A stretch of 64,000 bases of DNA, taken from assembly GCF_018919265.1 (NCBI RefSeq), contig NZ_JAHLQO010000005.1:186001-250000 (forward strand), given 5' to 3'. How positions within the stretch are numbered: the first letter of the stretch is position 1; each line of letters starts with the position of its first letter. Position numbers and translations under genes: made by a program. This stretch comes from Peptoniphilus ovalis. GTDB taxonomy: Bacteria > Bacillota > Clostridia > Tissierellales > Peptoniphilaceae. Positions 1 through 64,000 of this stretch are shown here, in pieces. A model generated the notes under the pieces. That model was not told the origin of the DNA, did not search any database, and worked only from the letters and a program-made list of their open reading frames with translations.

Positions 1-567
1 GTTGGAAATCTTGAAAAAGAGGAAGTTAGAGAAATTGCAAAAAAATATAATCTTTCCACTGCAAATAAAAAGGATTCTACAGGAATTTGTTTTATTGGCG
101 AGAGAGATTTCAATGAATTTTTAGATCAATTCTTATTTACAAAGCCAGGCGAAATTGTTGATGAAAAAGGCAATGTCCTAGGTGAACATTCCGGTCTAAT
201 GCACTATACTATTGGTCAAAGACGAGGAATTGGAATTGGTGGAGTTGGAAGTGGAGAGCCCTTCTTTGTAGCTGATAAGGATCTTAAGAAAAATCAGTTA
301 ATAGTTGCACAAGGTTTAAATAATCCTATTCTTTACAAAGATGAATTCGAAGTAGAGGACTTATTCTGGATTACAGAAGTGCCAAGTTTTCCACTAAAAG
401 CTTGCGTCAAAATTAGATACAGAGCCAGAGACGAAGGTGCCGAACTAGTTAAAGAAAATGATACTTATAAAGTAAAGCTAGACAATCCATTAAAAGGCAT
501 TACTCCTGGTCAAGTATGTGTTTTTTATCAAGGCGAAATTTGTCTTGGTTCAGGTATTATTAAATAA
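1..567 (+). CDS. mnmA: tRNA-specific 2-thiouridylase MnmA (C-terminal part, cut by window start)
   Basis: This is the C-terminal half of the enzyme that thiolates U34 of tRNA Lys, Glu and Gln in the cytoplasm. The reading frame is open from base 1. It carries the MnmA signature DSTGICFIGER at fragment codons 25-35, with the second catalytic cysteine at codon 30. Further along come PGEIVDEKGNVLGEH, LMHYTIGQRRGIGIGG and the C-terminal beta-barrel region, ending in a TAA at 565-567. An internal ATG at 199 is not the real start, because the conserved motifs begin well upstream of it. The N-terminal PP-loop ATPase domain lies outside the window. rplY follows after 14 nt, so the two may be co-transcribed. 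Confidence 0.95.
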   Translation, partial: VGNLEKEEVREIAKKYNLSTANKKDSTGICFIGERDFNEFLDQFLFTKPGEIVDEKGNVLGEHSGLMHYTIGQRRGIGIGGVGSGEPFFVADKDLKKNQLIVAQGLNNPILYKDEFEVEDLFWITEVPSFPLKACVKIRYRARDEGAELVKENDTYKVKLDNPLKGITPGQVCVFYQGEICLGSGIIK

Positions 568-581
568 ATTTGGAGGTTTAT

Positions 582-1220
582 ATGAAATTAAATTTAAAGA
601 CAAGAGACTCTAAGGGTAAAAACAAAGTAGACAAACTTAGAGCAAATGGTGAAGTTCCTGGAGTTATTTATTCAAAAGGACAAGAAGCTAAGGTAGTTAA
701 AGGACTTGAAAAAGACCTTTTAAAAATGTATCAAACTGAAGGATACTCAAATATATTTGAAGTAGAAGTTGATGGAGAAACTATTTCAGTTCTATTCAAA
801 GATGTTCAAATGCACCACATTAAAAATGCTATGGTTCACTTTGACCTATTTGAAGTAGATATGAATGTTGAACTTACTGTTGATATTCCAGTAGTTCTTG
901 AAGGTAGAGATGAAATTAGAGTTCAACCATCATCTCTTATCCAAGTTCTTAACGAAATTCAAGTTACATGTCTTCCTAAGAATCTTCCATCAGAAGCAAT
1001 TGTTAACGTAGTTGACATGCAAATTGGCGATGTATTAACTGTTGCTGATCTTGATATTGCTAAAGATGAAAACATTAAGATTGAACTTGACCCAGAAGAA
1101 ACAGTTGCTTCATTAGTAGAACCAACTGAAGAAGTTGAACCAGAAGAAACTGAAGGCGAAGAAGTATCAGCTGAAGTTCCTACAGTATCTGAAACTGAAG
1201 AAGCTTCTGAAGAAGAATAA
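582..1220 (+). CDS. rplY: 50S ribosomal protein L25/general stress protein Ctc
   Basis: This 212-residue protein belongs to the long TL5/CTC form of L25, which binds 5S rRNA. The N-terminal L25 beta-barrel (about residues 1-90, starting MKLNLKTRDSKGKNKVDKLR) is followed by the C-terminal TL5 domain. The last ~30 residues are a low-complexity, Glu-rich tail, a common extension in this family. I chose ATG 582 because GGAGG at 572-576 sits at the right distance; the longer TTG-initiated frame from 570 would overlap that site. A Rho-independent terminator follows directly. Confidence 0.93.
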   Translation: MKLNLKTRDSKGKNKVDKLRANGEVPGVIYSKGQEAKVVKGLEKDLLKMYQTEGYSNIFEVEVDGETISVLFKDVQMHHIKNAMVHFDLFEVDMNVELTVDIPVVLEGRDEIRVQPSSLIQVLNEIQVTCLPKNLPSEAIVNVVDMQIGDVLTVADLDIAKDENIKIELDPEETVASLVEPTEEVEPEETEGEEVSAEVPTVSETEEASEEE

Positions 1221-1232
1221 TTTTTATAAAAA

Positions 1233-1260
1233 TAGAGGACTTAATGTCCTCTTATTTTTT
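1233..1260 (+). terminator. Rho-independent terminator after rplY
   Basis: The inverted repeat AGAGGAC...GTCCTCT (1234-1252) is followed by a T-rich run. It lies 13 nt after the rplY stop codon. Confidence 0.85.
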
Positions 1261-1273
1261 TACAAATTTTTAC

Positions 1274-1306
1274 AAAAAATCTGCTGGATTGCTCCAACAG
1301 ATTTTC
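1274..1306 (-). terminator. Terminator of the ABC/GntR operon
   Basis: Read on the minus strand, ATCTGTTGGA and TCCAGCAGAT form a stem followed by seven Ts. It lies just downstream of the permease gene and faces the rplY terminator, so the convergent units are insulated from each other. Confidence 0.8.
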
Positions 1307-1326
1307 ATCTCATTTTATTTAATTTT

Positions 1327-2106
1327 TTAACCTACAGAAACTCTATTTTTGTGTTCAAAGTATGTTATACCAAGAAGTACAATTGCTTCTATTAGACATA
1401 ATCCAAAAAATACAAAGGCCCCTCCATCAACACTTATACTATCAGTATTTATTTCAAGAGCAATGTTTGTAATAATTCCTAATCTATCTATTACAAATAT
1501 TGCTGCAGTTTCAAAAAGTGAAGTAAGGGCATAAACTAAAACTGGACCACCTAGTCCAAACTTTCTAAGCCTTTTTTCTGAGCCAACTGATATTGAAAAA
1601 ATAATTTTTGAAATTGAATATATTAAATAAGTTATCCCAAAAACTATAAGGATTAAAACTGTATCCCATCCAGCAGCTGCTGCAGCCTTTGAAAGCTCTA
1701 CAAAAATTTGATTCATTATACCAAATACATCTAATCCTTTACTAAATCCATCTGTCATCATAAGACTTATAAAGCAAGCACCATTTATTATTGAATAAAT
1801 AAAAAGTGTTATAACATAATATATAAGCCTTGAAAAGGTCTTATCAGAAGCACTAGCTGGTATTGATTGGTAAAATAAAGCTGATTTACCATAATATAGC
1901 TGATAATCTTCAACTATAATTGTAATTTCTGCCGCCATAAAAAAGGCAATAACACCAAAAACACTAAATCCAAGTACAATTTCTGCCCAAGAAAGATTCA
2001 TAGCACTCAAGAAAAAAGTCAAAAGCGTTGCAACTATTGGCGCCACTATTAAAAACCAATTTGTTGAAAAATGTCTTTTAAGTTGATGAGCAAGTAATTT
2101 TCCCAT
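1327..2106 (-). CDS. ABC transporter permease, six-helix type (ABC-2-like)
   Basis: This is a 259-residue integral membrane protein with about six hydrophobic segments (the first near residues 20-42, the last near 230-250). It has no recognisable catalytic motif, as expected for the membrane half of an ABC exporter. It starts at the base after the stop codon of the upstream ATPase gene (TAAATG), so translation is very likely coupled. The GntR-ATPase-permease order is the YtrA/BcrA-type cassette that exports peptides or antibiotics or responds to envelope stress in Firmicutes. The exact substrate cannot be read from sequence. Confidence 0.8.
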   Translation of the reverse strand: MGKLLAHQLKRHFSTNWFLIVAPIVATLLTFFLSAMNLSWAEIVLGFSVFGVIAFFMAAEITIIVEDYQLYYGKSALFYQSIPASASDKTFSRLIYYVITLFIYSIINGACFISLMMTDGFSKGLDVFGIMNQIFVELSKAAAAAGWDTVLILIVFGITYLIYSISKIIFSISVGSEKRLRKFGLGGPVLVYALTSLFETAAIFVIDRLGIITNIALEINTDSISVDGGAFVFFGLCLIEAIVLLGITYFEHKNRVSVG

Positions 2107-2793
2107 TTAAAATACCTCCGTAAAATAATCTTCAACACCCATATTGTGTTCATTTCTAATTTCATCTACTGTCTTATTTAAATAAATTTTACCATCTGAT
2201 AGGAATAAAACTCTGTCAAGTAGAGGCTCAATTTGACTGATTAAATGCGTTGAAATAATTAAAATGGAATCTTCCCTAAAATTATTTAAAATGATGTTAA
2301 TAATGGATTTTCTCGCTGAAGGATCCACACCAGAGATTGGCTCATCAAGTAAATATATATCAGTATTTCTTGAAAGACTAAGAGCAATTTGCATCTTTTC
2401 TCTCATTCCCTTACTCATCTCTTTAACCTTTGACTTTAACGGAAGATTAAACTCGTTAAATAATTTATAAAACTTATCTTCATCGAAATCTTTAAAGAAA
2501 GTTTTGTAAGTACTTACAACTTCTTTTACAGATAATTTTTCATCAAGAGCAAACTTATCAGGTTGATAAGAAACTTCTTCATAAGTTTTGTAATCAGGTT
2601 TTCTATCGTTAATTAAAACTTCGCCTTTATAAGTCATCTCAAGACCAGCTAAAATTCTAAGAAGAGTTGACTTACCGCTACCATTTGAACCAACAAGACC
2701 AACAATTTGTCCGCCTTCCAAGTCTAAATTTAAATTATCTAAGACTTTGTGCTTATAGCTCATGTTTAAATTTTTTATTTCAATTTTACTCAC
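2107..2793 (-). CDS. ABC transporter ATP-binding protein
   Basis: This is the cytoplasmic ATPase of the cassette. The Walker A GSNGSGKST lies near residue 36 and the Walker B YLLDEPISGVDPSA near residue 145. An LSKGMR-type signature (EMSKGMREKMQIALSL) and a switch histidine in ISTHLI are also present. I placed the start at GTG 2793 because GGAGGGATAAAA precedes it on the minus strand; an upstream in-frame ATG would overlap gntR further. The gene overlaps the 3' end of the GntR gene by 8 nt and abuts the permease gene, so all three form one operon. Confidence 0.92.
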   Translation of the reverse strand: MSKIEIKNLNMSYKHKVLDNLNLDLEGGQIVGLVGSNGSGKSTLLRILAGLEMTYKGEVLINDRKPDYKTYEEVSYQPDKFALDEKLSVKEVVSTYKTFFKDFDEDKFYKLFNEFNLPLKSKVKEMSKGMREKMQIALSLSRNTDIYLLDEPISGVDPSARKSIINIILNNFREDSILIISTHLISQIEPLLDRVLFLSDGKIYLNKTVDEIRNEHNMGVEDYFTEVF

Positions 2794-3151
2794 TTTTATC
2801 CCTCCAGTACTCATCTAACATTTTTATTGATTTATCTCTATCAAGTTCAAGCTTGTTTGCAACATCGATTAAATCATCGCAGGATTTATAAAAAGCCTCA
2901 TTTGCAATTTTTTCAATTAAATTTAAATCTTCAGTTACAAATCTTCCAGAAGTTCTATTTGACTTTGCAAGTCCTTCTCGCTCTAATTCCTGCAAAGCCC
3001 TTTGAACAGTATTTGGATTAACAGCATAACTTTCTGCTAAATTTCTCACAGTATCCATTTTCTCTCCACTTTTCCATTCTCCACTAGAAATCTTTAACTT
3101 AAAATCTTCTAAGAGCTGGATATATATAGGTCTATTATTATCAAATTCCAA
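2786..3151 (-). CDS. GntR-family transcriptional regulator, YtrA type
   Basis: This 121-residue protein has an N-terminal winged helix-turn-helix (RPIYIQLLEDFKLKI, then VNPNTVQRALQELEREGL) and only a short C-terminal helix tail. That architecture is the YtrA subfamily, which typically represses its own ABC-transporter operon. Translation starts at TTG 3151 behind AAAGGAGG. A 15-bp palindrome 40 nt upstream (3191-3205) is the probable operator. The inducing signal is unknown. Confidence 0.9.
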   Translation of the reverse strand: MEFDNNRPIYIQLLEDFKLKISSGEWKSGEKMDTVRNLAESYAVNPNTVQRALQELEREGLAKSNRTSGRFVTEDLNLIEKIANEAFYKSCDDLIDVANKLELDRDKSIKMLDEYWRDKSE

Positions 3152-3190
3152 AATATAACCTCCTTTTGTATTGTTGTACCAACTCCTTAA

Positions 3191-3205
3191 TACAATATTA
3201 TTGTA
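3191..3205. promoter_or_regulatory. Palindromic operator candidate for the GntR/ABC operon
   Basis: TACAATATTATTGTA is a perfect palindrome around its central base. It lies upstream of the TTG start of the GntR gene, and a partial repeat (TTGTATTGTTGTAC) lies nearer the gene at 3166-3179. YtrA-type regulators bind such inverted repeats over their own promoter; the assignment here is inferred from position. Confidence 0.55.
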
Positions 3206-3344
3206 CTAGCCCCTCCATACAATTGCAAGTACTTTTTTTATTTTTTTTTAAATTTATGTATTTTATTTAAATCTTTAAAAAGTGACAATTTTTAAAAAAA
3301 TCTGAATGGCATTGCATAGAGTTTAAATAAATCTAGACATGAAA

Positions 3345-3370
3345 AAAGGAAGCTCTAAGGCTTCCTCTTT
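3345..3370 (-). terminator. Terminator after hbd
   Basis: On the minus strand AGGAAGCC...AGCTTCCT forms a hairpin followed by a run of Ts. It lies about 20 nt beyond the hbd stop codon. Confidence 0.8.
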
Positions 3371-3386
3371 ATCTAAATTTATTAAA

Positions 3387-4223
3387 TTAATATTTGTAGA
3401 ATCCTTCTCCTGTTTTTCTACCAAGAAGGCCAGCTCTAACCATTTTCTTAAGAAGTGGGTGAGCTCTGTATTTTGGATCGCCAAATTCTGTGTAAAGTAC
3501 ATCCATTATTGCAAGCACGATATCAAGTCCTACTAAGTCTCCTAGAGCTAATGGTCCCATTGGGTGGTTTGCTCCAAGCTTCATTGCTGTGTCGATATCT
3601 TCTACAGATGCTACTCCTTCTGCATATATTCCAATAGCTTCGTTAATCATTGGAATTAGAATTCTATTTACTACAAATCCTGGTGCTTCATCTACTTCTA
3701 CTGGTGTTTTTCCAATTTCTTTAGATAATTCAATTATCATATCTTTAACTTTTTCATCAGTTTTCTTTCCAGAAATAACTTCTACAAGTTTCATTGCTGG
3801 AACTGGGTTAAAGAAGTGCATTCCAATTACTTTTTCAGGTCTTTGTGTAGCTGATCCAATGTCAGTTATTGAAAGAGATGATGTGTTTGAAGCAAGAACT
3901 GTTTTTTCATCACATTTTTCGCAAAGTTCAGTAAAGATTGCTTTTTTAACTTTTGGGTTTTCTGTTGCTGCTTCAATGATAAGGTCACAGTCTTTTACAT
4001 CTTCAATATCACTTGAATATTTAAGATTTTTTAGTGCCTTGTCCATTTCTTCTTGAGTCATTCTTTCTTTAGAGACATTTTTTTCATATCCCTTTTCGAT
4101 TTTTCCCTTAGCGTTTTCTAATGCTTCTGGTGCAATATCTCTAACTATTACTTCATGATAAGGTGCAAGTACTTGAGCAATTCCTGCTCCCATTGTACCT
4201 GATCCAATTACTGCTATTTTCAT
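3387..4223 (-). CDS. hbd: 3-hydroxybutyryl-CoA dehydrogenase
   Basis: This enzyme reduces acetoacetyl-CoA to 3-hydroxybutyryl-CoA with NAD(P)H in the butyrate/crotonyl-CoA pathway. The 278-residue length is standard. The N-terminal Rossmann motif [12 protein letters not shown] covers residues 7-18. [15 protein letters not shown] holds the catalytic His, and the C-terminal helical domain contains [15 protein letters not shown]. It is the last gene of the thl-crt-hbd operon, 13 nt after crt. No bcd, etfAB or butyrate-kinase/CoA-transferase genes lie nearby, so the final steps of butyrate formation, if present, are encoded elsewhere. Confidence 0.95.
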
Positions 4224-4236
4224 ATTTTATTCTCCC

Positions 4237-5019
4237 TTATTTGCCTTCAAATTCTGATTTTCTCTTATTTAAAAATGCATCCATACCTTCTTTTTGGTCG
4301 TTTGTTGCAAAACATAGGCCAAAGTGAGTTTTTTCAATTTGCATTGCTGTATCTATATCTGTTTGTGATCCGTTTACAATTGCTTGTTTAGAATATTCAA
4401 CAGCTTTTGGAGCATGAGATGCAATGCTATTTGCCATTTCAATTGCTTTATCTAATAATTCTTCAGGTTCATATACATGGTTTACAAGACCGATTCTAAG
4501 TGCTTCTTCAGCATTTATCATTCTTGTTGTATAGATAAGTTCTTTTGCATATCCTGGTCCAACTAATCTTGAAAGTCTTTGAGTTCCTCCAAATCCTGGT
4601 GTTATTCCAAGACCAACTTCAGGTTGACCAAATTTTGCTTTACTTGATGCTACTCTTATATCACATGCAATAGAAATTTCACATCCTCCACCTAGAGCAA
4701 ATCCGTTAACTGCTGCAATTACTGGAACTCTACATTTTTCAATTTCCATGAAAGTATCCATTCCAAGTTTTGCGAAGTCATAAGCTTCACTTGCTGTGAA
4801 TTTTGCCATTTCTGAAATGTCTGCACCTGCTACAAAGGATTTTCCAGCACCTGTAACTATAATACATCTAACTTCTTCTTTCTTTTCCATTTCTGCAAAG
4901 AATGTATTGATTTCTCTTAGCATTTCTGAATTTAGAGCATTTAAGCTTTTTTCTCTATTAAGAGTAAGAAGAATAACGCCATTTTCTTTTTCTTCTACAA
5001 TTAAAAATTTATACTCCAT
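4237..5019 (-). CDS. crt: Enoyl-CoA hydratase/crotonase
   Basis: This enzyme dehydrates 3-hydroxybutyryl-CoA to crotonyl-CoA. It is 260 residues long. The oxyanion-hole segments are AGADISEM and GFALGGGCEISIACD, and the catalytic Glu region is FGQPEVGLGITPGFGGTQRL. I set the start at ATG 5019, preceded by GGAAGGGAC that overlaps the end of thl; one base separates the thl stop from this ATG, so coupling is likely. A longer upstream start inside thl is possible but is not needed for the fold. Confidence 0.95.
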   Translation of the reverse strand: MEYKFLIVEEKENGVILLTLNREKSLNALNSEMLREINTFFAEMEKKEEVRCIIVTGAGKSFVAGADISEMAKFTASEAYDFAKLGMDTFMEIEKCRVPVIAAVNGFALGGGCEISIACDIRVASSKAKFGQPEVGLGITPGFGGTQRLSRLVGPGYAKELIYTTRMINAEEALRIGLVNHVYEPEELLDKAIEMANSIASHAPKAVEYSKQAIVNGSQTDIDTAMQIEKTHFGLCFATNDQKEGMDAFLNKRKSEFEGK

Positions 5020-5020
5020 A

Positions 5021-6208
5021 TTAGTCCCTTCCAACAACTAGGGCAGTTCCCATTCCACCGCCTATGCATAGTGTTGCAAGTCCTTTTTTAGAATCTCTTT
5101 TTTGCATTTCATAAAGTAGTGTAGTTAAAATTCTAGCTCCACTTGCTCCAATTGGGTGACCAAGTGCAATTGCTCCACCATTTACGTTTACTTTATCCAT
5201 ATCAAATTTCATTTCTTTACCAACTGCACATGCTTGTGCTGCGAAAGCTTCGTTTGATTCAATTAGATCTAGATCTTCTACTGATAATCCAGCTTTTTCA
5301 AGTGCTTTTGTTGATGAAGGAATTGGTCCAGTTCCCATGATTTTTGGATCAACACCAGCTGTTGCATAAGAAATAATATAAGCTAGAGGAGTAACTCCTA
5401 GTTCTTTAGCTTTTGATTCTTTCATGATTACAAGCATTGCCGCTCCATCGTTAATACCAGATGCGTTACCAGCTGTTACTGTACCGCCATCTTTTTTGAA
5501 TGCTGGTTTTAATTTTGCAAGGCTTTCTACAGTTACACCTTCTCTAATATGCTCGTCAGTGTCTACAACTGTTACATTGCCTTTTCTATCTTTAACTTCA
5601 ACAGGAACAATTTCGTCTTTGAATTTTCCTTCTTTTCTAGCTTTTTCTGCATTATTTTGAGATCTTGTAGCAAGTTCATCTTGCATTTCTCTTGTAATAC
5701 CGTATTTTTCTGCTACATTTTCAGCTGTAATTCCCATGTGGTAGTCGTTGAATGCATCCCAAAGACCATCTTTAATCATTGTATCAACAACTTTTTTGTC
5801 TCCCATTCTTGCTCCCCATCTTTCGTTTAATAGAGCGTATGGAGCCATTGACATGTTTTCTGTACCACCAGCTAAAACAATTTCAGCATCTCCAGCTTTA
5901 ATTGCTTGAGCAGCTAAACTTACAGCACGTAGACCTGAACCACAAACAATATTGATTGTTATTGCAGGAGTTTTAATATCTATTCCAGCGCCAAGTACAA
6001 CTTGTCTTGCAACGTTTTGTCCTTGTGCAGCTTGAAGTACATTACCAATGTATGCTTCGTCTACCATATCATTTGTTACATTAGCTCTTTTAAGAGCTTC
6101 TTTAACTGCTACTACTCCAAGATCTACTGCTGATGTAGATTTAAATTGTCCACCAAAACTACCTACAGCTGTTCTTGCAGCTGATGCTATAACTATTCTT
6201 TCTTCCAT
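5021..6208 (-). CDS. thlA: Acetyl-CoA C-acetyltransferase (thiolase)
   Basis: This enzyme condenses two acetyl-CoA to acetoacetyl-CoA, the entry step of the C4 pathway. It is 395 residues, a normal thiolase length. The nucleophile is Cys89 in the motif CGSGLRAV. The second active-site motifs are [16 protein letters not shown] (His) and the C-terminal CIGGGMGTA (Cys). The start at 6208 follows AAGGAGGAAGCA. It heads the thl-crt-hbd operon; a 20-bp perfect palindrome lies in its leader at 6247-6266. Confidence 0.95.
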
Positions 6209-6246
6209 TGCTTCCTCCTTGTAATTCACGGCTTTTGCCCTAATTT

Positions 6247-6266
6247 AAAGCAAAAATTTTTGCTTT
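6247..6266. promoter_or_regulatory. Perfect 20-bp palindrome in the thl leader
   Basis: AAAGCAAAAATTTTTGCTTT is self-complementary without a loop and lies 39 nt upstream of the thl start. It could be a regulator binding site or a hairpin in the 5' leader. It does not match the Rex consensus (TTGTGA-N6-TCACAA). The rest of 6209-6418 is AT-rich and holds no gene that I can see. Confidence 0.4.
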
Positions 6267-6418
6267 ATACTTTACAACTTCTTCCTTAAATATGAATATA
6301 TAAGATTTAATAAATTAAGAATTAAATTGTAAAGAATAATTTTTCTAATTCCCTATTTATGGTCTTTACATAAAATAGTTACCCCAAAACTATTTAATAT
6401 AAAATATTCTAGTAAAGA

Positions 6419-7522
6419 TTAATGGATTTTTTCGATTATATCCACTATTTTTTTTGCTGCGTTTCCATCTCCATAGGGATTTATTGCCTTTGCCATTTCG
6501 TCGTATAATTTTTTATCATCTAGTAGTGAAATAATATTATTGTAGACATCACTGTATTCTGTTCCAATTAGCTTTGCAGTTTTTGCCTCGATGCCTTCCA
6601 TTCTTTCTGTTTCATTTCTCACAACTAATACAGGCTTACCTAAAGATGGTGCCTCTTCTTGCACTCCTCCTGAATCAGTTATTACAAATTTGACTTTATT
6701 CATCAAATTTGAGAAAGGCAAATAGGATAGCGGTTCAATTAAATGAACTCTATCTAGATCAGAAAAATATTTATTTGCAATTTCTCTAACTATTGGGTTT
6801 AGGTGAACTGGAAAAATAATTTCAACATTTTCCCTTTCTTCAACTACCCTTTTCACAGCAGAGAATATATTTTCCATGGGCTCTCCCCAATTTTCTCTTC
6901 TGTGAGAAGTTAAAAGAATCACATCTTTATTATAATCTATATTGTCTAAAATTTCATTGCCAAATTCATATTTCTCTTTAACGGAATACTTTAGTGCATC
7001 GATAACTGTATTTCCTGTGATGTAAATACTGTCTTCATCATAGCCTTCACGCAGTAAATTGTTTTTATTGGCAATTGTTGGTGCAAAATGAAAATTTGTA
7101 ACTATTCCAGTTAATTTTCTATTTGCTTCTTCTGGATAAGGTGAATAAATATTTCCAGAGCGAAGTCCTGCCTCAACATGACCAACTTTAATCTTTTTAT
7201 AAAAAGCTGCCAAGGCTGCTGCAAATACTGTAGTTGTATCTCCTTGAACTAAAAGTATGTCTGGCTTTAATTCATCTAGCACCTTTTCTAGACCAAGAAG
7301 AGTCTTTGTAGTAACTTCTGTAAGAGATTGTCCCTTTTTAAATATATTTAAATCATAATCAGGAACTATATCGAAAATTTCTAGCACTTGATCAAGCATT
7401 TCTCTGTGCTGTCCAGTTACGCAAGTGTAACTTTCTATTTTATCTCTTTTCTGTATTTCCTTTATAATTGGCGCCATCTTTATTCCCTCGGGTCTAGTAC
7501 CAAATACAAATAATACCTTCAA
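6419..7522 (-). CDS. wecB: UDP-N-acetylglucosamine 2-epimerase (non-hydrolysing)
   Basis: This enzyme interconverts UDP-GlcNAc and UDP-ManNAc in the cytoplasm. The product supplies ManNAc for the teichoic-acid-type linkage unit. It has 367 residues, with GTRPEGIKMAPII at the N-terminus, VQGDTTTVFAAAL, HVEAGLRSGN, SHRRENWGEPM and TDSGGVQEEAPS in the usual order. Translation starts at TTG 7522 after AAGGAGGAATAGA. It ends the operon tsaC2-rpiB-upp-tagO-wecB. A TagA-type transferase that could use the product is at 32.6-33.3 kb. Confidence 0.93.
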   Translation of the reverse strand: MKVLFVFGTRPEGIKMAPIIKEIQKRDKIESYTCVTGQHREMLDQVLEIFDIVPDYDLNIFKKGQSLTEVTTKTLLGLEKVLDELKPDILLVQGDTTTVFAAALAAFYKKIKVGHVEAGLRSGNIYSPYPEEANRKLTGIVTNFHFAPTIANKNNLLREGYDEDSIYITGNTVIDALKYSVKEKYEFGNEILDNIDYNKDVILLTSHRRENWGEPMENIFSAVKRVVEERENVEIIFPVHLNPIVREIANKYFSDLDRVHLIEPLSYLPFSNLMNKVKFVITDSGGVQEEAPSLGKPVLVVRNETERMEGIEAKTAKLIGTEYSDVYNNIISLLDDKKLYDEMAKAINPYGDGNAAKKIVDIIEKIH

Positions 7523-7523
7523 T

Positions 7524-8552
7524 CTATTCCTCCTTATTTTTTAGCATTCCCGCAGCCACTCCAGTTATAAGTATTAAAATCAATACTCCAATGGAAATTA
7601 AAAGTCCAATTGATGAGTGGAATTTTGATATTATATTTGCGAGAAGTCCAAATATTATTGATATTGAATACAATATTACAACAACTTGTCTTTGATTAAG
7701 TCCCATATTTAAAAGTCTGTGATGAAGGTGTCCTTTATCTGCCTCAACCATGCTTCTGCCTGAGAGTTTTCTTCTAAGCATTGCAAAGGCTGTATCAAAT
7801 ACTGGCACTCCAAGAATTAATACAGGTACAAAAATCATTAGGATTGCAGCTTGTTTTAAAAATCCTGCAATACTTATATATGAAAGCATAAATCCAAGAT
7901 ATAATGCCCCAGTATCTCCCATAAAAATTTTAGCTGGGTTAAAGTTAAAGGGCAAGAATCCAAGACATGCTCCAGCAACTAATGCGCATACTAAGCTTAC
8001 ATCAGTGTGTCCCATTTCATAAGTTATAAAAAACATTGAAATTGCACAAATCATTGATACTCCCGATGCAAGCCCATCAAGTCCATCTATTAAATTAATT
8101 GTATTAGTAATTCCACAAACCCAAAATATTGTCACCGGTATTGACAATAAGTTTAAAATAAATATTGCATCTTGAAAGTCAAAGGGATTTGTGAAAAATT
8201 CAATTCTTATCCCCACTACTATTAATACTATTGATGCAATTATTTGAAATCCAAATTTAAGTTTCGGCGAAAGGCCATATTTATCATCAACAAGTCCAGA
8301 AATTGCAATAAGTGATGAGCTGATTATTAGTGCTACAAGTTCCTTTGAAATATCTAAAAATACTAACAGTAAAACTGTAACCACAAAATAAATTGCAACT
8401 CCACCGCCTACTGGTATTGGCTTTTTATGAACCCTTCTGTTGTCCTTTGGAATGTCTAAATATCCAAATTTTACTGCGAGCTTAATTGTAAAGGGCATTA
8501 AAATAAATGTGCCAAAAAAAGCTGCAATAAAGGGTATTATAAATTTTTGCAT
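7524..8552 (-). CDS. tagO: Undecaprenyl-phosphate GlcNAc-1-phosphate transferase (MraY/WecA/TagO family)
   Basis: This polytopic membrane enzyme transfers GlcNAc-1-P from UDP-GlcNAc to undecaprenyl phosphate, the first step of wall teichoic acid or related glycopolymer assembly. It is 342 residues with about ten hydrophobic segments. Conserved cytoplasmic motifs are DDKYGLSPKLKF, TINLIDGLDGLASG, NFNPAKIFMGDTGALYLG and the His-rich KGHLHHRLL. It sits between upp and wecB with only 1-9 nt gaps. Distinguishing it from other WecA-like enzymes is not possible from sequence, but pairing with wecB supports the TagO role. Confidence 0.9.
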   Translation of the reverse strand: MQKFIIPFIAAFFGTFILMPFTIKLAVKFGYLDIPKDNRRVHKKPIPVGGGVAIYFVVTVLLLVFLDISKELVALIISSSLIAISGLVDDKYGLSPKLKFGFQIIASIVLIVVGIRIEFFTNPFDFQDAIFILNLLSIPVTIFWVCGITNTINLIDGLDGLASGVSMICAISMFFITYEMGHTDVSLVCALVAGACLGFLPFNFNPAKIFMGDTGALYLGFMLSYISIAGFLKQAAILMIFVPVLILGVPVFDTAFAMLRRKLSGRSMVEADKGHLHHRLLNMGLNQRQVVVILYSISIIFGLLANIISKFHSSIGLLISIGVLILILITGVAAGMLKNKEE

Positions 8553-8561
8553 ATTTTCCTC

Positions 8562-9185
8562 TTATTTCGTTCCAAAAAGTCTGTCTCCTGCATCACCAAG
8601 GCCTGGAACTATATATCCATGATCATTTAATTTTTCGTCAATTGCAGCTACATAAATTTCCACATCAGGATGAGCTTCTTCGACAGCTTTTATTCCTTCA
8701 GGTGCAGCTAAAAGATTTATTGCCTTTATATTTGTTGCCCCATGTCTTTTAAGTTCATCAATTGCTTCGATAAGTGAGCCTCCAGTTGCAAGCATTGGGT
8801 CGACTATAATCATAAGTCTTGATGATACATCACTTGGAAATTTAGAGTAATAAGTAACTGGATTTAATGTTTCTGGATCTCTATACATTCCCACATGGCC
8901 AACTCTTGCAGCAGGAATAATTGTAAGAAGACCTTCCACCATTCCAAGACCTGCTCTTAGAATAGGAACAATTCCAATTTTTTTGCCAGATATTACTCTT
9001 CCAGTAGTCTTTGTAATTGGAGTTTCTATTTCAATTTCTTCCATTTCTAAATCCCTTGTAACTTCGTAACCCATTAGAGTTGCAATTTCATTTACAAGTT
9101 GTCTAAATTCCATGGAACTAGTGTCTTTTTTTCTAATTATTGTCATTTTATGTTCAATAAGTGGATGTGATATTACTTTTGCCAT
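8562..9185 (-). CDS. upp: Uracil phosphoribosyltransferase
   Basis: This enzyme converts uracil and PRPP to UMP in pyrimidine salvage. The 207-residue length matches the family. Motifs are [11 protein letters not shown], the PRPP loop [15 protein letters not shown] and the C-terminal uracil-binding [12 protein letters not shown]. It is one base away from rpiB and nine from tagO, inside the tsaC2-to-wecB operon. The tsaC2-rpiB-upp-wecB order resembles the ywlC-rpiB-upp-mnaA neighbourhood of many Firmicutes. Confidence 0.96.
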
Positions 9186-9186
9186 A

Positions 9187-9618
9187 TTATTCCTCCTCGA
9201 TTTTTTCTACTCTATTAGTATGTCTTCCGCCTTCAAATTCTTCTGATAAAAAGGCATCTACAATTTCTTTAGCCATGTCAAGACCAATAAGTCTTGCACC
9301 CATAGCTAGGACATTGGCATTATTGTGTCTTCTTGCAAGTTTTGCAGAGTATGGTTCGCTGACAAGTGCTGCTCTTATTCCTTTGACCTTATTTGCGGCT
9401 ATGGAAATTCCAATTCCCGATCCACAAATTACAATTCCAAAGTCCAGCTTATCATCAATAACCTTGTGACCAACTGCATGTCCAAAATCTGGATAATCTA
9501 CTCTAGAATCATCACTTGGTCCCATATCTATAACTTCAATGTTTTTTTCTTCTAGATATTTTTTAATATCTTCTTTGAGATAAAAACCTGCGTGGTCAGA
9601 TCCAATTGCTATTTTCAT
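9187..9618 (-). CDS. rpiB: Ribose-5-phosphate isomerase B
   Basis: This enzyme interconverts ribose 5-phosphate and ribulose 5-phosphate. It has 143 residues. [13 protein letters not shown] at the N-terminus, the active-site [20 protein letters not shown] and [17 protein letters not shown] are all present. It works in the same pentose-phosphate chemistry as the transketolase at 30.6 kb. It is separated from tsaC2 by 8 nt and from upp by 1 nt. Confidence 0.94.
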
Positions 9619-9626
9619 TTAACACC

Positions 9627-10685
9627 TCATATTCTCATTACAACTTTTCCGCCGCAAGCTTTTAGGAGTCTATTCATTATACTTAGACCAATTCCTCGTA
9701 ATTCGTAGCCTTCAGCAAAAATTATATCAACATTTTCTTCGTCACATTGTCTTAGGGCGGAGAATAAATTACTTGCCACATCTTCAAGATGTTCTCTTGA
9801 TCCAAGATTTAAAAGTAGATGAACTCCTTCGTTTTTATATTCATCGTAGCTTTCCTCAGATGCAAGTACTGCGATTTTTTTGCCCTTATTTTCTTTTATA
9901 TTTTTCTTAATTTCTGTAATAATTTTATCTAAGCCGCCTCCAAAGCAAATTGCCGGAGCCTTAGGTGCATAGTGTTTGTATTTTTGACCCGGCGACTTTG
10001 GTGCTTCGCCGCTTTTAGCATCTATTGTTGCACTATCTATTTTAATCCTAGAGTCAATTTCTTGCAAATCTTCAAGAGTTATTCTTCCAGGTCTTAAAAT
10101 CATTGGCGGATCTACTGTAACATCAAGAACTGTCGATTCAATCCCTACAATGGAATGTCCCCCATCTACAATTATATCGACTCTGCCCTTTAAATCCTTT
10201 ATGACATGCTCTGTCTCTGTTGGAGAAGGCCTTCCTGATAAGTTTGCAGATGGTGCTGCTATTGGAAGATTTACTTCTTTTAAAATTTCGTGAGCTATTT
10301 CATTTGAAGGCATTCTAATTGCAACGGTATCAAGTCCACCAGTTGCTTCATCAGGCACAAGGTCTGATCTTCTAAAAATTATAGTAAGAGGCCCTGGCCA
10401 AAACTTTACCATACATTTTTTGGCAACTTCTGGAATTTCCTCAACTAATTCTTCTATTTGATTAAATTCTACAATATGTAGAATAAGTGGATTGTCGCTT
10501 GGTCTTCCCTTTGCTTCGTAAATTTTCTTGCAAGCAGCTTTGTCAAGACCATTTCCGCCTAAACCGTAGACAGTTTCTGTTGGAAATACAACGAGTCCAC
10601 CCTTTCTAAGAGTATTTGCAATTTTCTTTAATTTATTTTTATCATCTTTTTTATCATTTGTGAATTTTATAATATCAGTCTTCAT
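9627..10685 (-). CDS. tsaC2: Threonylcarbamoyl-AMP synthase, long Sua5/YwlC form
   Basis: This enzyme makes threonylcarbamoyl-AMP for the t6A37 modification of ANN-decoding tRNAs. The N-terminal YrdC domain (about residues 15-200) contains GLVVFPTETVYGLG, KGRPSDNPLILH, PGPLTIIF and the nucleotide-binding SANLSGRPSPT. A C-terminal Sua5 domain (about 235-350) follows after a linker with PKSPGQKYKHYAP. The 352-residue length identifies the two-domain Sua5 form. The SD AGAGGTG is five bases before the ATG and is also one arm of a 13-bp hairpin (10691-10726), so initiation may respond to that structure. Confidence 0.93.
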   Translation of the reverse strand: MKTDIIKFTNDKKDDKNKLKKIANTLRKGGLVVFPTETVYGLGGNGLDKAACKKIYEAKGRPSDNPLILHIVEFNQIEELVEEIPEVAKKCMVKFWPGPLTIIFRRSDLVPDEATGGLDTVAIRMPSNEIAHEILKEVNLPIAAPSANLSGRPSPTETEHVIKDLKGRVDIIVDGGHSIVGIESTVLDVTVDPPMILRPGRITLEDLQEIDSRIKIDSATIDAKSGEAPKSPGQKYKHYAPKAPAICFGGGLDKIITEIKKNIKENKGKKIAVLASEESYDEYKNEGVHLLLNLGSREHLEDVASNLFSALRQCDEENVDIIFAEGYELRGIGLSIMNRLLKACGGKVVMRI

Positions 10686-10690
10686 AAAAA

Positions 10691-10726
10691 CACCTCTATT
10701 CTTTTATTATATCAAGAATAGAGGTG
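10691..10726 (-). terminator. Terminator hairpin whose 3' arm contains the tsaC2 Shine-Dalgarno
   Basis: CACCTCTATTCTT and AAGAATAGAGGTG form a perfect 13-bp stem with a 10-nt loop. It is followed on the minus strand by TTTTT and then the tsaC2 ATG. It would terminate transcripts from the M20 gene upstream. The same arm supplies the AGAGGTG ribosome-binding site, and the loop region includes a TATAAT-like hexamer. Confidence 0.75.
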
Positions 10727-10753
10727 CATTTTAATACCTAGTGTTAAATTATT

Positions 10754-11938
10754 TTATTTGTTAGGAATTATTATTCCCTTTTTTATATTTTCTTTGAATT
10801 CTTCATAAATTTTTTGAAACTTTTCTTCATCTTTTAAAATAGTAAGAGCTGTGTCTACAATTGAAGCAATAGTAAGTTCCATTTTTTCCTTTGCATAATC
10901 AGTTAAAGTTTCTTTTGCAAAGTCTACTGTGTGAAGATTTATATCTTTATCTGTAATTTTAAAGTATCCGTGGATTGTAGGAAGTGCGTGAGAAATATTT
11001 CCAGCATCAGTTGAGCCAGTTATATACTCATGGTCTTCGATTTCTTCGTCAATATATTTTTCCATGGAATTTTTTAAAACTTCATTAAAAGCTACATTTC
11101 TAACTAAATTGTCATTTCCCTTTTCATATTCAGAAATTTTATATTCGCAACCTGTTGCAAGTGCAGCAGCCTTTGCCATATTATCCATCTTTTCTAAGAT
11201 TTCAATTAGATATGATTTTTCATAAGCTCTTGCATAAAATCTAGAATCAGTATAATCAGGAATAATATTTGCAGCCTTGCCGCCATCTTTGATTATGCCG
11301 TGAATTCTCGCACCATCTTTTATTTGTTGACGCATAGCATTAATTGCTGTAAATAAAATTATTTGGGCATCAAGTGCATTTATCCCCTCGTGGGGTGCAT
11401 CAGATGCGTGAGAAGTTTTACCAAAAAATTCATATCTTCTTGTTTCAAGAGCAAGTGAATTTGGAGTAAGAGCATTTTCAATTCCTGGATGCATTTCGAT
11501 GCATAAATCAATATCATCAAGCTTATCTGATTTTGAAAGTTCGACTTTTGTTCCGCCAATTTCTTCTGCAGCAGTTCCCAAAACTACAACTTTTCCACCA
11601 ATTTCATCAATAAATTTTGAAAGTACAATTCCAGCTCCTGTTGCAACTGCGCCTAAAATATTGTGACCACATCCATGACCAATTCCTGGGAGTGCGTCGT
11701 ATTCACAAAGGTATGCAATAGTAAGCCCCTCTTTTTTGGAATCATAAACAGCTTTAAAATCAGTTTCTGTAAACATTGGAGTTTCAATTTCAAATCCATG
11801 CTCTTTTAAAAGATTCATGTGAGCCTTAGAGGATAATTTTTCTTCATAGCCAAGCTCTGGATTGTCGTAAATATATTGTGATAATTCATTTAAACTTTTT
11901 GAAATCTTTTCAACTTCTTCTAAAATTTTATCAGCCAT
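10754..11938 (-). CDS. M20-family amidohydrolase (AbgB-like)
   Basis: This 394-residue cytoplasmic metallohydrolase has the M20 di-metal motif GIGHGCGHNILGAVATGAG, AAEEIGGTKVELSK with the catalytic Glu pair, and SHASDAPHEGINALDA in the dimerisation/lid domain. The closest named relatives are p-aminobenzoyl-glutamate hydrolase subunit B and amidohydrolases acting on N-acyl amino acids. The substrate is not predictable from sequence. It lies 8 nt after the LtaS-like gene on the same strand, which suggests co-transcription, and ends before the 10691-10726 terminator. Confidence 0.85.
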   Translation of the reverse strand: MADKILEEVEKISKSLNELSQYIYDNPELGYEEKLSSKAHMNLLKEHGFEIETPMFTETDFKAVYDSKKEGLTIAYLCEYDALPGIGHGCGHNILGAVATGAGIVLSKFIDEIGGKVVVLGTAAEEIGGTKVELSKSDKLDDIDLCIEMHPGIENALTPNSLALETRRYEFFGKTSHASDAPHEGINALDAQIILFTAINAMRQQIKDGARIHGIIKDGGKAANIIPDYTDSRFYARAYEKSYLIEILEKMDNMAKAAALATGCEYKISEYEKGNDNLVRNVAFNEVLKNSMEKYIDEEIEDHEYITGSTDAGNISHALPTIHGYFKITDKDINLHTVDFAKETLTDYAKEKMELTIASIVDTALTILKDEEKFQKIYEEFKENIKKGIIIPNK

Positions 11939-11946
11939 AATCTCTC

Positions 11947-13824
11947 CTAATAATTAATTCTATAATATTCGTATTTTCTGTAATCATCATAAATTTCTTT
12001 AATATTTTCAGGAATATTGTTCCTTAGATGAGCTTCATTTCCATCAAAAATATAATTTCTTGAAATAATTGGAAGTTTCTTTCTAAGATCTGAATTGTAC
12101 ATAAAGAAATTATCTATCTTATTATAGTTTAACATATCGAGAAATAGCGAAGAAAGATAATTTGCAGAAATTATCCCGCCTCTTTCTACTTCAACATTTG
12201 AAGGATTTAAAAATTCTCTACCTCTTGCATTCGCAGCAATTATAAAAGGAGTTGAATAGTACTGAATTTCCTTTTCCAAATTTTCATTTGATAAATTCAT
12301 TCCAATTTCATCAAATCCACTTGGATCATTGCCAAGGTATGGAAGATGATCGCCATAAAATACCATAATTGTAGGTTCTTCTATAGAATTAATCATATCG
12401 TAAACTTCGCCAAGCATCTTATCCATATCTTTGATTCCTAAAAAGTAAACGCCAAAATTATTTGCAGCATCTTCAGATAAAATCATGTTACTTTCATAAG
12501 GAAGAGTATGCATATCTCCTTCATATTTGTCATAATAATAAGGTCCGTGATTTTGAATATCCACTGCGTATTCAAATACTGGCTCATCAGATTTTATATT
12601 TTCTAAAAATCTATTTCTATAAATTTCACTGAATTGTCTTTCGGAAACATATCCGCCCTTCATTTCAGGATTTTTAATATCTTCAAAGAATAATCTTTCT
12701 TGGAATCCAAGTTTTGGGTAGACTTCTTCTCTTCCATAAAACCAAGCAAAGCCTGGGTGGAATGCAGATGTTTTATATCCTACTTTTGAAAGAGTACTTG
12801 CAAGACTTCCTGTATTTCTTTTAACTGCAGAAAATGATGTGTTTTCATCAGGAGCAGTATCTGTAGTAAGGCAACCAGTGAGTACATCAAACTCTGTATC
12901 GCCAGTTCCACCACCAAAAGAAGGAGTTACAATTCTACCATTAAACACAGCCTCATTTAAAATTCTCTTATAATTAGTAAGAGGATCATTTTCAGGAGCA
13001 AAGGAAAAGTTTTTATTTTCAGAAATATCTGTAAAAGCCTCACCCATTATCCAAATAATATTCGGTCTTTCGTTGTACTTTATTACAGAAATATCTTCAC
13101 CACGATTTACAGACTCTCTTCTTTTCATTTCTTTTTCATCAAAACCCTCAGGCTTTCTGACAAAGGATCTTTTAATATTGTGAATGAAAGAATAATTAAA
13201 GCCCTTGGAATTAAAATGGTCTATTATATTAAATTCATTTCCATTACTTTTAAGACTGTTGTAAATATTGCTCTTTGAATAGACAGTTGTATATAAAATT
13301 GGAGCAATTAATAGAACAGCTATGCCCATTTGAAATCTTTTTTTCTTATTAAATTTAAAATTATCAATCTTAGTAAGAGAAAAAATTATAATTCCCACAA
13401 AAACAATTAACATCAATATTCCCATTAAATCGGGGAAATATGAATTTTTTACCATTGTTGCAGCTTCAATTCCAAGCCTAAAATCTGACAATTTTATAGG
13501 TGAACTTCTGTAAATTATTTTAGTCCTGTTAACTATGTAAATAACTAAGTAAAAAATTGAGTTAATCATTATTGAAAGTTTAAATCTTCCAATGATTGCT
13601 TGAAGTAGAATTCCACTTAAAAATACTGGAAGAATATTTAAAATTATCTTAATAGGATTTATTATTAAGCTAAATCCCAAATCACTTTTATCAGGGGATA
13701 TAATTACCATTGCGATAAAAATTACAACTGAAAAAAATAAGTGATATAATAAATCTTTTTTTGTAAATTTTTCTTTTACTAGAATTTCTTTATCGTCTTT
13801 CTTTAAATTAAACATTTTCATCAC
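11947..13824 (-). CDS. LTA synthase-like sulfatase-fold membrane enzyme
   Basis: This 625-residue protein has about five N-terminal transmembrane segments (residues ~25-195) followed by a large extracellular alkaline-phosphatase-fold domain. Recognisable active-site segments are IIWIMGEAFTDIS (metal-binding Glu), FGGGTGDTEFDVLTG (nucleophile Thr) and VFYGDHLPYLG (Asp-His metal ligands). The family includes lipoteichoic acid synthases and related glycerol-phosphate or phosphoethanolamine transferases. I call it LtaS-like because of the Thr nucleophile and topology; the true polymer is not known. It is the first gene before the M20 amidohydrolase. Confidence 0.8.
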   Translation of the reverse strand: MMKMFNLKKDDKEILVKEKFTKKDLLYHLFFSVVIFIAMVIISPDKSDLGFSLIINPIKIILNILPVFLSGILLQAIIGRFKLSIMINSIFYLVIYIVNRTKIIYRSSPIKLSDFRLGIEAATMVKNSYFPDLMGILMLIVFVGIIIFSLTKIDNFKFNKKKRFQMGIAVLLIAPILYTTVYSKSNIYNSLKSNGNEFNIIDHFNSKGFNYSFIHNIKRSFVRKPEGFDEKEMKRRESVNRGEDISVIKYNERPNIIWIMGEAFTDISENKNFSFAPENDPLTNYKRILNEAVFNGRIVTPSFGGGTGDTEFDVLTGCLTTDTAPDENTSFSAVKRNTGSLASTLSKVGYKTSAFHPGFAWFYGREEVYPKLGFQERLFFEDIKNPEMKGGYVSERQFSEIYRNRFLENIKSDEPVFEYAVDIQNHGPYYYDKYEGDMHTLPYESNMILSEDAANNFGVYFLGIKDMDKMLGEVYDMINSIEEPTIMVFYGDHLPYLGNDPSGFDEIGMNLSNENLEKEIQYYSTPFIIAANARGREFLNPSNVEVERGGIISANYLSSLFLDMLNYNKIDNFFMYNSDLRKKLPIISRNYIFDGNEAHLRNNIPENIKEIYDDYRKYEYYRINY

Positions 13825-13984
13825 CGATTTTCATTAAAATAATTTCCTCTATTATAATATAATTTGTAAATTTTTGGAAAAATTTCTGTAAAATTTAGAT
13901 ATTTTAGGAATTTTTTTGACTTTTAAGATGTTATATGTGAATTTGAATTTTTATAATTTTATTAAAATAAAATTTAATTTTAAA

Positions 13985-14018
13985 CATAAAAAAAGACTGC
14001 ATGGCAACAGTCTTTTTT
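13985..14018. terminator. Bidirectional hairpin flanked by A and T runs
   Basis: AAAAAAAGACTG and CAGTCTTTTTTT form a long stem. It would terminate transcription in either direction, although no gene reads into it from the left on the plus strand. It stands alone in the gap between the LtaS-like gene and the repeat block. Confidence 0.6.
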
Positions 14019-14487
14019 TGCTCTTTTCAGAGTGAAGATTGGTATATTTTATTATTAATCTTAGGAGTTATTGGGAAGTCCCAAAATCTAATCATTAGTT
14101 AATGACATTTGTTATCATTAACTATGTCTAGTATAATATCTTTAAATAACTTTGTCAAGCTTTTTTGATAAAAATTATCAAGAATATTTTCTTTGTACCA
14201 AACGCTGATATTGCAAGGCTTTCGACATTGAATTTTTTTAATTTTAAAAAGTTTTTTTAATTTTTTTTATTTTTATTAATTTTTTTATTTTTATTAATTT
14301 TTTTTATTTTTATTAATTTTTTTATGATTCAAATTTTTATTTTTTGCAATATTTAAAAGTATTTTAATTTAAAGAAATATTTGAAGAGCTCAAATTAAAA
14401 ATTTTAATTTATCAGCAGAATTATAATGCCATGTTATTAAAATTCTCAAGGATTTTTTAAGAATGCCTGATTTTGATTTTAAGTTAT
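14019..14487. other. Gene-free AT-rich stretch with a 10-bp inverted repeat and a T-rich tandem repeat
   Basis: The inverted repeat TAGTTAATGA/TCATTAACTA lies at 14096-14124. At about 14258-14325, units of 18-19 bp of the form AATTTTTTTATTTTTATT occur three times or more in tandem. I see no start codon with a Shine-Dalgarno and no coding frame. Confidence 0.6.
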
Positions 14488-14640
14488 TGCATATTTGGGG
14501 CCGCCGTGTGCCCTATGGGTATCCCCATTCTTATTTTGTTTCGCTAAGCGAGGACAGCCCCTTCTTTTCTCTTCATGTTTCTTTTTTATTAGTTCATTTT
14601 CATTCTAATGTTCTTATATAGACAACAAGGGACAGCCCTC
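14488..14640. repeat. Distant copy of the RAYT-linked nested palindrome unit
   Basis: This copy begins GGGGCCGCCGTGTGCCCTATG and continues through TTTCGCTAAGCGAGGACAGCCCC to ACAACAAGGGACAGCCCTC. It matches, block by block, the right-hand part of the units flanking the transposase at 56.3-58.8 kb, more than 40 kb away. The left outer arm is missing, so it is a partial unit. Confidence 0.85.
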
Positions 14641-15058
14641 TATATTCGCTCTCGCTCGAGTTTGTTGGGAAGACTTACCATTTCCGACTCGCTCTAAAAA
14701 ACTCCCTATTCGGTCGCATTTTCTGCAGTCCCTGGATAAGGTTCTTCATCAACTTACTCTTCGCTGTCGCTCGAGTTTATTGGAAAGACTTACCATTTCC
14801 GACTCGCTCTAAAAAACTTCCTATTCGGTCGTTTTTTATTCGCTCCCTGCATAAGGTTCTTCATCAACTCACTCCTCGCTGTCGCTCGAGTTCGTTTGGA
14901 AGACCTACCATTCGCGACTCGCTCTAAAAAACTTCCTATTCGGTCGTTTTTTATTCGCTCCCTGCATAAGGTTCTTCATCAATTCAGCCTTCGCTAGCGC
15001 TTGGCTGAATTGTGAAGACCGAAATTATTGCGACTCGTCGCAATAATTTCTACCATTA
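14641..15058 (-). repeat. 115-bp tandem array of the AATGGTAG structured repeat
   Basis: Three units spaced exactly 115 bp apart are marked by CTCGAG at 14655, 14770 and 14885, followed by a divergent fourth unit to 15058. On the minus strand the array starts with TTTAATGGTAG next to a terminator U-tract. Perfect stems include GAAATTATTGCGAC/GTCGCAATAATTTC (15021-15050), AATTCAGCC/GGCTGAATT (14981-15011) and AAAAAAC/GTTTTTT (14811-14837). Related copies occur at 41.0, 50.45, 51.7 and 61.7 kb. No protein-coding frame is supported. Confidence 0.85.
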
Positions 15059-15090
15059 AAAAAAATGCACCCAAGGAGGTGGGTGCAAGG
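15059..15090 (-). terminator. Minus-strand terminator joined to the AATGGTAG repeat
   Basis: On the minus strand TGCACCCA...TGGGTGCA is followed by eight Ts, which run straight into AATGGTAG of the repeat array. No minus-strand gene lies upstream, so the transcript it would end is unknown. Confidence 0.65.
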
Positions 15091-15258
15091 GGATTATAAT
15101 TGCAATTTATTAATATTTTAAAAAGTTGGCAAGCTTTGCTTGAGGGATTCCAAAAATAAATTTACAATTATCTTGATACATAGTATATAATAAAATACAA
15201 ACAAAATAAATTTACATTTTTTTGATTAGTTGACAAATATTATTTGATAGGTGGTCTT

Positions 15259-16227
15259 ATGAATTTTGAAACAATTTATTATTTCACAGAATTAGCAAAA
15301 AATTTAAATATGAATGAAACCAGTGAAAAGCTCTATATTTCGCAGCAAACTTTGTCTAATCACATCAAAAGAATTGAAGATTATTACGATACTAAGTTTT
15401 TCTTCAGAAAGCCAAAGTTAATGCTAACGCCAGTTGGTGAAGAGTATTTAAAATATGCAGAAGAACTTTTAAGCAAGGAATCTGATATTAAAAATAGAAT
15501 TATAGATCTTGACAATGGTACTTCGGGGACTTTAGTTGTGGGGGCATCCTCTCCTAGGGCGGATATTTTTCTTCCTTCTATTATTGAAGAATTTACGAAA
15601 AAATATCCAAAGGTTAATCTCGTGCTTCACGAAAAGCAGTCCCACGAACTTGAAGAAATGTGTGAAGAAAATAAGTTAGATATCGCCATAAGCATTGGTG
15701 AAAATTATGAAAATAGCAATTTGAGTTCAAGATTACTATTAGACGAAAAGATTTATCTTTGCGTAAGCGACAAGCTACTTAAAGAACATATTAAGGATTT
15801 AGAAGAATTTAAAATTAGAAATCACGAATCTGTAAATTTAAAAGAGTTTGAAGATATTCCCTTCCTGCTTTACACTCAAGACAATAGAATTAGGTCTTTA
15901 ATTAACAACTGCTTCTACGATGCAGGTGTAAGGCCTTTTGATTATATCGAAACTGCTTACTCAAGGATTGGGCTATCTATTTGCAACAAGGCAATTGCTG
16001 CAGTTTTTATTTCTCAAATGAATATTAATAGATGGAAAGATGAGTTCTGTGATTGTGTAAATATCTTCCCACTTTATTCCAATGGAAAGCCTGTAACTTT
16101 AGGCATCTACGCAATTAAAAATAAAAATAAATATATTGCAAAGTATGCAACTGAATTTGAAAAGTTGTTAGAGGAATATTTCCAAAAAATAAAGTACGAA
16201 CAATTAAATAGATTGGCAAAAAAATAA
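15259..16227 (+). CDS. LysR-family transcriptional regulator
   Basis: This 322-residue DNA-binding regulator has the LysR winged helix-turn-helix in the first 60 residues (MNFETIYYFTELAKNLNMN, then YISQQTLSNHIKRIEDYY). A substrate-binding-like co-inducer domain follows (about 88-310). I chose ATG 15259 because AGGTGG precedes it; an earlier in-frame ATG at 15244 lacks that support. It is transcribed alone and diverges from the repeat block. The neighbouring gene on the other strand is htrA, converging tail to tail. Its target and ligand are unknown. Confidence 0.9.
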   Translation: MNFETIYYFTELAKNLNMNETSEKLYISQQTLSNHIKRIEDYYDTKFFFRKPKLMLTPVGEEYLKYAEELLSKESDIKNRIIDLDNGTSGTLVVGASSPRADIFLPSIIEEFTKKYPKVNLVLHEKQSHELEEMCEENKLDIAISIGENYENSNLSSRLLLDEKIYLCVSDKLLKEHIKDLEEFKIRNHESVNLKEFEDIPFLLYTQDNRIRSLINNCFYDAGVRPFDYIETAYSRIGLSICNKAIAAVFISQMNINRWKDEFCDCVNIFPLYSNGKPVTLGIYAIKNKNKYIAKYATEFEKLLEEYFQKIKYEQLNRLAKK

Positions 16228-16255
16228 GGTGAACTGCAAAGTCCACCTTTTTTAA
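16225..16255. terminator. Shared terminator between the LysR gene and htrA
   Basis: AAGGTGAAC and GTCCACCTT pair around a short loop, with A and T runs on both sides. It can serve both convergent genes. Confidence 0.8.
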
Positions 16256-16263
16256 TGATTTAT

Positions 16264-17553
16264 TTAGTTTCCAAATTGTTGTCTAAATCTTTCAAGAAGT
16301 GCATCTTCTGTTGATTGTCTTCTTTGAAGTTCTTCTTGTCTTTTAGCTTCTTGCTCTTGCATATCCTTTTGAGCATCTGCATCTTTTTCGATTGAATAAT
16401 CAGTGAAAGTGATTTGAGTTGTATTTTCCTTTCCATTTCTTAGGTAAGTCACTTCAGCTGAGTCGCCTTCTTGATATTTGTAAAGTATTGTCTTTAATGA
16501 GTTATTGTCTTTTACATCATCTTTTCCAATTTTTGTTACAATATCTCCAGCTTCAAGTCCTGCAGCTGCTGCTGGTGAATTGTCATAAACTTTGTATACG
16601 AAGATTCCTTCTTCAACTGGTTCTTTTTGTCCAAATATTTGTGCCGCTGTGTTTACATCCATTGTAAGCATACCAATTGAAGTTTCTTTATAAGTTCCAG
16701 TTTCAATTACTTGTTTTATAATTGGTTTTATAAAATTAATTGGAATTGAAAATCCTAGACCTTCTGCAGATTGAACTTTAACAGTGTTAATTCCTATCAC
16801 TTCTCCCTTTGAATTAAGAAGTGGACCACCTGAGTTTCCTCCGTTTATAGAAGCATCAGTTTGAATAAGTCCAGTCATGTATCCGCCGCCACTAACTGCT
16901 CCAACATATCTATCAAGTCCTGATATAATTCCTTGAGTTACAGTTTGTGAAAATTGAAGTGAAAGTGGATTTCCTATTGCTATTGCAGGGTCCCCAATGT
17001 TAATTGCATCAGAATCTCCAAGTTCAGCTGCAGTTAATTTTTCATTTGTATCAATTTTTACAATTGCAAGGTCAATCATTTCATCTGCCCAAATAGTTTT
17101 ACCTTGAATATCTGTTTCATCATTTAGTCTCACAGTTACATTTTCTACAACTTGATCATTTAGCTTTACAACATGGGCATTAGTCAAAATATATCCTTTA
17201 GGGTCTACAATAACACCTGAGCCAACACCTTGAACTTCAACTGATCCAAAGAAAGACTGTTGAACTCCCTTTGTAGTAATTCCAACTACAGATGGCATTG
17301 ATTTTTGTGCAACTGCTGAAGCAATTGTAGCATTATCTGATGCAGAAATTGTAATATTATTTGAAGCTTCACCTGTGCTTGAAGATTTATTTCTCATTTG
17401 ATAACCAGTGACAGCTGACCCAATAATTCCACCAATAATCGAAAAAACAATTGCCATTATTACAAAAATTCCATTACCTCTAGGTTTTTTCTTTTTTATT
17501 TCTCTTGTTTCATAATTATAATCATATTTTTTATCGTCCAATTTTTCTCCCAC
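16264..17553 (-). CDS. htrA: HtrA/DegP-family serine protease with one PDZ domain
   Basis: This membrane-anchored envelope protease has 429 residues. Residues 1-27 are charged and cytoplasmic, and a single transmembrane segment follows (about 28-50). The trypsin-like domain carries the triad His127 (LTNAHVV), Asp161 (IDLAIVKI) and Ser241 (GGNSGGPLLN). A PDZ domain covers about 290-385 (SPAAAAGLEAGDIVTKI), and a Gln/Arg-rich tail ends the protein. It probably degrades misfolded exported proteins. It is monocistronic, with a long intergenic stretch upstream. Confidence 0.94.
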   Translation of the reverse strand: MGEKLDDKKYDYNYETREIKKKKPRGNGIFVIMAIVFSIIGGIIGSAVTGYQMRNKSSSTGEASNNITISASDNATIASAVAQKSMPSVVGITTKGVQQSFFGSVEVQGVGSGVIVDPKGYILTNAHVVKLNDQVVENVTVRLNDETDIQGKTIWADEMIDLAIVKIDTNEKLTAAELGDSDAINIGDPAIAIGNPLSLQFSQTVTQGIISGLDRYVGAVSGGGYMTGLIQTDASINGGNSGGPLLNSKGEVIGINTVKVQSAEGLGFSIPINFIKPIIKQVIETGTYKETSIGMLTMDVNTAAQIFGQKEPVEEGIFVYKVYDNSPAAAAGLEAGDIVTKIGKDDVKDNNSLKTILYKYQEGDSAEVTYLRNGKENTTQITFTDYSIEKDADAQKDMQEQEAKRQEELQRRQSTEDALLERFRQQFGN

Positions 17554-17691
17554 CTTTTCTTTAATTTGTTAAGTACATGATAATTGTATTATGTGAAATA
17601 TAAATGAATACATTATCAAATATTTTTGAAATGAAATTGAAATTTTTTATATTTATTTAATTTATACCTCAATATTTTATTTTCAATTAAA

Positions 17692-17937
17692 AAAGACTAA
17701 CAATTAAGTCAGTCTTCGGAGTGTTGACAAAGTAACAAAAACCACTATAAAAGCAAAGCATATTGAGCTTTCTGTACTAATTCAATTCGAAAATGAGCGT
17801 CCGAAAAACGCACTGTTTGAGCGTTAGCGAGTTTGCGTTTTTCAGCGAGTTAAGAATTAGAATTAGTAGAAAGCGAAATCCGGTGAGCGTTATAGTGGGT
17901 TTGTCTACAGTTTCAAGACTAAAAATTAAGTCAGTCT
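17692..17937. repeat. ~190-bp imperfect palindrome flanked by direct terminator-like hairpins
   Basis: The left arm (from about 17730) and right arm (to about 17910) are complementary in three blocks: GTAACAAAAACCACTATAA with TTATAGTGGGTTTGTCTAC, GCTTTCTGTACTAATTCAATTC with GAATTAGAATTAGTAGAAAGC (the first block here broken by mismatches), and CGAAAAACGCAC with GTTTGCGTTTTTC. AGACTAACAATTAAGTCAGT at 17695 recurs with one change at 17917, and each copy is itself a small hairpin. No protein is supported. The size and shape resemble a non-autonomous mobile palindrome. Confidence 0.7.
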
Positions 17938-18101
17938 CATCTTTTAAATATAATCGTAAAAACTATGGATACAATAAGCATCACGGCATATGATTTATAA
18001 TCAAGTTTCTTTAAATTTCCATATTTGAAATAATGGTATATTGAAGCTATTATAACTACAATTGCAAAACCAATTATATATCCTATTATTTTATCCTGCA
18101 T
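17937..18101 (-). CDS. Small two-helix membrane protein, 54 residues
   Basis: This short frame starts at ATG 18101 behind AAGGTGGTGAT and ends with TGA at 17937-17939. The product begins MQDKIIGYIIGFAIVVIIAS and has two hydrophobic helices (about residues 5-22 and 38-52) separated by a Lys/Tyr-rich loop. I do not recognise a family. The good ribosome-binding site and clean hydrophobic pattern support it as real. Its stop codon abuts the palindromic element, whose right-hand hairpin could act as its terminator. Confidence 0.6.
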   Translation of the reverse strand: MQDKIIGYIIGFAIVVIIASIYHYFKYGNLKKLDYKSYAVMLIVSIVFTIIFKR

Positions 18102-18170
18102 GGTATCACCACCTTAATTAAATAATCTCACAAATAATTATCAATAATTTTCTTAAGATTATTCTAAAAT

Positions 18171-19295
18171 TTAATTTTCCATGAGCTTTTCGAATTCTTC
18201 TTTTAAAGAAATTTTTGTCTCTATTCCAAGTTCTTCAAAAACTTCATCTAATTTTTCATAAAGTTCGTAAAAATTTTCATAGGATATATTATTTCCCATA
18301 TGTCCTATTCTAAATACTTTTTCAAAAATATCTCCAGCGCCCTTTGATATTAGTATTCCCCTTTTTCTAAGTGCTGATAAAATATCTTCTGCCATGTATC
18401 CTTCTGGCACCATTACAGCTGTAAGTGTATTTGATCTTGAGTCCTTTGCGTATAGTTCAAATCCTGCCTTTTCAAATATTTCTCTTGTCACTTCTGCATA
18501 TTTTTTGTGAAGATTTATTGAATCTCTTTCAAATAATTTATCTAGTGCAAGATCCATTGCGTAAGTTAAATTTTCATTCATTGTATAAGGAAATGCAAAG
18601 CCATCACTATAATCATAATAATTTAAGAAATTCATATAATAACTAGGTACTGGTTTTTTTCTGTTTTTTATAGCATCCTTTGCTCTTTCTGAAACTGTAA
18701 TTGTTGTAAGTCCTGTTGGTGCAGATATACATTTTTGGCTTCCGCCTATTGCAATATCAACTTTATATTTATCAAAATCAAATTCTTCTCCACCCATTCC
18801 AGAAACTGTATCAACTACAGAAAGTATTCCATAAGAATTTAATAGATTGCAAATTGAATTAACATCATTTGTAATTCCTGAAGGTGTTTCACAGTGCACC
18901 ATTGTTGCAACTTTAAAATCATGATCTTTTTCTAAGAATACTTTTAATTTATCTATATTAAATCCACGTCTAAAATCATCTTCATAAATCACAAATTCTC
19001 CACCATAAAATGCTACATAATCAGCAAATCCTGCTCCAAAGACTCCATTATTTAAAACTAGAACTCTGTCATTTTCTTCAACTAGATTACAAATTGCAGC
19101 TTCTAGTCCAATCATACCTTCTCCAAGCATTACAAAGGAAGTTGCCTTAGTGTTTAGAAGTTTTGAGATTTTTTGCTCCATGTTTCTATGTACCTTTTCA
19201 TATTCTGGATCAATATCTGGATTTGTGAGAGATTTTCCCATTAATTCCATTACTTCTTCATCAATTGATGTCGGTCCTGCACATAATATTTTCAA
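18171..19295 (-). CDS. Class V PLP-dependent aminotransferase (alanine-glyoxylate/serine-pyruvate type)
   Basis: This 374-residue enzyme belongs to the small-subunit/alanine-glyoxylate aminotransferase branch of class V. The PLP lysine is in GGSQKCISAPTGL. Upstream are GEGMIGLEAAICNL for cofactor phosphate contacts, and VHCETPSGITNDV and VVDTVSGMGGEEFDFD with the ring-binding Asp. Related enzymes transaminate alanine, serine or phosphonates; the actual substrate is not clear. It is monocistronic on the minus strand downstream of ribU, separated by a terminator. Confidence 0.87.
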   Translation of the reverse strand: MKILCAGPTSIDEEVMELMGKSLTNPDIDPEYEKVHRNMEQKISKLLNTKATSFVMLGEGMIGLEAAICNLVEENDRVLVLNNGVFGAGFADYVAFYGGEFVIYEDDFRRGFNIDKLKVFLEKDHDFKVATMVHCETPSGITNDVNSICNLLNSYGILSVVDTVSGMGGEEFDFDKYKVDIAIGGSQKCISAPTGLTTITVSERAKDAIKNRKKPVPSYYMNFLNYYDYSDGFAFPYTMNENLTYAMDLALDKLFERDSINLHKKYAEVTREIFEKAGFELYAKDSRSNTLTAVMVPEGYMAEDILSALRKRGILISKGAGDIFEKVFRIGHMGNNISYENFYELYEKLDEVFEELGIETKISLKEEFEKLMEN

Positions 19296-19340
19296 GTATA
19301 AAACTCCCTTTCTATTTTTGTTTTATTATACTATAAAATA

Positions 19341-19371
19341 AAAAAAGTTGCTCCTAAGAACAACTTTTAAA
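19341..19371 (-). terminator. Terminator after ribU
   Basis: On the minus strand AAGTTGTTC and GAGCAACTT pair around TTAG and are followed by seven Ts. Confidence 0.85.
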
Positions 19372-19381
19372 CAAACTTAAA

Positions 19382-19987
19382 TTAGTTTTTAAATATTGGG
19401 CTAATCTTTTTATAAACTAACATCATAACAGCTGATGTTATAAATCCTTTGATTAGATTAAATGGAAGCACTGAGAAAATCATCATGCTAAATAATCCAT
19501 CAATTCTAGGAGTAATTGCTCTACCCATTTCAATTATAGCTTCCATTGGCATTACCTTGCCATAAAGTGGAAATACTACAAAATAATTTGAAAACATTGC
19601 AAGAGTTGTCATTGCAATAACTCCAACTACAAGTGAAAGCATTGCTCCCTTATAAGTTCTATGTCTTCTGTAAAATACACTTGCCACTACTGCAAAAGTT
19701 GATGAAACAATAAAGTTTGAAAGCTCTCCAACTCCCGCTGTAATTGTCCCTTTAAAGATAAGTGCTAAGATGTTTTTAAGTGCAGCGATTATAATTCCAT
19801 AAACTGGACCCATTGTAAATGCTCCAATTAAAACTGGAAGATCAGATATATCAATCTGCATAAAACTTGGTGCCACAAAGGCTATTGGAAATTGGAAATA
19901 CATAAGTATAAATGCTATAACTGAAAGCATTCCAATTTTTGTCATCTCTCTTGCTCTTAATACCGAACTACTATTTACTCTATTCAT
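19382..19987 (-). CDS. ribU: Riboflavin ECF transporter S component
   Basis: This is the membrane-embedded riboflavin-binding subunit that works with a shared ECF energy-coupling module. It has 201 residues and about six hydrophobic segments. The N-terminal region (EMTKIGMLSVIAFILMYFQF) and GPVYGIIIAALKNILALIFKG are typical of RibU. The function is strongly supported by the FMN riboswitch directly upstream. No EcfA/EcfT genes lie in the window. The start follows AGGAGGTAAA. Confidence 0.93.
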   Translation of the reverse strand: MNRVNSSSVLRAREMTKIGMLSVIAFILMYFQFPIAFVAPSFMQIDISDLPVLIGAFTMGPVYGIIIAALKNILALIFKGTITAGVGELSNFIVSSTFAVVASVFYRRHRTYKGAMLSLVVGVIAMTTLAMFSNYFVVFPLYGKVMPMEAIIEMGRAITPRIDGLFSMMIFSVLPFNLIKGFITSAVMMLVYKKISPIFKN

Positions 19988-20009
19988 TTTACCTCCTGAA
20001 TGTGGGCTT

Positions 20010-20155
20010 AAAAAAAGCCCCAGACCTTCGGGGCATGAAAGTTAAAATCATTCTCTCATCCAGACTATACTGTCGGTATTGGAATTTCACCAATTCGGCC
20101 TAGGCTCGCGGACTTTACCGCCGGTTGGGAATCACACCCTACCCTGAAGATTTAA
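20010..20155 (-). promoter_or_regulatory. FMN riboswitch (RFN element) with terminator, upstream of ribU
   Basis: Read on the minus strand, the RFN landmarks appear in order: AGGGTAGGGTGTGATTCCC, ACCGGCGGTAAAGTC, GCGAGCC and CGAATTGGTGAAATTCC, then CGACAGTATAGTCTGGAT. The terminator GCCCCGAAGGTCTGGGGC plus seven Ts (20010-20034) follows. The element would stop ribU transcription when FMN is abundant. Confidence 0.96.
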
Positions 20156-20208
20156 CATTTTTATTAAATTCTATATTCTTATTATACCACTTTGATATAA
20201 TTTTTCAA

Positions 20209-21585
20209 CTACACTTTTTGACGATTAGAATCGTAAACTACAACTGGCATTCCATTAAAGGTTTCAGCAAAAAGTCCAGGCATTACACTTGGTGGAATAT
20301 TAATACAACCGTGGCTTCCTGAAGAAAGATATAAATTACCTCCAAAGTTTGAACGCCAAGTTGCATCATGAAGTCCAATTCCCTTCCAATTAATTGGCAT
20401 CCAGTAATTAACCTTTGAGCGATAAGTTTCTCCAGTTAAATATCTGTCTTTCTCTCTTGACCAAATTCTGTCAGTTCCAGTTGGAGTTGCATTTCCTTTT
20501 CTTGGATTTCCAGTTACAATTGGAGTTGTAAGCTTTAGATTTCCATCTTTGTAATACCAAAGAGTTTGTCTTGCAAGGTCAACTTCAATGTATGTCTTTC
20601 CTATATCTCCACCTGCCCTAGCAAGTGCAGTTTGTCTATAAACTGGCTGGACAGATTCTGCTCCAGTATTAATTGCATTTATTAAAGCATCCTTGGTTTT
20701 TTCAACATCAGTTGACCAACCATAAATTCCACCATCTACCTTGACAGGACCAATTTCTGTTGCATTGAAAATTCTACTACCTCTATATGTGTCATAGGCT
20801 GATGATAAAGATTTTGCATATTCTAAAACTTTTGCATCATCTAAAACTAAATCTCCATTTTCAGATCTAGAATAAAGAGAAATAAGTCTTTGACCCGTTA
20901 ATTCTTCCTTTAAATCCCCTAAATCTATTATAAGTTTTCTCTTGTGAATATCTTCAGTTGATTTAAGTTCGTGTTTTAAAACATCACTATTCGCTGTAAT
21001 ATTTGGAGCATAATATAAATTTTCATCTTTTAAACTCAGCTTTTCATCTTTTTCTGAAAAGTGATTTAAGACTGATCTTTTTAAGTCATCTCGCTTTACA
21101 ATATTTCCAAAAACTTCATCTTGTATTTTGTATTTATCTTCATCTTGTGAATAAACAACTTGAGCATCAACTGATTCAACCTTTCCATTTTTTACAGAAT
21201 TTAGATTGTTGATTTTATTTTCTAAAGCAACATGATCGTATTTTAAATCAGTGTCTATTTTAAATTCTTTATTAATCAGTGAAGAAATGGGCCAGTAAAA
21301 TGGAGTTTGGCTTACGACATTTTCGCCAATATCTTCAATATAATTTATTTCTTTAGCTGAAATTTTTTCCACATTATCTTCTTTATCTACAACTTCTAAG
21401 ACAAAATTTCTCGACAAATTATTGTAATTATCTTGAAACTCAGAAATTTTAGTAAGTCCAAAGTCATGACCATTTACAAAAGTTTTGGGCAAAAATCTGT
21501 CGTTGAAAAAATATAGCCCAGCAATATATATAAAAATTAAAAGTGCTAAAAATAATAAAGCAAATATTTTTAAAGTCTTTTTCAT
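20209..21585 (-). CDS. L,D-transpeptidase with peptidoglycan-binding domain (YkuD)
   Basis: This 458-residue exported enzyme forms 3-3 peptidoglycan cross-links or anchors proteins to the wall. A signal-anchor helix covers residues ~4-28. A PG_binding_4-like region with repeated low-conservation segments occupies about 40-310. The YkuD catalytic domain follows (about 330-458, beginning KTYIEVDLARQTLWYY) with the active-site SHGCINIPP, Cys427. It is a single gene, ending just beyond the FMN riboswitch of ribU. Confidence 0.92.
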   Translation of the reverse strand: MKKTLKIFALLFLALLIFIYIAGLYFFNDRFLPKTFVNGHDFGLTKISEFQDNYNNLSRNFVLEVVDKEDNVEKISAKEINYIEDIGENVVSQTPFYWPISSLINKEFKIDTDLKYDHVALENKINNLNSVKNGKVESVDAQVVYSQDEDKYKIQDEVFGNIVKRDDLKRSVLNHFSEKDEKLSLKDENLYYAPNITANSDVLKHELKSTEDIHKRKLIIDLGDLKEELTGQRLISLYSRSENGDLVLDDAKVLEYAKSLSSAYDTYRGSRIFNATEIGPVKVDGGIYGWSTDVEKTKDALINAINTGAESVQPVYRQTALARAGGDIGKTYIEVDLARQTLWYYKDGNLKLTTPIVTGNPRKGNATPTGTDRIWSREKDRYLTGETYRSKVNYWMPINWKGIGLHDATWRSNFGGNLYLSSGSHGCINIPPSVMPGLFAETFNGMPVVVYDSNRQKV

Positions 21586-21771
21586 AATTCCTCCCGCTCT
21601 ATTATTATACTCTATTGCGAAAATTTTTTAAGAGTTAATTGCAATTGTAAAATAAATTTAATTTAAAATAATAATTGACCTTAAATTTTTACATGGTATA
21701 ATATTATTTACAATTAAATAAAAATAAAGACAGAAAAAATATATTTTTTACAAAAAATTTAAAATTTATAT

Positions 21772-21799
21772 TGACAAAGTTTATAATTGGACGTATAAT
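21772..21799 (+). promoter_or_regulatory. Promoter of tRNA-Leu
   Basis: TTGACA (21772-21777) and TATAAT (21794-21799) are separated by 16 bases and lie 22 bases before the tRNA. Both hexamers are perfect consensus. Confidence 0.85.
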
Positions 21800-21821
21800 A
21801 TATTTTGTTGTTAAACTTCAT

Positions 21822-21905
21822 GCGGGAGTGGCGGAATTGGCAGACGCGCTAGACTTAGGATCTAGTTCCATTGGAGTGGGGGTTCAAGTCCTCTTTCCCG
21901 CACCA
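21822..21905 (+). tRNA. tRNA-Leu (anticodon UAG)
   Basis: The acceptor GCGGGAG pairs with TTCCCGC. The D-arm contains GGAATTGGCAGACGC, and the anticodon stem CTAGA/TCTAG encloses the loop CTTAGGA with anticodon TAG. A class II variable arm (TTCCATTGGAGTGG) precedes the T-loop GGTTCAAGTCC. CCA is encoded. The long variable arm and anticodon identify leucine. Confidence 0.97.
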
Positions 21906-21907
21906 TT

Positions 21908-21940
21908 TGCTCAGATATTTATCTGAGCTATTTTTTTGCA
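21908..21940 (+). terminator. Terminator after tRNA-Leu
   Basis: GCTCAGAT and ATCTGAGC pair around a short loop and are followed by a T run. Confidence 0.85.
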
Positions 21941-21966
21941 TAAAAATAGAAGGCGGTATTGCCTTC

Positions 21967-22233
21967 TTATTTATAAATATCTCGTCTATGACCTAAATTT
22001 ATAATTAAGATTATTAAATCATAATCTTTTATCTCACAGATTAATCTGTAATTACCAATTCTATATCTCCAAAGTCCCTTTTTATTTCCAACTAAAGCCT
22101 TGCCAATGGCTCTAGGATTTTCACAGCCTTCTAGATTATTTTCCAAATAACTAATTATCAATTTCTGTATTGGCCTATCTATTTTTTTAAAAATTTTATT
22201 TGCTTTATTGGAGAATTTAACTTTATAAGTCAT
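21967..22233 (-). CDS. RelE/ParE-family toxin
   Basis: This 88-residue protein has the compact RelE fold pattern: basic N-terminal strand and helix (YKVKFSNKANKIFKKIDRPIQ), then RAIGKALVGNKKGLWRYRIGNYRLICEI, and a C-terminal LGHRRDIYK. In RelE relatives, the Arg in WRYRIG-type segments and the C-terminal His-Arg contribute to ribosome-dependent mRNA cleavage. It overlaps the 3' end of the antitoxin gene by 11 nt. It is a conventional chromosomal type II toxin-antitoxin pair. Confidence 0.88.
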   Translation of the reverse strand: MTYKVKFSNKANKIFKKIDRPIQKLIISYLENNLEGCENPRAIGKALVGNKKGLWRYRIGNYRLICEIKDYDLIILIINLGHRRDIYK

Positions 22234-22444
22234 ACATTTTCTTCATTTCGTCTAGAGAAAAAGCTACAGGATCTTCTTCAAATTCTTTTAAACCCTCTTC
22301 AGCAAGTTTTAAATCAAATTCGTCTTCAATTTGTTCAGCAAGCGCCGTCTTAAAAAGTTCAGAAAGACCTTTTCCAGTTAATTTTGAATAAGCTTTAAAA
22401 TACTCTTCTTCTTCTTTATTTAATCTCAAAGATACCATTGCCAT
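22223..22444 (-). CDS. RelB/ribbon-helix-helix antitoxin (DUF6290-like)
   Basis: This 73-residue partner begins MAMVSLRLNKEEEEYFKAYS, the ribbon-helix-helix DNA-binding start, and continues with an acidic C-terminal tail (EFEEDPVAFSLDEMKKMYDL) that would wrap the toxin. I placed the start at ATG 22444 because GAGGTGATATT precedes it; the longer frame to 22474 would contain this site. Such antitoxins repress their own operon. The toxin gene follows with an 11-nt overlap. Confidence 0.85.
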   Translation of the reverse strand: MAMVSLRLNKEEEEYFKAYSKLTGKGLSELFKTALAEQIEDEFDLKLAEEGLKEFEEDPVAFSLDEMKKMYDL

Positions 22445-22563
22445 AATATCACCTCTTGTAATACATTGTATCACTAAACTGTGATTTTTTAAATATAAAT
22501 CTAAATATATTGCATTTTAGATTTTTTACGATTAAAATATATATATTTAAGGGAGGGAAAAAT

Positions 22564-23496
22564 ATGAAAATAGGAATAATCGGAGCAGGTGCCGTTGGAG
22601 AAATTGTTGCATACAATGCTTGTATGAGAGGGCTTGCTACAGACATTATAATCAATGACATCATTAAGGAAAAGGCAGAATCTCAAGCAATTGATTTAAA
22701 CGATGCTAGAGCTTTTTATCCTAGAGATGTAAAAATAAGAAGTGGCGAATACGAAGACATGGGCGATAGAGATTTAATCGTCGTATGTATGGGTAAAATT
22801 TCTGAAAAAGACAGACTTGATGAACTTAAAGGAAACAAAGAAGCCGTTGAAGAATTTACTAGAAAAATTGTAGATGCAGGTTTTGATGGATTTTTCGTAG
22901 TTGTCACAAATCCAGTTGATATTATTACTTATGAAGTTTATAAAGTTTCAGGTTTTGCACCTAATAAGGTAATTGGATCAGGTACTGCTCTTGACAGTGC
23001 AAGACTTCAAGTAGTAATCGCTGATACTCTTAATATTTCACCAAAATCAGTTAATGCAACTGTTCTTGGCGAACATGGAGAAAGCCAATTTGTACCATGG
23101 TCTCAAGTTAAAATCGATTCTATGAATCTTGTGGAATATGAAAAATCTCATCCAGAAAAATTTGAAAACTTTGATAAAGACGAAGTAGAAGACAGAACTC
23201 GCCGTCGTGGTTGGGATATCTTTAAAGGCAAAGGCTCAACTCAATATGGAATTGGAAATACTGTAAACAATATTATCGCCGCTATTAAAAATGACGAAAG
23301 AATTATTTTAAAGGCTTCAGCCCTTTTAGATGGCGAATATGGTTTAGATGATTTATATATTTCTACTCCTATAATGATTGGTAAAAATGGTATTGAAGAA
23401 AAGTTTGAACTTGATTTGACAGATGACGAAATAGAAAGACTTAAGAAAACTGCTTCTGTAATTAAAGAATATATTGCTAAATTAGATTTAGATTAA
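22564..23496 (+). CDS. L-lactate/L-2-hydroxyacid dehydrogenase (LDH/MDH family)
   Basis: This is a 310-residue NAD-dependent 2-hydroxyacid dehydrogenase. The NAD motif GIIGAGAVGEIVAY is at the N-terminus. VTNPVDIITYEVYK, GSGTALDSARLQ (substrate Arg) and the catalytic His in LGEHGESQFVPWS are all present. The mobile-loop specificity segment reads MGKISEKDRLDEL, so the Gln that marks ordinary LDH and the Arg that marks MDH are both absent. That pattern is closer to L-2-hydroxyisocaproate dehydrogenases, so the substrate may be a larger 2-oxoacid. ATG 22564 follows GGGAGGG. Confidence 0.85.
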   Translation: MKIGIIGAGAVGEIVAYNACMRGLATDIIINDIIKEKAESQAIDLNDARAFYPRDVKIRSGEYEDMGDRDLIVVCMGKISEKDRLDELKGNKEAVEEFTRKIVDAGFDGFFVVVTNPVDIITYEVYKVSGFAPNKVIGSGTALDSARLQVVIADTLNISPKSVNATVLGEHGESQFVPWSQVKIDSMNLVEYEKSHPEKFENFDKDEVEDRTRRRGWDIFKGKGSTQYGIGNTVNNIIAAIKNDERIILKASALLDGEYGLDDLYISTPIMIGKNGIEEKFELDLTDDEIERLKKTASVIKEYIAKLDLD

Positions 23497-23513
23497 TTAG
23501 AAATGAGGAAGTT

Positions 23514-23915
23514 TTGAATTTCAAAAATCGTTTGGAAAATTTTATGCGTGGCAGATATGGCACAGACCAATTAAATCTCTTTATATTTATACTGATTTTA
23601 ATAATAATTGTTGCCAATGCTATTTTAAAAAAACAAGTTTTAAATGGACTTAGCACAATTCTTATAATTTATGCATATTATAGAATTTTATCCAAAGATA
23701 TAAATGCTAGGTATAATGAAAACAAAAAGTTTTTAGAAACTGTCTCGCCAATTTCTACTAAGATTAACTCTCGTAAAAAGAAATTTGAAAATAGAAAAGA
23801 ATATAAATACATTAAATGTCCCAATTGCAAATTAGAAATGCGCGTGCCAAGAGGCAAGGGCAAATTAATTGTAAAATGCAAGAAGTGCAATGAAAAGTTT
23901 AATGTAAAAAGTTAA
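23514..23915 (+). CDS. Membrane protein with C-terminal zinc ribbon
   Basis: This 133-residue protein begins at a TTG behind GAGGAAGTT, 17 nt after the dehydrogenase. Two hydrophobic stretches (about residues 20-60) form a hairpin in the membrane. The C-terminus carries a CPNC...CKKC zinc ribbon (residues ~99-125). It may be co-transcribed with the upstream dehydrogenase. Small proteins of this layout are common in Tissierellia, but no function is known to me. Confidence 0.75.
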   Translation: MNFKNRLENFMRGRYGTDQLNLFIFILILIIIVANAILKKQVLNGLSTILIIYAYYRILSKDINARYNENKKFLETVSPISTKINSRKKKFENRKEYKYIKCPNCKLEMRVPRGKGKLIVKCKKCNEKFNVKS

Positions 23916-23944
23916 GGAGTGCATGATAGCACTCCTTTTTTGTT
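23914..23944 (+). terminator. Terminator after the zinc-ribbon gene
   Basis: AAGGAGTGC and GCACTCCTT pair around ATGATA and are followed by a T run. Confidence 0.85.
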
Positions 23945-24203
23945 GCACTGACAACTTGCTGAGTTTGAATATAAAAATTGGGTCTGTTCCCTACTAGTTT
24001 TAGTTAAAGGACAGCCCCTTATATTTTTATTATATTTATTTTTTATAAAATTAATTTTATTCCTATACTTTTTGTTAAAGCCCTTTATAACACAAAGAGG
24101 CATTACAAGACGCCCCTAATGCCCCTCCAAATAAAAATAATATTTTCTTTTTTATAAAATTTTATTAATATAAATTTTTCTAAATTTTAGTAAAAATTAA
24201 AAA
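23945..24203. repeat. Degenerate palindromic-repeat remnant between convergent genes
   Basis: The stretch contains GGGTCTGTTCCC and AAAGGACAGCCCC, which resemble the RAYT-linked cores, and the hairpin GGCATTA...TAATGCC. Its last part, CCCCTCCAAATAAAAATA, recurs near 27312. No coding frame is supported. Confidence 0.5.
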
Positions 24204-24713
24204 TTAATATTTTAAAATAGTGTGAACATCAATACCTTTTAATTTATCTCTTCCATTTAAATCAACAAGCTCTACTAAAAACACAAGGCTTGATACTTCT
24301 CCGCCAAGTCTTTCTACAAGCTTTACTGCTGCTTCTGATGTGCCACCAGTTGCCAAAAGGTCATCAACTATTACAATCTTTTCGCCCTTTTCTATGGCAT
24401 CTTCGTGAATTTCAATTGAATCTCTTCCGTATTCAAGTTCATAAAATTCACTAATTTTATCATGAGGAAGCTTTCCAGGTTTTCTAACTGGTACAAATCC
24501 CTTGCCTAATTTATAAGAAAGTGCTGATCCAAATATAAAACCTCTTGCTTCTATTCCTAAAATTTTATCTACATCTTTGTCAATTTTTGCAGCCATTTGG
24601 TCCACAGCTTCTCTAAAAGCTTCTGCATCTTTTAAAAGTGTAGTTATATCTCTAAATATTATCCCTTCTGCTGGATAATCTTCAATTGATCTAATTTTGT
24701 CTTTTAAATCCAT
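24204..24713 (-). CDS. apt: Adenine phosphoribosyltransferase
   Basis: This enzyme salvages adenine to AMP using PRPP. It has 169 residues. FRDITTLLKD, EARGFIFGSALSYKLGKGF and VRKPGKLP contact substrate, and the PRPP loop is IVDDLLATGGTSEAA. The start at 24713 follows GGAGGGAAAA. It is a single gene on the minus strand, converging with the zinc-ribbon gene across a repeat remnant. In many Firmicutes apt lies beside rel; that neighbour is not present here. Confidence 0.96.
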   Translation of the reverse strand: MDLKDKIRSIEDYPAEGIIFRDITTLLKDAEAFREAVDQMAAKIDKDVDKILGIEARGFIFGSALSYKLGKGFVPVRKPGKLPHDKISEFYELEYGRDSIEIHEDAIEKGEKIVIVDDLLATGGTSEAAVKLVERLGGEVSSLVFLVELVDLNGRDKLKGIDVHTILKY

Positions 24714-24849
24714 TTTTCCCTCCAAAATCTATCTCTATTTCTAGTATACAACATTTTATTCTTCAGGGCTAAAAAACTTTTAATAAATTTGGTTTAGTGT
24801 TATAATAGGTTAAATTTATAGAAATCAGGTATGAGGGAAGGAAAACTTT

Positions 24850-26241
24850 ATGCAGAAACATGAAAATGAAATTAGAAAAGCAAATTTAGGCGAGGCCTTT
24901 TTTACCTTTGCCGCACTTATTATAGTGATGTTTGTAAGTATTATAAAATACGAACAAAGTCCACACATTCCAATGTTAATTGGTGTACTTATAGTTTCAC
25001 TCGTTGCTATAAAAATCGGTTACGATTGGGACTTTATAGAAAGAGCAATGATTAAGGGAATCTCCCAAGCCATGCAGTCAATTATAATTCTTGCAATAAT
25101 TGGAGTTTTAATCGGCGTTTGGATTTTATCAGGCGTAGTTCCAACAATGATTTACTACGGACTTTTAATCTTAAGACCTTCAATATTTTTAGTTGCCACA
25201 GTTTTAATTACTTCAATAACCTCTCTTGCAACGGGAACAAGCTGGGGTACTGCTGGCACAATGGGAATTGCATTAATGGGAATCGCCCACGGTCTTGGAA
25301 TACCTGCTCCTATTACTGCAGGTGCAGTTTTGTCTGGTGCGTATTTTGGCGACAAGATGAGTCCACTTTCTGATACCACAAATCTAGCACCTGCAATGGC
25401 TGGAACTGATGTATTCTCTCACATCAAAGCAATGCTTAAGCCAACAGTTCTTGCATACATCTTAACTCTTATAATCTTCGGAGTTTTGTCACTTAAATAT
25501 ACTGGAGCATCTGCTGATTTATCAAGCGTTGAAATAATAACAGAAGGGCTTAAAAATAATTTTAATATTTCTCCAATTCTTTTACTTGCACCAGTAGTCG
25601 TAATTCTTTCAATAGCAATGAAGATGCCAGCAGTTCCTGGAATTACGCTGGGAATTATAACAGCAGCAGTCCTTGGACCAATATTTCAAGGGGTTCACCT
25701 TGGAGATTTACTTGGAGCTTCACTTGAAGGATATGTTTCCACTACTGGAGTTGAAGCAGTTGACAAGCTTCTTACAGCAGGTGGACTTAACAGTATGATG
25801 TCTTCAATTTCTCTTACAATTATCGCCATGATGTTTGGTGGAGTTGCTGAAGAAATCGGGCTACTTGAAGTTATTGTAAAAAAATTCCTACACCATGTGA
25901 AATCATCTGTTGGAATTGTTGCATCGACTTTGATTACTTGTTTAGTTACAAATGCGACTATGCCTGAACAATATATTTCCATTGTGGTGCCTGGTAGAAT
26001 GTTTAAAAATGAATACGAAGACAGAGGAATCGATCCAAATCTTCTATCCTCAACTCTTGAATCAGGAGGTACTGTAACTTCTGCAATGATACCTTGGAAC
26101 ACTTGCGGAACTTATATGACATCAGTCCTGGGAGTTGCCACAACTGCATATCTTCCATTTTTATTTTTCAACCTTTTAATGCCAGTTTGTCAACTACTTA
26201 TTACTGCAATTGATTCGAAAAAATATAAACTTTCAAAATGA
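24850..26241 (+). CDS. nhaC: NhaC-family Na+/H+ antiporter
   Basis: This 463-residue polytopic membrane protein has about 11-12 hydrophobic segments. The characteristic segments are TGTSWGTAGTMGIALMGIA, GAVLSGAYFGDKMSPLSDTT with the acidic residues of the ion path, and ESGGTVTSAMIPWNTCGTYM near the C-terminus. NhaC members exchange Na+ for protons, and some exchange malate for lactate or other organic anions, so the exact substrate is uncertain. It starts at ATG 24850 and may be co-transcribed with the formate/nitrite-type channel that follows at a 60-nt gap. Confidence 0.9.
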   Translation: MQKHENEIRKANLGEAFFTFAALIIVMFVSIIKYEQSPHIPMLIGVLIVSLVAIKIGYDWDFIERAMIKGISQAMQSIIILAIIGVLIGVWILSGVVPTMIYYGLLILRPSIFLVATVLITSITSLATGTSWGTAGTMGIALMGIAHGLGIPAPITAGAVLSGAYFGDKMSPLSDTTNLAPAMAGTDVFSHIKAMLKPTVLAYILTLIIFGVLSLKYTGASADLSSVEIITEGLKNNFNISPILLLAPVVVILSIAMKMPAVPGITLGIITAAVLGPIFQGVHLGDLLGASLEGYVSTTGVEAVDKLLTAGGLNSMMSSISLTIIAMMFGGVAEEIGLLEVIVKKFLHHVKSSVGIVASTLITCLVTNATMPEQYISIVVPGRMFKNEYEDRGIDPNLLSSTLESGGTVTSAMIPWNTCGTYMTSVLGVATTAYLPFLFFNLLMPVCQLLITAIDSKKYKLSK

Positions 26242-26301
26242 GATTTTGATTAAACTCCCCCATTTGATATAATGAAATTATTATATTGATTGGGGGATTT
26301 T

Positions 26302-27078
26302 ATGTATATTGAAATTATTGAAGGAGTGTCTGCCTCGGCTAGAAAAAAGGGCTCCTACTTACACCATTCTGAAATGCAATATATACTTGCGGCAATTCTT
26401 GCCGGATTTTTTGTAGGAATTGGAACTCTTATGATGACTTTATCTAGCACGATTTTTTACAATGTTTCTGTTTCCTTTGTGCGTTTTATAAATGGAATGG
26501 TCTTTTCTCTAGGACTTACATTTGTAATTTTTGCAGGCGGAGAACTTTTCACTGGAAATGTATTGGTGTCATCTATTGGACTTTTAAATAAAATTTTATC
26601 CCTTGAAAAGTTTTTAAAAATATTAATTTATTCTTATGTTGGCAATTTCATAGGAGCAATTATACTTTCTTATTTTTTCTCAAAAACTCATCTCACAGAT
26701 AATTATAGAGAAGCACTCTTTGCACTTGTGGATTCAAAAATTGGATATGATTTTATAACCCTAGTTTTTAAAGGAATTTTATGTAATATCTTAATTTGTA
26801 TAGGAGTTGCAAGTTGTACAAGAAAAATATCTGATACAGCAAAGCTAATAATGATTTTTTGGGTAATCTTTGCCTTTGTAAGTTTAGGATTTGAACAAAG
26901 TATAGCAAATATGACACTTTTCTGTGTTGCAAAGTTCGTAGACCCAACACTTACAATAGCAGAAATTATGAAAAACTTGGTACCTGTTACAATTGGTAAT
27001 TTTATAGGAGGAGGACTCCTCGCTTTAGTATATTATTTACTCGAGGACAAAAAATACAGAAATCAGCGAGAAAGCTAA
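26302..27078 (+). CDS. Formate/nitrite transporter family channel
   Basis: This 258-residue protein of the FNT family has about six to seven hydrophobic segments. Family features are AAILAGFFVGIGTLMMTL, GLTFVIFAGGELFTGNVLV and the central ICIGVASCTRKISDTAK region; the pore His of typical FNT members is not obvious to me. Likely cargo is formate, nitrite or lactate. ATG 26302 lies behind GGGGGATTTT. A strong terminator follows immediately. Confidence 0.88.
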   Translation: MYIEIIEGVSASARKKGSYLHHSEMQYILAAILAGFFVGIGTLMMTLSSTIFYNVSVSFVRFINGMVFSLGLTFVIFAGGELFTGNVLVSSIGLLNKILSLEKFLKILIYSYVGNFIGAIILSYFFSKTHLTDNYREALFALVDSKIGYDFITLVFKGILCNILICIGVASCTRKISDTAKLIMIFWVIFAFVSLGFEQSIANMTLFCVAKFVDPTLTIAEIMKNLVPVTIGNFIGGGLLALVYYLLEDKKYRNQRES

Positions 27079-27108
27079 AAAAAGTAGGCTTAAAACCTAC
27101 TTTTTTGT
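27078..27108 (+). terminator. Terminator after the FNT gene
   Basis: AAAAGTAGG and CCTACTTTT pair around CTTAAAA and are followed by Ts. Confidence 0.85.
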
Positions 27109-27149
27109 TTTTCTATTCTTTTTAAAGCGTTGGCAAATTCATATAAAAT

Positions 27150-27325
27150 GAACAAAAAAATAGGTCATGCGTAAAAAATTTTCAACTTGTTTGAGCGAGC
27201 GAAGCGAGTGAGTTTTGAAAATTTAGCATGACTTATTTTTTTGGACTTTCAGCGCGTTTGGGTGTTGAGGGGTGGCTTGGAGGGGAGAAGGACGATCGCA
27301 ACGTCCTAACTCCCCTCCAAATAAA
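27150..27325. repeat. Two consecutive long hairpins
   Basis: The first (about 27155-27243) pairs AAAAAATAGGTCATGC with GCATGACTTATTTTTT, and inside it AAAATTTTCAACT with AGTTTTGAAAATTT. The second (27275-27322) pairs TTGGAGGGGAG with CTCCCCTCCAA and inside it GGACG with CGTCC. The tail CTCCCCTCCAAATAAAAAT recurs at 24.1 kb. Both lie between convergent genes. Confidence 0.65.
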
Positions 27326-27408
27326 AATATTAAATTATAACTTAAAACAATTTTTTTGAAATAATAATTTTTATAAATTAATAAAAAGTTTCTTAAACTT
27401 TTAAAAGT

Positions 27409-27639
27409 TTACTCATCCTCTGTTGGTTTGTGATGATGGACAATACTAATAAACTTCTCTCCTTCTTGGATTTTTCGAACTCTTTTTTCAAAGTCCATTC
27501 TACTCATCCAAACTACTCTATCGCATCCTAAACATCTTAGTTTTATATCTGTTCCCTTTCTTGTGATTTCCCATTTATTTTCTCCACAAGGGTGACCTTT
27601 TTTTAAAGTTACTATATCTCCTAATTCATAAAATAACAT
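27409..27639 (-). CDS. DUF951 domain protein
   Basis: This 76-residue cytoplasmic protein matches the DUF951 pattern: GDIVTLKKGHPCGENKWEI, then LRCLGCDRVVWMSRMDFEKR, and a short charged tail. Two CxxC-like Cys positions suggest metal or nucleic-acid binding, but the role is unknown. Its first base overlaps the stop codon of mscS (TAATG), so it is translationally coupled. DUF951 genes often follow mscS-type genes in Firmicutes. Confidence 0.85.
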   Translation of the reverse strand: MLFYELGDIVTLKKGHPCGENKWEITRKGTDIKLRCLGCDRVVWMSRMDFEKRVRKIQEGEKFISIVHHHKPTEDE

Positions 27640-28508
27640 TATTCTTCCACCTTTTTATATATTTCATTTTTAACTCTTGGAGTTTTTATGTTTTCTCCTT
27701 GAAGCGTTCTCAAAATATCTGATCTAATTGCATATTCTAAGTCGTACTGTTCGCCTTGTTTTGTATAATATACAAGAGTGAGCTTATAATAGTCTTTTTC
27801 ATTTGCCACAACTCCCCAGAGGTCTGGCTTTGTAACAATTTCTTTTGCATCGTCATATTTTGAAATAGCTTCTCTAATTTTATCGCATACAAATTCAGGA
27901 TCTTCAGAATTATCTATATAAAAATCAATTTTTGTTCTCACAGCAGCTCTTTCTTTGTTGGAAACTATTGAAATATTGCTGTTTGGAATTATATGAAGTA
28001 TTCTTCCAAAGTCTCGAATTTTTGTGACCCTAAGTCCCAAATCTTCAACTCTTCCTTCAATTCCATTAACCTCAACTAAATCTCCCACAGAATATTGGTC
28101 CTCAAAAATTATAAAGAATCCATTGATTACATCTTTTACAAGGTTTTGAGCACCAACACCTATTGCCAGTGAAAATATACCAACTGTTGCAAGTAGCGGT
28201 GCAATGGAAATATTGAAAGCTCCCATAATTATTGTAACTCCAATAAACACTAGGGCAATTTTTAACATTCTCTTAATTAAAGTTGTGATTGTTACGATTC
28301 TATAATATGATCCCTTTGACTTCATCTTTTCTGAATTTAATTGTCTTTCAACAAATTTGTCAAATAGTTTAATTATTACAGCAATCGCAATAACTACAAC
28401 TATTACAAGAACAATTCTCTCCCAAACTACAAGGCCGCTAAACTTCGACCTCAAGACCATATCCGCTTCATTTGCAACTTTGTCAGTATTATTCGTTATA
28501 TTTCCCAT
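27639..28508 (-). CDS. mscS: Small-conductance mechanosensitive channel (MscS family)
   Basis: This 289-residue inner-membrane channel releases solutes on osmotic downshock. Transmembrane segments lie at about 30-48, 80-100 and 105-130. The pore helix is the Gly/Ala-rich IFSLAIGVGAQNLVKDVING, followed by the beta domain (FIIFEDQYSVGDLVEVNGIEG) and the C-terminal domain. It lies between a DUF5711-type gene and the DUF951 gene with gaps of one base or less, so the three form one operon. Confidence 0.93.
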   Translation of the reverse strand: MGNITNNTDKVANEADMVLRSKFSGLVVWERIVLVIVVVIAIAVIIKLFDKFVERQLNSEKMKSKGSYYRIVTITTLIKRMLKIALVFIGVTIIMGAFNISIAPLLATVGIFSLAIGVGAQNLVKDVINGFFIIFEDQYSVGDLVEVNGIEGRVEDLGLRVTKIRDFGRILHIIPNSNISIVSNKERAAVRTKIDFYIDNSEDPEFVCDKIREAISKYDDAKEIVTKPDLWGVVANEKDYYKLTLVYYTKQGEQYDLEYAIRSDILRTLQGENIKTPRVKNEIYKKVEE

Positions 28509-28509
28509 T

Positions 28510-29589
28510 TCATCCCTCTTTGTAATTTGTATCTAGTTTGTTTTCATCTTCCTCTACTAAATTTGAATTTACAACGCTATATAAACTAAGCTCTCCATTT
28601 CTAAGAGCACCAATTGTAAGTCCATTTATCTGCATCTTGTCAAGAGAATAGCCAAGTCTTGCGTAGAATTCACCTTTGCTTCCTATTTCTCCTCCAACAT
28701 CGCTTGGTCCGTAGACATAAATTGAACCAGAGACATTTTCCATTTTGTTTACATTTGCAGCAATTATTTTCTTTTCAGTTGGCTCTAGTTTAAAGTTGTA
28801 TTTTGTAATTATTCCTGAATGAAGAATGTAAGTGTCCCTTCCATCTACTAAAATATCTGATACATTTGGAATTTTTTCCTTATAAACTTCATCTGATTCC
28901 AAAAATCTATATAAATTTTTATCAGTAAGTGCTAAAACAGAATTTCTACTTGTCTTTACATACATCAGTATCTCATGACTTAGGGATTTCGATTTTTTCT
29001 CGCCATTTTTCATTGAATAAAGTAGCGAAGCAAATCCACTTGTGTCCTCTTTTAACTCTGCAACTGCAAGGTTTTTATAATCCACTACATCATGAGTTAA
29101 AATTTTATTTCCAGTCTTATATATTTCTGTAAGAGTGGAGTCATTTCCCATTAAATAAAGATGTTCGTTTATTTCATCTCTTGTGTGGAAAATTATATTT
29201 GCATTTTCATAAGTGATGTTAAAAACTTCGTCCTTTACATCAATTTTAGAAAGCTCCTCGCCAAGCTCTGAATACATATGGACTTCGCCTAAGTCCTTGT
29301 CGTATAAAAAGGCATAATTATTTGCAAAAAATACTTCTATATTTTCGCTATCTCTTTGAACTTTATTTATTATATTTCCTTCTTTATCAGTTATATAAAG
29401 AACAGGATCTGCCCACACAAAAACAGATTTTGACGTTATGTTAAAATCTTTAATTGGCTCATTTGTGCTAACACCTTTAAGTCTTACAATTGTCCTCTCT
29501 TTTGAAAAGTTGTCTCTATTCGCAAGAATTACAACAAAAAATATCAAAAGCATTATGCCAATTAAAAGATAATTTCTCTTAATTTTCAA
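28510..29589 (-). CDS. Membrane-anchored DUF5711-like protein
   Basis: This ~360-residue protein has one N-terminal transmembrane helix (NYLLIGIMLLIFFVVILAN). A long extracytoplasmic part follows with repeated beta-strand segments (VFVWADPVLYITDKEGNI, DTYILHSGIITKYNF), consistent with a propeller-like fold. I believe it belongs to DUF5711, but the match is from memory of family style. A TTG at 29592 or 29589 behind GGGAGTGG is the probable start; an ATG further upstream (29631) lacks a Shine-Dalgarno. It precedes mscS by one base. Confidence 0.65.
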   Translation of the reverse strand: MKIKRNYLLIGIMLLIFFVVILANRDNFSKERTIVRLKGVSTNEPIKDFNITSKSVFVWADPVLYITDKEGNIINKVQRDSENIEVFFANNYAFLYDKDLGEVHMYSELGEELSKIDVKDEVFNITYENANIIFHTRDEINEHLYLMGNDSTLTEIYKTGNKILTHDVVDYKNLAVAELKEDTSGFASLLYSMKNGEKKSKSLSHEILMYVKTSRNSVLALTDKNLYRFLESDEVYKEKIPNVSDILVDGRDTYILHSGIITKYNFKLEPTEKKIIAANVNKMENVSGSIYVYGPSDVGGEIGSKGEFYARLGYSLDKMQINGLTIGALRNGELSLYSVVNSNLVEEDENKLDTNYKEG

Positions 29590-29638
29590 CAATACCACTC
29601 CCAGATTTATTATATCATTTCTGCTTTTCATATTGACA

Positions 29639-30532
29639 TTATTTTTTATTTAAAACAAGTGCACCTGAAAGTACAAAAGCCATAGCGATTATAATATTTA
29701 TTGTAAGTTCTTCGCCTAAAATTATCACAGATAAAATCGTTCCAAAAATTGGTATGAAAAGTTTGTAAATTCCAAATTCTGAAGAGCTGTGATTTTGAAG
29801 TACTATTGTCCAAATACTAAAAGCTGTTGCTGATATAAATGAACCGTATAAAAGTAGTGTCAAAAATGCTGGATTTACATCTAGTGCTGAGTCTGTCATA
29901 AAAATTCCCAAAAAGATTAAGAAAAGTGATCCAATTATAAATTGTCCTGCATTTAATATAAAGGGATTTTGTCCTCTTGAGTATTTTCTTATAATAACTG
30001 AAGACAGTGCGTTAAACACAGTTGCTATAATAATAAAGCCTTCTCCAGTTAGCTTAAAATGAATTTCTCCACCTCTTAGGTTTAAAATTAAAACTCCTAT
30101 AGTGCCTAGCACAAGTGCCAAAATCTTTTTCTTTGTCAGTTTTTCATCTTTTATAAATAATACAGAAATGATTACTACTATAAAGGCATTTGATGCTTGA
30201 ATAACTGATGCCATAGTTCCCAAAGTGTTTGAAAGTCCAATATAATAAAACATATATTGAATTGCAGTTTGTGTTATTGCCAAAACAAATATTAATCTGT
30301 AGTTTATACTTTTTCCTTCAACTTTTTCGCCACTAAATAATTTAAAATAAATTAAAGTTATAATTCCTGCAATAAAAAATCTTATCCCAGCAACTAAAAT
30401 TTTCCCGCCAGTGTCAGTTATATTTCCATAGACATAAATATTTTTAATCATTGGGATTGCAGAGCCCCATAAAAGCATTGCAAATAAACTAAAAATAATT
30501 GCCCATTTTTTATTTTTTAATAAATTTACCAT
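29639..30532 (-). CDS. EamA/DMT-superfamily transporter
   Basis: This 297-residue membrane protein has ten hydrophobic segments arranged as two EamA repeats. The start is FSLFAMLLWGSAIPMIKNIY and the second repeat begins near TGEGFIIIATVFNALSSVII. Members export or import small metabolites such as amino acids or purines; the cargo cannot be inferred. It lies upstream of the DUF5711-mscS-DUF951 operon with a 49-nt gap, and downstream of tkt across a terminator. Confidence 0.88.
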   Translation of the reverse strand: MVNLLKNKKWAIIFSLFAMLLWGSAIPMIKNIYVYGNITDTGGKILVAGIRFFIAGIITLIYFKLFSGEKVEGKSINYRLIFVLAITQTAIQYMFYYIGLSNTLGTMASVIQASNAFIVVIISVLFIKDEKLTKKKILALVLGTIGVLILNLRGGEIHFKLTGEGFIIIATVFNALSSVIIRKYSRGQNPFILNAGQFIIGSLFLIFLGIFMTDSALDVNPAFLTLLLYGSFISATAFSIWTIVLQNHSSSEFGIYKLFIPIFGTILSVIILGEELTINIIIAMAFVLSGALVLNKK

Positions 30533-30550
30533 TCAATCTCCCATTATTTC

Positions 30551-30584
30551 AAAAAAATAGGAAGAGAAAATCCCTTCCTAAATT
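30551..30584 (-). terminator. Terminator after tkt
   Basis: On the minus strand TAGGAAG and CTTCCTA pair and are followed by seven Ts. Confidence 0.8.
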
Positions 30585-30594
30585 AAAATTACTA

Positions 30595-32547
30595 TTAAAA
30601 TTCTTCTATTTTCTTTTTAATATTTTCAACTGTAAATCCAAATCTTTCAAAGACTTCTGCTCCCTTACCACTTGCTCCAAATCCATCAAGTGAAATTGTA
30701 AGTCCAGAAAGTCCAACGTATTTATGCCATCCAAAGGATGAAAGTGCTTCAATTGAAATTCTCTTAGTTATATTTTTAGGAAGTATTTCTTCTTTGTAAT
30801 CAGAACTTTGTGCGTCAAATAATTCCATGGAAGGCATGGACACCACGCGAACTCCCTTCATGTCCTTTGCTGCCTCAACTGCAAGTGAAACTTCAGAACC
30901 TGTTGCAATTACAATTTTTTCAAGCTCTCCTTCTTCTTTTTTGATGATGTAAGCACCTCTCTTTAGTCCATCTTTAGATGAATTTTCAAGTTGTGGCAAG
31001 TTTTGTCTTGAAAGTGCAAGTACAACTGGAGTGCTCTTTGAGTTAAATGCAATATTAAGTGAAGCTGCAGTTTCGCATCCATCAGCTGGTCTAAGAACAA
31101 TTACGCCTGGAATTGAACGAAGCATTGCTAAATGTTCAATTGGCTCATGTGTTGGCCCATCTTCTCCAACTCCAATTGAGTCATGTGTGAATATAAACAC
31201 ATTTGGAATATTCATTAGCGATGCAAGTCTAATAGTTGGCTTTAGATAATCACTGAATACTAAGAATGTTGCTGCATAAGTTTTAAGTCCACCATGAAGC
31301 AAAATTCCATTTGTGATTGCACCCATTGCATGTTCACGAACTCCAAAAGTTAGATTTCTTCCAGCTCTATTTTCAGTTGAGAAGTATTCTTCGCCTTTTA
31401 AAGTTGTCTTATTTGATGGACCCAAGTCAGCAGATCCGCCAAAAATAAGTTTATTGTCTTTAGCTAATTTATTTAAAACTTCTCCAGAAACAGATCTTGT
31501 AGCCATATCTTTTTCGAAGCTCTTGTAATAATCTTCTTCAAGAAGTTCAGTCTTTTCTGGATTTAGACTATTTATGAATTTTTCATATTCTTCTGGATAT
31601 TTCTTGGCATATTCTTTTTCAATTTCTTTCTTTTGATTTGCCTTTTTAGTATTATCTTCGATTAATTTTTCGAAATACTCAGAAACTTCATCTGAAATAT
31701 AAAAATCTTCATCTAGAACTTCGTAAAACTCTCTTGTCGCCTTTCTTCCTTCTGCACCAAGTGGTTCTCCGTGAGCCTTTGCAGTATCTTCTCTAGGTGA
31801 GCCAAAACCAATTTTTGTCTTGACTTCAATAATTGCTGGCTTGTCAGATTTTTTAGCCTCTTCAATTTTTGCATTTATATCATCAAGATTGTTTCCATCT
31901 TCAACTGTAAATACATCCCATCCAAGTGCCTTATATCTATCAAGCACATTTTCACTAAATGCTAAATCAGTTGAACCTTCAATGGAGATTCTATTTGAAT
32001 CATAAAGTACAATTAATTTTTTAAGCTTTAAAGTACCCGCAAGTGATGATGCTTCATTGGAAATTCCTTCCATTAAACATCCATCTCCAACAATTGTGTA
32101 AGTATAGTGGTCAACTAATTTTAGGTCATCTTTGTTGTAAATACTAGCAAGTTTTTCTTCTGCCAAAGCCATACCAACAGCCATTGCAATTCCTTGACCA
32201 AGTGGTCCTGTTGTTGCTTCAACTCCTCTAGTGTGACCGTATTCTGGGTGACCTGGAGTCTTAGAATCAAGTTGTCTAAAATCCTTTAAATCATCTATTG
32301 TAAGTCCGTATCCAAATACATGAAGTAGAGAATATAAAAGTGCTGAACCATGGCCTGCAGATAAGATAAATCTATCTCTATTGTGCCAGTCCATGTCATG
32401 TGCATCTCTAATTATATGATTTTTAAAAAGTGCATAAGCCATAGGTGCTGCACCAAGCGGCAGACCTGGGTGACCAGAATTTGCACTTTCAATTTGATCT
32501 ACTGATAACATTCTAATAGTATTAATTGCTTTATTATCGATGTTCAA
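30595..32547 (-). CDS. tkt: Transketolase
   Basis: This thiamine-diphosphate enzyme transfers two-carbon units in the non-oxidative pentose phosphate pathway. It has 650 residues. The TPP/metal region contains GHPGLPLGAAPMAYALF, LSAGHGSALLY and VGDGCLMEGISNEASSLAG. The central segment holds RFGVREHAMG-type residues (TFGVREHAMGAITNG), and a C-terminal domain follows. TTG 32547 behind GGGGAGTGAAATT is my start, giving MNIDNKAIN; a start 21 nt upstream lacks such a site. It follows tagA by 13 nt on the same strand. Confidence 0.95.
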   Translation of the reverse strand: MNIDNKAINTIRMLSVDQIESANSGHPGLPLGAAPMAYALFKNHIIRDAHDMDWHNRDRFILSAGHGSALLYSLLHVFGYGLTIDDLKDFRQLDSKTPGHPEYGHTRGVEATTGPLGQGIAMAVGMALAEEKLASIYNKDDLKLVDHYTYTIVGDGCLMEGISNEASSLAGTLKLKKLIVLYDSNRISIEGSTDLAFSENVLDRYKALGWDVFTVEDGNNLDDINAKIEEAKKSDKPAIIEVKTKIGFGSPREDTAKAHGEPLGAEGRKATREFYEVLDEDFYISDEVSEYFEKLIEDNTKKANQKKEIEKEYAKKYPEEYEKFINSLNPEKTELLEEDYYKSFEKDMATRSVSGEVLNKLAKDNKLIFGGSADLGPSNKTTLKGEEYFSTENRAGRNLTFGVREHAMGAITNGILLHGGLKTYAATFLVFSDYLKPTIRLASLMNIPNVFIFTHDSIGVGEDGPTHEPIEHLAMLRSIPGVIVLRPADGCETAASLNIAFNSKSTPVVLALSRQNLPQLENSSKDGLKRGAYIIKKEEGELEKIVIATGSEVSLAVEAAKDMKGVRVVSMPSMELFDAQSSDYKEEILPKNITKRISIEALSSFGWHKYVGLSGLTISLDGFGASGKGAEVFERFGFTVENIKKKIEEF

Positions 32548-32560
32548 AATTTCACTCCCC

Positions 32561-33313
32561 TTATTCAACTGAATTTTTATCTCTTAAAACCGCCAACAAA
32601 AACTTTGGCAAATCGATTTGTCTTTTTATTCTAGAAGGATTGCTGATAAGTCTATATAGCCATTCAAGACCAAGCTTAATAAATATGTCTGGTGCTCTGT
32701 TTGCCCTTCCAGAAAGAATATCTAAAACTCCACCATTTCCAATAATTACTTTTGCATTTATATCATCTTTGTGAAGATCTATCCATTTTTCCTGTCTTGG
32801 AAAACCAAAACCTACAAAGACAATATCTGCTCCTAGTTTATTTATATCGTCGATTATTTTTTCCTCTTCTCGAGAACTTTCTCCATCTAGTTTGGAATTA
32901 AAATAACCATTGTGATAACCAACAACATTTAAATTTTTATATTTCTCAGAGACATTTTGTGCAGCTTCTCTTGCCACGCCTTCCTTGCCTCCTAGAAAAT
33001 ATAAATTAAGTCCCATCTCATCTGCAAGCTCTAATAGCTTAATAGATGTGTCAAAACCCGTGACTCTTTCTTTAATTGGTTTATTTCTAATCTTTGATGC
33101 GTATACAAGACCAATTCCATCGCATAGCACTAAATCAGCTGAGTTAATTAAATTCTTTAAATTTTCATCTCTTTTTGCAGCCATTACAATCTCCGTGTTG
33201 GGAGTGTAGATTCTATTTAGCTTATCCGATTTTAGAAACTTTCGTAAAATTTCTTCATTTTCTTTTGCATCAATATTTTGGATTTCTACTCCGAAAATTT
33301 TTACTTTTTTCAT
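32561..33313 (-). CDS. tagA: WecG/TagA/CpsF-family glycosyltransferase
   Basis: This 250-residue enzyme transfers ManNAc from UDP-ManNAc to GlcNAc-PP-undecaprenol, completing the linkage disaccharide of wall teichoic acid or a similar polymer. The family hallmarks are RIYTPNTEIVMAAKRD, LVLCDGIGLVYASK, LYFLGGKEGVA and VFVGFGFPRQEKWI. Together with TagO (7.5 kb) and WecB (6.4 kb) it provides the full early pathway inside this window. It has no predicted transmembrane segment, and acts at the inner membrane face. Confidence 0.9.
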   Translation of the reverse strand: MKKVKIFGVEIQNIDAKENEEILRKFLKSDKLNRIYTPNTEIVMAAKRDENLKNLINSADLVLCDGIGLVYASKIRNKPIKERVTGFDTSIKLLELADEMGLNLYFLGGKEGVAREAAQNVSEKYKNLNVVGYHNGYFNSKLDGESSREEEKIIDDINKLGADIVFVGFGFPRQEKWIDLHKDDINAKVIIGNGGVLDILSGRANRAPDIFIKLGLEWLYRLISNPSRIKRQIDLPKFLLAVLRDKNSVE

Positions 33314-33399
33314 AAATTATCTCCAGTCATAAGTTTATCACATAGAGTAAAACTATTCTATATTATAAAATAAAAATCACTTTTTGAAAATTTTCTAAT

Positions 33400-33430
33400 C
33401 AAAAAGGACTACCCTTTGATAGTCCTTAAA
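33400..33430 (-). terminator. Terminator after mazF
   Basis: On the minus strand AAGGACTA and TAGTCCTT pair around TCAAAGGG and are followed by Ts. Confidence 0.8.
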
Positions 33431-33443
33431 TATGTATTGTCCA

Positions 33444-33788
33444 TTATTTCGTTCCCAAACTTACTTTTATAGCTTGCTCCACTTCTCGCATAACATCTTT
33501 GTCAAATCTGCCTATTTTTTCTCTCAACCTTTTCTTATCAATAGTTCTTAATTGTTCCAAAAGAATTACTGAATTCTTAGGAAGTGGCACCTCTGACGCT
33601 CTTACATTTACATGGGTTGGCAATTTGGCTTTATTTAGTTGTGAAGTTATTGCAGCAACTATTGTAGTCGGAGAATATTTATTACCTACATCGTTTTGGA
33701 CAATGACGACAGGTCTTACTCCTCCCTGCTCAGATCCTATAACTGGAGACAAATCTGCATAGAAGATATCTCCTCTTTTAATCATCAT
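33444..33788 (-). CDS. mazF: MazF/EndoA-family endoribonuclease
   Basis: This 114-residue PemK/MazF-fold RNase cleaves single-stranded RNA. Typical segments are [56 protein letters not shown] and a C-terminal helix. It begins at ATG 33788 after AAGGGTGATAATA. Firmicutes usually encode it after alr and the MazE-type antitoxin EndoAI. Here neither is present; the 160 nt upstream hold no open frame, and the next gene is acpS-nnrD. The antitoxin must lie elsewhere or be lost. Confidence 0.93.
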
Positions 33789-33950
33789 TATTATCACCCT
33801 TAAAGGTCAAAGAAAACCCCTTTTATTATACTTCTATTTTATAGCGTTGTCAAAGTATACTATAAATATGTATTAACCAATCTTTTAATTATTTTAACAC
33901 ATTTAAATTAAAATATTATTAAATTCACGTAAAATATTTACCCCTTAAGT

Positions 33951-35114
33951 TTAATATGATTCAAAAAAATGAAAAACCTCGTCAAGGTTTTCAATTAAAT
34001 CTCTCGCTCTAAGAGATGTTTTAGAATTTTTATCTGCAAAAACATCACCTGAAAGTCCGTGAACATAAACTCCAAGCCTAGCTGCATCAAAGAGATTATA
34101 TCTTTTCATTAAGCTTGCTATAATTCCTGTTAGCACATCGCCTGAGCCTGCAGTTGCCATACCAGAGTTTGCCGTGTGATTAATATAAACTTCATCTCCA
34201 TTAGTCACAATTGTTTTATTGCCCTTTAATACCAGAATCACTTTATATTTTTTTGCAAATTCTTTTGCAAGTTCTTCTCTATTATTTTTTATTTCATTGA
34301 TGCTTTTTCCAGTGAGTCTACTAAATTCTCCCTCATGCGGAGTAAGTATAGTAGAAAATTCTCGCCTTGCTTTTAAGCTTTCCATGGACTTTGAAAGATG
34401 AGTTAAGCCATCTGCATCGATTAATAAATTTTTATCAGTCTTTACAATATTAGAAAAAGTCTTCTTGCCATATTCACCAAGTCCCATGCCAGGACCCATT
34501 GCAATAACATTGATTGCCTCTAAAAATTTATTTAACTCATCTATATCATCAAAAGATTTAGCAATTGGCTCAATATATTTTATGCTAATTATATCAAGAA
34601 TTTCTCTTGGCACAATATTATATACAAGCCCTGCTCCTGCCTTTAAAGCTGCGTTTGAAGAAAGATAAGCTGATCCTGTCATGCCAATGCTTCCAGCGAT
34701 AATTGCAATCTTTCCATAATCTCCCTTATGTGAGTCATTAGGCCTTTTTATCCACATGTTTTTAAAAATTTCTTCTATTGTATAAGTTTTCTTAGAAAAT
34801 TTTGCAATTGCCACTGCATTATCTCTCTCATGACTTATTGAAAGGTCAAAAACTTTTCCATTAACCTCTGCATAAGGAGAGCCTTCATCATAAATAAGTT
34901 TAATGTCTTGAAAAGAAATATCTCCAATTCCAGTACCCATTGCCTTTGACACAGCTTCCTTTGCAGCAAACATCCCAGCAATTCTCTCGTAGGGATTTTT
35001 TCTCTCTTTAATTCTTTTTATTTCATCTTCTGAAAATACTTTTTCTAAGAATTTTTCATGTTTATGTACAATTTCTTCAATTCTTTTAACATTTACAATA
35101 TCTATTCCTATCAA
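33951..35114 (-). CDS. Fused holo-ACP synthase / ADP-dependent NAD(P)H-hydrate dehydratase
   Basis: The N-terminal ~118 residues are AcpS, which loads 4'-phosphopantetheine on acyl carrier protein: GIDIVNVKRIEEIV, FAAKEAVSKAMGTG and SISHERDNAVAIAKF. After a linker (TYTIEEIFKNMWIKR) a NnrD kinase-like repair domain follows (GKIAIIAGSIGMTGSAYLSS, ILTPHEGEFSRLTG, NSGMATAGSGDVLTGIIASL) that dehydrates NADHX. NnrD is usually fused to the epimerase NnrE, which is not seen here. I placed the start at TTG 35114 behind GGAGGCTACC, because AcpS normally begins MIxGIDIV. It diverges from tyrS. Confidence 0.9.
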   Translation of the reverse strand: MIGIDIVNVKRIEEIVHKHEKFLEKVFSEDEIKRIKERKNPYERIAGMFAAKEAVSKAMGTGIGDISFQDIKLIYDEGSPYAEVNGKVFDLSISHERDNAVAIAKFSKKTYTIEEIFKNMWIKRPNDSHKGDYGKIAIIAGSIGMTGSAYLSSNAALKAGAGLVYNIVPREILDIISIKYIEPIAKSFDDIDELNKFLEAINVIAMGPGMGLGEYGKKTFSNIVKTDKNLLIDADGLTHLSKSMESLKARREFSTILTPHEGEFSRLTGKSINEIKNNREELAKEFAKKYKVILVLKGNKTIVTNGDEVYINHTANSGMATAGSGDVLTGIIASLMKRYNLFDAARLGVYVHGLSGDVFADKNSKTSLRARDLIENLDEVFHFFESY

Positions 35115-35170
35115 GGTAGCCTCCATTTGACTTTTTCATTGTTTTCGTTTATTATATCATAAATAGTATG

Positions 35171-35308
35171 AATATTTAGACTTTGAAGATATACAGTAGG
35201 GGCAACCTGAATTACAATATTGGAGTCTTTTAGATTAAACAAGGCCTTGGCGAAGAAAGGTGGTACCACGAATGCGTCCTTTCAAAACCCCAGGTCTTTT
35301 TTTATTTT
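35171..35308 (+). promoter_or_regulatory. Tyrosine T-box leader upstream of tyrS, with very short stem I
   Basis: AGACT (35178-35182) pairs with AGTCT (35224-35228), enclosing a short helix with TAC at 35213-35215 as the tyrosine specifier. The T-box proper is TGGTACCACG (35261-35270), framed by GAAAGG and CCTTTC as the antiterminator. AAGGCCTTGG (35241-35250) can pair with CCAGGTCTT (35290-35298), followed by a T run, as a competing terminator. Stem I is about 51 nt, much shorter than the usual ~100 nt. Confidence 0.85.
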
Positions 35309-35322
35309 TTTGAGGAGGAATT

Positions 35323-36549
35323 ATGGAAAATGTATTTGACGTGCTAACTGAGAGGGGCTACCTTGATCAGTGCACTTATGAAGATGAATTAAAAGAATTA
35401 CTTGGAAATGAAAAAGTTCCTTTCTACATTGGATTTGATGCCACAGCGGATTCATTAACTCTTGGACATTTCTTACAAATTAGAGTTATGCAACATATGC
35501 AAAAGCATGGCCACATTCCAGTTGCACTACTTGGTGGCGGAACAACTACTATTGGTGACCCATCAGGCAAGAGCGACATGAGAACATTAATGGATAGAGA
35601 AACTATTGACTACAATGCAAACAGATTTAAAGAGCAAATTTCAAAGTTTATAGATTTCTCTGATGGCAAGGGATATATTGAAAATAATGCTGATTGGCTT
35701 ACTAAACTAAATTTCTTAGACTTTGTAAGAGATATTGGTATTCACTTCTCTGTAAATAGAATGCTTACATTTGATTGCTACAAAAACAGAATGGAAGAAG
35801 GACTTACTTTCTTTGAATTCTCATACATGTTGATGCAATCTTACGACTTCTTATACCTATACAGAAAACATGGAGTTAAGCTTCAAGTTGGTGGATCTGA
35901 CCAATGGTCCAATATGCTTGGCGGATATGAACTTGTTAGAAAAATCGAACAAGACAAAGTATATGCAATGACATTTAAACTTTTAATCACTGCAGCAGGA
36001 ATTAAAATGGGTAAAACAATGGCTGGAGCAATTTGGCTTGACCCTAAGAAGACAACTCCATATGAAATGTTCCAATACCTAAGAAATTCAGATGACAGAG
36101 ATGTAATTAAATTTATGAAACTTCTTACAATGCTTCCAATGAAAGAAATTGCTAAATACGAAAAACTTGAAGGATCAGAAATCAACAAGGCAAAAGAAGT
36201 ACTTGCTTACGAAGTTGTTAAAGATATTCACGGCAAAGAAGCTGCAGACTCTGCACTTGAAGCATCTCATTCACTTTTTGGTGGAGATAAAGATTCTAAA
36301 GACATTCCTTCAACTGAAATGGAAAAATCTAAATTTGAAGAGCCAGTTGGAATTTTAAATCTAATGTCTGAACTTGGACTAATCGAGTCAAATTCAGAAG
36401 GCAGAAGACTTATTAAACAAGGTGGAGTTAGCCTTGATGATGAAAAAGTTACTGATCCATCATTAGAAATTACAGCAGATGATTTTAAAGATGGTGAAAT
36501 TATTATTAAAAAGGGTAAAAAAGTATATCATAAAGTAATTTTAAAGTGA
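35323..36549 (+). CDS. tyrS: Tyrosyl-tRNA synthetase
   Basis: This 408-residue class I aminoacyl-tRNA synthetase charges tRNA-Tyr. The HIGH-equivalent is LTLGHFLQIRVMQHMQ, after YIGFDATADS. The tyrosine pocket contains LQVGGSDQWSNM, and the KMSKS loop reads KMGKT. An S4-type RNA-binding domain forms the last ~65 residues (EGRRLIKQGGVSLDDEKV). AGGAGGAATT precedes the start. The tyrosine T-box upstream indicates regulation by uncharged tRNA-Tyr. pepD follows by a few bases. Confidence 0.96.
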   Translation: MENVFDVLTERGYLDQCTYEDELKELLGNEKVPFYIGFDATADSLTLGHFLQIRVMQHMQKHGHIPVALLGGGTTTIGDPSGKSDMRTLMDRETIDYNANRFKEQISKFIDFSDGKGYIENNADWLTKLNFLDFVRDIGIHFSVNRMLTFDCYKNRMEEGLTFFEFSYMLMQSYDFLYLYRKHGVKLQVGGSDQWSNMLGGYELVRKIEQDKVYAMTFKLLITAAGIKMGKTMAGAIWLDPKKTTPYEMFQYLRNSDDRDVIKFMKLLTMLPMKEIAKYEKLEGSEINKAKEVLAYEVVKDIHGKEAADSALEASHSLFGGDKDSKDIPSTEMEKSKFEEPVGILNLMSELGLIESNSEGRRLIKQGGVSLDDEKVTDPSLEITADDFKDGEIIIKKGKKVYHKVILK

Positions 36550-36557
36550 GGCATATT

Positions 36558-37949
36558 ATGAATTTAAAACCACAAAAAGTATTTGAATATTTTGAAGCTA
36601 TTTCACAAATTCCAAGAGAATCAGGAAATGAAAAGGCAGTTTCTGACTTCTTAAAAAAACTTGGAGAAGAAAAGGGATATAAAGTTGTTCAAGACGAAGT
36701 AAATAATATTATTATGGATGTCCCTGCAACTAAGGGATGTGAAGATAAAAAGACAGTAATCTTACAAGGACATATGGACATGGTTTGTGAAAAAGGTAAA
36801 GATTCTGATCACGACTTTTCAAAAGATCCAATTGAATTAATTGTAGATGGAGATAATCTCCACGCAAATGACACAACTCTTGGAGCAGACAATGGAATTG
36901 GTGTTGCAATGGCACTTGCACTTGCAGAAGAAGAACATGGACCACTTAAAGTTATTGTAACAGTTTCAGAAGAAACAACAATGCTTGGAGCAAAAGAATT
37001 AGATGCAAAACACCTTGAAGGCGATTATTTAATAAACATCGACTCCGAAGAAGAAGGCGTGCTTACAGTATCATCAGCTGGCGGAAAATTACTACTTGCA
37101 AAATTTAAAACAGATAGAGAAGACTACTCAGGAGAAATCTTTGAAGTAAATCTTCACGGACTTCTTGGCGGTCACTCTGGAATGGAAATCGCAAACAACA
37201 AGGGCAATATGATTAAAGTAATTGCAGAAATGCTTGATAAAATTTCCGGAGCAAGACTTTCAAAAATCGACTGTGGAACAAAACAAAATGCAATTCCAAG
37301 AGAAGGAAAAATTTTTGTAGTTTGTGAAGAAGGCAAATTAATCTCCTCAATTGATTATGTAAAAGATGAATTTAAAGATGTAGAAGGCGACCTTCAAATC
37401 GAATACAAAAAGGCAAACACAGAAGAAAAAGTAATGACTGAAGAAAATACAAAGAAATTTGTAGAATTTTTACTTGAACTTCCAACAGGACCTAACACAT
37501 TCTTAAACGAAAAAGAAAAAGTTTTAGAATCATCTTCAAACCTTGCAATAGTAAAAGACAATGGCGAAGATATAGAAGTTAGCGTATCACTAAGATATGC
37601 AAGCTCTTCACTTGAAGAAGAATTTGGAAATAAATATATTGAAATAACAGATAAATTCGGTGCTGACTCAGAATGGCAACATTCTTATCCAGAATGGGAA
37701 TTCAAAAAAGAATCTCAATTTAGAGAAATAGTTAAAAAACTATACAATGAAATTGCAGGTCATGAAATGAAAGAAGAATTTACTCACGGCGGACTTGAAT
37801 GTGGCGTGTTCTACAAGAAAAATCCTAACCTTGATATAATATCAATAGGACCAGACACTTGGGGTGCACATACACAAAAAGAAACACTTTCAATCCCATC
37901 AACACAAAGAGTTTATGAACATTTAGTAGAAGTTTTAAAAAGTATATAA
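36558..37949 (+). CDS. pepD: Aminoacyl-histidine dipeptidase (PepD, M20)
   Basis: This 463-residue metallopeptidase hydrolyses Xaa-His and related dipeptides in the cytoplasm. The metal and catalytic segments are ILQGHMDMVCEKG, ANDTTLGADNGIGVAMALA, TVSEETTMLGAKELD and GLLGGHSGMEI. The C-terminal His segment is FTHGGLECGVFYKK. I place the start at ATG 36558 because AGTGAGG precedes it; an upstream GTG overlapping tyrS is less likely. It probably shares the tyrS transcript and T-box control. Confidence 0.9.
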   Translation: MNLKPQKVFEYFEAISQIPRESGNEKAVSDFLKKLGEEKGYKVVQDEVNNIIMDVPATKGCEDKKTVILQGHMDMVCEKGKDSDHDFSKDPIELIVDGDNLHANDTTLGADNGIGVAMALALAEEEHGPLKVIVTVSEETTMLGAKELDAKHLEGDYLINIDSEEEGVLTVSSAGGKLLLAKFKTDREDYSGEIFEVNLHGLLGGHSGMEIANNKGNMIKVIAEMLDKISGARLSKIDCGTKQNAIPREGKIFVVCEEGKLISSIDYVKDEFKDVEGDLQIEYKKANTEEKVMTEENTKKFVEFLLELPTGPNTFLNEKEKVLESSSNLAIVKDNGEDIEVSVSLRYASSSLEEEFGNKYIEITDKFGADSEWQHSYPEWEFKKESQFREIVKKLYNEIAGHEMKEEFTHGGLECGVFYKKNPNLDIISIGPDTWGAHTQKETLSIPSTQRVYEHLVEVLKSI

Positions 37950-37963
37950 TATGTAGATTTAGC

Positions 37964-37998
37964 AGACTGACAATAAGTTAGTCTGCTTTTTTATGAGA
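37964..37998 (+). terminator. Terminator after pepD
   Basis: AGCAGACT and AGTCTGCT pair around GACAATAAGTT, with a T run following. Confidence 0.85.
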
Positions 37999-38770
37999 CT
38001 TCACTTGTTTCGAGACTACTGCATCCCCTGGGACTGTCCCCTTTCCTACATTAGAAAAATTGACTTCTGGGGCAGTCCCGTGTGTAATAGTTTTTTAAAT
38101 CATGGATATTAAAATATTTATAAAAATATAAGCTTAGTCTTGCTTGGGACTGCTGTGTGCCCTGTGGGTATCCCCTCCCCCTTCATTACCAAAACTGACT
38201 TCTGAGACAGTCCCAAACTACCAACACCTTTTTCGAGACTGTCCCTCCCCTGCATTAGCAATAATTTTCCCTAATTTTGGGACTACTGCGTGTACTTTGG
38301 GTATTCTGTGTGTATTTATTATTTTGGGACTGCTGCGTGCCCTGGGACTGCTGCGTGCCCTGGGGGTATCCCGTATTTTATAATTTTTTTGAATTCATGG
38401 ATATAAAATATCCATTAAATTATAAGCTTGGTCATGCTTGGGACTGCTGTGTGCCCTGTGGGTATCCTAGGACTGCCGCGTGCCCTGTATTGTGTAGAGG
38501 GCTGTCCCTTCTTATTAATTAAATATCTTGTCGTTATTAAATCTTAATGAAAATTAAGTTTTACTAATTTTATAAGGGGCTGTCCTCATCAATTTAAAAA
38601 ACTGGGACAGTCCCAAACTAGGACTGCTGTGTGCCCTGGGACTGTCCCGTGTGTAATAATTTTTTTAATCATGGATATTAAAATACTTATAAAAATATAA
38701 GCTTGGTCATGCTTGGGACTGTCCCTACTCTGCATTAGAAAAACTCACCTCTGGAACATCTCCAAAATTA
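37999..38770. repeat. Dense palindromic-repeat block between convergent pepD and the racemase gene
   Basis: At least a dozen short cores of the type GGGACTGTCCC, GGGACAGTCCC and GGGCTGTCCC occur here, some interrupted by the TGCGTGCCCTGTGGGTA-type cassette (38150-38170, 38330-38370, 38440-38465). A ~60-bp spacer TTAAATCTTAATGAAAATTA-like segment recurs at 50.7 and 51.5 kb. Open frames here translate the repeats and are not believed. Confidence 0.85.
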
Positions 38771-38802
38771 AAAAAAGTGCTGGTATAACCAACACTTCTT
38801 CT
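38770..38802 (-). terminator. Terminator after the racemase gene
   Basis: On the minus strand AAGTGTTGG and CCAGCACTT pair and are followed by seven Ts. Confidence 0.8.
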
Positions 38803-38812
38803 TTATTCTAAA

Positions 38813-39715
38813 TTATTCTTCAGTTTCTGTTTCTTCGGATTCTTCTTTTTCGTGAGCTTCTCTTTCTCTCACTTCTTCTTTGTGATGTTCGATTACTTCA
38901 TTGATTATATCTTGTGGCACATCGATTTGAATCTTTTCTACTTCTGAAAGTTCAACTTTTCCGCCCACGCAATATTTCAATCCATCTTCAAATTCATAAG
39001 TGAATACTTCAAGTTCTCCGCCAGGTTGTTTAACTACTTCTTTGTAATCTTCTCCAAGCTCTTTAATATCGTCATGTAGATAATACATTATTGCAGCTGT
39101 TGCTGATCCACAAGAACCTTCTCTAACTAAAGTTTCTGTTCCTTCTACATAAATATGTGGAATAATTTCCATTTTATCTCTATCAAAGAAAACTACGCCA
39201 TAGGCATCGTCCTTGTAGTCTTTTTTAAGAACTTCTAAAGCTTTTTCTACAAGCTTTTCATCTTCTTTTTCTTCAAAAATTAAGTGGCTAATTCCTGGAA
39301 GTACTACAAGTGTGCCCTTCTTTCCATCAACTTCAATTTCTTTTTTAGAAATAGCTGGCTCAATTGCTACATAAGCTGTGCTTTCTTTAACATTAGCAAT
39401 TACATCAGTTGTTCCTTCCTTACCACTTACATAAACTTCGATATCCACTGGTCCGTCAGTTTCATAAAAAGTTGCAGAATAAAGTCCATAAGCTCTAGTT
39501 GCATTTGCACAAAATTCTCCGCCCATCATATCCATTCTAAGTGGAGCACCTTCATATGCTGGAGAGATAAAACCAACTTGTTCAACGCTGCTGTCGATTT
39601 GCTCTCTAATGCAATCAGTGTATGGCTTTCTATATCCAGGATATAGTGGATTTAGTACGAATCCTGTTATGTTTCCACCTGGGTTTGCTCTAAAATAATT
39701 AAAACTCTTCTTCAT
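38813..39715 (-). CDS. Diaminopimelate epimerase-fold amino-acid racemase
   Basis: This 300-residue cofactor-independent racemase has two half-domains each with a catalytic cysteine: Cys69 in MGGEFCANATRAYG and Cys202 in EGSCGSATAA. DapF has CGNGxR and CGSGA there, so the GGEFC form points to the branch that includes histidine racemases such as CntK. The substrate remains open, and no metallophore genes lie nearby. A ~28-residue Glu-rich tail (from about residue 274) is an unusual addition. ATG 39715 is preceded by AGAGGATGATT. Confidence 0.75.
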   Translation of the reverse strand: MKKSFNYFRANPGGNITGFVLNPLYPGYRKPYTDCIREQIDSSVEQVGFISPAYEGAPLRMDMMGGEFCANATRAYGLYSATFYETDGPVDIEVYVSGKEGTTDVIANVKESTAYVAIEPAISKKEIEVDGKKGTLVVLPGISHLIFEEKEDEKLVEKALEVLKKDYKDDAYGVVFFDRDKMEIIPHIYVEGTETLVREGSCGSATAAIMYYLHDDIKELGEDYKEVVKQPGGELEVFTYEFEDGLKYCVGGKVELSEVEKIQIDVPQDIINEVIEHHKEEVREREAHEKEESEETETEE

Positions 39716-39813
39716 AATCATCCTCTTATCTTTAAAAATTTATTTTTACTTAATAATTTTCTCTATATTAAAGTGTACCCAAGTTTTGTATTTTAATTCA
39801 AAATCTTGGACAA

Positions 39814-39842
39814 AAAAATAGGAAGGCAATCCCTCCTATCTC
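39814..39842 (-). terminator. Terminator overlapping the 3' end of the deacetylase gene
   Basis: On the minus strand GATAGGAGGGA and TCCTTCCTAT-type arms pair and are followed by seven Ts; the stem includes the stop-codon region. Confidence 0.75.
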
Positions 39843-40843
39843 AATACTCCAAATTCATAATCTCTATCTCTAAAATACTTTATAACTTCAGGAAGTGAAT
39901 CTGCTGTGAGTTGTTTGTTTTCAGCATCGTGAAGTAACACAACTGCAATCTTTGTGTTTTTGTTTTTATTCAAAGATTTATCTACATATTCAACGTAACC
40001 AGCTGTAGTCGTAGGTCTTACAGATTTTTTCTCTGCATCTCCTACAAGAGAGTTCCAGTCAATCCAGTGAATACCTCTCTCTTCAAGATATGCATTTGAC
40101 TCAGCTGTGTTTTTCCAAGACATTTCTCCCCCTGGGTATCTAAAGACATTGGAGTTAAAATCTTCTCCAAGATATTTTTTTAGCCTTGCATTAGTTTTTT
40201 CGATTTCTCCATAAACTCTAGCTGAATTTACAACTCTGCCTGGATATAAATACTCATAGTCGTGAGTAAAGGAGTGAGTTGCAATAGAATTTCCATTTTT
40301 CAAAATTTCTCTAAGAATATAGCTATCTTTTTCAGAAATATTTTTTCCAACAAGGAAAAATGTTGCATGTACATTGTTGTCCTTTAATACTTTTAAAACT
40401 TGTGGTGAAATTTTTGTATTTGGTCCATCATCAAAAGTTAAAAATACTAATTTTTTATTTCCCTCATAATTATTATGTCTAGTTAATTCTCTAATTTCCT
40501 TCGCATCATAGGCATACTTTGAGGCCTTTTTTAAATGATTTGATCCCTTTACTATAAATTCTTTCTCAATATCTTTAATTGGCTTTAAAGTAATATTTGA
40601 AATATACTCAGGAGAATAATAGAGTTTTGCTGGAATTTCATCTGAAATAGAATTTGTATAATACCACATAAGTGCTGGTGAAACTCCATCATTATCCGAT
40701 TTATTTAAAGAAGAAACTATTTTACTAATTATAATCACTACAATTAGTGCAAGAAGTGATAAAGAAATAATCTGTCTGCGTCTCTTTCTCTTTCTTGCAA
40801 TCATTCTTCGTCTATTTTTTTGTCTAATCTCTCTTTCAGTCAT
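39836..40843 (-). CDS. Polysaccharide deacetylase, NodB type, membrane-anchored
   Basis: This 335-residue enzyme has a highly basic N-terminus (residues 1-24) and a transmembrane anchor (about 25-47). The extracellular NodB domain carries LTFDDGPNTKISPQVL (metal Asp-Asp), ATHSFTHDYEYLYPG (metal His-x3-His) and VFRYPGGEMSW. It probably deacetylates peptidoglycan or another cell-wall GlcNAc polymer. It is monocistronic. The upstream region is a dense repeat block. Confidence 0.92.
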   Translation of the reverse strand: MTEREIRQKNRRRMIARKRKRRRQIISLSLLALIVVIIISKIVSSLNKSDNDGVSPALMWYYTNSISDEIPAKLYYSPEYISNITLKPIKDIEKEFIVKGSNHLKKASKYAYDAKEIRELTRHNNYEGNKKLVFLTFDDGPNTKISPQVLKVLKDNNVHATFFLVGKNISEKDSYILREILKNGNSIATHSFTHDYEYLYPGRVVNSARVYGEIEKTNARLKKYLGEDFNSNVFRYPGGEMSWKNTAESNAYLEERGIHWIDWNSLVGDAEKKSVRPTTTAGYVEYVDKSLNKNKNTKIAVVLLHDAENKQLTADSLPEVIKYFRDRDYEFGVLR

Positions 40844-40899
40844 AACTTGCCTCCCTATTAAATATACATCAGAGAGGTAAAAGTTTCAATTGCAAAAAA

Positions 40900-41720
40900 T
40901 GGATTCGGGGACTGCTATAGATTCGGGGACAGTCCCAAACTGCTGCTTCTTTTCTCGCTACACCTTAGCAGGCTGCCCTTTAATGGTAGCGAGACGAGTG
41001 TCGAAGACACGAGATTAGCGGTTTTCACAATGAAAGCGACTGAAGGGAGCTTGAGTTGATGAAAAACCTTATCCAGGGAGCGAATAAAATGCGACTGGAT
41101 AAGGAGCATTTTAGAGCGAGTCGGGAATGATAGTACATCGAGTGTGAACACGAGATTTACGTTCGTTACAACGAAATCGACTGAAGGGAAGATTGAGTTG
41201 TAAAGAATCTTATGCACAGTGAGGGCTGTCTGCTTCTTTTGCTGTTTCTTTTCTTGCTACACCTTAGCAGGCTGCCCTTTAATGGTAGCAAATTTTAATT
41301 TGCGTTCTTCACGCCGATAATGAGCGTAGCGAAATTAGAGGCGATGAAGAACCTTATGCACAGCGAGGGCTGTCTGCTTCTTTTGAAGTTTTTTTAGTTG
41401 TACGGACAGCCCTGAAGGGCAGCCCGTTTTGATTCCAGGGCACGCAGCAGTCCAAAAAATCTCCCAACCTCTTCCACCACAACCGTCGCAGGCTTCGGAC
41501 AGCCCTGAAGGGCAGCCCGTTTTGATTCCAGGGCACGCAGCAGTCCAAAAAATCTCCCAACCTCTTCCACCACAACCGTCGCAGGCTTCTAGTTTTGCTT
41601 CTTTTTACGAGGTCATACCTATTAAGCTTTCTTTTTTAAAAATGGGGACAGTCCCCTTTCAACTCGGTCAGGGACAGTCCCCATTTTCTACTTAACTTGA
41701 AAATAAACTTTAAAATTTAA
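40900..41720. repeat. Composite repeat block: three AATGGTAG structured repeats and a 93-bp tandem duplication
   Basis: Structured repeats start at 40979, 41126 and 41278; the first pair is joined by the stem AAAATGC/GCATTTT (41086-41112). The segment TTGCTACACCTTAGCAGGCT precedes two of them. A 93-bp unit containing GGACAGCCCTGAAGGGCAGC is present twice in tandem (41404-41590). GGGACAGTCCC cores close the block. Repeated frames in it are not genes. Confidence 0.85.
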
Positions 41721-41735
41721 TCTTATTTAATTAAA

Positions 41736-43727
41736 TCAATAAATCGTATTATATATAAGATACAACGCATCTTCCACAGTTATCTCACTATTAGGATTTA
41801 TATTCTCATCAACATATCCAAATCCATGTGCCACTATATAATATTTCTCATAATCTCCAAGAGATTTTTGATTTTTAAATATATCATCTTTAAATATATT
41901 TTTAGCCTTTGTAAATTTTTCAAGTGAGTTATCAATTACAAGTAACTTCACTGCATCTTTTTCAGTTATATTTTTAGCCTTTAAATTTTCAATATCTATC
42001 TTGTAATTACTTTTAATAAATTTGTAATTTAAATCTCTAACTCCAAGTAATGTGAAGAAATCGCCATAATTTATTTTGTCAGAGAGATTTTTGCCAATTA
42101 GACCAATATTCATCTCTTTAAGTTTATTGATTTTACCTTTGTCACGAGCCTTATCTAAATCTTCATACTTAATTTGTTCCTTGAAATTAATTATATTTCC
42201 ATTGGAATCTCTTAAGATTTTATCGCCCTTAATTAGTGGATTGATTCCATTGATGCTTCCGTAGAAAAGTTTTGGACCATCTTTTGTCATTTGATATTTA
42301 AGCACAAACTCATTAGAATTTAAATAAATTTCATTAGCTTTTTCTTTTGTTAAGCTAATATCTTTTGCAGTGGAAAAATCAACTTTTGTAAATCTTCTAT
42401 CAAATCCTACAACCTTCTTGTCACCATTAATAGTTACTGTTATTCCCTCGCCAATAACCGGAAGATTATTCACATATCTAGGAAAGATTACTTCAAAGGT
42501 CTTATCATATTTTGTAACAACTGGCTTTTCAAAATTAACTTCGTCTTTAATAGAATATTTTTCTACAAAATCTCTAGCAATCTTAACTACATCTTTTTCA
42601 TCAAAGTTTACTTTTTTGCCTTCGTCTTGTGAATTTAGGTGAAGACTAACTAATTTTAAAGTCCTTGCATTAACTGTGATATTTCCATAGCCTTCGCCTT
42701 TTTTAAGTTCAGTGCTGTAGAAATAATCATCTTTATCTGAATAAAGATTAATATTTGCTATTTCATAGCCGCCAGCAATTTCTTTTATAATCTTTTCTGC
42801 TTTTTTCTTGCTCTTTAAATCCTTTAAATCTTTAATCTTTTTAAGTTCAACTTCAGTTAAATTTGTAGGAGCTGCACTATCAGCAGATTTTGCATATTCA
42901 ACTGCTTGGAAATCACTTGTGTTTCTAATTACTTTTCCAGTTGCTGCATCAATATTTAAAACTTCAGAATAATAAACTTTTTCAGCTTTTCCATCTCTTA
43001 CTCTATAAGAAAGAGTTAATGGGAATTTTTCTAAAAATATTTTCTTTGCAGCTTCTAAATCAATCTTTGCATCATTTTTGAATTGCGAATCATCGATATT
43101 TACTGGATAATATCCATAATTTGAAAGCTTAACAATAGACCTAAATTCATCCACACTTGGCGAATATGAAATATTTACAGTTTTATCAAAAGATGGAATG
43201 TCATTAATATATCTTCTGTAAACAAAGTCATAACTTCCATCATTTTTATCTACTTCATAATTTTCTAGCTTATATTTCTTGTCGAAATCTTTAATAACTT
43301 TTGGCAAAAACTCTTTGATTTTCTTTTCTACATCTTCAAAGCTTGCCTTAGCTTCCTTCTTCTCTTCATCATTACTCCACTTATTATATGAAATAAAATT
43401 TCCATCGGAGTCATAGTTTATGTCAATGCCACCAATTTTTTCATCCATCCATCTGTATTGAGTGACATATTTATCTTTAGTGAGATTTTTTAAAAATTCA
43501 GATTCATAAGAATTTCCATAGCCTTCAGTTAAAATATTAAATTCTTCATATTTTTCAGTTATGTTAAAAAGTTTTTTAATTTCTTCAACCTTGCTCTTAG
43601 CTTTTTCGTCCCTATCTTCTGAAACTTCTGTATTTGATGAATTTTCCATTGTCATTTTCTTTGCTGCAAACACTGGGTTTAGAAGTAAAATTAAACTCAT
43701 TCCTAGAATTAATTTTTTATTTTTCAT
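41736..43727 (-). CDS. Exported YcdB/YcdC-domain protein
   Basis: This 663-residue protein has a Sec signal peptide (LILGMSLILLLNPVFAA) and a charged mature N-terminus. Two or more related ~130-residue modules with YcdB/YcdC (DUF4901) style follow, for example VYRRYINDIPSFDKTVNISY and IFPRYVNNLPVIGEGITVTI. A helical C-terminal region similar to S-layer homology spacing (about 560-663) ends it. No catalytic site is evident. The start at 43727 follows GGAGGATATC. It is probably a cell-envelope protein of unknown role. Confidence 0.7.
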   Translation of the reverse strand: MKNKKLILGMSLILLLNPVFAAKKMTMENSSNTEVSEDRDEKAKSKVEEIKKLFNITEKYEEFNILTEGYGNSYESEFLKNLTKDKYVTQYRWMDEKIGGIDINYDSDGNFISYNKWSNDEEKKEAKASFEDVEKKIKEFLPKVIKDFDKKYKLENYEVDKNDGSYDFVYRRYINDIPSFDKTVNISYSPSVDEFRSIVKLSNYGYYPVNIDDSQFKNDAKIDLEAAKKIFLEKFPLTLSYRVRDGKAEKVYYSEVLNIDAATGKVIRNTSDFQAVEYAKSADSAAPTNLTEVELKKIKDLKDLKSKKKAEKIIKEIAGGYEIANINLYSDKDDYFYSTELKKGEGYGNITVNARTLKLVSLHLNSQDEGKKVNFDEKDVVKIARDFVEKYSIKDEVNFEKPVVTKYDKTFEVIFPRYVNNLPVIGEGITVTINGDKKVVGFDRRFTKVDFSTAKDISLTKEKANEIYLNSNEFVLKYQMTKDGPKLFYGSINGINPLIKGDKILRDSNGNIINFKEQIKYEDLDKARDKGKINKLKEMNIGLIGKNLSDKINYGDFFTLLGVRDLNYKFIKSNYKIDIENLKAKNITEKDAVKLLVIDNSLEKFTKAKNIFKDDIFKNQKSLGDYEKYYIVAHGFGYVDENINPNSEITVEDALYLIYNTIY

Positions 43728-43763
43728 GATATCCTCCAATATAAAATAAAATATGTATAAAAA

Positions 43764-43795
43764 AAGAAGTGGCTCGCACCACTTCTTATATATTA
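43764..43795 (-). terminator. Terminator after the DUF1858 gene
   Basis: On the minus strand AAGAAGTGG and CCACTTCTT pair around TGCGAG and are followed by seven Ts. Confidence 0.85.
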
Positions 43796-44002
43796 AGCCT
43801 CAGCTTCTTCTTTATCGTCCTTATTAAGTGCTGCTAGAATTATATTTGGATCTATTCCATGAACCATTGCGGCTTCTTCTAGAGTTTCCATTTGTGAGGA
43901 AGGACACATTATACATCCCATTCCAAAACTCATAAGAGTACCTATTGATTCAGGCTTTTTTGAAAGGATTTCTCCTATTAACATATCTCTTTTAATTTCC
44001 AT
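43793..44002 (-). CDS. DUF1858 domain protein
   Basis: This 69-residue protein matches DUF1858, a small helical domain with a Cys pair: MEIKRDMLIGEILSKKPESI, then FGMGCIMCPSSQMETLEEAA. DUF1858 proteins are often annotated as disulfide-type or hybrid-cluster-associated, but their function is not established. ATG 44002 lies behind GGGAGGTGTTTAAG; an upstream in-frame start at 44032 would include this site. It follows the stalk-domain gene by about 40 nt. Confidence 0.88.
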   Translation of the reverse strand: MEIKRDMLIGEILSKKPESIGTLMSFGMGCIMCPSSQMETLEEAAMVHGIDPNIILAALNKDDKEEAEA

Positions 44003-44043
44003 CTTAAACACCTCCCTTATATCTATACCCATAAAGTAAAAAT

Positions 44044-44955
44044 TTATTTATAAACAAAAGTTGAATAAACTATAAATCCATCATCGGATTTTGTGCCAAG
44101 TGAAATTTCAAAATCTCCCGTTGGATCAAATCCCTTTGATTTTAAAGTTTTTGCAACTTCAAATTTATCATTGTATCTAAATACATCTTCCTTATTGCCC
44201 TGTCTAATTCTTATAAAAGGAGTGTATTTAAAAGTACCTGAAAACTTAGCTTGAATTGGGTGAACCATTACAACATTGTCTTCTTTGATATAATAACTTT
44301 CAGCAGAAACTCTACCTTCGTTGCTTGTAAGAATTAAACCTGACTCAATATTTTTAAAGAAATCTGTAATATCAAGCTCTCCCTTTTTCACAATATCTTG
44401 CTCAGCTTCATAAGAACCTGCAGCATATCCAATGACATCAAGTTTAACAAGATTATTTACAAGAGGTCTTGGAGTTAAATTTCTAGTAGTTTCAATAACT
44501 ACATTACCTTCCTCTTTATCAAACTCAACTAAAAAACCTATTACTCTACCAAGTTCTCTCAATTTAAAATAATTGTAACCATCAATAGAATAAGCATTAA
44601 ATGAAACCTTTTGCCCATCTACAAAAACATTTTGTGGTGAATTTATAGGATTAGATTCAGTATCTTTAAGAGACTTTAAATCATCGGATATTCTATTATA
44701 ATCACTTTTTCTGCTTATGTGAATAGTATTAGTTCCTTCGTGATATTTAACATCAAAGCCTTCATCAGTTCCTTCAAGTAAGGCTGCAATGTCTCTTAAT
44801 TTAAAATAATTATTGTCTTTAATATTGTAGCCCTTGACATTAGTAGTCTTTCCATCTAAAACTACATTTTGGTTAGAAACTTTTGTAGCAGCAAATACAT
44901 TTGAACTTAAAAATAAAGCAAAAGCCGACACACCAATTACAAATAATTTTTTCAT
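44044..44955 (-). CDS. Exported protein with two copper-amine-oxidase-N (stalk) domains
   Basis: This 303-residue protein has a signal peptide (MKKLFVIGVSAFALFLSSNV). Two tandem stalk-type repeats follow: GYNIKDNNYFKLRDIAALL (about residues 43-61) and AYSIDGYNYFKLRELGRVIG (about 121-140), each preceded by a short VVLDGK or VFVDGQK strand. The C-terminal ~130 residues are unassigned beta-rich sequence. Such stalk domains decorate the Firmicute cell surface. The gene is followed by DUF1858, which may be co-transcribed. Confidence 0.8.
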   Translation of the reverse strand: MKKLFVIGVSAFALFLSSNVFAATKVSNQNVVLDGKTTNVKGYNIKDNNYFKLRDIAALLEGTDEGFDVKYHEGTNTIHISRKSDYNRISDDLKSLKDTESNPINSPQNVFVDGQKVSFNAYSIDGYNYFKLRELGRVIGFLVEFDKEEGNVVIETTRNLTPRPLVNNLVKLDVIGYAAGSYEAEQDIVKKGELDITDFFKNIESGLILTSNEGRVSAESYYIKEDNVVMVHPIQAKFSGTFKYTPFIRIRQGNKEDVFRYNDKFEVAKTLKSKGFDPTGDFEISLGTKSDDGFIVYSTFVYK

Positions 44956-45050
44956 AACTCCTCCTTAAATTAGTATATCTCTATTGTATTTCAAAAGTAT
45001 GCCCTCGACAAGTGCTATTTTTTAATCTATAATTTAATTGGGGTGATAAG

Positions 45051-46004
45051 ATGGGCAATTTATTTATGGGGTTTAATATAGTCTTTCCCATATTTTTTAT
45101 ATTAGGCTTAGGATTATTTGCAAAACAAAAAGGCTATATAGACGAGAATTTTATTGACAAAGGAACTTGGCTAGTATTTTATATAGCACTTCCATTTAAA
45201 TTATTCTATGACATTAAAAACGCTAAAATCGAGTCCCTTCATTTAAATTATGTAATTTATATTTTAGTAGGAATCTTATTACTTATATTTATTTCTATAT
45301 TAATAGGAAAAATAATTGGCATAAGAGATAACAAAAAATTGTCAGCCTTTGCACATTGTGCATATCGTTCAAACTTCGTATACGTCGGCTTTCCAATACT
45401 AGATATAATCTATGGAGGAAATGTATCGCTTGAACATATAATAGTAGTAGTTGCTTTTGGACTTACACTTTACAATGTGGCGGCAATTGTGCTTTTAACA
45501 TATTATAGCGAGTCTGAAAATAAACACATTTCAGTAAAAGATATATTAGTAAAAATAATTAAAAATCCAATGATAGTTGGAATTTTTGCAGGAGCAATAT
45601 TTAATTTCTTACATATTCCTATGTACTCAGGAATTGATAAATCCGTTGAAATGATTTCAAGAATATCAACACCACTTTCACTAATATTAATTGGAGCAAG
45701 CCTTAACTTTGAAAGTGCAAAAAATGATTTAGGCATAATATTTACATCTGCATTTATAAAAACAGTACTTGCACCACTAATTTTAATACCAATTGGAGTT
45801 ATCCTTGGCTTTACAAATATGGAGCTTGGCATCGCCTATGTATTTTGGGCAACACCATGTGCCGTTAACTGTTTTATATTTACAAGACAGATGAATTCAG
45901 ACCATGTGCTTGCATCAAAAATTATAACAGTGAGCTTTATAATGAGTATCTTGACTTATCCCGTTGGCATAAGTTTAATGAATCACTTTAATCTATTGTA
46001 TTAG
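45051..46004 (+). CDS. AEC (auxin efflux carrier)-family transporter
   Basis: This 317-residue membrane protein has ten hydrophobic segments with the typical AEC layout. Segments include FPIFFILGLGLFAKQKGYI, AHCAYRSNFVYVGFPIL (the conserved N-x-x-Y/F-x-G-F-P segment) and ISTPLSLILIGASLNFE. Bacterial AEC members carry malate, malonate or other organic acids. It starts at ATG 45051 behind GGGGTGATAAG. Its 3' end precedes the SAM riboswitch. Confidence 0.9.
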   Translation: MGNLFMGFNIVFPIFFILGLGLFAKQKGYIDENFIDKGTWLVFYIALPFKLFYDIKNAKIESLHLNYVIYILVGILLLIFISILIGKIIGIRDNKKLSAFAHCAYRSNFVYVGFPILDIIYGGNVSLEHIIVVVAFGLTLYNVAAIVLLTYYSESENKHISVKDILVKIIKNPMIVGIFAGAIFNFLHIPMYSGIDKSVEMISRISTPLSLILIGASLNFESAKNDLGIIFTSAFIKTVLAPLILIPIGVILGFTNMELGIAYVFWATPCAVNCFIFTRQMNSDHVLASKIITVSFIMSILTYPVGISLMNHFNLLY

Positions 46005-46039
46005 ACAAAGACTTGTGATATAATCATTTAAAATTAAAA

Positions 46040-46175
46040 ACTATACCTTATTAAGAGCGGTGGAGTGAATAGGCACTGTGAAGCCCAGCAACCTTTTGAA
46101 GGTGCTAAATCCTACAGATTAATCTGAAAGATGAGGTTTTTATACCCTCACTTTTTGTGAGGCTTTTTTTATGGG
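46040..46175 (+). promoter_or_regulatory. SAM-I riboswitch (S box) with terminator, upstream of metK
   Basis: The S-box core CTTATTAAGAGCGGTGGAG runs into TGAAGCCCAGCAACC and GGTGCTAAATCC. The closing P1 strand GATGAGG pairs with CCTTAT. The terminator CCTCAC/GTGAGG plus seven Ts is at 46146-46170. It would shut off metK when SAM is plentiful. Confidence 0.95.
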
Positions 46176-46213
46176 ATAATTTTTAATTAATATAAAATTT
46201 ATAGGAGGCAAAA

Positions 46214-47383
46214 ATGAAAAAATGGCAATTTAGTTCAGAGTCTGTAACAGAAGGCCATCCAGACAAAGTTTGCGACCAAATTTCAGATGCAATTCTAGAT
46301 GCAATCCTTGCAGAAGACAAGGGAGCAAGAGTTGCATGCGAAACTATGGCATCAACTGGAATGATTGTAATAACTGGAGAAATTTCTACAGAAACTTATG
46401 TAGACTTTGAAAAAATAGCAAGAGATGTATTAAAAGATATTGGATACGACAGAGCAAAGTACGGATTCGATGGAACAACTTGTGCAGTATTATCAGCAAT
46501 AAAAGAACAATCAAAAGATATAGCAATGGGTGTTGATAGATTTAAAGAAGAAGGAGTAGATGAACTAGATTCCTTTGGAGCTGGAGACCAAGGAATTATG
46601 TTTGGATATGCTTGCAACGAAACAAAAGAGTTAATGCCACTACCAATCTCCCTTGCACACAAACTTTCTAGAAAACTTACAGAAGTTAGAAAAAACGGAA
46701 CACTTGACTATTTAAGACCTGATGGAAAAACTCAAGTAACTGTAGAATACGAAGAAGAAAAACCTGTAAGACTTAAAAATGTTGTAGTATCAACTCAACA
46801 CGCACCAGAAATTTCAATTGAACAAATTAGAGAAGACATTAAAAGAGAAGTAATTGAAACAGTAGTGCCAGAAAATTTACTAGATGACGAAACAGAATAC
46901 TTCATCAATCCAACAGGCAGATTTGTCCTTGGTGGACCAATGGCTGATGCTGGACTTACTGGTAGAAAAATTATTGTAGACACTTACGGTGGATACTCAA
47001 GACATGGCGGCGGTGCATTCTCTGGTAAAGATCCAACAAAGGTTGATAGATCAGGAGCATATTACGCAAGATATGTTGCAAAAAATATAGTAGCAGCAGG
47101 ACTTGCTGATAAAGTAGAAATTGGACTTGCCTATGCAATTGGAGTAGCAAGACCAACATCAGTTTATGTAAACACATTTGGCACTGGAAAATTATCTCAC
47201 GAAAAGATTGAAGAAATAATTATGGAAAACTTCGACATGAGACCAGCTGCAATAATTAAAAATCTAGATCTATTGAGACCAATATATAGACAAACAGCAG
47301 CATATGGACATTTTGGAAGAGAAGATTTAGACCTACCTTGGGAAAAGACAAATAAAGTTGAAGATTTGAAGAAATATTTATAA
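46214..47383 (+). CDS. metK: S-adenosylmethionine synthetase
   Basis: This enzyme makes SAM from methionine and ATP. It has 389 residues. The signatures are [20 protein letters not shown] at the N-terminus, [15 protein letters not shown] for the P-loop-like region, and [20 protein letters not shown] near residue 260. AGGAGGCAAAA precedes the start. Control by the SAM riboswitch is direct feedback on the product. A terminator follows. Confidence 0.97.
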
Positions 47384-47389
47384 TTTTGT

Positions 47390-47427
47390 TGTAGCAGACT
47401 GCCTAAGGGCAATCTGCTTTTTTGTTT
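47390..47427 (+). terminator. Terminator after metK
   Basis: GCAGACTGCC and GGGCAATCTGC pair around TAA and are followed by Ts. The repeat block begins just beyond. Confidence 0.85.
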
Positions 47428-47880
47428 TTTTCTTGCTACACCTTAGCAGCCTGTCCTTTAGGACTGTCTGCTTCTTTTCTACGCTTTCTCTCTTGTACGG
47501 ACAGCCCTGAAAGAAAGGGGCTGTCCTCTTATACTATTCTTTAGCGAACTGCTGCGTGCCATAGAGGGCTGTCCCTTGCAATTAAAAAATTAACATCATT
47601 TTTTGGTAAACATAATTAATATGAATAATTCAAAAAAAGAAAGGGGCTGTCCTCATATGCTGCTTTTGATGCTTTCCCTGCTTTATGGGACTGCTGCGTA
47701 CTTTGTATTTGCGGGGACTGCCGCGTGCCCTATGGGTATCCCAAACTCCATAAACTTAATTCTTTTACAGATTATTATCATCCTAATTTGTTTTTATTTT
47801 TATTAGTTACGGGACAGTCCCAAAAATCCCCCAACTTCTTCGACTGCAGCCCTCTTCCCAATATAATCCAAAAAGCCACC
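47428..47880. repeat. Palindromic-repeat block between metK and glsA
   Basis: The block begins TTGCTACACCTTAGCAG and includes AGGGGCTGTCCTC, GGACTGCCGCGTGCCCTATG with its GGTATCCC continuation, and GGGACAGTCCC. A small open frame at 47603-47806 spells out the repeat and is not a gene. Confidence 0.8.
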
Positions 47881-47975
47881 CAAACTCAAATAAAAAATAA
47901 ATTGACAATAAAATAACCATGCTGTAATCTATAAATTAGGAAAACAATTACATTTACAGAAAGAAGGTGAGTACA

Positions 47976-48899
47976 ATGATTTATTCAGAAGAAGTTTTGC
48001 AAAAAACTTTAAATCTTGGCAAAAAATATTTGCACGAAGGTGCCGTTGCAGATTATATTCCTGAACTTGCAAAGGTAGATGCAAATAAAATTGCCATTTC
48101 TGTTATCGAAAATGACGAGCTTCACTCAGTCGGCGACTCCAAAGTAAAATTTTCAATCCAATCAGTTGTAAAAGTCATACTTTATTCAATTGCAATGGAT
48201 AATTACAGTGTCGATGAACTTAAAAAATACGTTGGAGTAAAACCTTCCGCAAAAGCATTTAACAGCGTCATAGAATTAGAGCTTTCAGACAAAAGCATCC
48301 CAGTCAATCCCTTCATAAATGCAGGCGCAATAGTAATAGTTGCAATTTTATATAATATTTATAAAGGCGAAACTTTTGACATTATTCTTAAAAAAGCGCG
48401 AGCATTTCTAGGTGATGATGTTGACTACAGTAGAGAAATTGCAGAGTCAGAGAAAGAATCTTCTTTCACAAACAGAACTTTAATTTATTTAATGCTTTCA
48501 AGAGGAATAATACCTAACGATATACAAGTAGAAGAAGTGCTAGATACATATTTTAAAGCTTGTTCCATACTTGTAAACACAGAAAATCTTGCTCATATGT
48601 CCTACGTGCTTTCAAACAATGGCAAAAACCTAAAGGGCGAGGAAATAATTACAGAAAGAGAATCAAGAATATTAAGATCACTTATGGCGACTTGCGGAAC
48701 TTATGACTATTCAGGCGATTTTGCAATTAGAGTAGGACTTCCTGCAAAATCAGGAGTTGGCGGCGGCATAGTAACTGCATCTAATAAAAATACTGGACTT
48801 GCAGTATATTCACCAAGGCTCGACAGCCACGGGAATTCATACTGTGGAGTTAGAATGTTGGAATTCTTATCCAAAGAATTAAATTTATATATTTACTAA
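47976..48899 (+). CDS. glsA: Glutaminase A
   Basis: This beta-lactamase-fold amidohydrolase converts glutamine to glutamate and ammonia. It has 307 residues. The catalytic SxxK is Ser63-Lys66 in FSIQSVVKV. NPFINAGAI, the Tyr-containing YSGDFAIRVGLPAKSGVGGG and the C-terminal SYCGVRMLEFL are all in place. ATG 47976 lies behind AAGGTGAGTACA; a GTG at 47967 overlaps this site and is less likely. The next gene, 11 nt away, is the AGCS symporter, a pairing like glsA-glnT. Confidence 0.93.
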   Translation: MIYSEEVLQKTLNLGKKYLHEGAVADYIPELAKVDANKIAISVIENDELHSVGDSKVKFSIQSVVKVILYSIAMDNYSVDELKKYVGVKPSAKAFNSVIELELSDKSIPVNPFINAGAIVIVAILYNIYKGETFDIILKKARAFLGDDVDYSREIAESEKESSFTNRTLIYLMLSRGIIPNDIQVEEVLDTYFKACSILVNTENLAHMSYVLSNNGKNLKGEEIITERESRILRSLMATCGTYDYSGDFAIRVGLPAKSGVGGGIVTASNKNTGLAVYSPRLDSHGNSYCGVRMLEFLSKELNLYIY

Positions 48900-48910
48900 G
48901 AGGTGAAATC

Positions 48911-50059
48911 ATGGCAATATTTGAAAAAATGCTATCTGCAGTAAATGGAGTACTCTACTACCCTATTCTAATAATAGTATTAATAGCATGTGGACTTTAT
49001 TTTACAATCAGAACAAAATTTATCCAAATAAGATTTTTAGGAGAATCATTTAGAGTAATCACAGAAAAACCAGAAGGCAAAGACGACGTATCATCTTTCC
49101 AAGCACTTATGGTATCAACAGCATCAAGAGTAGGTACAGGAAATATCGTCGGAGTTGCAAATGCAATTTGCTTAGGAGGACCTGGAGCAGTATTTTGGAT
49201 GTGGCTTATCGCACTTATAGGCGGCGCATCAGCATTTATTGAATCCACACTTGCACAAATTTATAAAAAGCGTGGAGATGACGGAGTAAGCTACGGAGGA
49301 CCATCATATTATATCGAAAACGGACTTGGCTCAAGAGCAGTTGGAGTAATATTTGCAATAGCACTTATCGCTACATATGCAGTTGGATTTAATATGCTTG
49401 CATCCTTTAACTTCCAAGATTCATTTAAAGTTTACAGCTTTTACACACCAAAACAAACACCATACATCATAGGAGCAATACTTGCATTAATCTCAGGATA
49501 TTGTATCCTAGGTGGCGGCAAGAGAATTATAAAATTCACATCACTACTTGTACCATTTATGGGAATAATCTTCGTAGTTATGGCAATAATAATGATAGTT
49601 ATAAATATAGAAAATGTGCCATCAATGTTTGCACTAATATTTGAAGACGCTTTTAACTTCAAGGCTATCTTTGGTGGAATTGCAGGATCAGCAATGGTAG
49701 AAGGAATTAAAAGAGGACTTTACTCAAACGAAGCTGGTATGGGTTCAGCACCAAATGCAGCAGCATCAGCATCAGTATCTCACCCAGTAAAACAAGGTTT
49801 AGTTCAAATGATATCAGTATTCCTTGATACATTAGTAATCTGTTCAGCAACAGCATTTATGTCACTTGCATCTGGCATCACTCCAACAGAAGAACTTGCA
49901 GGAGCACCATTTGTACAAGCATCATTATCTACAGTATTTGGACATTATGGAAATATATTTATCACAGTTGCACTTGCACTATTTGCATTTACAACACTAC
50001 TTGGAAATTTATATTACTGCGATTCATGTCTTACTTATCTAAACAAAAAAGTCCCATAA
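48911..50059 (+). CDS. AGCS sodium:alanine/glutamine symporter, N-terminal 382 residues (ends at an in-frame TAA)
   Basis: This is the bulk of an alanine/glycine/glutamine:cation symporter. It has the family segments STASRVGTGNIVGVANAICL, GGPGAVFWMWLIALIGGASA, LYSNEAGMGSAPNAAASA and LGNLYYCDSC. The frame stops at TAA 50057-50059 after LNKKVP. Translating past that stop in the same frame continues KGF and then the remaining two helices of the family, so one codon interrupts an otherwise full-length gene. It may be a pseudogene, a real nonsense variant in the sequenced strain, or two cooperating peptides. glsA upstream suggests glutamine uptake. Confidence 0.85.
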   Translation: MAIFEKMLSAVNGVLYYPILIIVLIACGLYFTIRTKFIQIRFLGESFRVITEKPEGKDDVSSFQALMVSTASRVGTGNIVGVANAICLGGPGAVFWMWLIALIGGASAFIESTLAQIYKKRGDDGVSYGGPSYYIENGLGSRAVGVIFAIALIATYAVGFNMLASFNFQDSFKVYSFYTPKQTPYIIGAILALISGYCILGGGKRIIKFTSLLVPFMGIIFVVMAIIMIVINIENVPSMFALIFEDAFNFKAIFGGIAGSAMVEGIKRGLYSNEAGMGSAPNAAASASVSHPVKQGLVQMISVFLDTLVICSATAFMSLASGITPTEELAGAPFVQASLSTVFGHYGNIFITVALALFAFTTLLGNLYYCDSCLTYLNKKVP

Positions 50060-50068
50060 AAGGGATTT

Positions 50069-50323
50069 ATGATTATTTATAGAATTATTGCAGCAATATT
50101 AATATTTGTCGGAGCGACAATGGAGATGGATGTAGCTTGGAATATTGCAGATTTATTAATGGGAATCATGTGTTTAATTAACATACCTTCAATCTTTATC
50201 CTTGGCAAATATGCACTAAGAGCATTAGACGATTACAAGAGACAAAAAGATAGAGGCGAAAACCCAGTATTTAAAGCTGAAAGCATTGGAATAGATGCAA
50301 CTAAGTTAGATTATTGGAAATAA
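50069..50323 (+). CDS. AGCS symporter, C-terminal remainder (84 residues)
   Basis: This is in the same frame as the preceding piece (386 codons from its ATG). It begins MIIYRIIAAILIFVGATMEM and ends with a charged tail (DDYKRQKDRGENPVFKAES), as AGCS C-termini do. AAGGGA lies only three bases before its ATG, so reinitiation is possible but not ideally spaced. I do not think it is a separate family. Confidence 0.7.
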   Translation: MIIYRIIAAILIFVGATMEMDVAWNIADLLMGIMCLINIPSIFILGKYALRALDDYKRQKDRGENPVFKAESIGIDATKLDYWK

Positions 50324-50342
50324 GAAGTTTATAGAAAATATC

Positions 50343-50380
50343 GATACGGATTGTCCTTGGGGACTTTCCGTTTTTTTAAT
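50343..50380 (+). terminator. Terminator after the AGCS gene
   Basis: ACGGATTGTCC and GGACTTTCCGT pair around TTGG and are followed by seven Ts. Confidence 0.8.
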
Positions 50381-50855
50381 TTGTGGGGATTGATGTCTGC
50401 TTCTTTTGCCGCTTCTTTTCTTTCTATGCCTTAGCAGGCTTCTTTTTAATGATAGTAAATCGAGTGTGAACACGAGATTTACGTTCTTTACAACGAAATC
50501 AACTGAAAGGAAGATTGAGTTGAAAAGAATCTTATGCACAGCGAGGGCTGTCTGCTTATTTTTCACGCTTTCTTTCTTATACGGACAGCCCTGAAGGGCA
50601 GCCCGTTTTGCTTCTTTTTGTTGCCTGCTTCTTCTGGGACTGCCGCGTGCCCTATGGGTATCCCTTCCTATTAATTTAAATGTCTTGTCATTTTTAAATC
50701 TTCATGAAAATTAAGTTTTAAAATTTTATAAGGGGCTGTCCTCGTCCGGCAACTAATCGATGACTTCCCCATCAATTACATAAAATTCTGGGACAGTCCC
50801 AAAAATCAACAACATCCCCAAAAATCCCCCAACCACCCATCTCCAAAAAGAGCAA
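50381..50855. repeat. Repeat block between the AGCS and amidase genes
   Basis: A structured AATGGTAG-type repeat (50449-50560) is visible; its stem GTAAATCG...GAGATTTAC and the stem GTTCTTTACAAC/GTTGAAAAGAAT are intact. It is followed by GGACAGCCCTGAAGGGCAGC and by the cassette GGGACTGCCGCGTGCCCTAT (50638 on). A spacer shared with 38.5 and 51.5 kb and GGGACAGTCCC complete the block. Confidence 0.85.
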
Positions 50856-50856
50856 A

Positions 50857-50887
50857 AAAATAAAGGCTCTAAGCCTTACTAAAATAT
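50857..50887 (-). terminator. Terminator after the amidase gene
   Basis: On the minus strand AAGGCTTAGAGCCTTTATTTTTTT forms a short stem (AAGGC/GCCTT) with a T run. Confidence 0.7.
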
Positions 50888-50898
50888 GTACAATAGTA

Positions 50899-51372
50899 TT
50901 AAATACTACTTTTAAATTCCCACCACTTCTGCCAATTGTTTGCACTCATTGATCCTGGGCAAATCTTTCTCGATGCATCGTAATGTCTCACAACTCTACC
51001 CAGTGGAATGTTATAAAACTTCATAAGCTCCCTAATCAACACTCTCGCATTTTCAAGAGCCACTTCATAATCAGAATCAGGATTGATACAAATCTCAACT
51101 CCAATGGAATTATTGTTATAAATTCCAAATCTGCCGCGACCATCTCCACAGTGCCAAGCAGACCTACTTGTCTCAACAGTTTCCACAACATGCTTATCAT
51201 CGACAAAGTAATGTGCCGAAGCATTTCGATTGCCACCATTAAAATACTTGTAATGATTCATTGCTCCTGCACCTTTATTTCTGTTGCCAGTATCATGAAC
51301 AACGATATAAATTGGTTTCGCTCCTCTTCTACTAGAGTGATTGTAACGAATAAGTTTTTTCTCGATTTTCAT
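50899..51372 (-). CDS. N-acetylmuramoyl-L-alanine amidase (amidase_2, phage-endolysin type)
   Basis: This 157-residue zinc amidase cleaves the bond between muramic acid and the peptide stem. Zn ligands are His26 (VVHDTGN), His130 (VRHYDAS) and Cys138 (RKICPG). The segment SAWHCGDGRGRFGIYNNNSI is typical of T7-lysozyme-like endolysins. It has no signal peptide and no wall-binding domain, so it needs a holin or lysis to reach the wall. GGAGGAAATA precedes the start. No other phage genes are visible; it may belong with the sigma/YvrJ set nearby. Confidence 0.9.
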   Translation of the reverse strand: MKIEKKLIRYNHSSRRGAKPIYIVVHDTGNRNKGAGAMNHYKYFNGGNRNASAHYFVDDKHVVETVETSRSAWHCGDGRGRFGIYNNNSIGVEICINPDSDYEVALENARVLIRELMKFYNIPLGRVVRHYDASRKICPGSMSANNWQKWWEFKSSI

Positions 51373-51389
51373 TATTTCCTCCTTTTATA

Positions 51390-52250
51390 ATCCTTCCAAT
51401 GGGGACACAGTCCCCACGACTGCAACCCTCGCAGGCTCCCTTTTAATGGTAGCAAATTTTCCTAGAGGCTGCTGCGTGCCCTAGAGGGCTGTCCCTTCTT
51501 ATTAATTTAATGTCTTGTCATTATTAAATCTTAATGAAAATTAAGTTTTACTAATTTTATAAGGGGCTGTCCTCATCAATTACAAAAACTGGGACAGCTG
51601 TGTGCCCTGTGGGTATCCCAAACTCCATAAACTTAATTCTTTCATAAATTATTATCATCCTAATATATTTTTATTAGTTCCGGGACAGTCCCAATCCCCT
51701 CAACTTCTTCGACTGCAACCCTCGCAGGCTACTCTTAAATGGTAGCAAATTTTAATTTGCGTTCTTCACTCCTATAATGAAGCCTAGCGAAATTATAGAA
51801 GATGAAGAACCAACGACACAGCGAAGGATATCTGCTTCTTTAGATTTTTTAAATCTAAGGGCAGCCCGTTTTGCTTATTTTTGTCGCCTGCTTCTTTTTC
51901 ATGTTTTCTTTCTTATACGGACAGCCCTGAAGGGCAGCCCGTTTTAGCTTTGGTATCCCCATTAACTACTACATTAGCAGTCCTAGTATGCTATGTTTTA
52001 GGTGCTTTCCCTGCCCCGTTGTTTTTTCAGTCAGAGGACAGCCCCTTTTTTCCTCTTCATATTTCTATTTTATTAGTTCATTATGACTTTAATGTTTTTT
52101 TATCGACAACAAGGGACAGCCCTCTAATCTCTTATCCCCTTAACTTCTTCTTCCCCACCATCGGGGACGGTCCCCTTGCAAACCTGACAGGGATACCCAC
52201 AGGGCACGCAGCAGTCCCCCATCAGAAAATTCACAACCCACCCAACCACC
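51390..52250. repeat. Repeat block between the amidase and sigma-factor genes
   Basis: The block carries the GGGCTGTCCC/GGGACAGTCCC cores. A copy of the 38.5-kb spacer occurs at 51488-51590 and one structured repeat at 51738-51840. GCCTGCTTC is followed by GGACAGCCCTGAAGGGCAGC, and near 52190 a reverse-oriented cassette reads GATACCCACAGGGCACGC. There is no convincing coding frame. Confidence 0.82.
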
Positions 52251-52253
52251 ACA

Positions 52254-52823
52254 TCACAACTTCCCGGCGATGTACTTTCTCAAATTCTCGATGGCATTTC
52301 TCTTCAGATTGACCACAGTCCACTTGGAAATCCTAAGGTAATCTGCAATCTCGCTAAGACCAAGCCTTTCATAAAAATATAAAACAACCACCTCCTTCTG
52401 CCTTGGAGTCAAAGCGTCAAGAGCATCCTTTAAAACCTCAAGCTTCTCCCCTTCTAAAAACTCCATCTCAATATCTTCATCTGAAGCCAAAGTATCAAAG
52501 ACACTTAAATCATCATCTCCCTTCTCATCACTCACATGAGTATCAAAATTTTTGAGATATTTATATGTATTGAGATAATGGTACATCAAATAGGACTTCA
52601 CATATTTTAAGAAAGACCTTTTGTTGTCAAAATTCTCAATACAGAAAAGAACCATTGCCACACCATCTGAATATAAATCTTCAAACTCATTAAAAATAGG
52701 GCAATACTTCTTAATAGATGAGCGAATAAGAGGATCAAGCATCTCGACGAGCTGCGCCTTGGCACGATTCTCGCCAATGAGTGCTAACTTTAAAATTTTG
52801 TCAAAATCTTCGTAATTATTCAA
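52254..52823 (-). CDS. RNA polymerase sigma-70-family (SigO/ECF-like) factor
   Basis: This 189-residue protein has a region-2-like N-terminus (LDPLIRSSIKKYCPIFNEFE, then YLMYHYLNTYKYLK) and a region-4 helix-turn-helix (LTPRQKEVVVLYFYERLGLS, then ISKWTVVNLKRNAIENLRKY). Region 3 is replaced by an acidic linker. The start is TTG 52823 after AAGGAGGACATTAA. In Bacillus the SigO (YvrI) gene neighbours yvrJ. The nearby YvrJ gene is therefore of interest. A 24-bp tandem repeat lies upstream. Confidence 0.85.
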   Translation of the reverse strand: MNNYEDFDKILKLALIGENRAKAQLVEMLDPLIRSSIKKYCPIFNEFEDLYSDGVAMVLFCIENFDNKRSFLKYVKSYLMYHYLNTYKYLKNFDTHVSDEKGDDDLSVFDTLASDEDIEMEFLEGEKLEVLKDALDALTPRQKEVVVLYFYERLGLSEIADYLRISKWTVVNLKRNAIENLRKYIAGKL

Positions 52824-53005
52824 ATTAATGTCCTCCTTACATAAATTATAAGGATATTATAAAACATTTGTTTTGATAAGTCAATATGATAAGAATAATT
52901 TTTCAAACTTTTGTTTATTTTGGTGAAAAATAAAAACTCATATAGAGTTTAGATTAGGTAAGTGAATATTTTTGAAAATAAAAAATAAATTTATCTAATA
53001 ATATC

Positions 53006-53115
53006 ATTCTGTAATCTTTTAAAATTAGCATTCTGTAATCTTTTAAAATTAGCATTCTGTAATCCTTTAAAATTAGCATTCTGTGATCCTTTAAAATTAG
53101 CATTCTGTGATCTTA
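53006..53115. repeat. 24-bp tandem repeat (about 4.6 copies) upstream of the sigma gene
   Basis: The unit ATTCTGTAATCTTTTAAAAT plus TAGC starts at 53006, 53030, 53054, 53078 and 53102. Copies differ by one or two bases, for example GTAATC against GTGATC. The spacing is exact, with no spacers, so it is not CRISPR. It occupies the sigma gene's promoter side. Confidence 0.85.
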
Positions 53116-53157
53116 CTATTAATAGATTTTTATGATCTTAACTTATAAAAATATGTA

Positions 53158-53195
53158 AAAAGAAAAACCCAGGGATTTTTCCTTGGGTTTTCTTT
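53158..53195 (-). terminator. Terminator after the S-layer gene
   Basis: On the minus strand AACCCAAGG and CCTGGGTT pair around AAAAAT, followed by Ts. Confidence 0.85.
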
Positions 53196-53216
53196 ATTTT
53201 AATTAGATAAGTCTAA

Positions 53217-55925
53217 TTAAGCTTCTCCTTGAATTTTAACAGTAACTAAGATATTCTTAGATGCTGTATGTTTAGCTGTTTTGTGTTCAAGAGTAACTTT
53301 AATACCAGCTTTTCTATTGCCATTAAATACTATTTTTTGTTCAGGTTGAACTTCTGTAGTGTAAACTTCAAATTTAGTAGTATCTACAAGAGCTTTTACA
53401 GCATCATTAATAGCTTTGTTAATTTTTTCTGGGTGATCTAAAGTTTCTTGATTAGCAATTGTTACTGTAAGAGTATCAGTAACTTTATTTAGTTCAGCTA
53501 AAGTTTGTTTTTGTGGAGTATTTTTTTCTGCTAATTGAATTCTTTGTTCGAAAGCATTAATTGCATCTTCGTACTTAGTATATTCAATTTGACCCCATTC
53601 AGTTTCTTCAATAACACCAAATGCAGCCTTTAATCCTTTAATTTCTAATAAAAGATCTTTTGCTTCTCTGATATTATTATCATTAATAATTCTGAAGTCT
53701 TTGTCAGCTTTAATAGCTTTTTCAACTAAAAGTTCTACATTTGTTTTAGCTTTTGTATAAACAATGTTAGTTCCAGTTGTGTTGTCTTTAAAGTTTGTAG
53801 CGTATTGATTATCTCTAAATACTCTATCAGAAACTTTAAAGTCAACTTTTCTTTCTGGATAAGCAACTGAGAAAGCTTTTAGTGCTTTAGCGTCTTCATT
53901 AGATACGCTGTAAGTTTCAATTCTACTAGCATCTTTACTATTAAATACGTTGTAATCAACTCTAATAGTTACAGTTGGGTTAGCAGTATCGATTCCTTGA
54001 ACAGAAATAATTTTACCAACTCTTTGAGCTTTATCAACTGAAGGGATTATTCCATAGATTGATCCCTTAAGATCTTGATTGCCAAGAAGTGAAATAACTT
54101 CAGCTTGGTTTTTGTGATCTTTATTAACTGAGAATTGAATAGAAGTACCAGCTTCTAATTTACCATATTGTTTTTCTGAGAAGATATCAGCATCTCTTGC
54201 ATCAAGAACAGATCTTTCACCATTCTTGTCTTCGATGTATACTAATTTATCTTTAACTTCTGTAATCTTAACAATTGGATATTTGTCTGTATCAGAGTGG
54301 TCAATTACAGTTGTGTAGATTGAGCCAGTTCTTACATCATCAAGTTCGATAACATCAAGTAAATCACCATATTCTAATGGGAATCTAGAAGTATCATATA
54401 CGTTATTTCTATCTACTAGAGTTCCATCAGTTCTTTCAAGTGTTGTTCTGAAGTTAGAAGAAGAAGAGTTAACTACTCTAAATAATTCTCCCTTAAATGT
54501 TTTGTTAACAAGGTTAAATACAACTACATTTGCAGTGTGTCTAGCACTTGTATCAAAATCAATTGCTCCGTAGTTTTTGTTAATATTAGTTGAATCAAAT
54601 CCTGCATATACATCAAAGATAGGATATCCTGCTCTGTAGTTTTGGAATCCAACAAGTGAAAGTGCTTCATTAATATTAGCAACTTTCTTCATAATGTTGT
54701 TAGCTGGGTTAGCTACATAGATTTCAGTCTTATCAGTAACTTTAAGAGCTAAGTCATGTCTATCATTTTTAACATCTTTTACATTGTTAAATGTAATAGT
54801 GTCAACTTTAGTGTTGTTGCTCTTGAATTGTACAGTAACAAAAGCATGACCATTTTTAACTAATTTTTCTTTAGTAACATCATCGTTAGATTTAATCTTT
54901 GAATTAGCTACTGCATAGTTAGTTGTTTCAACAGTATTGTCAGAAACACCTCTCCAGATAGTATTATCTGCTTTTGCAGTTGCTGGATTGTTTCCTCTAG
55001 CTAATTCAGCTGGGTTACCAAGTTCGATAATATGAGTTACTTCATTCTTATCGTTTACTAGAACTCTTACTAAAGATCCTAGGTAGTAATCTCTAACTTC
55101 TTTATCAATTCCTCTTAATTGTCTAATTTGAGTTCTTGATCCATTTTCTCCTGTAACAAATACAGTGTCATTTGTTACTTTGTATTCAGCTTTGCTATCT
55201 TGGTTAAGTTGGATAACATCTTTAGTTAGGTTAGAAAGGATTCCTCTTGTTTCATTTGAAGGAACTCTCTTGAATTCTTTCATTGTGTAAAGAGCGTTAT
55301 AAAGCATTGTGAAAGTATCTGCTCTGTTAGCTGCCTTGTTGTAGTCAGTTACAGTAACGTCAGCAAAGATTCCTAGTTCGTTAGCCCAGTTGATCCAGTC
55401 TCTGTACCATACAGCATTGTTTGCTTGTTCAACTGTTAGGTCCTTTTTAGCAAGAACAACTAACATTTTTGCAAGTTCTGCATAAGTTACGTCATTTTCT
55501 GCTTTGAAAGTATCATCTGGATAACCATTAAGCATTTTTACGTCGTTAACTTTAGATGAACGAGTTGTACCAGCAACGATATATCCGTTTGCCCAGTGAT
55601 CTGCTTTAAGATCTTTGTAAACTCCGCCTACTCCTTGTAAATTTTTAGCGGCTTCTTCTTCACCGTTAGCAATTACAAGAACTTTTGTGATTTCAGATCT
55701 CTTAACATTGCTTTCAAGGTTAAGATTTCCTTTTTCATCGCCTTCAACTATTTTTAAATCTTTAACGTATTGGATTTTATTATCTTTTCCAACTACTTTT
55801 TCGATTTTTTCAACTTTAGCTTCATCTTTTTTAGCTTCAGTTGTTTTAGCTTCGGCGAAGACACTTGTGAATGTTCCTAGTACCATTACTAGTGCTAGTA
55901 CTAGAGAAAGAATTTTCTTGTTCAT
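53217..55925 (-). CDS. S-layer homology (SLH) domain surface protein
   Basis: This 902-residue protein has a clear Sec signal peptide (MNKKILSLVLALVMVLGTFT) and an SLH region at about residues 70-215. Recognisable SLH parts are YKDLKADHWANGYI, NGYPDDTFKAENDVTYAELA and FADVTVTDYNKAANRADTFT. The long remainder is beta-rich and has no catalytic motif. SLH repeats attach to pyruvylated secondary wall polymers, which fits the wall-polymer enzymes in this window. It is probably a major surface protein. A long structured leader and a strong promoter are upstream. Confidence 0.9.
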   Translation of the reverse strand: MNKKILSLVLALVMVLGTFTSVFAEAKTTEAKKDEAKVEKIEKVVGKDNKIQYVKDLKIVEGDEKGNLNLESNVKRSEITKVLVIANGEEEAAKNLQGVGGVYKDLKADHWANGYIVAGTTRSSKVNDVKMLNGYPDDTFKAENDVTYAELAKMLVVLAKKDLTVEQANNAVWYRDWINWANELGIFADVTVTDYNKAANRADTFTMLYNALYTMKEFKRVPSNETRGILSNLTKDVIQLNQDSKAEYKVTNDTVFVTGENGSRTQIRQLRGIDKEVRDYYLGSLVRVLVNDKNEVTHIIELGNPAELARGNNPATAKADNTIWRGVSDNTVETTNYAVANSKIKSNDDVTKEKLVKNGHAFVTVQFKSNNTKVDTITFNNVKDVKNDRHDLALKVTDKTEIYVANPANNIMKKVANINEALSLVGFQNYRAGYPIFDVYAGFDSTNINKNYGAIDFDTSARHTANVVVFNLVNKTFKGELFRVVNSSSSNFRTTLERTDGTLVDRNNVYDTSRFPLEYGDLLDVIELDDVRTGSIYTTVIDHSDTDKYPIVKITEVKDKLVYIEDKNGERSVLDARDADIFSEKQYGKLEAGTSIQFSVNKDHKNQAEVISLLGNQDLKGSIYGIIPSVDKAQRVGKIISVQGIDTANPTVTIRVDYNVFNSKDASRIETYSVSNEDAKALKAFSVAYPERKVDFKVSDRVFRDNQYATNFKDNTTGTNIVYTKAKTNVELLVEKAIKADKDFRIINDNNIREAKDLLLEIKGLKAAFGVIEETEWGQIEYTKYEDAINAFEQRIQLAEKNTPQKQTLAELNKVTDTLTVTIANQETLDHPEKINKAINDAVKALVDTTKFEVYTTEVQPEQKIVFNGNRKAGIKVTLEHKTAKHTASKNILVTVKIQGEA

Positions 55926-56064
55926 TTGTCTTTCGACCTCCTTAAAAATTTTGTAGATTCTACAAAAGTCTCAAACTTTTGTCGCCGATTATGAACAGAT
56001 CGGCTAAGAGGTCGACAAATAAATATCGCCTTTCGTTTAATATTTAATTGTCATGTTCCTCTTT
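55926..56064 (-). promoter_or_regulatory. Structured S-layer 5' leader with anti-Shine-Dalgarno
   Basis: TCGACCTC at 55933-55940 (the Shine-Dalgarno complement) and GAGGTCGA at 56008-56015 are exact reverse complements. With one bulge the match extends to 11 bp. Alternative hairpins include TTTTGTAGA/TCTACAAAA (55949-55967), ACAAAAG/CTTTTGT (55962-55982) and GCCGAT/ATCGGC (55984-56004). The first two overlap, so they cannot both form. Confidence 0.65.
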
Positions 56065-56070
56065 GTTTAT

Positions 56071-56098
56071 ATTATACACTAAGTTTACCCTTTGTAAA
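56071..56098 (-). promoter_or_regulatory. Promoter of the S-layer gene
   Basis: Read on the minus strand, TTTACA (56093-56098) and TATAAT (56071-56076) are 16 bp apart. The expected start near 56064 gives a leader of about 140 nt. Confidence 0.7.
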
Positions 56099-56225
56099 AT
56101 TACATTTATATTACATAAATTTTTCGCTTTGTAATTTATTGAAATATTGTTGTAATATTTCTTTTTGTGTTTTACTTTGGGTCCCTTGTGATAATATGGG
56201 ATTTTTCCCGTAGCTATGATTATAA

Positions 56226-57420
56226 CAAAAAGGTTACAATTTAGCAAATATGTTTTATTGATGTGGTATTTACTGGGTTTTAGGATGATTATAACTACGA
56301 CTCTCTTTGCGGCTACGGGGGCTGTCCCTTGCTTTTATTTTTCAACGTCTTCTTGCTGTTGAGTTATTAGAATTAAGTTTCATCCTTATGAATGGGCTGC
56401 CGTGTGCCCTATGGGTATCCCCTTTCTTTAAAACTTTCTTTGGTTCGAGGACAGCCCCTTTTTTTATCTTCTTGTTTCTTTTTTATTTGTTCATTTTAAT
56501 TCTAATGTTTTTTTATCGACAACAAGGGACAGCCCTCTTAGATTAAGACTTATCTTTCCATTTTCTACCATATTTAGGGGGCTGTCATTTAGGGGGCTGT
56601 CCCTTGCTTTTATTTTTTCAACTTCTTCTTGCTGTTGAGTTATTAGAATTAAGTTTCATCCTTATGAAAGGCCTGCCGTGTGCCCTATGGGTATCCCCTT
56701 CCTTAAAACTTTCTTTTGGGGGCTGTCCTTTGCTATTATTTTGTTTCTCTCTCTTGAGTTTTTCTTTATAAGAACTATTTTTTTTAATTTTAAAAGGGCT
56801 GTCCCCTACCATTTGTCTTTCTTTGGTTCGAGGACAGCCCCTTTTTTTCTCTTCTTGTTTCTATTTTATTAGTTCATTTTAATTTTAAATTTATTTTATT
56901 GACAAAAAGGGACAGCCCTCTTAGATTAAGACTTGTCTTTCCATTTTCTACCATTTTTAGGGGGCTGTCCCTTGCTTTTATTTTTTCTATGTCTTCTTGC
57001 TGTTGAGTTATTAGAATTAAGTTTCATCTTTATGAAGGGGCTGTCCCAATCCTTATTTTGTTTCGCTAAGCGAGGACAGCCCCTTTTTTTATCTTCTTAT
57101 TTCTTTTTTATTAACTCATATTAATTTTAAATTTATTTTATTGACAACAAGGGACAGCCCTCTTAGATTAAGACTTGTCTTTCCATTTTCTACCATTTTT
57201 AGGGGGCTGTCCCTTGCTTTTATTTTTTCTATGTCTTCTTGCTGTTGAGTTATTAGAATTAAGTTTCATCTTTATGAAGGGGCTGTCCCAATCCTTATTT
57301 TGTTTCGCTAAGCGAGGACAGCCCCTTTTTTTATCTTCTTGTTTCTTTTTTATTAACTCATATTAATTTTAAATTTATTTTATTGACAACAAGGGACAGC
57401 CCTCTTAGATTTAACTACTC
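56226..57420. repeat. Nested inverted-repeat array on the left of the RAYT
   Basis: Four units lie at about 56310-56542, 56577-56917, 56957-57158 and 57199-57410. Each has outer arms GGGCTGTCCCTTG and CAAGGGACAGCCC, and inner arms GGGGCTG and GGACAGCCCC. The third and fourth are a 242-bp tandem duplication. The leading edge GGTTACAATTTAGCAA at 56230 recurs at 58232. Units also carry TTTCGCTAAGCGAGGACAGC. Small open frames here are artefacts. Confidence 0.88.
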
Positions 57421-57426
57421 TCGTAT

Positions 57427-57993
57427 TTATAAATAAATATCTTTTCCACTATATTTATATGGCATATCTAAGAATTTCATATATTCCTCTCTTGCCTTTT
57501 CTCTATTTTCGTCAAATATATAAAGCAAATAATCTGAATCGCATACTTCATCTTTATCTGCCAAGTAATTTTTGTGTGATGTATATTTATTTACATATTT
57601 AATTCCCAATCCTGCTTCTATTGGATTTCTATGTATATATTTTATAAGATCAAGCAAATATATATCATCTTTACAAGGCTTTGATTTAAATCTAGATTGA
57701 AATACTCTTCCAACATGATTATATTTCTTATTGTAGTATTGAGTGTAGGATTGTTGTATTATTTGCATAGCTTTACTGAGTTTATCATTTTCAATTTTTA
57801 ACAATATATGAAGGTGATTGTCCATTATTGCATATGCATATATTTGAAATCCCAATCTTTTCTTCGATTGGATTATTAGTTTTATGTATTTTTCTTTGTC
57901 GTCATCATCTTTAAATATTATTTCTTTATTATTTCCTCTTGCATAAATATGATAAACTCCAGTTTCTGAATATTGTCTTGGTTTAAATGCCAT
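57427..57993 (-). CDS. REP-associated tyrosine transposase (RAYT, Y1_Tnp/HUH)
   Basis: This 188-residue HUH nuclease is related to the IS200/IS605 TnpA. The His-hydrophobic-His motif is MDNHLHILLKI (His60, His62). The probable catalytic tyrosine is Tyr83 in QQSYTQYYNKKY, and GRVFQSRFKSKP and LIKYIHRNPIEAGL are the RAYT C-terminal signature. It starts at ATG 57993 behind GGAGGGAAAAT and has no frameshift, so it looks functional. RAYTs are single-copy housekeeping-like transposases thought to mobilise REP palindromes. Here it lies inside such an array. No IS-type ends of its own were found. Confidence 0.92.
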   Translation of the reverse strand: MAFKPRQYSETGVYHIYARGNNKEIIFKDDDDKEKYIKLIIQSKKRLGFQIYAYAIMDNHLHILLKIENDKLSKAMQIIQQSYTQYYNKKYNHVGRVFQSRFKSKPCKDDIYLLDLIKYIHRNPIEAGLGIKYVNKYTSHKNYLADKDEVCDSDYLLYIFDENREKAREEYMKFLDMPYKYSGKDIYL

Positions 57994-58079
57994 ATTTTCC
58001 CTCCTAACTATATGTAATTATATAACATTTCCAATCCTTTTGAAATTCTCATAAAATTAATAAATATCTCACAGCTAAC

Positions 58080-58970
58080 CTTTCATTTGTCTACCATTTT
58101 CGACTCGCTCTAAAATGCTCCTTGGATAAGTTTCTTTATTTAAGGGGGCTGACCTTTTACTTATTTTTTCACTAGGCGAGGACAGCCGTCTTAGATTAAG
58201 ACTTGTCAATCGATTTTCTACCATTAAAAAAGGTTACAATTTAGCAAGTGATTTGTTTTTATGGCTTGTTTATTGGGTTTGAGGTTGATTGTTTCGCGGC
58301 TACGGGGCTGTCCTTTGCTATTATTTTGTTTCTCTCTCTTGAGTTCTTCTTTATAAGAACTATTTTTTTTAATTTTAAAAGGGCTGCTGTGTGCCCTATG
58401 GGTATCCCCTTCCTTTAAAACTTTCTTTGGTTCGAGGACAGCCCCTTTTTTCTCTTCTTGTTTCTTTTTTTCTAGTTCATTTTCATTGACAACTTATTTT
58501 ATTAACAACAAGGGACAGCCCTCCAAAATACAACAAAATGGCAAATGTTTTGTTTTTTTGGCTTGGTTAATGGGTTTGAGGATAATTGTTTTGCGGATAC
58601 GGGGGCTGTCCTTTACTATTATTTTTTCAACGTCTTCTTGCTGTTGAGTTATTAGAATTAAGTTTATCCTTATGAAAGGGGCTGCCGTGGCCCTATGGGT
58701 ATCCCCTTCCTTATTTTGTTTCTCTAAGCGAGGACAGCCCCTTTTTTTAACTTCTTGTTTCTTTTTTATAAAATCATTCTCATTCTAATGTTCTTTTATC
58801 GACAACAAGGGACAGCCCTCTTATACATTTGTCTACCATTTTTTGACTCGCTCTAAAATGCTCCTTGGATAAGTTTCTTTATTTAGGGGTCTGACCCTTT
58901 CCTTATTTTTTCACAAGGTGAGGACAGCCGTCTTAGATCAAGACTTGTCTTTCGATTTTCTACCATTAAA
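58080..58970. repeat. Nested inverted-repeat array on the right of the RAYT
   Basis: Two clear nested units (about 58293-58525 and 58598-58823) match those left of the transposase. Two of the GGGGCTG arms hold the TGTGCCCTATGGGTATCCC or GGCCCTATGGGTATCCC cassette. Partial structured repeats (ACTCGCTCTAAAATGCTCC, 58095 and 58853) and TCTACCATT junctions at 58222 and 58967 are interspersed. Confidence 0.85.
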
Positions 58971-59013
58971 AAAAAGAATTCTTCCTATATATAATAGAAA
59001 AAATTCTTCATTT
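58971..59013 (-). terminator. Terminator after the YvrJ gene, joined to repeat DNA
   Basis: On the minus strand AAGAATT and AATTCTT pair with inner CTAT/ATAG, then eight Ts. The Ts run directly into AATGGTAG of the repeat. Confidence 0.7.
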
Positions 59014-59014
59014 T

Positions 59015-59161
59015 TTATTTGTTAAGTTTTTCAACTGCATTGGATAATTCTCCTATGACTTCTTTTAATTCTTCTAGCTTCTTCTCAAATCTCACCAATA
59101 AATAGCAAGATATGGCAATGGGAAAGCCAATGTTTGAGATTTGTGCCAATAATTCTTCCAT
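59015..59161 (-). CDS. YvrJ-family small protein, 48 residues
   Basis: This short frame starts at ATG 59161 and ends with TAA at 59015-59017. The product starts MEELLAQISNIGFPIAISCY and ends with an acidic coiled segment (RFEKKLEELKEVIGELSNAV). The hydrophobic N-terminal half and amphipathic C-terminal half match the YvrJ family. It follows DUF2922 by one base, as in the usual DUF1659-DUF2922-YvrJ cluster. The function is unknown. Confidence 0.85.
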   Translation of the reverse strand: MEELLAQISNIGFPIAISCYLLVRFEKKLEELKEVIGELSNAVEKLNK

Positions 59162-59162
59162 T

Positions 59163-59378
59163 TTAAATTTCTGCTTCTGTTCTTGTGATTAAGACATTGC
59201 CGAGATTTTTTGTGATTGGTCCCATTTTTCCTATTACAAGGGAATTATCGACGATTTTTCCAGTCACATCTTTTACATCAACTGATGAGATATCCTTCTT
59301 AGGATTTGTCACTGTTATTGATGTTTTGTTGTTTTGTGCATCTGCAAAGTCCATTCTAAGTGTTATCTTTGGTTCCAT
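59163..59378 (-). CDS. DUF2922 protein
   Basis: This 71-residue protein begins MEPKITLRMDFADAQNNKTS and ends LGNVLITRTEAEI. The pattern is DUF2922, a small beta-rich domain found with DUF1659 and YvrJ in Firmicutes. No enzymatic motif is present. It sits between DUF1659 (13 nt upstream) and YvrJ (1 nt downstream) on the same strand. Confidence 0.88.
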   Translation of the reverse strand: MEPKITLRMDFADAQNNKTSITVTNPKKDISSVDVKDVTGKIVDNSLVIGKMGPITKNLGNVLITRTEAEI

Positions 59379-59391
59379 TTTTTACCTCCTT

Positions 59392-59616
59392 TTAAATTTG
59401 ATTTTTAATTTCTTCTTCTGTGATTTTTACTGCTGCTGCGTGACTTCCTTCTAATAATCCGCCCACTGCTACTGATAATTCGTATAAGTGGTCGTTTGTT
59501 GATTGGCTGTTAATATTTCTAAGAGTGATTGTTCTCTTTTTCATATTGCCAGCTTCGTCTGTATTAGTCACTACTGTTTTTAGCATTCTTTTTGATTCTG
59601 CTGCTGTGATTGCCAT
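59392..59616 (-). CDS. DUF1659 protein
   Basis: This 74-residue protein matches DUF1659: KRTITLRNINSQSTNDHLYE followed by SVAVGGLLEGSHAAAVKITE. It is the first gene of the DUF1659-DUF2922-YvrJ operon on the minus strand. The cluster is widespread near SigO-type sigma factors, but no biochemical function is known. Confidence 0.85.
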   Translation of the reverse strand: MAITAAESKRMLKTVVTNTDEAGNMKKRTITLRNINSQSTNDHLYELSVAVGGLLEGSHAAAVKITEEEIKNQI

Positions 59617-59771
59617 TTTCTCACCCCCTTAATATATACATAGAATTAAATGTCAAAAGTTGCTATGCTTTTTTTACAATTTTTATAAGATTTCGCAAAA
59701 ATTTCTTATAATTTTAATAAAAACTTTGCTTTTATTTTACTTTTATATATTAAAATATTTCTAGAGGTAAT

Positions 59772-60263
59772 ATGATGAATAAGAGAGACGAGTTAATTAA
59801 AAGACTTGAAGAAATTGTTATTGAATTAAATGAAAAGACTAGATTTAGTGAGACTAAAAATTTCATTCAACATGGCAACACTACAGTCTACGACCATGTG
59901 ATTTCTGTTGCTATTAAGTCAATTGATATTGCGCTTAAGTATAATATTGATGTTGATTTTGACAGTTTAATGAGAGGTGCACTTTTACACGATTATTTTT
60001 TATACGACTGGCATGATGGCAAGAAGGAAAGACAAATCCATGGTTTTACTCATCCTAAGATTGCTCTTCGCGAAGCTTCAAAGGATATGGATCTTAATGA
60101 AGTGGAAAGGGACATTATTGTTAAGCACATGTTTCCATTAACTGTGATTCCGCCTAAATACAAGGAGTCATGGATTGTGACAACTGCTGATAAAATTGTT
60201 TCTACTGAAGAAACTATTAATCGTAATAAGCCTGCTAAGGTTAGATTTGGAGCTGATTTATGA
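59772..60263 (+). CDS. HD-domain hydrolase
   Basis: This 163-residue protein carries an HD metal site. His and Asp occur in GALLHDYFLYDWHDGKK, an upstream His is in YDHVISVAIKSIDI, and a further His occurs in HGFTHPKIAL. IVKHMFPLTVIPPKYKESWI is a common C-terminal feature of this small HD family. It probably hydrolyses a phosphoester or nucleotide; the substrate is unknown. It starts at ATG 59772 behind GAGGTAAT and overlaps the next gene by 4 nt (ATGA), so the two are coupled. Confidence 0.85.
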   Translation: MMNKRDELIKRLEEIVIELNEKTRFSETKNFIQHGNTTVYDHVISVAIKSIDIALKYNIDVDFDSLMRGALLHDYFLYDWHDGKKERQIHGFTHPKIALREASKDMDLNEVERDIIVKHMFPLTVIPPKYKESWIVTTADKIVSTEETINRNKPAKVRFGADL

Positions 60264-60985
60264 GAATTTCAGAGTTTATTATTATTTTCTTTTTCTATGG
60301 ATTTATTGGATGGTGCTGGGAAAGTTTTCTATGCTCATCTGTGGAATATGATGGTGTTTTAAACAGGGGATTTTTTCTGGGACCTTATTGTCCGATTTAT
60401 GGTATTGGGGCTATACTTTCTTACTTGGCACTAAAAAATATTGATTCCAATTTATTTATCTTTATTTATTCTGCGACAATTTGCTGTTCTGTAGAGTATG
60501 TTATTGGATATGTTTTGGAGAGATTTTTTCACCAAAGGTGGTGGGATTACAAGGATTATCCTTTTCAAATACACAGACGTGTTTGTCTTTATGGGATGAT
60601 AATTTTTGGATCTGCTAATATTTTGATTGTTAAACATATAACTCCAATGTTACTTTTCTTTTTAGAGGTTGCTGATAATGATATTATTCACGCTCTTGCT
60701 GTTTCTATTTCTATGATTTTTGTAATGGATAGTTTAGTGACTGTTAATAAGCTTTTAAATGGTTTTGATATTTTGATTAGGGTTTATGATTATTTCGGCG
60801 AGAAGAACGAGAGGTATTTTAATTATATTAATGAATCTGACAGGCTAATGAATCTAAAGATGATGGCTGAGCAAAGAGATATTAAGGGAAAATTTGAGAG
60901 CTTTAATGAGAATTTGAAAGTTCGAGAAGAGAATATGAAGAAATTGAATTATGAGAAGATAAAGAACCTATTTTATGATAATTGA
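60260..60985 (+). CDS. PF06541-type membrane protein (putative ABC transporter permease)
   Basis: This 241-residue protein has five to six hydrophobic segments. The N-terminal motif FYGFIGWCWESFLCS and NRGFFLGPYCPIYGIGAILS are diagnostic of PF06541, as is RWWDYKDYPFQIHRRVCLYG. The last ~55 residues are a charged coiled-coil-like tail. The family is annotated as a putative ABC-transporter permease, but no ATPase partner is present and the activity is unproven. It overlaps the HD gene by 4 nt. Confidence 0.88.
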   Translation: MRISEFIIIFFFYGFIGWCWESFLCSSVEYDGVLNRGFFLGPYCPIYGIGAILSYLALKNIDSNLFIFIYSATICCSVEYVIGYVLERFFHQRWWDYKDYPFQIHRRVCLYGMIIFGSANILIVKHITPMLLFFLEVADNDIIHALAVSISMIFVMDSLVTVNKLLNGFDILIRVYDYFGEKNERYFNYINESDRLMNLKMMAEQRDIKGKFESFNENLKVREENMKKLNYEKIKNLFYDN

Positions 60986-61006
60986 TGAGATAGGTTCTTT
61001 TTTTTG
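60962..61006 (+). terminator. Terminator of the HD/PF06541 operon
   Basis: AAGAACCTAT and ATAGGTTCTT pair across the stop codon region and are followed by eight Ts. Confidence 0.88.
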
Positions 61007-61008
61007 GT

Positions 61009-61820
61009 TATGGTGGGAAGGCTTGAGGATGGGGACTGTCCTTGTCAGGTTTACTAAGGGACTGTCCCCATTATTTAAGACGAAGCTTGGCTATTTTATT
61101 TAAAACTTATTTTTTAGTTACGGGGACGGTCCCCTTTTCAACTTGTCAGGGACAGTCCCCATAAGTACGGGCAGCCCTCTTGGTTTGGGACTGCCGCGTA
61201 CCCTATGGGTATCCCGTACGTATTTCTTTGTTAATAACTATGTTTTATAAAATCTTAGCAAAAATAATAAATTAATAAATCTTGGGACTGTCCCACAGAT
61301 TTTCTGCGTAATAGAACACTGGGACAGTCCCAAGTTGGACAAATTTTCTTCTTTAATAAAATATATTTATCTTGAGGCTATTTTTTAACTTTAGGTCAGG
61401 GACAGTCCCGAAAGGACAGCCAATTTTAAGTTTTTGGTGGGAAGGCTGAGGATGGGGACTGTCCTTGTCAGGTTTACTAAGGGACTGTCCCCATTATTTA
61501 AGACGAAGCTTGGCTATTTTATTTAAAACTTATTTTTTAGTTACGGGGACGGTCCCTTTTCAACTTGTCAGGGATACCCATAGGGCACACAGCAGTCCCC
61601 ATAAGTACGATGCAGTTGGTTTTTCATCAACTCAGTCTTTGCTATCGCTCGACTTCGTTGTGAAGACATACCATTCGCGACTCCCTTGTAATTGCTCCCT
61701 ATCCAGTCGCAATTACTTCGGTCGCTGCATAAGGTTCTTCATCGACTCAAGCTTCCCTGCGGTCGCTTTCGTCGTGAAAACCGAAAAAATTGTGACCAGT
61801 CACAATTTTTTCTACCATTA
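61009..61820. repeat. Repeat block with a ~165-bp near-identical duplication and two structured repeats
   Basis: A segment starting GAGGATGGGGACTGTCC at 61025 recurs at 61448. The second copy has GGGATACCCATAGGGCAC plus ACAGCAGTCCC where the first has GGGACAGTCCC. Two structured repeats follow at 61620-61812, with perfect stems GTAATTGC/GCAATTAC (61688-61716) and GAAAAAATTGTGAC/GTCACAATTTTTTC (61783-61812). Open frames crossing it are artefacts. Confidence 0.87.
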
Positions 61821-61855
61821 AAAAAAAGAAGCCTTGGTTGGTGTTCAAGGCTTCT
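61818..61855 (-). terminator. Terminator of rplM-rpsI, joined to a structured repeat
   Basis: On the minus strand AGAAGCCTT and AAGGCTTCT pair and are followed by eight Ts, which continue as AATGGTAG into the repeat. Confidence 0.85.
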
Positions 61856-61871
61856 ATCTTTATTATAAATA

Positions 61872-62264
61872 TTATCTTTTTGAGAATTGTGGAGAACGTC
61901 TTGCTTTTTTAAGACCGTATTTCTTTCTTTCCTTCATTCTCGGATCTCTTGTCAAGTATCCTGCTTTTTTAAGATCAGCTCTATATTCTGGATCTACTTC
62001 TAGAAGTGCTCTAGCAACTGCGTGTCTAACTGCTCCAGCTTGTCCAGAGTATCCACCACCGATAACTTTAACAATTACATCAAATGATCCTAATGTTTCA
62101 GTAAGTTCTAGTGGTTCTTTAGCTACTGTTCTTAATGTTTCGTAATCGAAATATTCTTCTATATCTTTTCCGTTAACTGTGAATTTTCCATTGCCAGGTA
62201 GAAGTCTAACTTGAGCGATGGATTTTTTTCTTCTTCCAGTTCCTCTGTATTGTATTTTATCCAT
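61872..62264 (-). CDS. rpsI: 30S ribosomal protein S9
   Basis: This 130-residue S9 protein has [20 protein letters not shown] at the N-terminus, [20 protein letters not shown] and the basic C-terminus ending [12 protein letters not shown] place the start at ATG 62264 behind GGAGGTAAGA; upstream codons would overlap rplM. It follows rplM by 12 nt in the standard rplM-rpsI operon and ends at a terminator. Confidence 0.97.
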
Positions 62265-62276
62265 TCTTACCTCCAA

Positions 62277-62705
62277 TTAAAATTCATATACTTCTGGTCT
62301 TTGAGCTTCGTGTGGATGCTCATTTCCAGCATAAACCTTAAGCTTTTTAATCATCTTTCTGCCAAGTCTGCTCTTAGGAAGCATTCCTCTAACAGCTAGT
62401 TCGATGACTCTTTCTGGTCTCTTTTGAATCATTTCAGAGTATACAACTTCACGTCTTCCGCCTGGATATCCTGTGTGATAAGCGTGAATCTTTTGATTTA
62501 ACTTATTACCAGTTAATACAACTTTGTCTGCGTTTATTACAATTACGAAGTCGCCAGTGTCCACATGTGGTGTAAATATAGGTTTCTTCTTTCCTCTTAA
62601 GATGCTAGCAATTTCAGTTGCAAGTCTACCAAGTACCTTGCCTTCAGCATCTATGACATACCATTTTCTTTCTACTTCATTAGTTTTAGCCATGTAGCTT
62701 TTCAA
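62277..62705 (-). CDS. rplM: 50S ribosomal protein L13
   Basis: This 142-residue L13 starts at TTG 62705 after TAGGAGGAAAATTCA, giving [54 protein letters not shown] and [15 protein letters not shown] complete the family pattern. A promoter and a hairpin leader lie upstream, and rpsI follows 12 nt downstream. Using TTG for an essential, highly expressed gene matches the many TTG starts in this window. Confidence 0.96.
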
Positions 62706-62724
62706 TGAATTTTCCTCCTAAATA

Positions 62725-62755
62725 GTTTAAAAAATTATTCCGGGGCTTTTTAAAC
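62725..62755 (-). promoter_or_regulatory. Leader hairpin upstream of rplM (possible L13 autoregulatory leader)
   Basis: GTTTAAAAA and TTTTTTAAAC pair around a GC-rich loop (GCCCCGGAATAA). It lies between the promoter and the Shine-Dalgarno. L13 leaders are known in Firmicutes; whether this is one is inferred from position. Confidence 0.5.
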
Positions 62756-62764
62756 ATGACCTAT

Positions 62765-62793
62765 ATTTTAGACTACTAAGCCCTTTTTGTCAA
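62765..62793 (-). promoter_or_regulatory. Promoter of rplM-rpsI
   Basis: On the minus strand TTGACA (62788-62793) and TAAAAT (62765-62770) are 17 bp apart. Confidence 0.8.
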
Positions 62794-62799
62794 CAGATT

Positions 62800-64000
62800 T
62801 TAGCCATTATTTTGAATAATTTCTCTCTCTTTTTCAATCATTGTATTTTCTAGAGGAGTTGGGAATTCTGAATCCTTCTTATATTTTTCTATTGACTTCT
62901 TAACTCTATTTACTGATGCTACTGTTCCTACTCCTGCTATACATCCGCCTGGGCATGCCATTCCTTCAAGTAGGTATCCATCAAGCTTTCCTGCTTTTGC
63001 AATCTTTAGCATCTTCATACATTCTGATAATGTGTGTGCTCCTTGGATGTGTATGTCTCTATCTGGTGCAATTTTTTCAGCTACTACTTTAACTGATTCT
63101 GCAACTCCACCAGCTATTGGGTAGCCACGTCCAAGTGCTGATCCATCTTCTTCGTTCTTTTCTACTTCAATTTCAGATGGCTCGATATTTTTAGCAACTA
63201 ACATTCCCATTAGTTCTTCAAATGTGATTACAAATTCTACATCTGATTTTACTTTAGTGTCAAGTGCTTCAAGTTTTTTCGAAGTACATGGTCCTATAAA
63301 GCAAATTACTGCTTCTGGGTCTCTCTCTTTGATATAGTTTGCAGTGTATCTCATAGGAGAGCCTGAGTCAGATACTTGTTCGAAAAATTCTGGGAACTTA
63401 TTTCTAATCATAAGTGTCCATGAGAAACAACAGCTTGTTCCCATAAATGGTATTTCCTCTGGAACTCTTTCTAAGTATTCTTTTGCTTCGTGAAGTGTTG
63501 TAAGGTCTGCTCCAAGTGCAACTTCTATTACATCTTCAAATCCAAGTTGTTTTATAGCTTCTATTATTTGGTCTGGGCTTGTCTTAGCACCGAATTGTCC
63601 AATGTATGATGGTGCAATTGCTCCGTAGACTCTTTTTCCTGCTTTTATTGCTTTTATAAGTTGGAAAATTTGTGTCTTATCAGAAATTGCTCCAAAAGGA
63701 CATTCTGCAATACATCTTCCGCAAGCTACACATGCATCTTGGTCGATTTCTGCTCTTCCGAATTCGTCTGATTTTATTGCATCTACTCCACATGCTGCAG
63801 CACAAGGTCTGTCGTATTGTACAATTGCATTATATGGACAAGCATCAGCACATCTTCCACATTTTACGCATTTTTCTGTGTCAATAATAGTGCCATTTCT
63901 CCCCATAGAAATTGCATTTACTGGACACACGTTAATACATGGATGTGCAAGACATTTTCTACAATTATTAGTTGTATAATATGCCTTTGTTGGGCATGCT
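62800..64000 (-). CDS. [FeFe]-hydrogenase-type ferredoxin protein (N-terminus beyond window)
   Basis: This protein reads open to the right edge. After a Cys-rich start (CRKCLAHPCINVCPVNAI), further 4Fe-4S motifs follow: KCVKCGRCADACPYNAI, CAAACGVDAI and CVACGRCIAECPFGAI. The H-cluster domain then has the three ligating motifs TSCCFSW, GPCTSKK and EGMACPGGC. These Cys positions match [FeFe]-hydrogenases of the group often found as single proteins in Clostridia. H2 evolution fits the fermentative thl-crt-hbd setting. The missing N-terminus prevents exact grouping. Confidence 0.85.
   Translation of the reverse strand, partial: ACPTKAYYTTNNCRKCLAHPCINVCPVNAISMGRNGTIIDTEKCVKCGRCADACPYNAIVQYDRPCAAACGVDAIKSDEFGRAEIDQDACVACGRCIAECPFGAISDKTQIFQLIKAIKAGKRVYGAIAPSYIGQFGAKTSPDQIIEAIKQLGFEDVIEVALGADLTTLHEAKEYLERVPEEIPFMGTSCCFSWTLMIRNKFPEFFEQVSDSGSPMRYTANYIKERDPEAVICFIGPCTSKKLEALDTKVKSDVEFVITFEELMGMLVAKNIEPSEIEVEKNEEDGSALGRGYPIAGGVAESVKVVAEKIAPDRDIHIQGAHTLSECMKMLKIAKAGKLDGYLLEGMACPGGCIAGVGTVASVNRVKKSIEKYKKDSEFPTPLENTMIEKEREIIQNNG

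Follow-up and report, generated by a model that had tools for sequence, protein, structure and literature searches.

A strongly covarying three-hairpin repeat behind genes of Peptoniphilus ovalis and its relatives, most like REP elements

PMC6006769 defines a GTAG-tagged REP by GTAG or GTGG positioned, with a gap of 0-2 nt, 5′ of a hairpin whose stem measures 7-20 nt and whose loop measures 2-5 nt, and also describes 'double foot' REPs. According to PMC3733652, a REP unit measures 20-40 bp and TIRYT elements carry a GGGGWSAS motif; its main text makes no mention of Firmicutes or Clostridi. Open PMC articles were searched for the foot sequence described below, for REP/RAYT in Firmicutes or Clostridia, and for repeats or RNAs of Peptoniphilus and Anaerococcus. 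No description of the present element was found, the papers containing the foot string being judged unrelated from their titles.

The repeat described here is a DNA unit of approximately 145-155 nt (130-156 nt as aligned) that forms three hairpins (S1, S2 and S3) and is located behind genes in a family of anaerobic bacteria. It was identified in a window of 64 kb, the whole stretch analysed, corresponding to C5:186001-250000 of the 2.10 Mb P. ovalis genome (G000). The unit is ordered as a (T)TTAATGGTAG foot, S1, S2, a linker and S3, often with further units after. Its 5′ edge reads TTTAATGGTAG and is followed by S1, of 13-14 bp with a loop of about 4 nt. S2 is a hairpin of the form GGTCTTCAC ... 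TGAAGAACC with two bulged A, the linker is TTATSCAGSGA, and S3 carries a GACYGAATARGGA-type loop followed by AGTCG and often by AATGGTAG and another unit.

The original prediction assigned this edge to no named family. That holds for Rfam, where the repeat had no match in the window or at five loci, but the TTTAATGGTAG edge does fit the structural rule for GTAG-tagged REPs in PMC6006769. The basal stem of such REPs (7-20 paired nt, short loop) is matched by S1, and the unit fits the rule in part of its copies. GTAG was present in 5 of 15 alignment rows not chosen by foot pattern, pattern-chosen P. ovalis copies having it by selection, and the feet of 20 copies from other genera, read by eye, were GTAG in 10, GGAG in 9 and GAAG in one. 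Like REPs and REPINs, the repeat has in some copies a 13-14 bp hairpin with a GTAG-type foot at its base, is intergenic, and can form a double-foot fusion. Unlike them, it has three hairpins in about 150 nt, direct tandems and, in many copies, other feet (GGAG, GTAA, ATAA); the whole unit is too long for a GTAG-tagged REP, whereas S1 alone would fit. Its units stand in direct tandem rather than paired in inverted orientation as in REPINs and BIMEs, the sole inverted fusion, TTTAATGATAAG...CTTATCATTAAA, lying between etfA and lrgB in G010 and resembling the double-foot REPs described in PMC6006769. The repeat is real and strongly covarying, and is most like REP, although not proven to be one. 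We put the probability at a little over one half (roughly 55%) that it is a non-autonomous mobile repeat of REP-like kind, some copies of which have been retained at gene 3′ ends.

Repeat units, covariation and strand polarity

A covariance model detected three full copies in the window (157-161 bits), together with several diverged or short copies and two remnants. Allowing at most one mismatch, TTTAATGGTAG occurred 13 times in the window against 2.5 expected, and none of 100 shuffles reached 13. The exact sequence was present 29 times in the genome, compared with 4 for a reversed control; three of the 29 sites appear by eye to lie within coding sequence and are without hairpins.

The full unit at 40979-41133 (plus strand, 157.1 bits) comprises a foot (40979-40989), S1 (~40989-41019), S2 (~41020-41068) and an S3 core (~41085-41113), followed by AATGATAG. 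It had been proposed that 40979-41230 form one repeat; a full unit does occupy the first part, and the remainder belongs to a second, degenerate tandem unit, S1-S2 like, that extends over 41123-41288 (plus strand; C5:227123-227288, 51 bits) into a GGGCTGTC end. A short form at 41278-41388 (plus strand, 60.4 bits), of a composite subfamily, has CAAATTTTAATTTG in place of S1 and an S2-like hairpin, all within GGCTGCCC...GGGCTGTC ends. On the minus strand, the full unit at 14905-15060 (159 bits; locus L052) begins in the T tract of a terminator-like hairpin. It is accompanied by a second tandem unit lacking S1 (14790-14915; C5:200790-200915, 91.3 bits; period 115) and a third (14675-14800, 75 bits), both on the minus strand, in a tandem array at 14645-14995. 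The third full unit (61668-61822, minus strand, 161.3 bits; L058) lies directly 3′ of the rpsI terminator, also scored as terminator-like, rpsI being named by NCBIfam; a second unit consisting of S2 alone is found at 61619-61667 (minus strand, 31.7 bits). The plus strand further carries a diverged unit with foot TTTAATGATAG (50445-50565, 69.6 bits), a diverged short form (51735-51831, 36.5 bits) and, by eye, a remnant with foot and truncated S1 (51442-51462). Open reading frames at 40915-41217 (minus) and 61465-61821 (plus) cross the repeats; they were taken as chance, and a coding function was set aside.

The stems first noticed were found at their places: AAAATGC/GCATTTT at 41086-41112 on the plus strand and the S3 stems at 14811-14837 and 61688-61716 on the minus strand, while the reported end stems are the S1 stems at 15021-15050 and 61783-61812, also on the minus strand. 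Covariation, on which the prediction turned, was evaluated with 26 full-length copies from the genus aligned by MAFFT without structure; near-duplicates, partial or short units, the groEL copy of G011 and other genera were left out. Paired cells amounted to 90.0%, a measure biased in favour by the derivation of the structure from 15 P. ovalis copies, against 71.5 in shuffles. Changes on both sides were seen in 33 of 46 pairs (23.2 in shuffles) and in 212 cells (59.3 in shuffles), and none of 500 shuffles was as high on any of the three measures. A second control with sliding partners gave 25-42 both-side cells compared with the 212; both controls model kinship incompletely. In the 11 copies from the groEL site alone, both-side changes were counted in 29 of 46 pairs, and in 80 cells versus 26.1; the covariation exceeded both controls for this set as well as for the 26 chosen copies.

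Unaided, RNAalifold recovered S1, S2 and the S3 core, closing S3 with different outer pairs. The outer S3 stem is weak, with 4 pairs, 72.0% of cells paired and a both-side change in one pair; S1 has 14 pairs and 92.0% of cells paired in the 26 sequences. At S2 columns 54/55 with 77/78 the copies mostly place GA opposite GA, and S1 has GA opposite GA at two more places in some copies. Many apparent mismatches of S1 and S2 are of this type and therefore need not be breaks. Strong covariation bears out the claim that structure is conserved; its stronger form, structure and not sequence, goes too far, since the foot, linker and loops are also conserved in sequence.

Folding of the copies at 40979, 61822 and 15060 gave z scores of -4.0, -6.9 and -7.8 as RNA and -3.3, -6.3 and -8.2 as DNA. 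The predicted minimum-energy fold of the 40979 copy pairs CCTTATCCAG with CTGGATAAGG, disrupting S3, while S3 is retained in the predicted folds of the other two. In all three window copies the foot strand has lower folding energy than its complement, which counts for the mobile reading; against it, the complement also folds better than shuffles (z -4.1, -7.7 and -7.8). Counted stems, outer S3 pairs excluded, contain G.T in 32 cells versus A.C in 9, and G.A in 66 versus T.C in 3. Thus the foot strand tolerates G.T rather than A.C. At integron attC sites the structure of one strand is recognised and bases are bulged; the repeat may be comparable in these respects, and differs in that no cassettes were seen. 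GGA in loops is the CsrA motif; a CsrA sponge was dropped as a candidate because many S2 loops are without GGA.

Distribution and sites at gene ends

With the covariance model, 41 matches were obtained in the P. ovalis genome, and 12 of the 14 genus genomes had at least one. Outside P. ovalis, the 13 remaining genomes had 0-7 matches each, so that most P. ovalis copies are without counterpart there; this difference supports the mobile reading, as do the covariation, the location of the foot and three hairpins on one strand, and the T-tract or stop-codon starts of part of the copies. G001 had no match to the model, and those of G007 were weak (25.6 and 35.1 bits). In the family, at least 28 of 130 genomes contain matches, a lower bound because the stricter filters of the family search recovered 23 of the 41 P. 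ovalis matches. The element was found in five genera, with 8-13 matches in each of four genomes of another genus, g24, and with 8 in G093 and 5 in G016 in the family search. An exact scan of named genomes for the linker region returned 23 stretches. Fifteen came from eight named Peptoniphilus species and two from Anaerococcus sp. Marseille-P3915, and each of these 17 had a model match; the six in unrelated organisms had none. A scan of viral_contigs for a single exact pattern, and one 155-base query against plasmids and phages, revealed no carriage by phage or plasmid.

Sites in P. ovalis were surveyed for 26 exact-foot copies, the 29 less the three apparently in genes. Eight begin in a T tract directly behind a stable, terminator-like hairpin, an arrangement present at 3 of 222 control TTTAAT sites elsewhere in the window (Fisher p 6.6e-7); the remaining 18 copies lack it, which counts against the mobile reading. 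Inspection by eye placed 12 copies at sequence of GGCTGCC, GCTGTCC or GGCTCCC type belonging to another repeat family, two behind a GGAGGGGCATTA repeat and four elsewhere. Over ~155 bases, the window copy is matched at 95-96% identity by two of the copies situated in GGCTGCC sequence, which are therefore probably recent; copies at terminator sites have S1 arms of their own. Units were seen in direct tandem, in one inverted fusion and within another repeat family. The copy behind rpsI was found only in this genome among 11 genus genomes checked, in favour of mobility; against it, no clean junction marking an empty site with exact boundaries was found at rpsI, nor was a target-duplication rule. 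Site choice behind a hairpin and T-rich tract resembles that of IS200/IS605. IS200 copies of Peptoniphilus relatives start behind such a hairpin and tract at 8 of 8 loci inspected by eye (L084-L089, L091, L094), some tracts being interrupted, indicating that transposition into such sites occurs in these hosts. Unlike IS200/IS605, the repeat has no coding capacity, and its ends are unrelated to those at the eight IS200 loci, by eye, which speaks against the mobile reading.

In a transposition route of this kind, one strand would fold as ssDNA when replication or transcription exposes it, and a single-strand transposase or a similar enzyme would recognise the fold. The foot would serve as a tag and the T-rich site as a target. 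A copy landing behind a gene would adjoin the gene's transcript or become part of it, and some of these copies, the one at groEL for example, would be retained.

Of the 14 genus genomes, 11 have a unit immediately after the stop codon of groEL, with a 16-bit remnant in G005 and none in G001 and G007, and in those inspected by eye the unit precedes a terminator-like hairpin. Mobility alone does not predict this, and it counts against the mobile reading. It speaks for a selected 3′-end RNA element, whose hairpins would stabilise the mRNA, support termination or provide a processing site in 3′ UTRs such as those of groEL and dnaK, mobility being incidental; to this possibility we give perhaps one chance in a handful. 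The same genes also recur across genera (rpsT, rplA and guaA, and further dnaK, rplS, pgi, typA and etfA), and many S1 hairpins have, by eye, an A tract and a T tract, as in bidirectional terminators. However, the P. ovalis copies behind rpsI, rpsT and rplA begin after a terminator-like hairpin, which probably places them beyond the main transcript. Many copies follow genes that were not identified or are embedded in other repeats, and S1 and S2 at the groEL site show wholesale differences between G002 and G013.

Neighbours identified in P. ovalis are rplA, rpsT, rpsI and groEL, with veg found only below its cut-off. Elsewhere in the genus, copies lie behind etfA or lrgB in 7 genomes and between typA and a gene we take to be hisS in 5, one of them degraded. 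For other genera a subset of 20 + 5 matches was inspected, NCBIfam names being available for one or more of each gene; sites were behind guaA in three genera, dnaK, rplS (2 genomes), pgi (2), rpsT (2) and rplA (a weak match).

Modules at groEL were compared without rows G008 and G011. Among G002, G003, G006, G009 and G010, S2 has 0 of 49 differences, while fourfold sites of groEL differ by 15-34%. Between G002 and G013, with 5% fourfold difference, S1 differs at 17 of 31 and S2 at 17 of 51 positions; between G009 and G012, S3 is near-identical (1 of 47 differ) and S2 is not (22 of 51). At groEL, near-identical species show larger differences in their hairpin modules than distant species do; that G002 and G013 are near rests mainly on their distance, since the groEL tree leaves several forks unresolved and includes one misframed row. 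In G012, a unit of one type is succeeded by one bearing the S2 of the other type, and deletion in tandem arrays may thus explain part of the turnover; the remainder may come from exchange, either among copies or from species to species. It follows that not every arm difference is compensation in place. Arms that differ but stay complementary, as first proposed, are supported by the strong covariation, but many of the differences lie between entire hairpin cassettes, which are turned over as modules.

The RAYT-like gene and candidate mobilisers

The window contains a candidate mobiliser at 57427-57993 on the minus strand, a RAYT-like Y1/HUH transposase gene with NHLH and YIHRNP (PF01797, 51.1 bits, cut-off 23). 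Its product scored 66.1 bits with NF047646 (REP-associated tyrosine transposase), below the cut-off of 80, with HUH and Y...NP motifs present. Two degenerate units lie upstream on the minus strand, one just upstream at 58091-58228 (15.4 bits, E 0.018) and one further away at 58833-58970 (19.4 bits, E 0.0015; L057), the latter beginning in a terminator-like T tract. A second RAYT-like gene, at C2:93844, has an element-like unit downstream, and by eye each of the two genes has a unit or remnant within ~150 bp.

The repeat could accordingly be the true REP family of the 57427-57993 protein, which would bind the foot and S1 and move the unit. Both RAYT-like genes are flanked by units or remnants, the genome with two such genes has the highest copy number, and in G161 a Y1_Tnp gene (42.1 bits, 178 aa, RAYT-like score) lies ~1 kb from a weak element match (37.1 bits), although the RAYT-like profile does not reach that gene. 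We nevertheless find this doubtful. A RAYT-like profile search (E up to 1e-8) of 30 genomes, including all 28 with the element and three less than 90% complete, matched only G000 (2), G001 (1) and G007 (1), so that 26 of the 28 genomes bearing the element gave no RAYT-like protein in this search. In contrast to a REP/RAYT system, such a protein was thus found in only 2 of the 28 hosts. Y1_Tnp had no match in seven element-bearing genomes (G093, G104, G109, G114, G135, G016, G010), which, like the rarity of the RAYT-like protein, also counts against the mobile reading. IS200-type Y1 genes occur in many genus members, and P. ovalis has only its two RAYT-like Y1 matches. A RAYT as general mobiliser is thus weakened by the Y1-free and RAYT-less genomes that bear the element. 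The related gene of G001 also lies among GGGACAGTCCC repeats, with no such unit seen and no element match in that genome. As these terminal repeats fit the TIRYT GGGGWSAS motif given in the main text of PMC3733652, they may be the real substrate of the RAYT-like protein.

The two P. ovalis genes stand, like TIRYTs, among GGACAGYCC-type repeats; the three-hairpin unit, unlike a TIRYT, is a separate repeat that merely lies inside some copies of that family. On the 3′ side of the window gene, 242-bp tandem repeats at 56829-57411 (minus strand) contain GGACAGCC-type sequence and AATGGTAG with a short hairpin. The GGGACAGTCCC / GGACAGCCCC family, which resembles TIRYT terminal repeats, occupies 56829-57411, 58244-58820 and other places, with tandem units of 242 and 297 bp around the RAYT-like gene.

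Upkeep of the hairpins without selection appears improbable. Template switching would perfect palindromes, conversion would spread cassettes, and paired changes would arise mutationally; S1 arms that are near-perfect yet different between copies, and the module discordance at groEL, are in keeping with this. In S2, on the other hand, the bulged A positions and the GA/GA steps recur from copy to copy, features that perfecting a palindrome would tend to erase. An IS605/TnpB omega RNA, a HEARO-type RNA or a group II intron fragment is very improbable, although the unit is structured and adjoins terminators: no Rfam 15 family, HEARO and group II introns among them, matched the repeat at gathering score in the window, nothing came near that score at five loci searched in E-value mode, and PF07282 (TnpB) had no match in any of the 14 genus genomes.

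For the REP-like mobile repeat, the candidate options are a mobiliser that has been lost, acts in trans, or is of another kind. A bolder version, for which we would allow about one chance in four, is a family-wide hairpin-cassette element without RAYT, moved by a novel enzyme, that repeatedly settles 3′ of rpsT, rplA and guaA across genera and of groEL across the genus, swaps modules at one site between species, and is kept because the folded 3′ UTR RNA works. The mobile reading would extend REP-like elements to a Bacillota family without previously described ones, within the searches made, and would separate them from the RAYT enzymes thought to drive them. It would further reveal an element that keeps the orthologous position at groEL across most of the species in one genus even as its hairpin modules turn over. 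The analysis also yields a working covariance model, together with numerous natural replicates.

Several minor features accompany the repeats. At L048:1441-1900 (C5:111593-112052), ~60 bp reading as the hisS 3′ end recurs beside each element copy, the gene end thus being present again, and a hisS-like 3′ end recurs similarly in G011 (L069). At L213, L214, L216 and L217, all in other genera, a common leader of ~135 nt with a TATAAT box lies upstream of S1; a Pfam scan of a 40-residue fragment of a neighbouring open reading frame gave no match, and in L215 and L222 the leader was seen separately from the element. Elsewhere in the window, Rfam identified an FMN riboswitch (20043-20155, minus), a SAM riboswitch (46045-46137, plus) and a tRNA (21822-21902, plus), and a 24-bp tandem repeat of 4.6 copies with 96% matches (53005-53114) adjoins an open reading frame of 902 aa.
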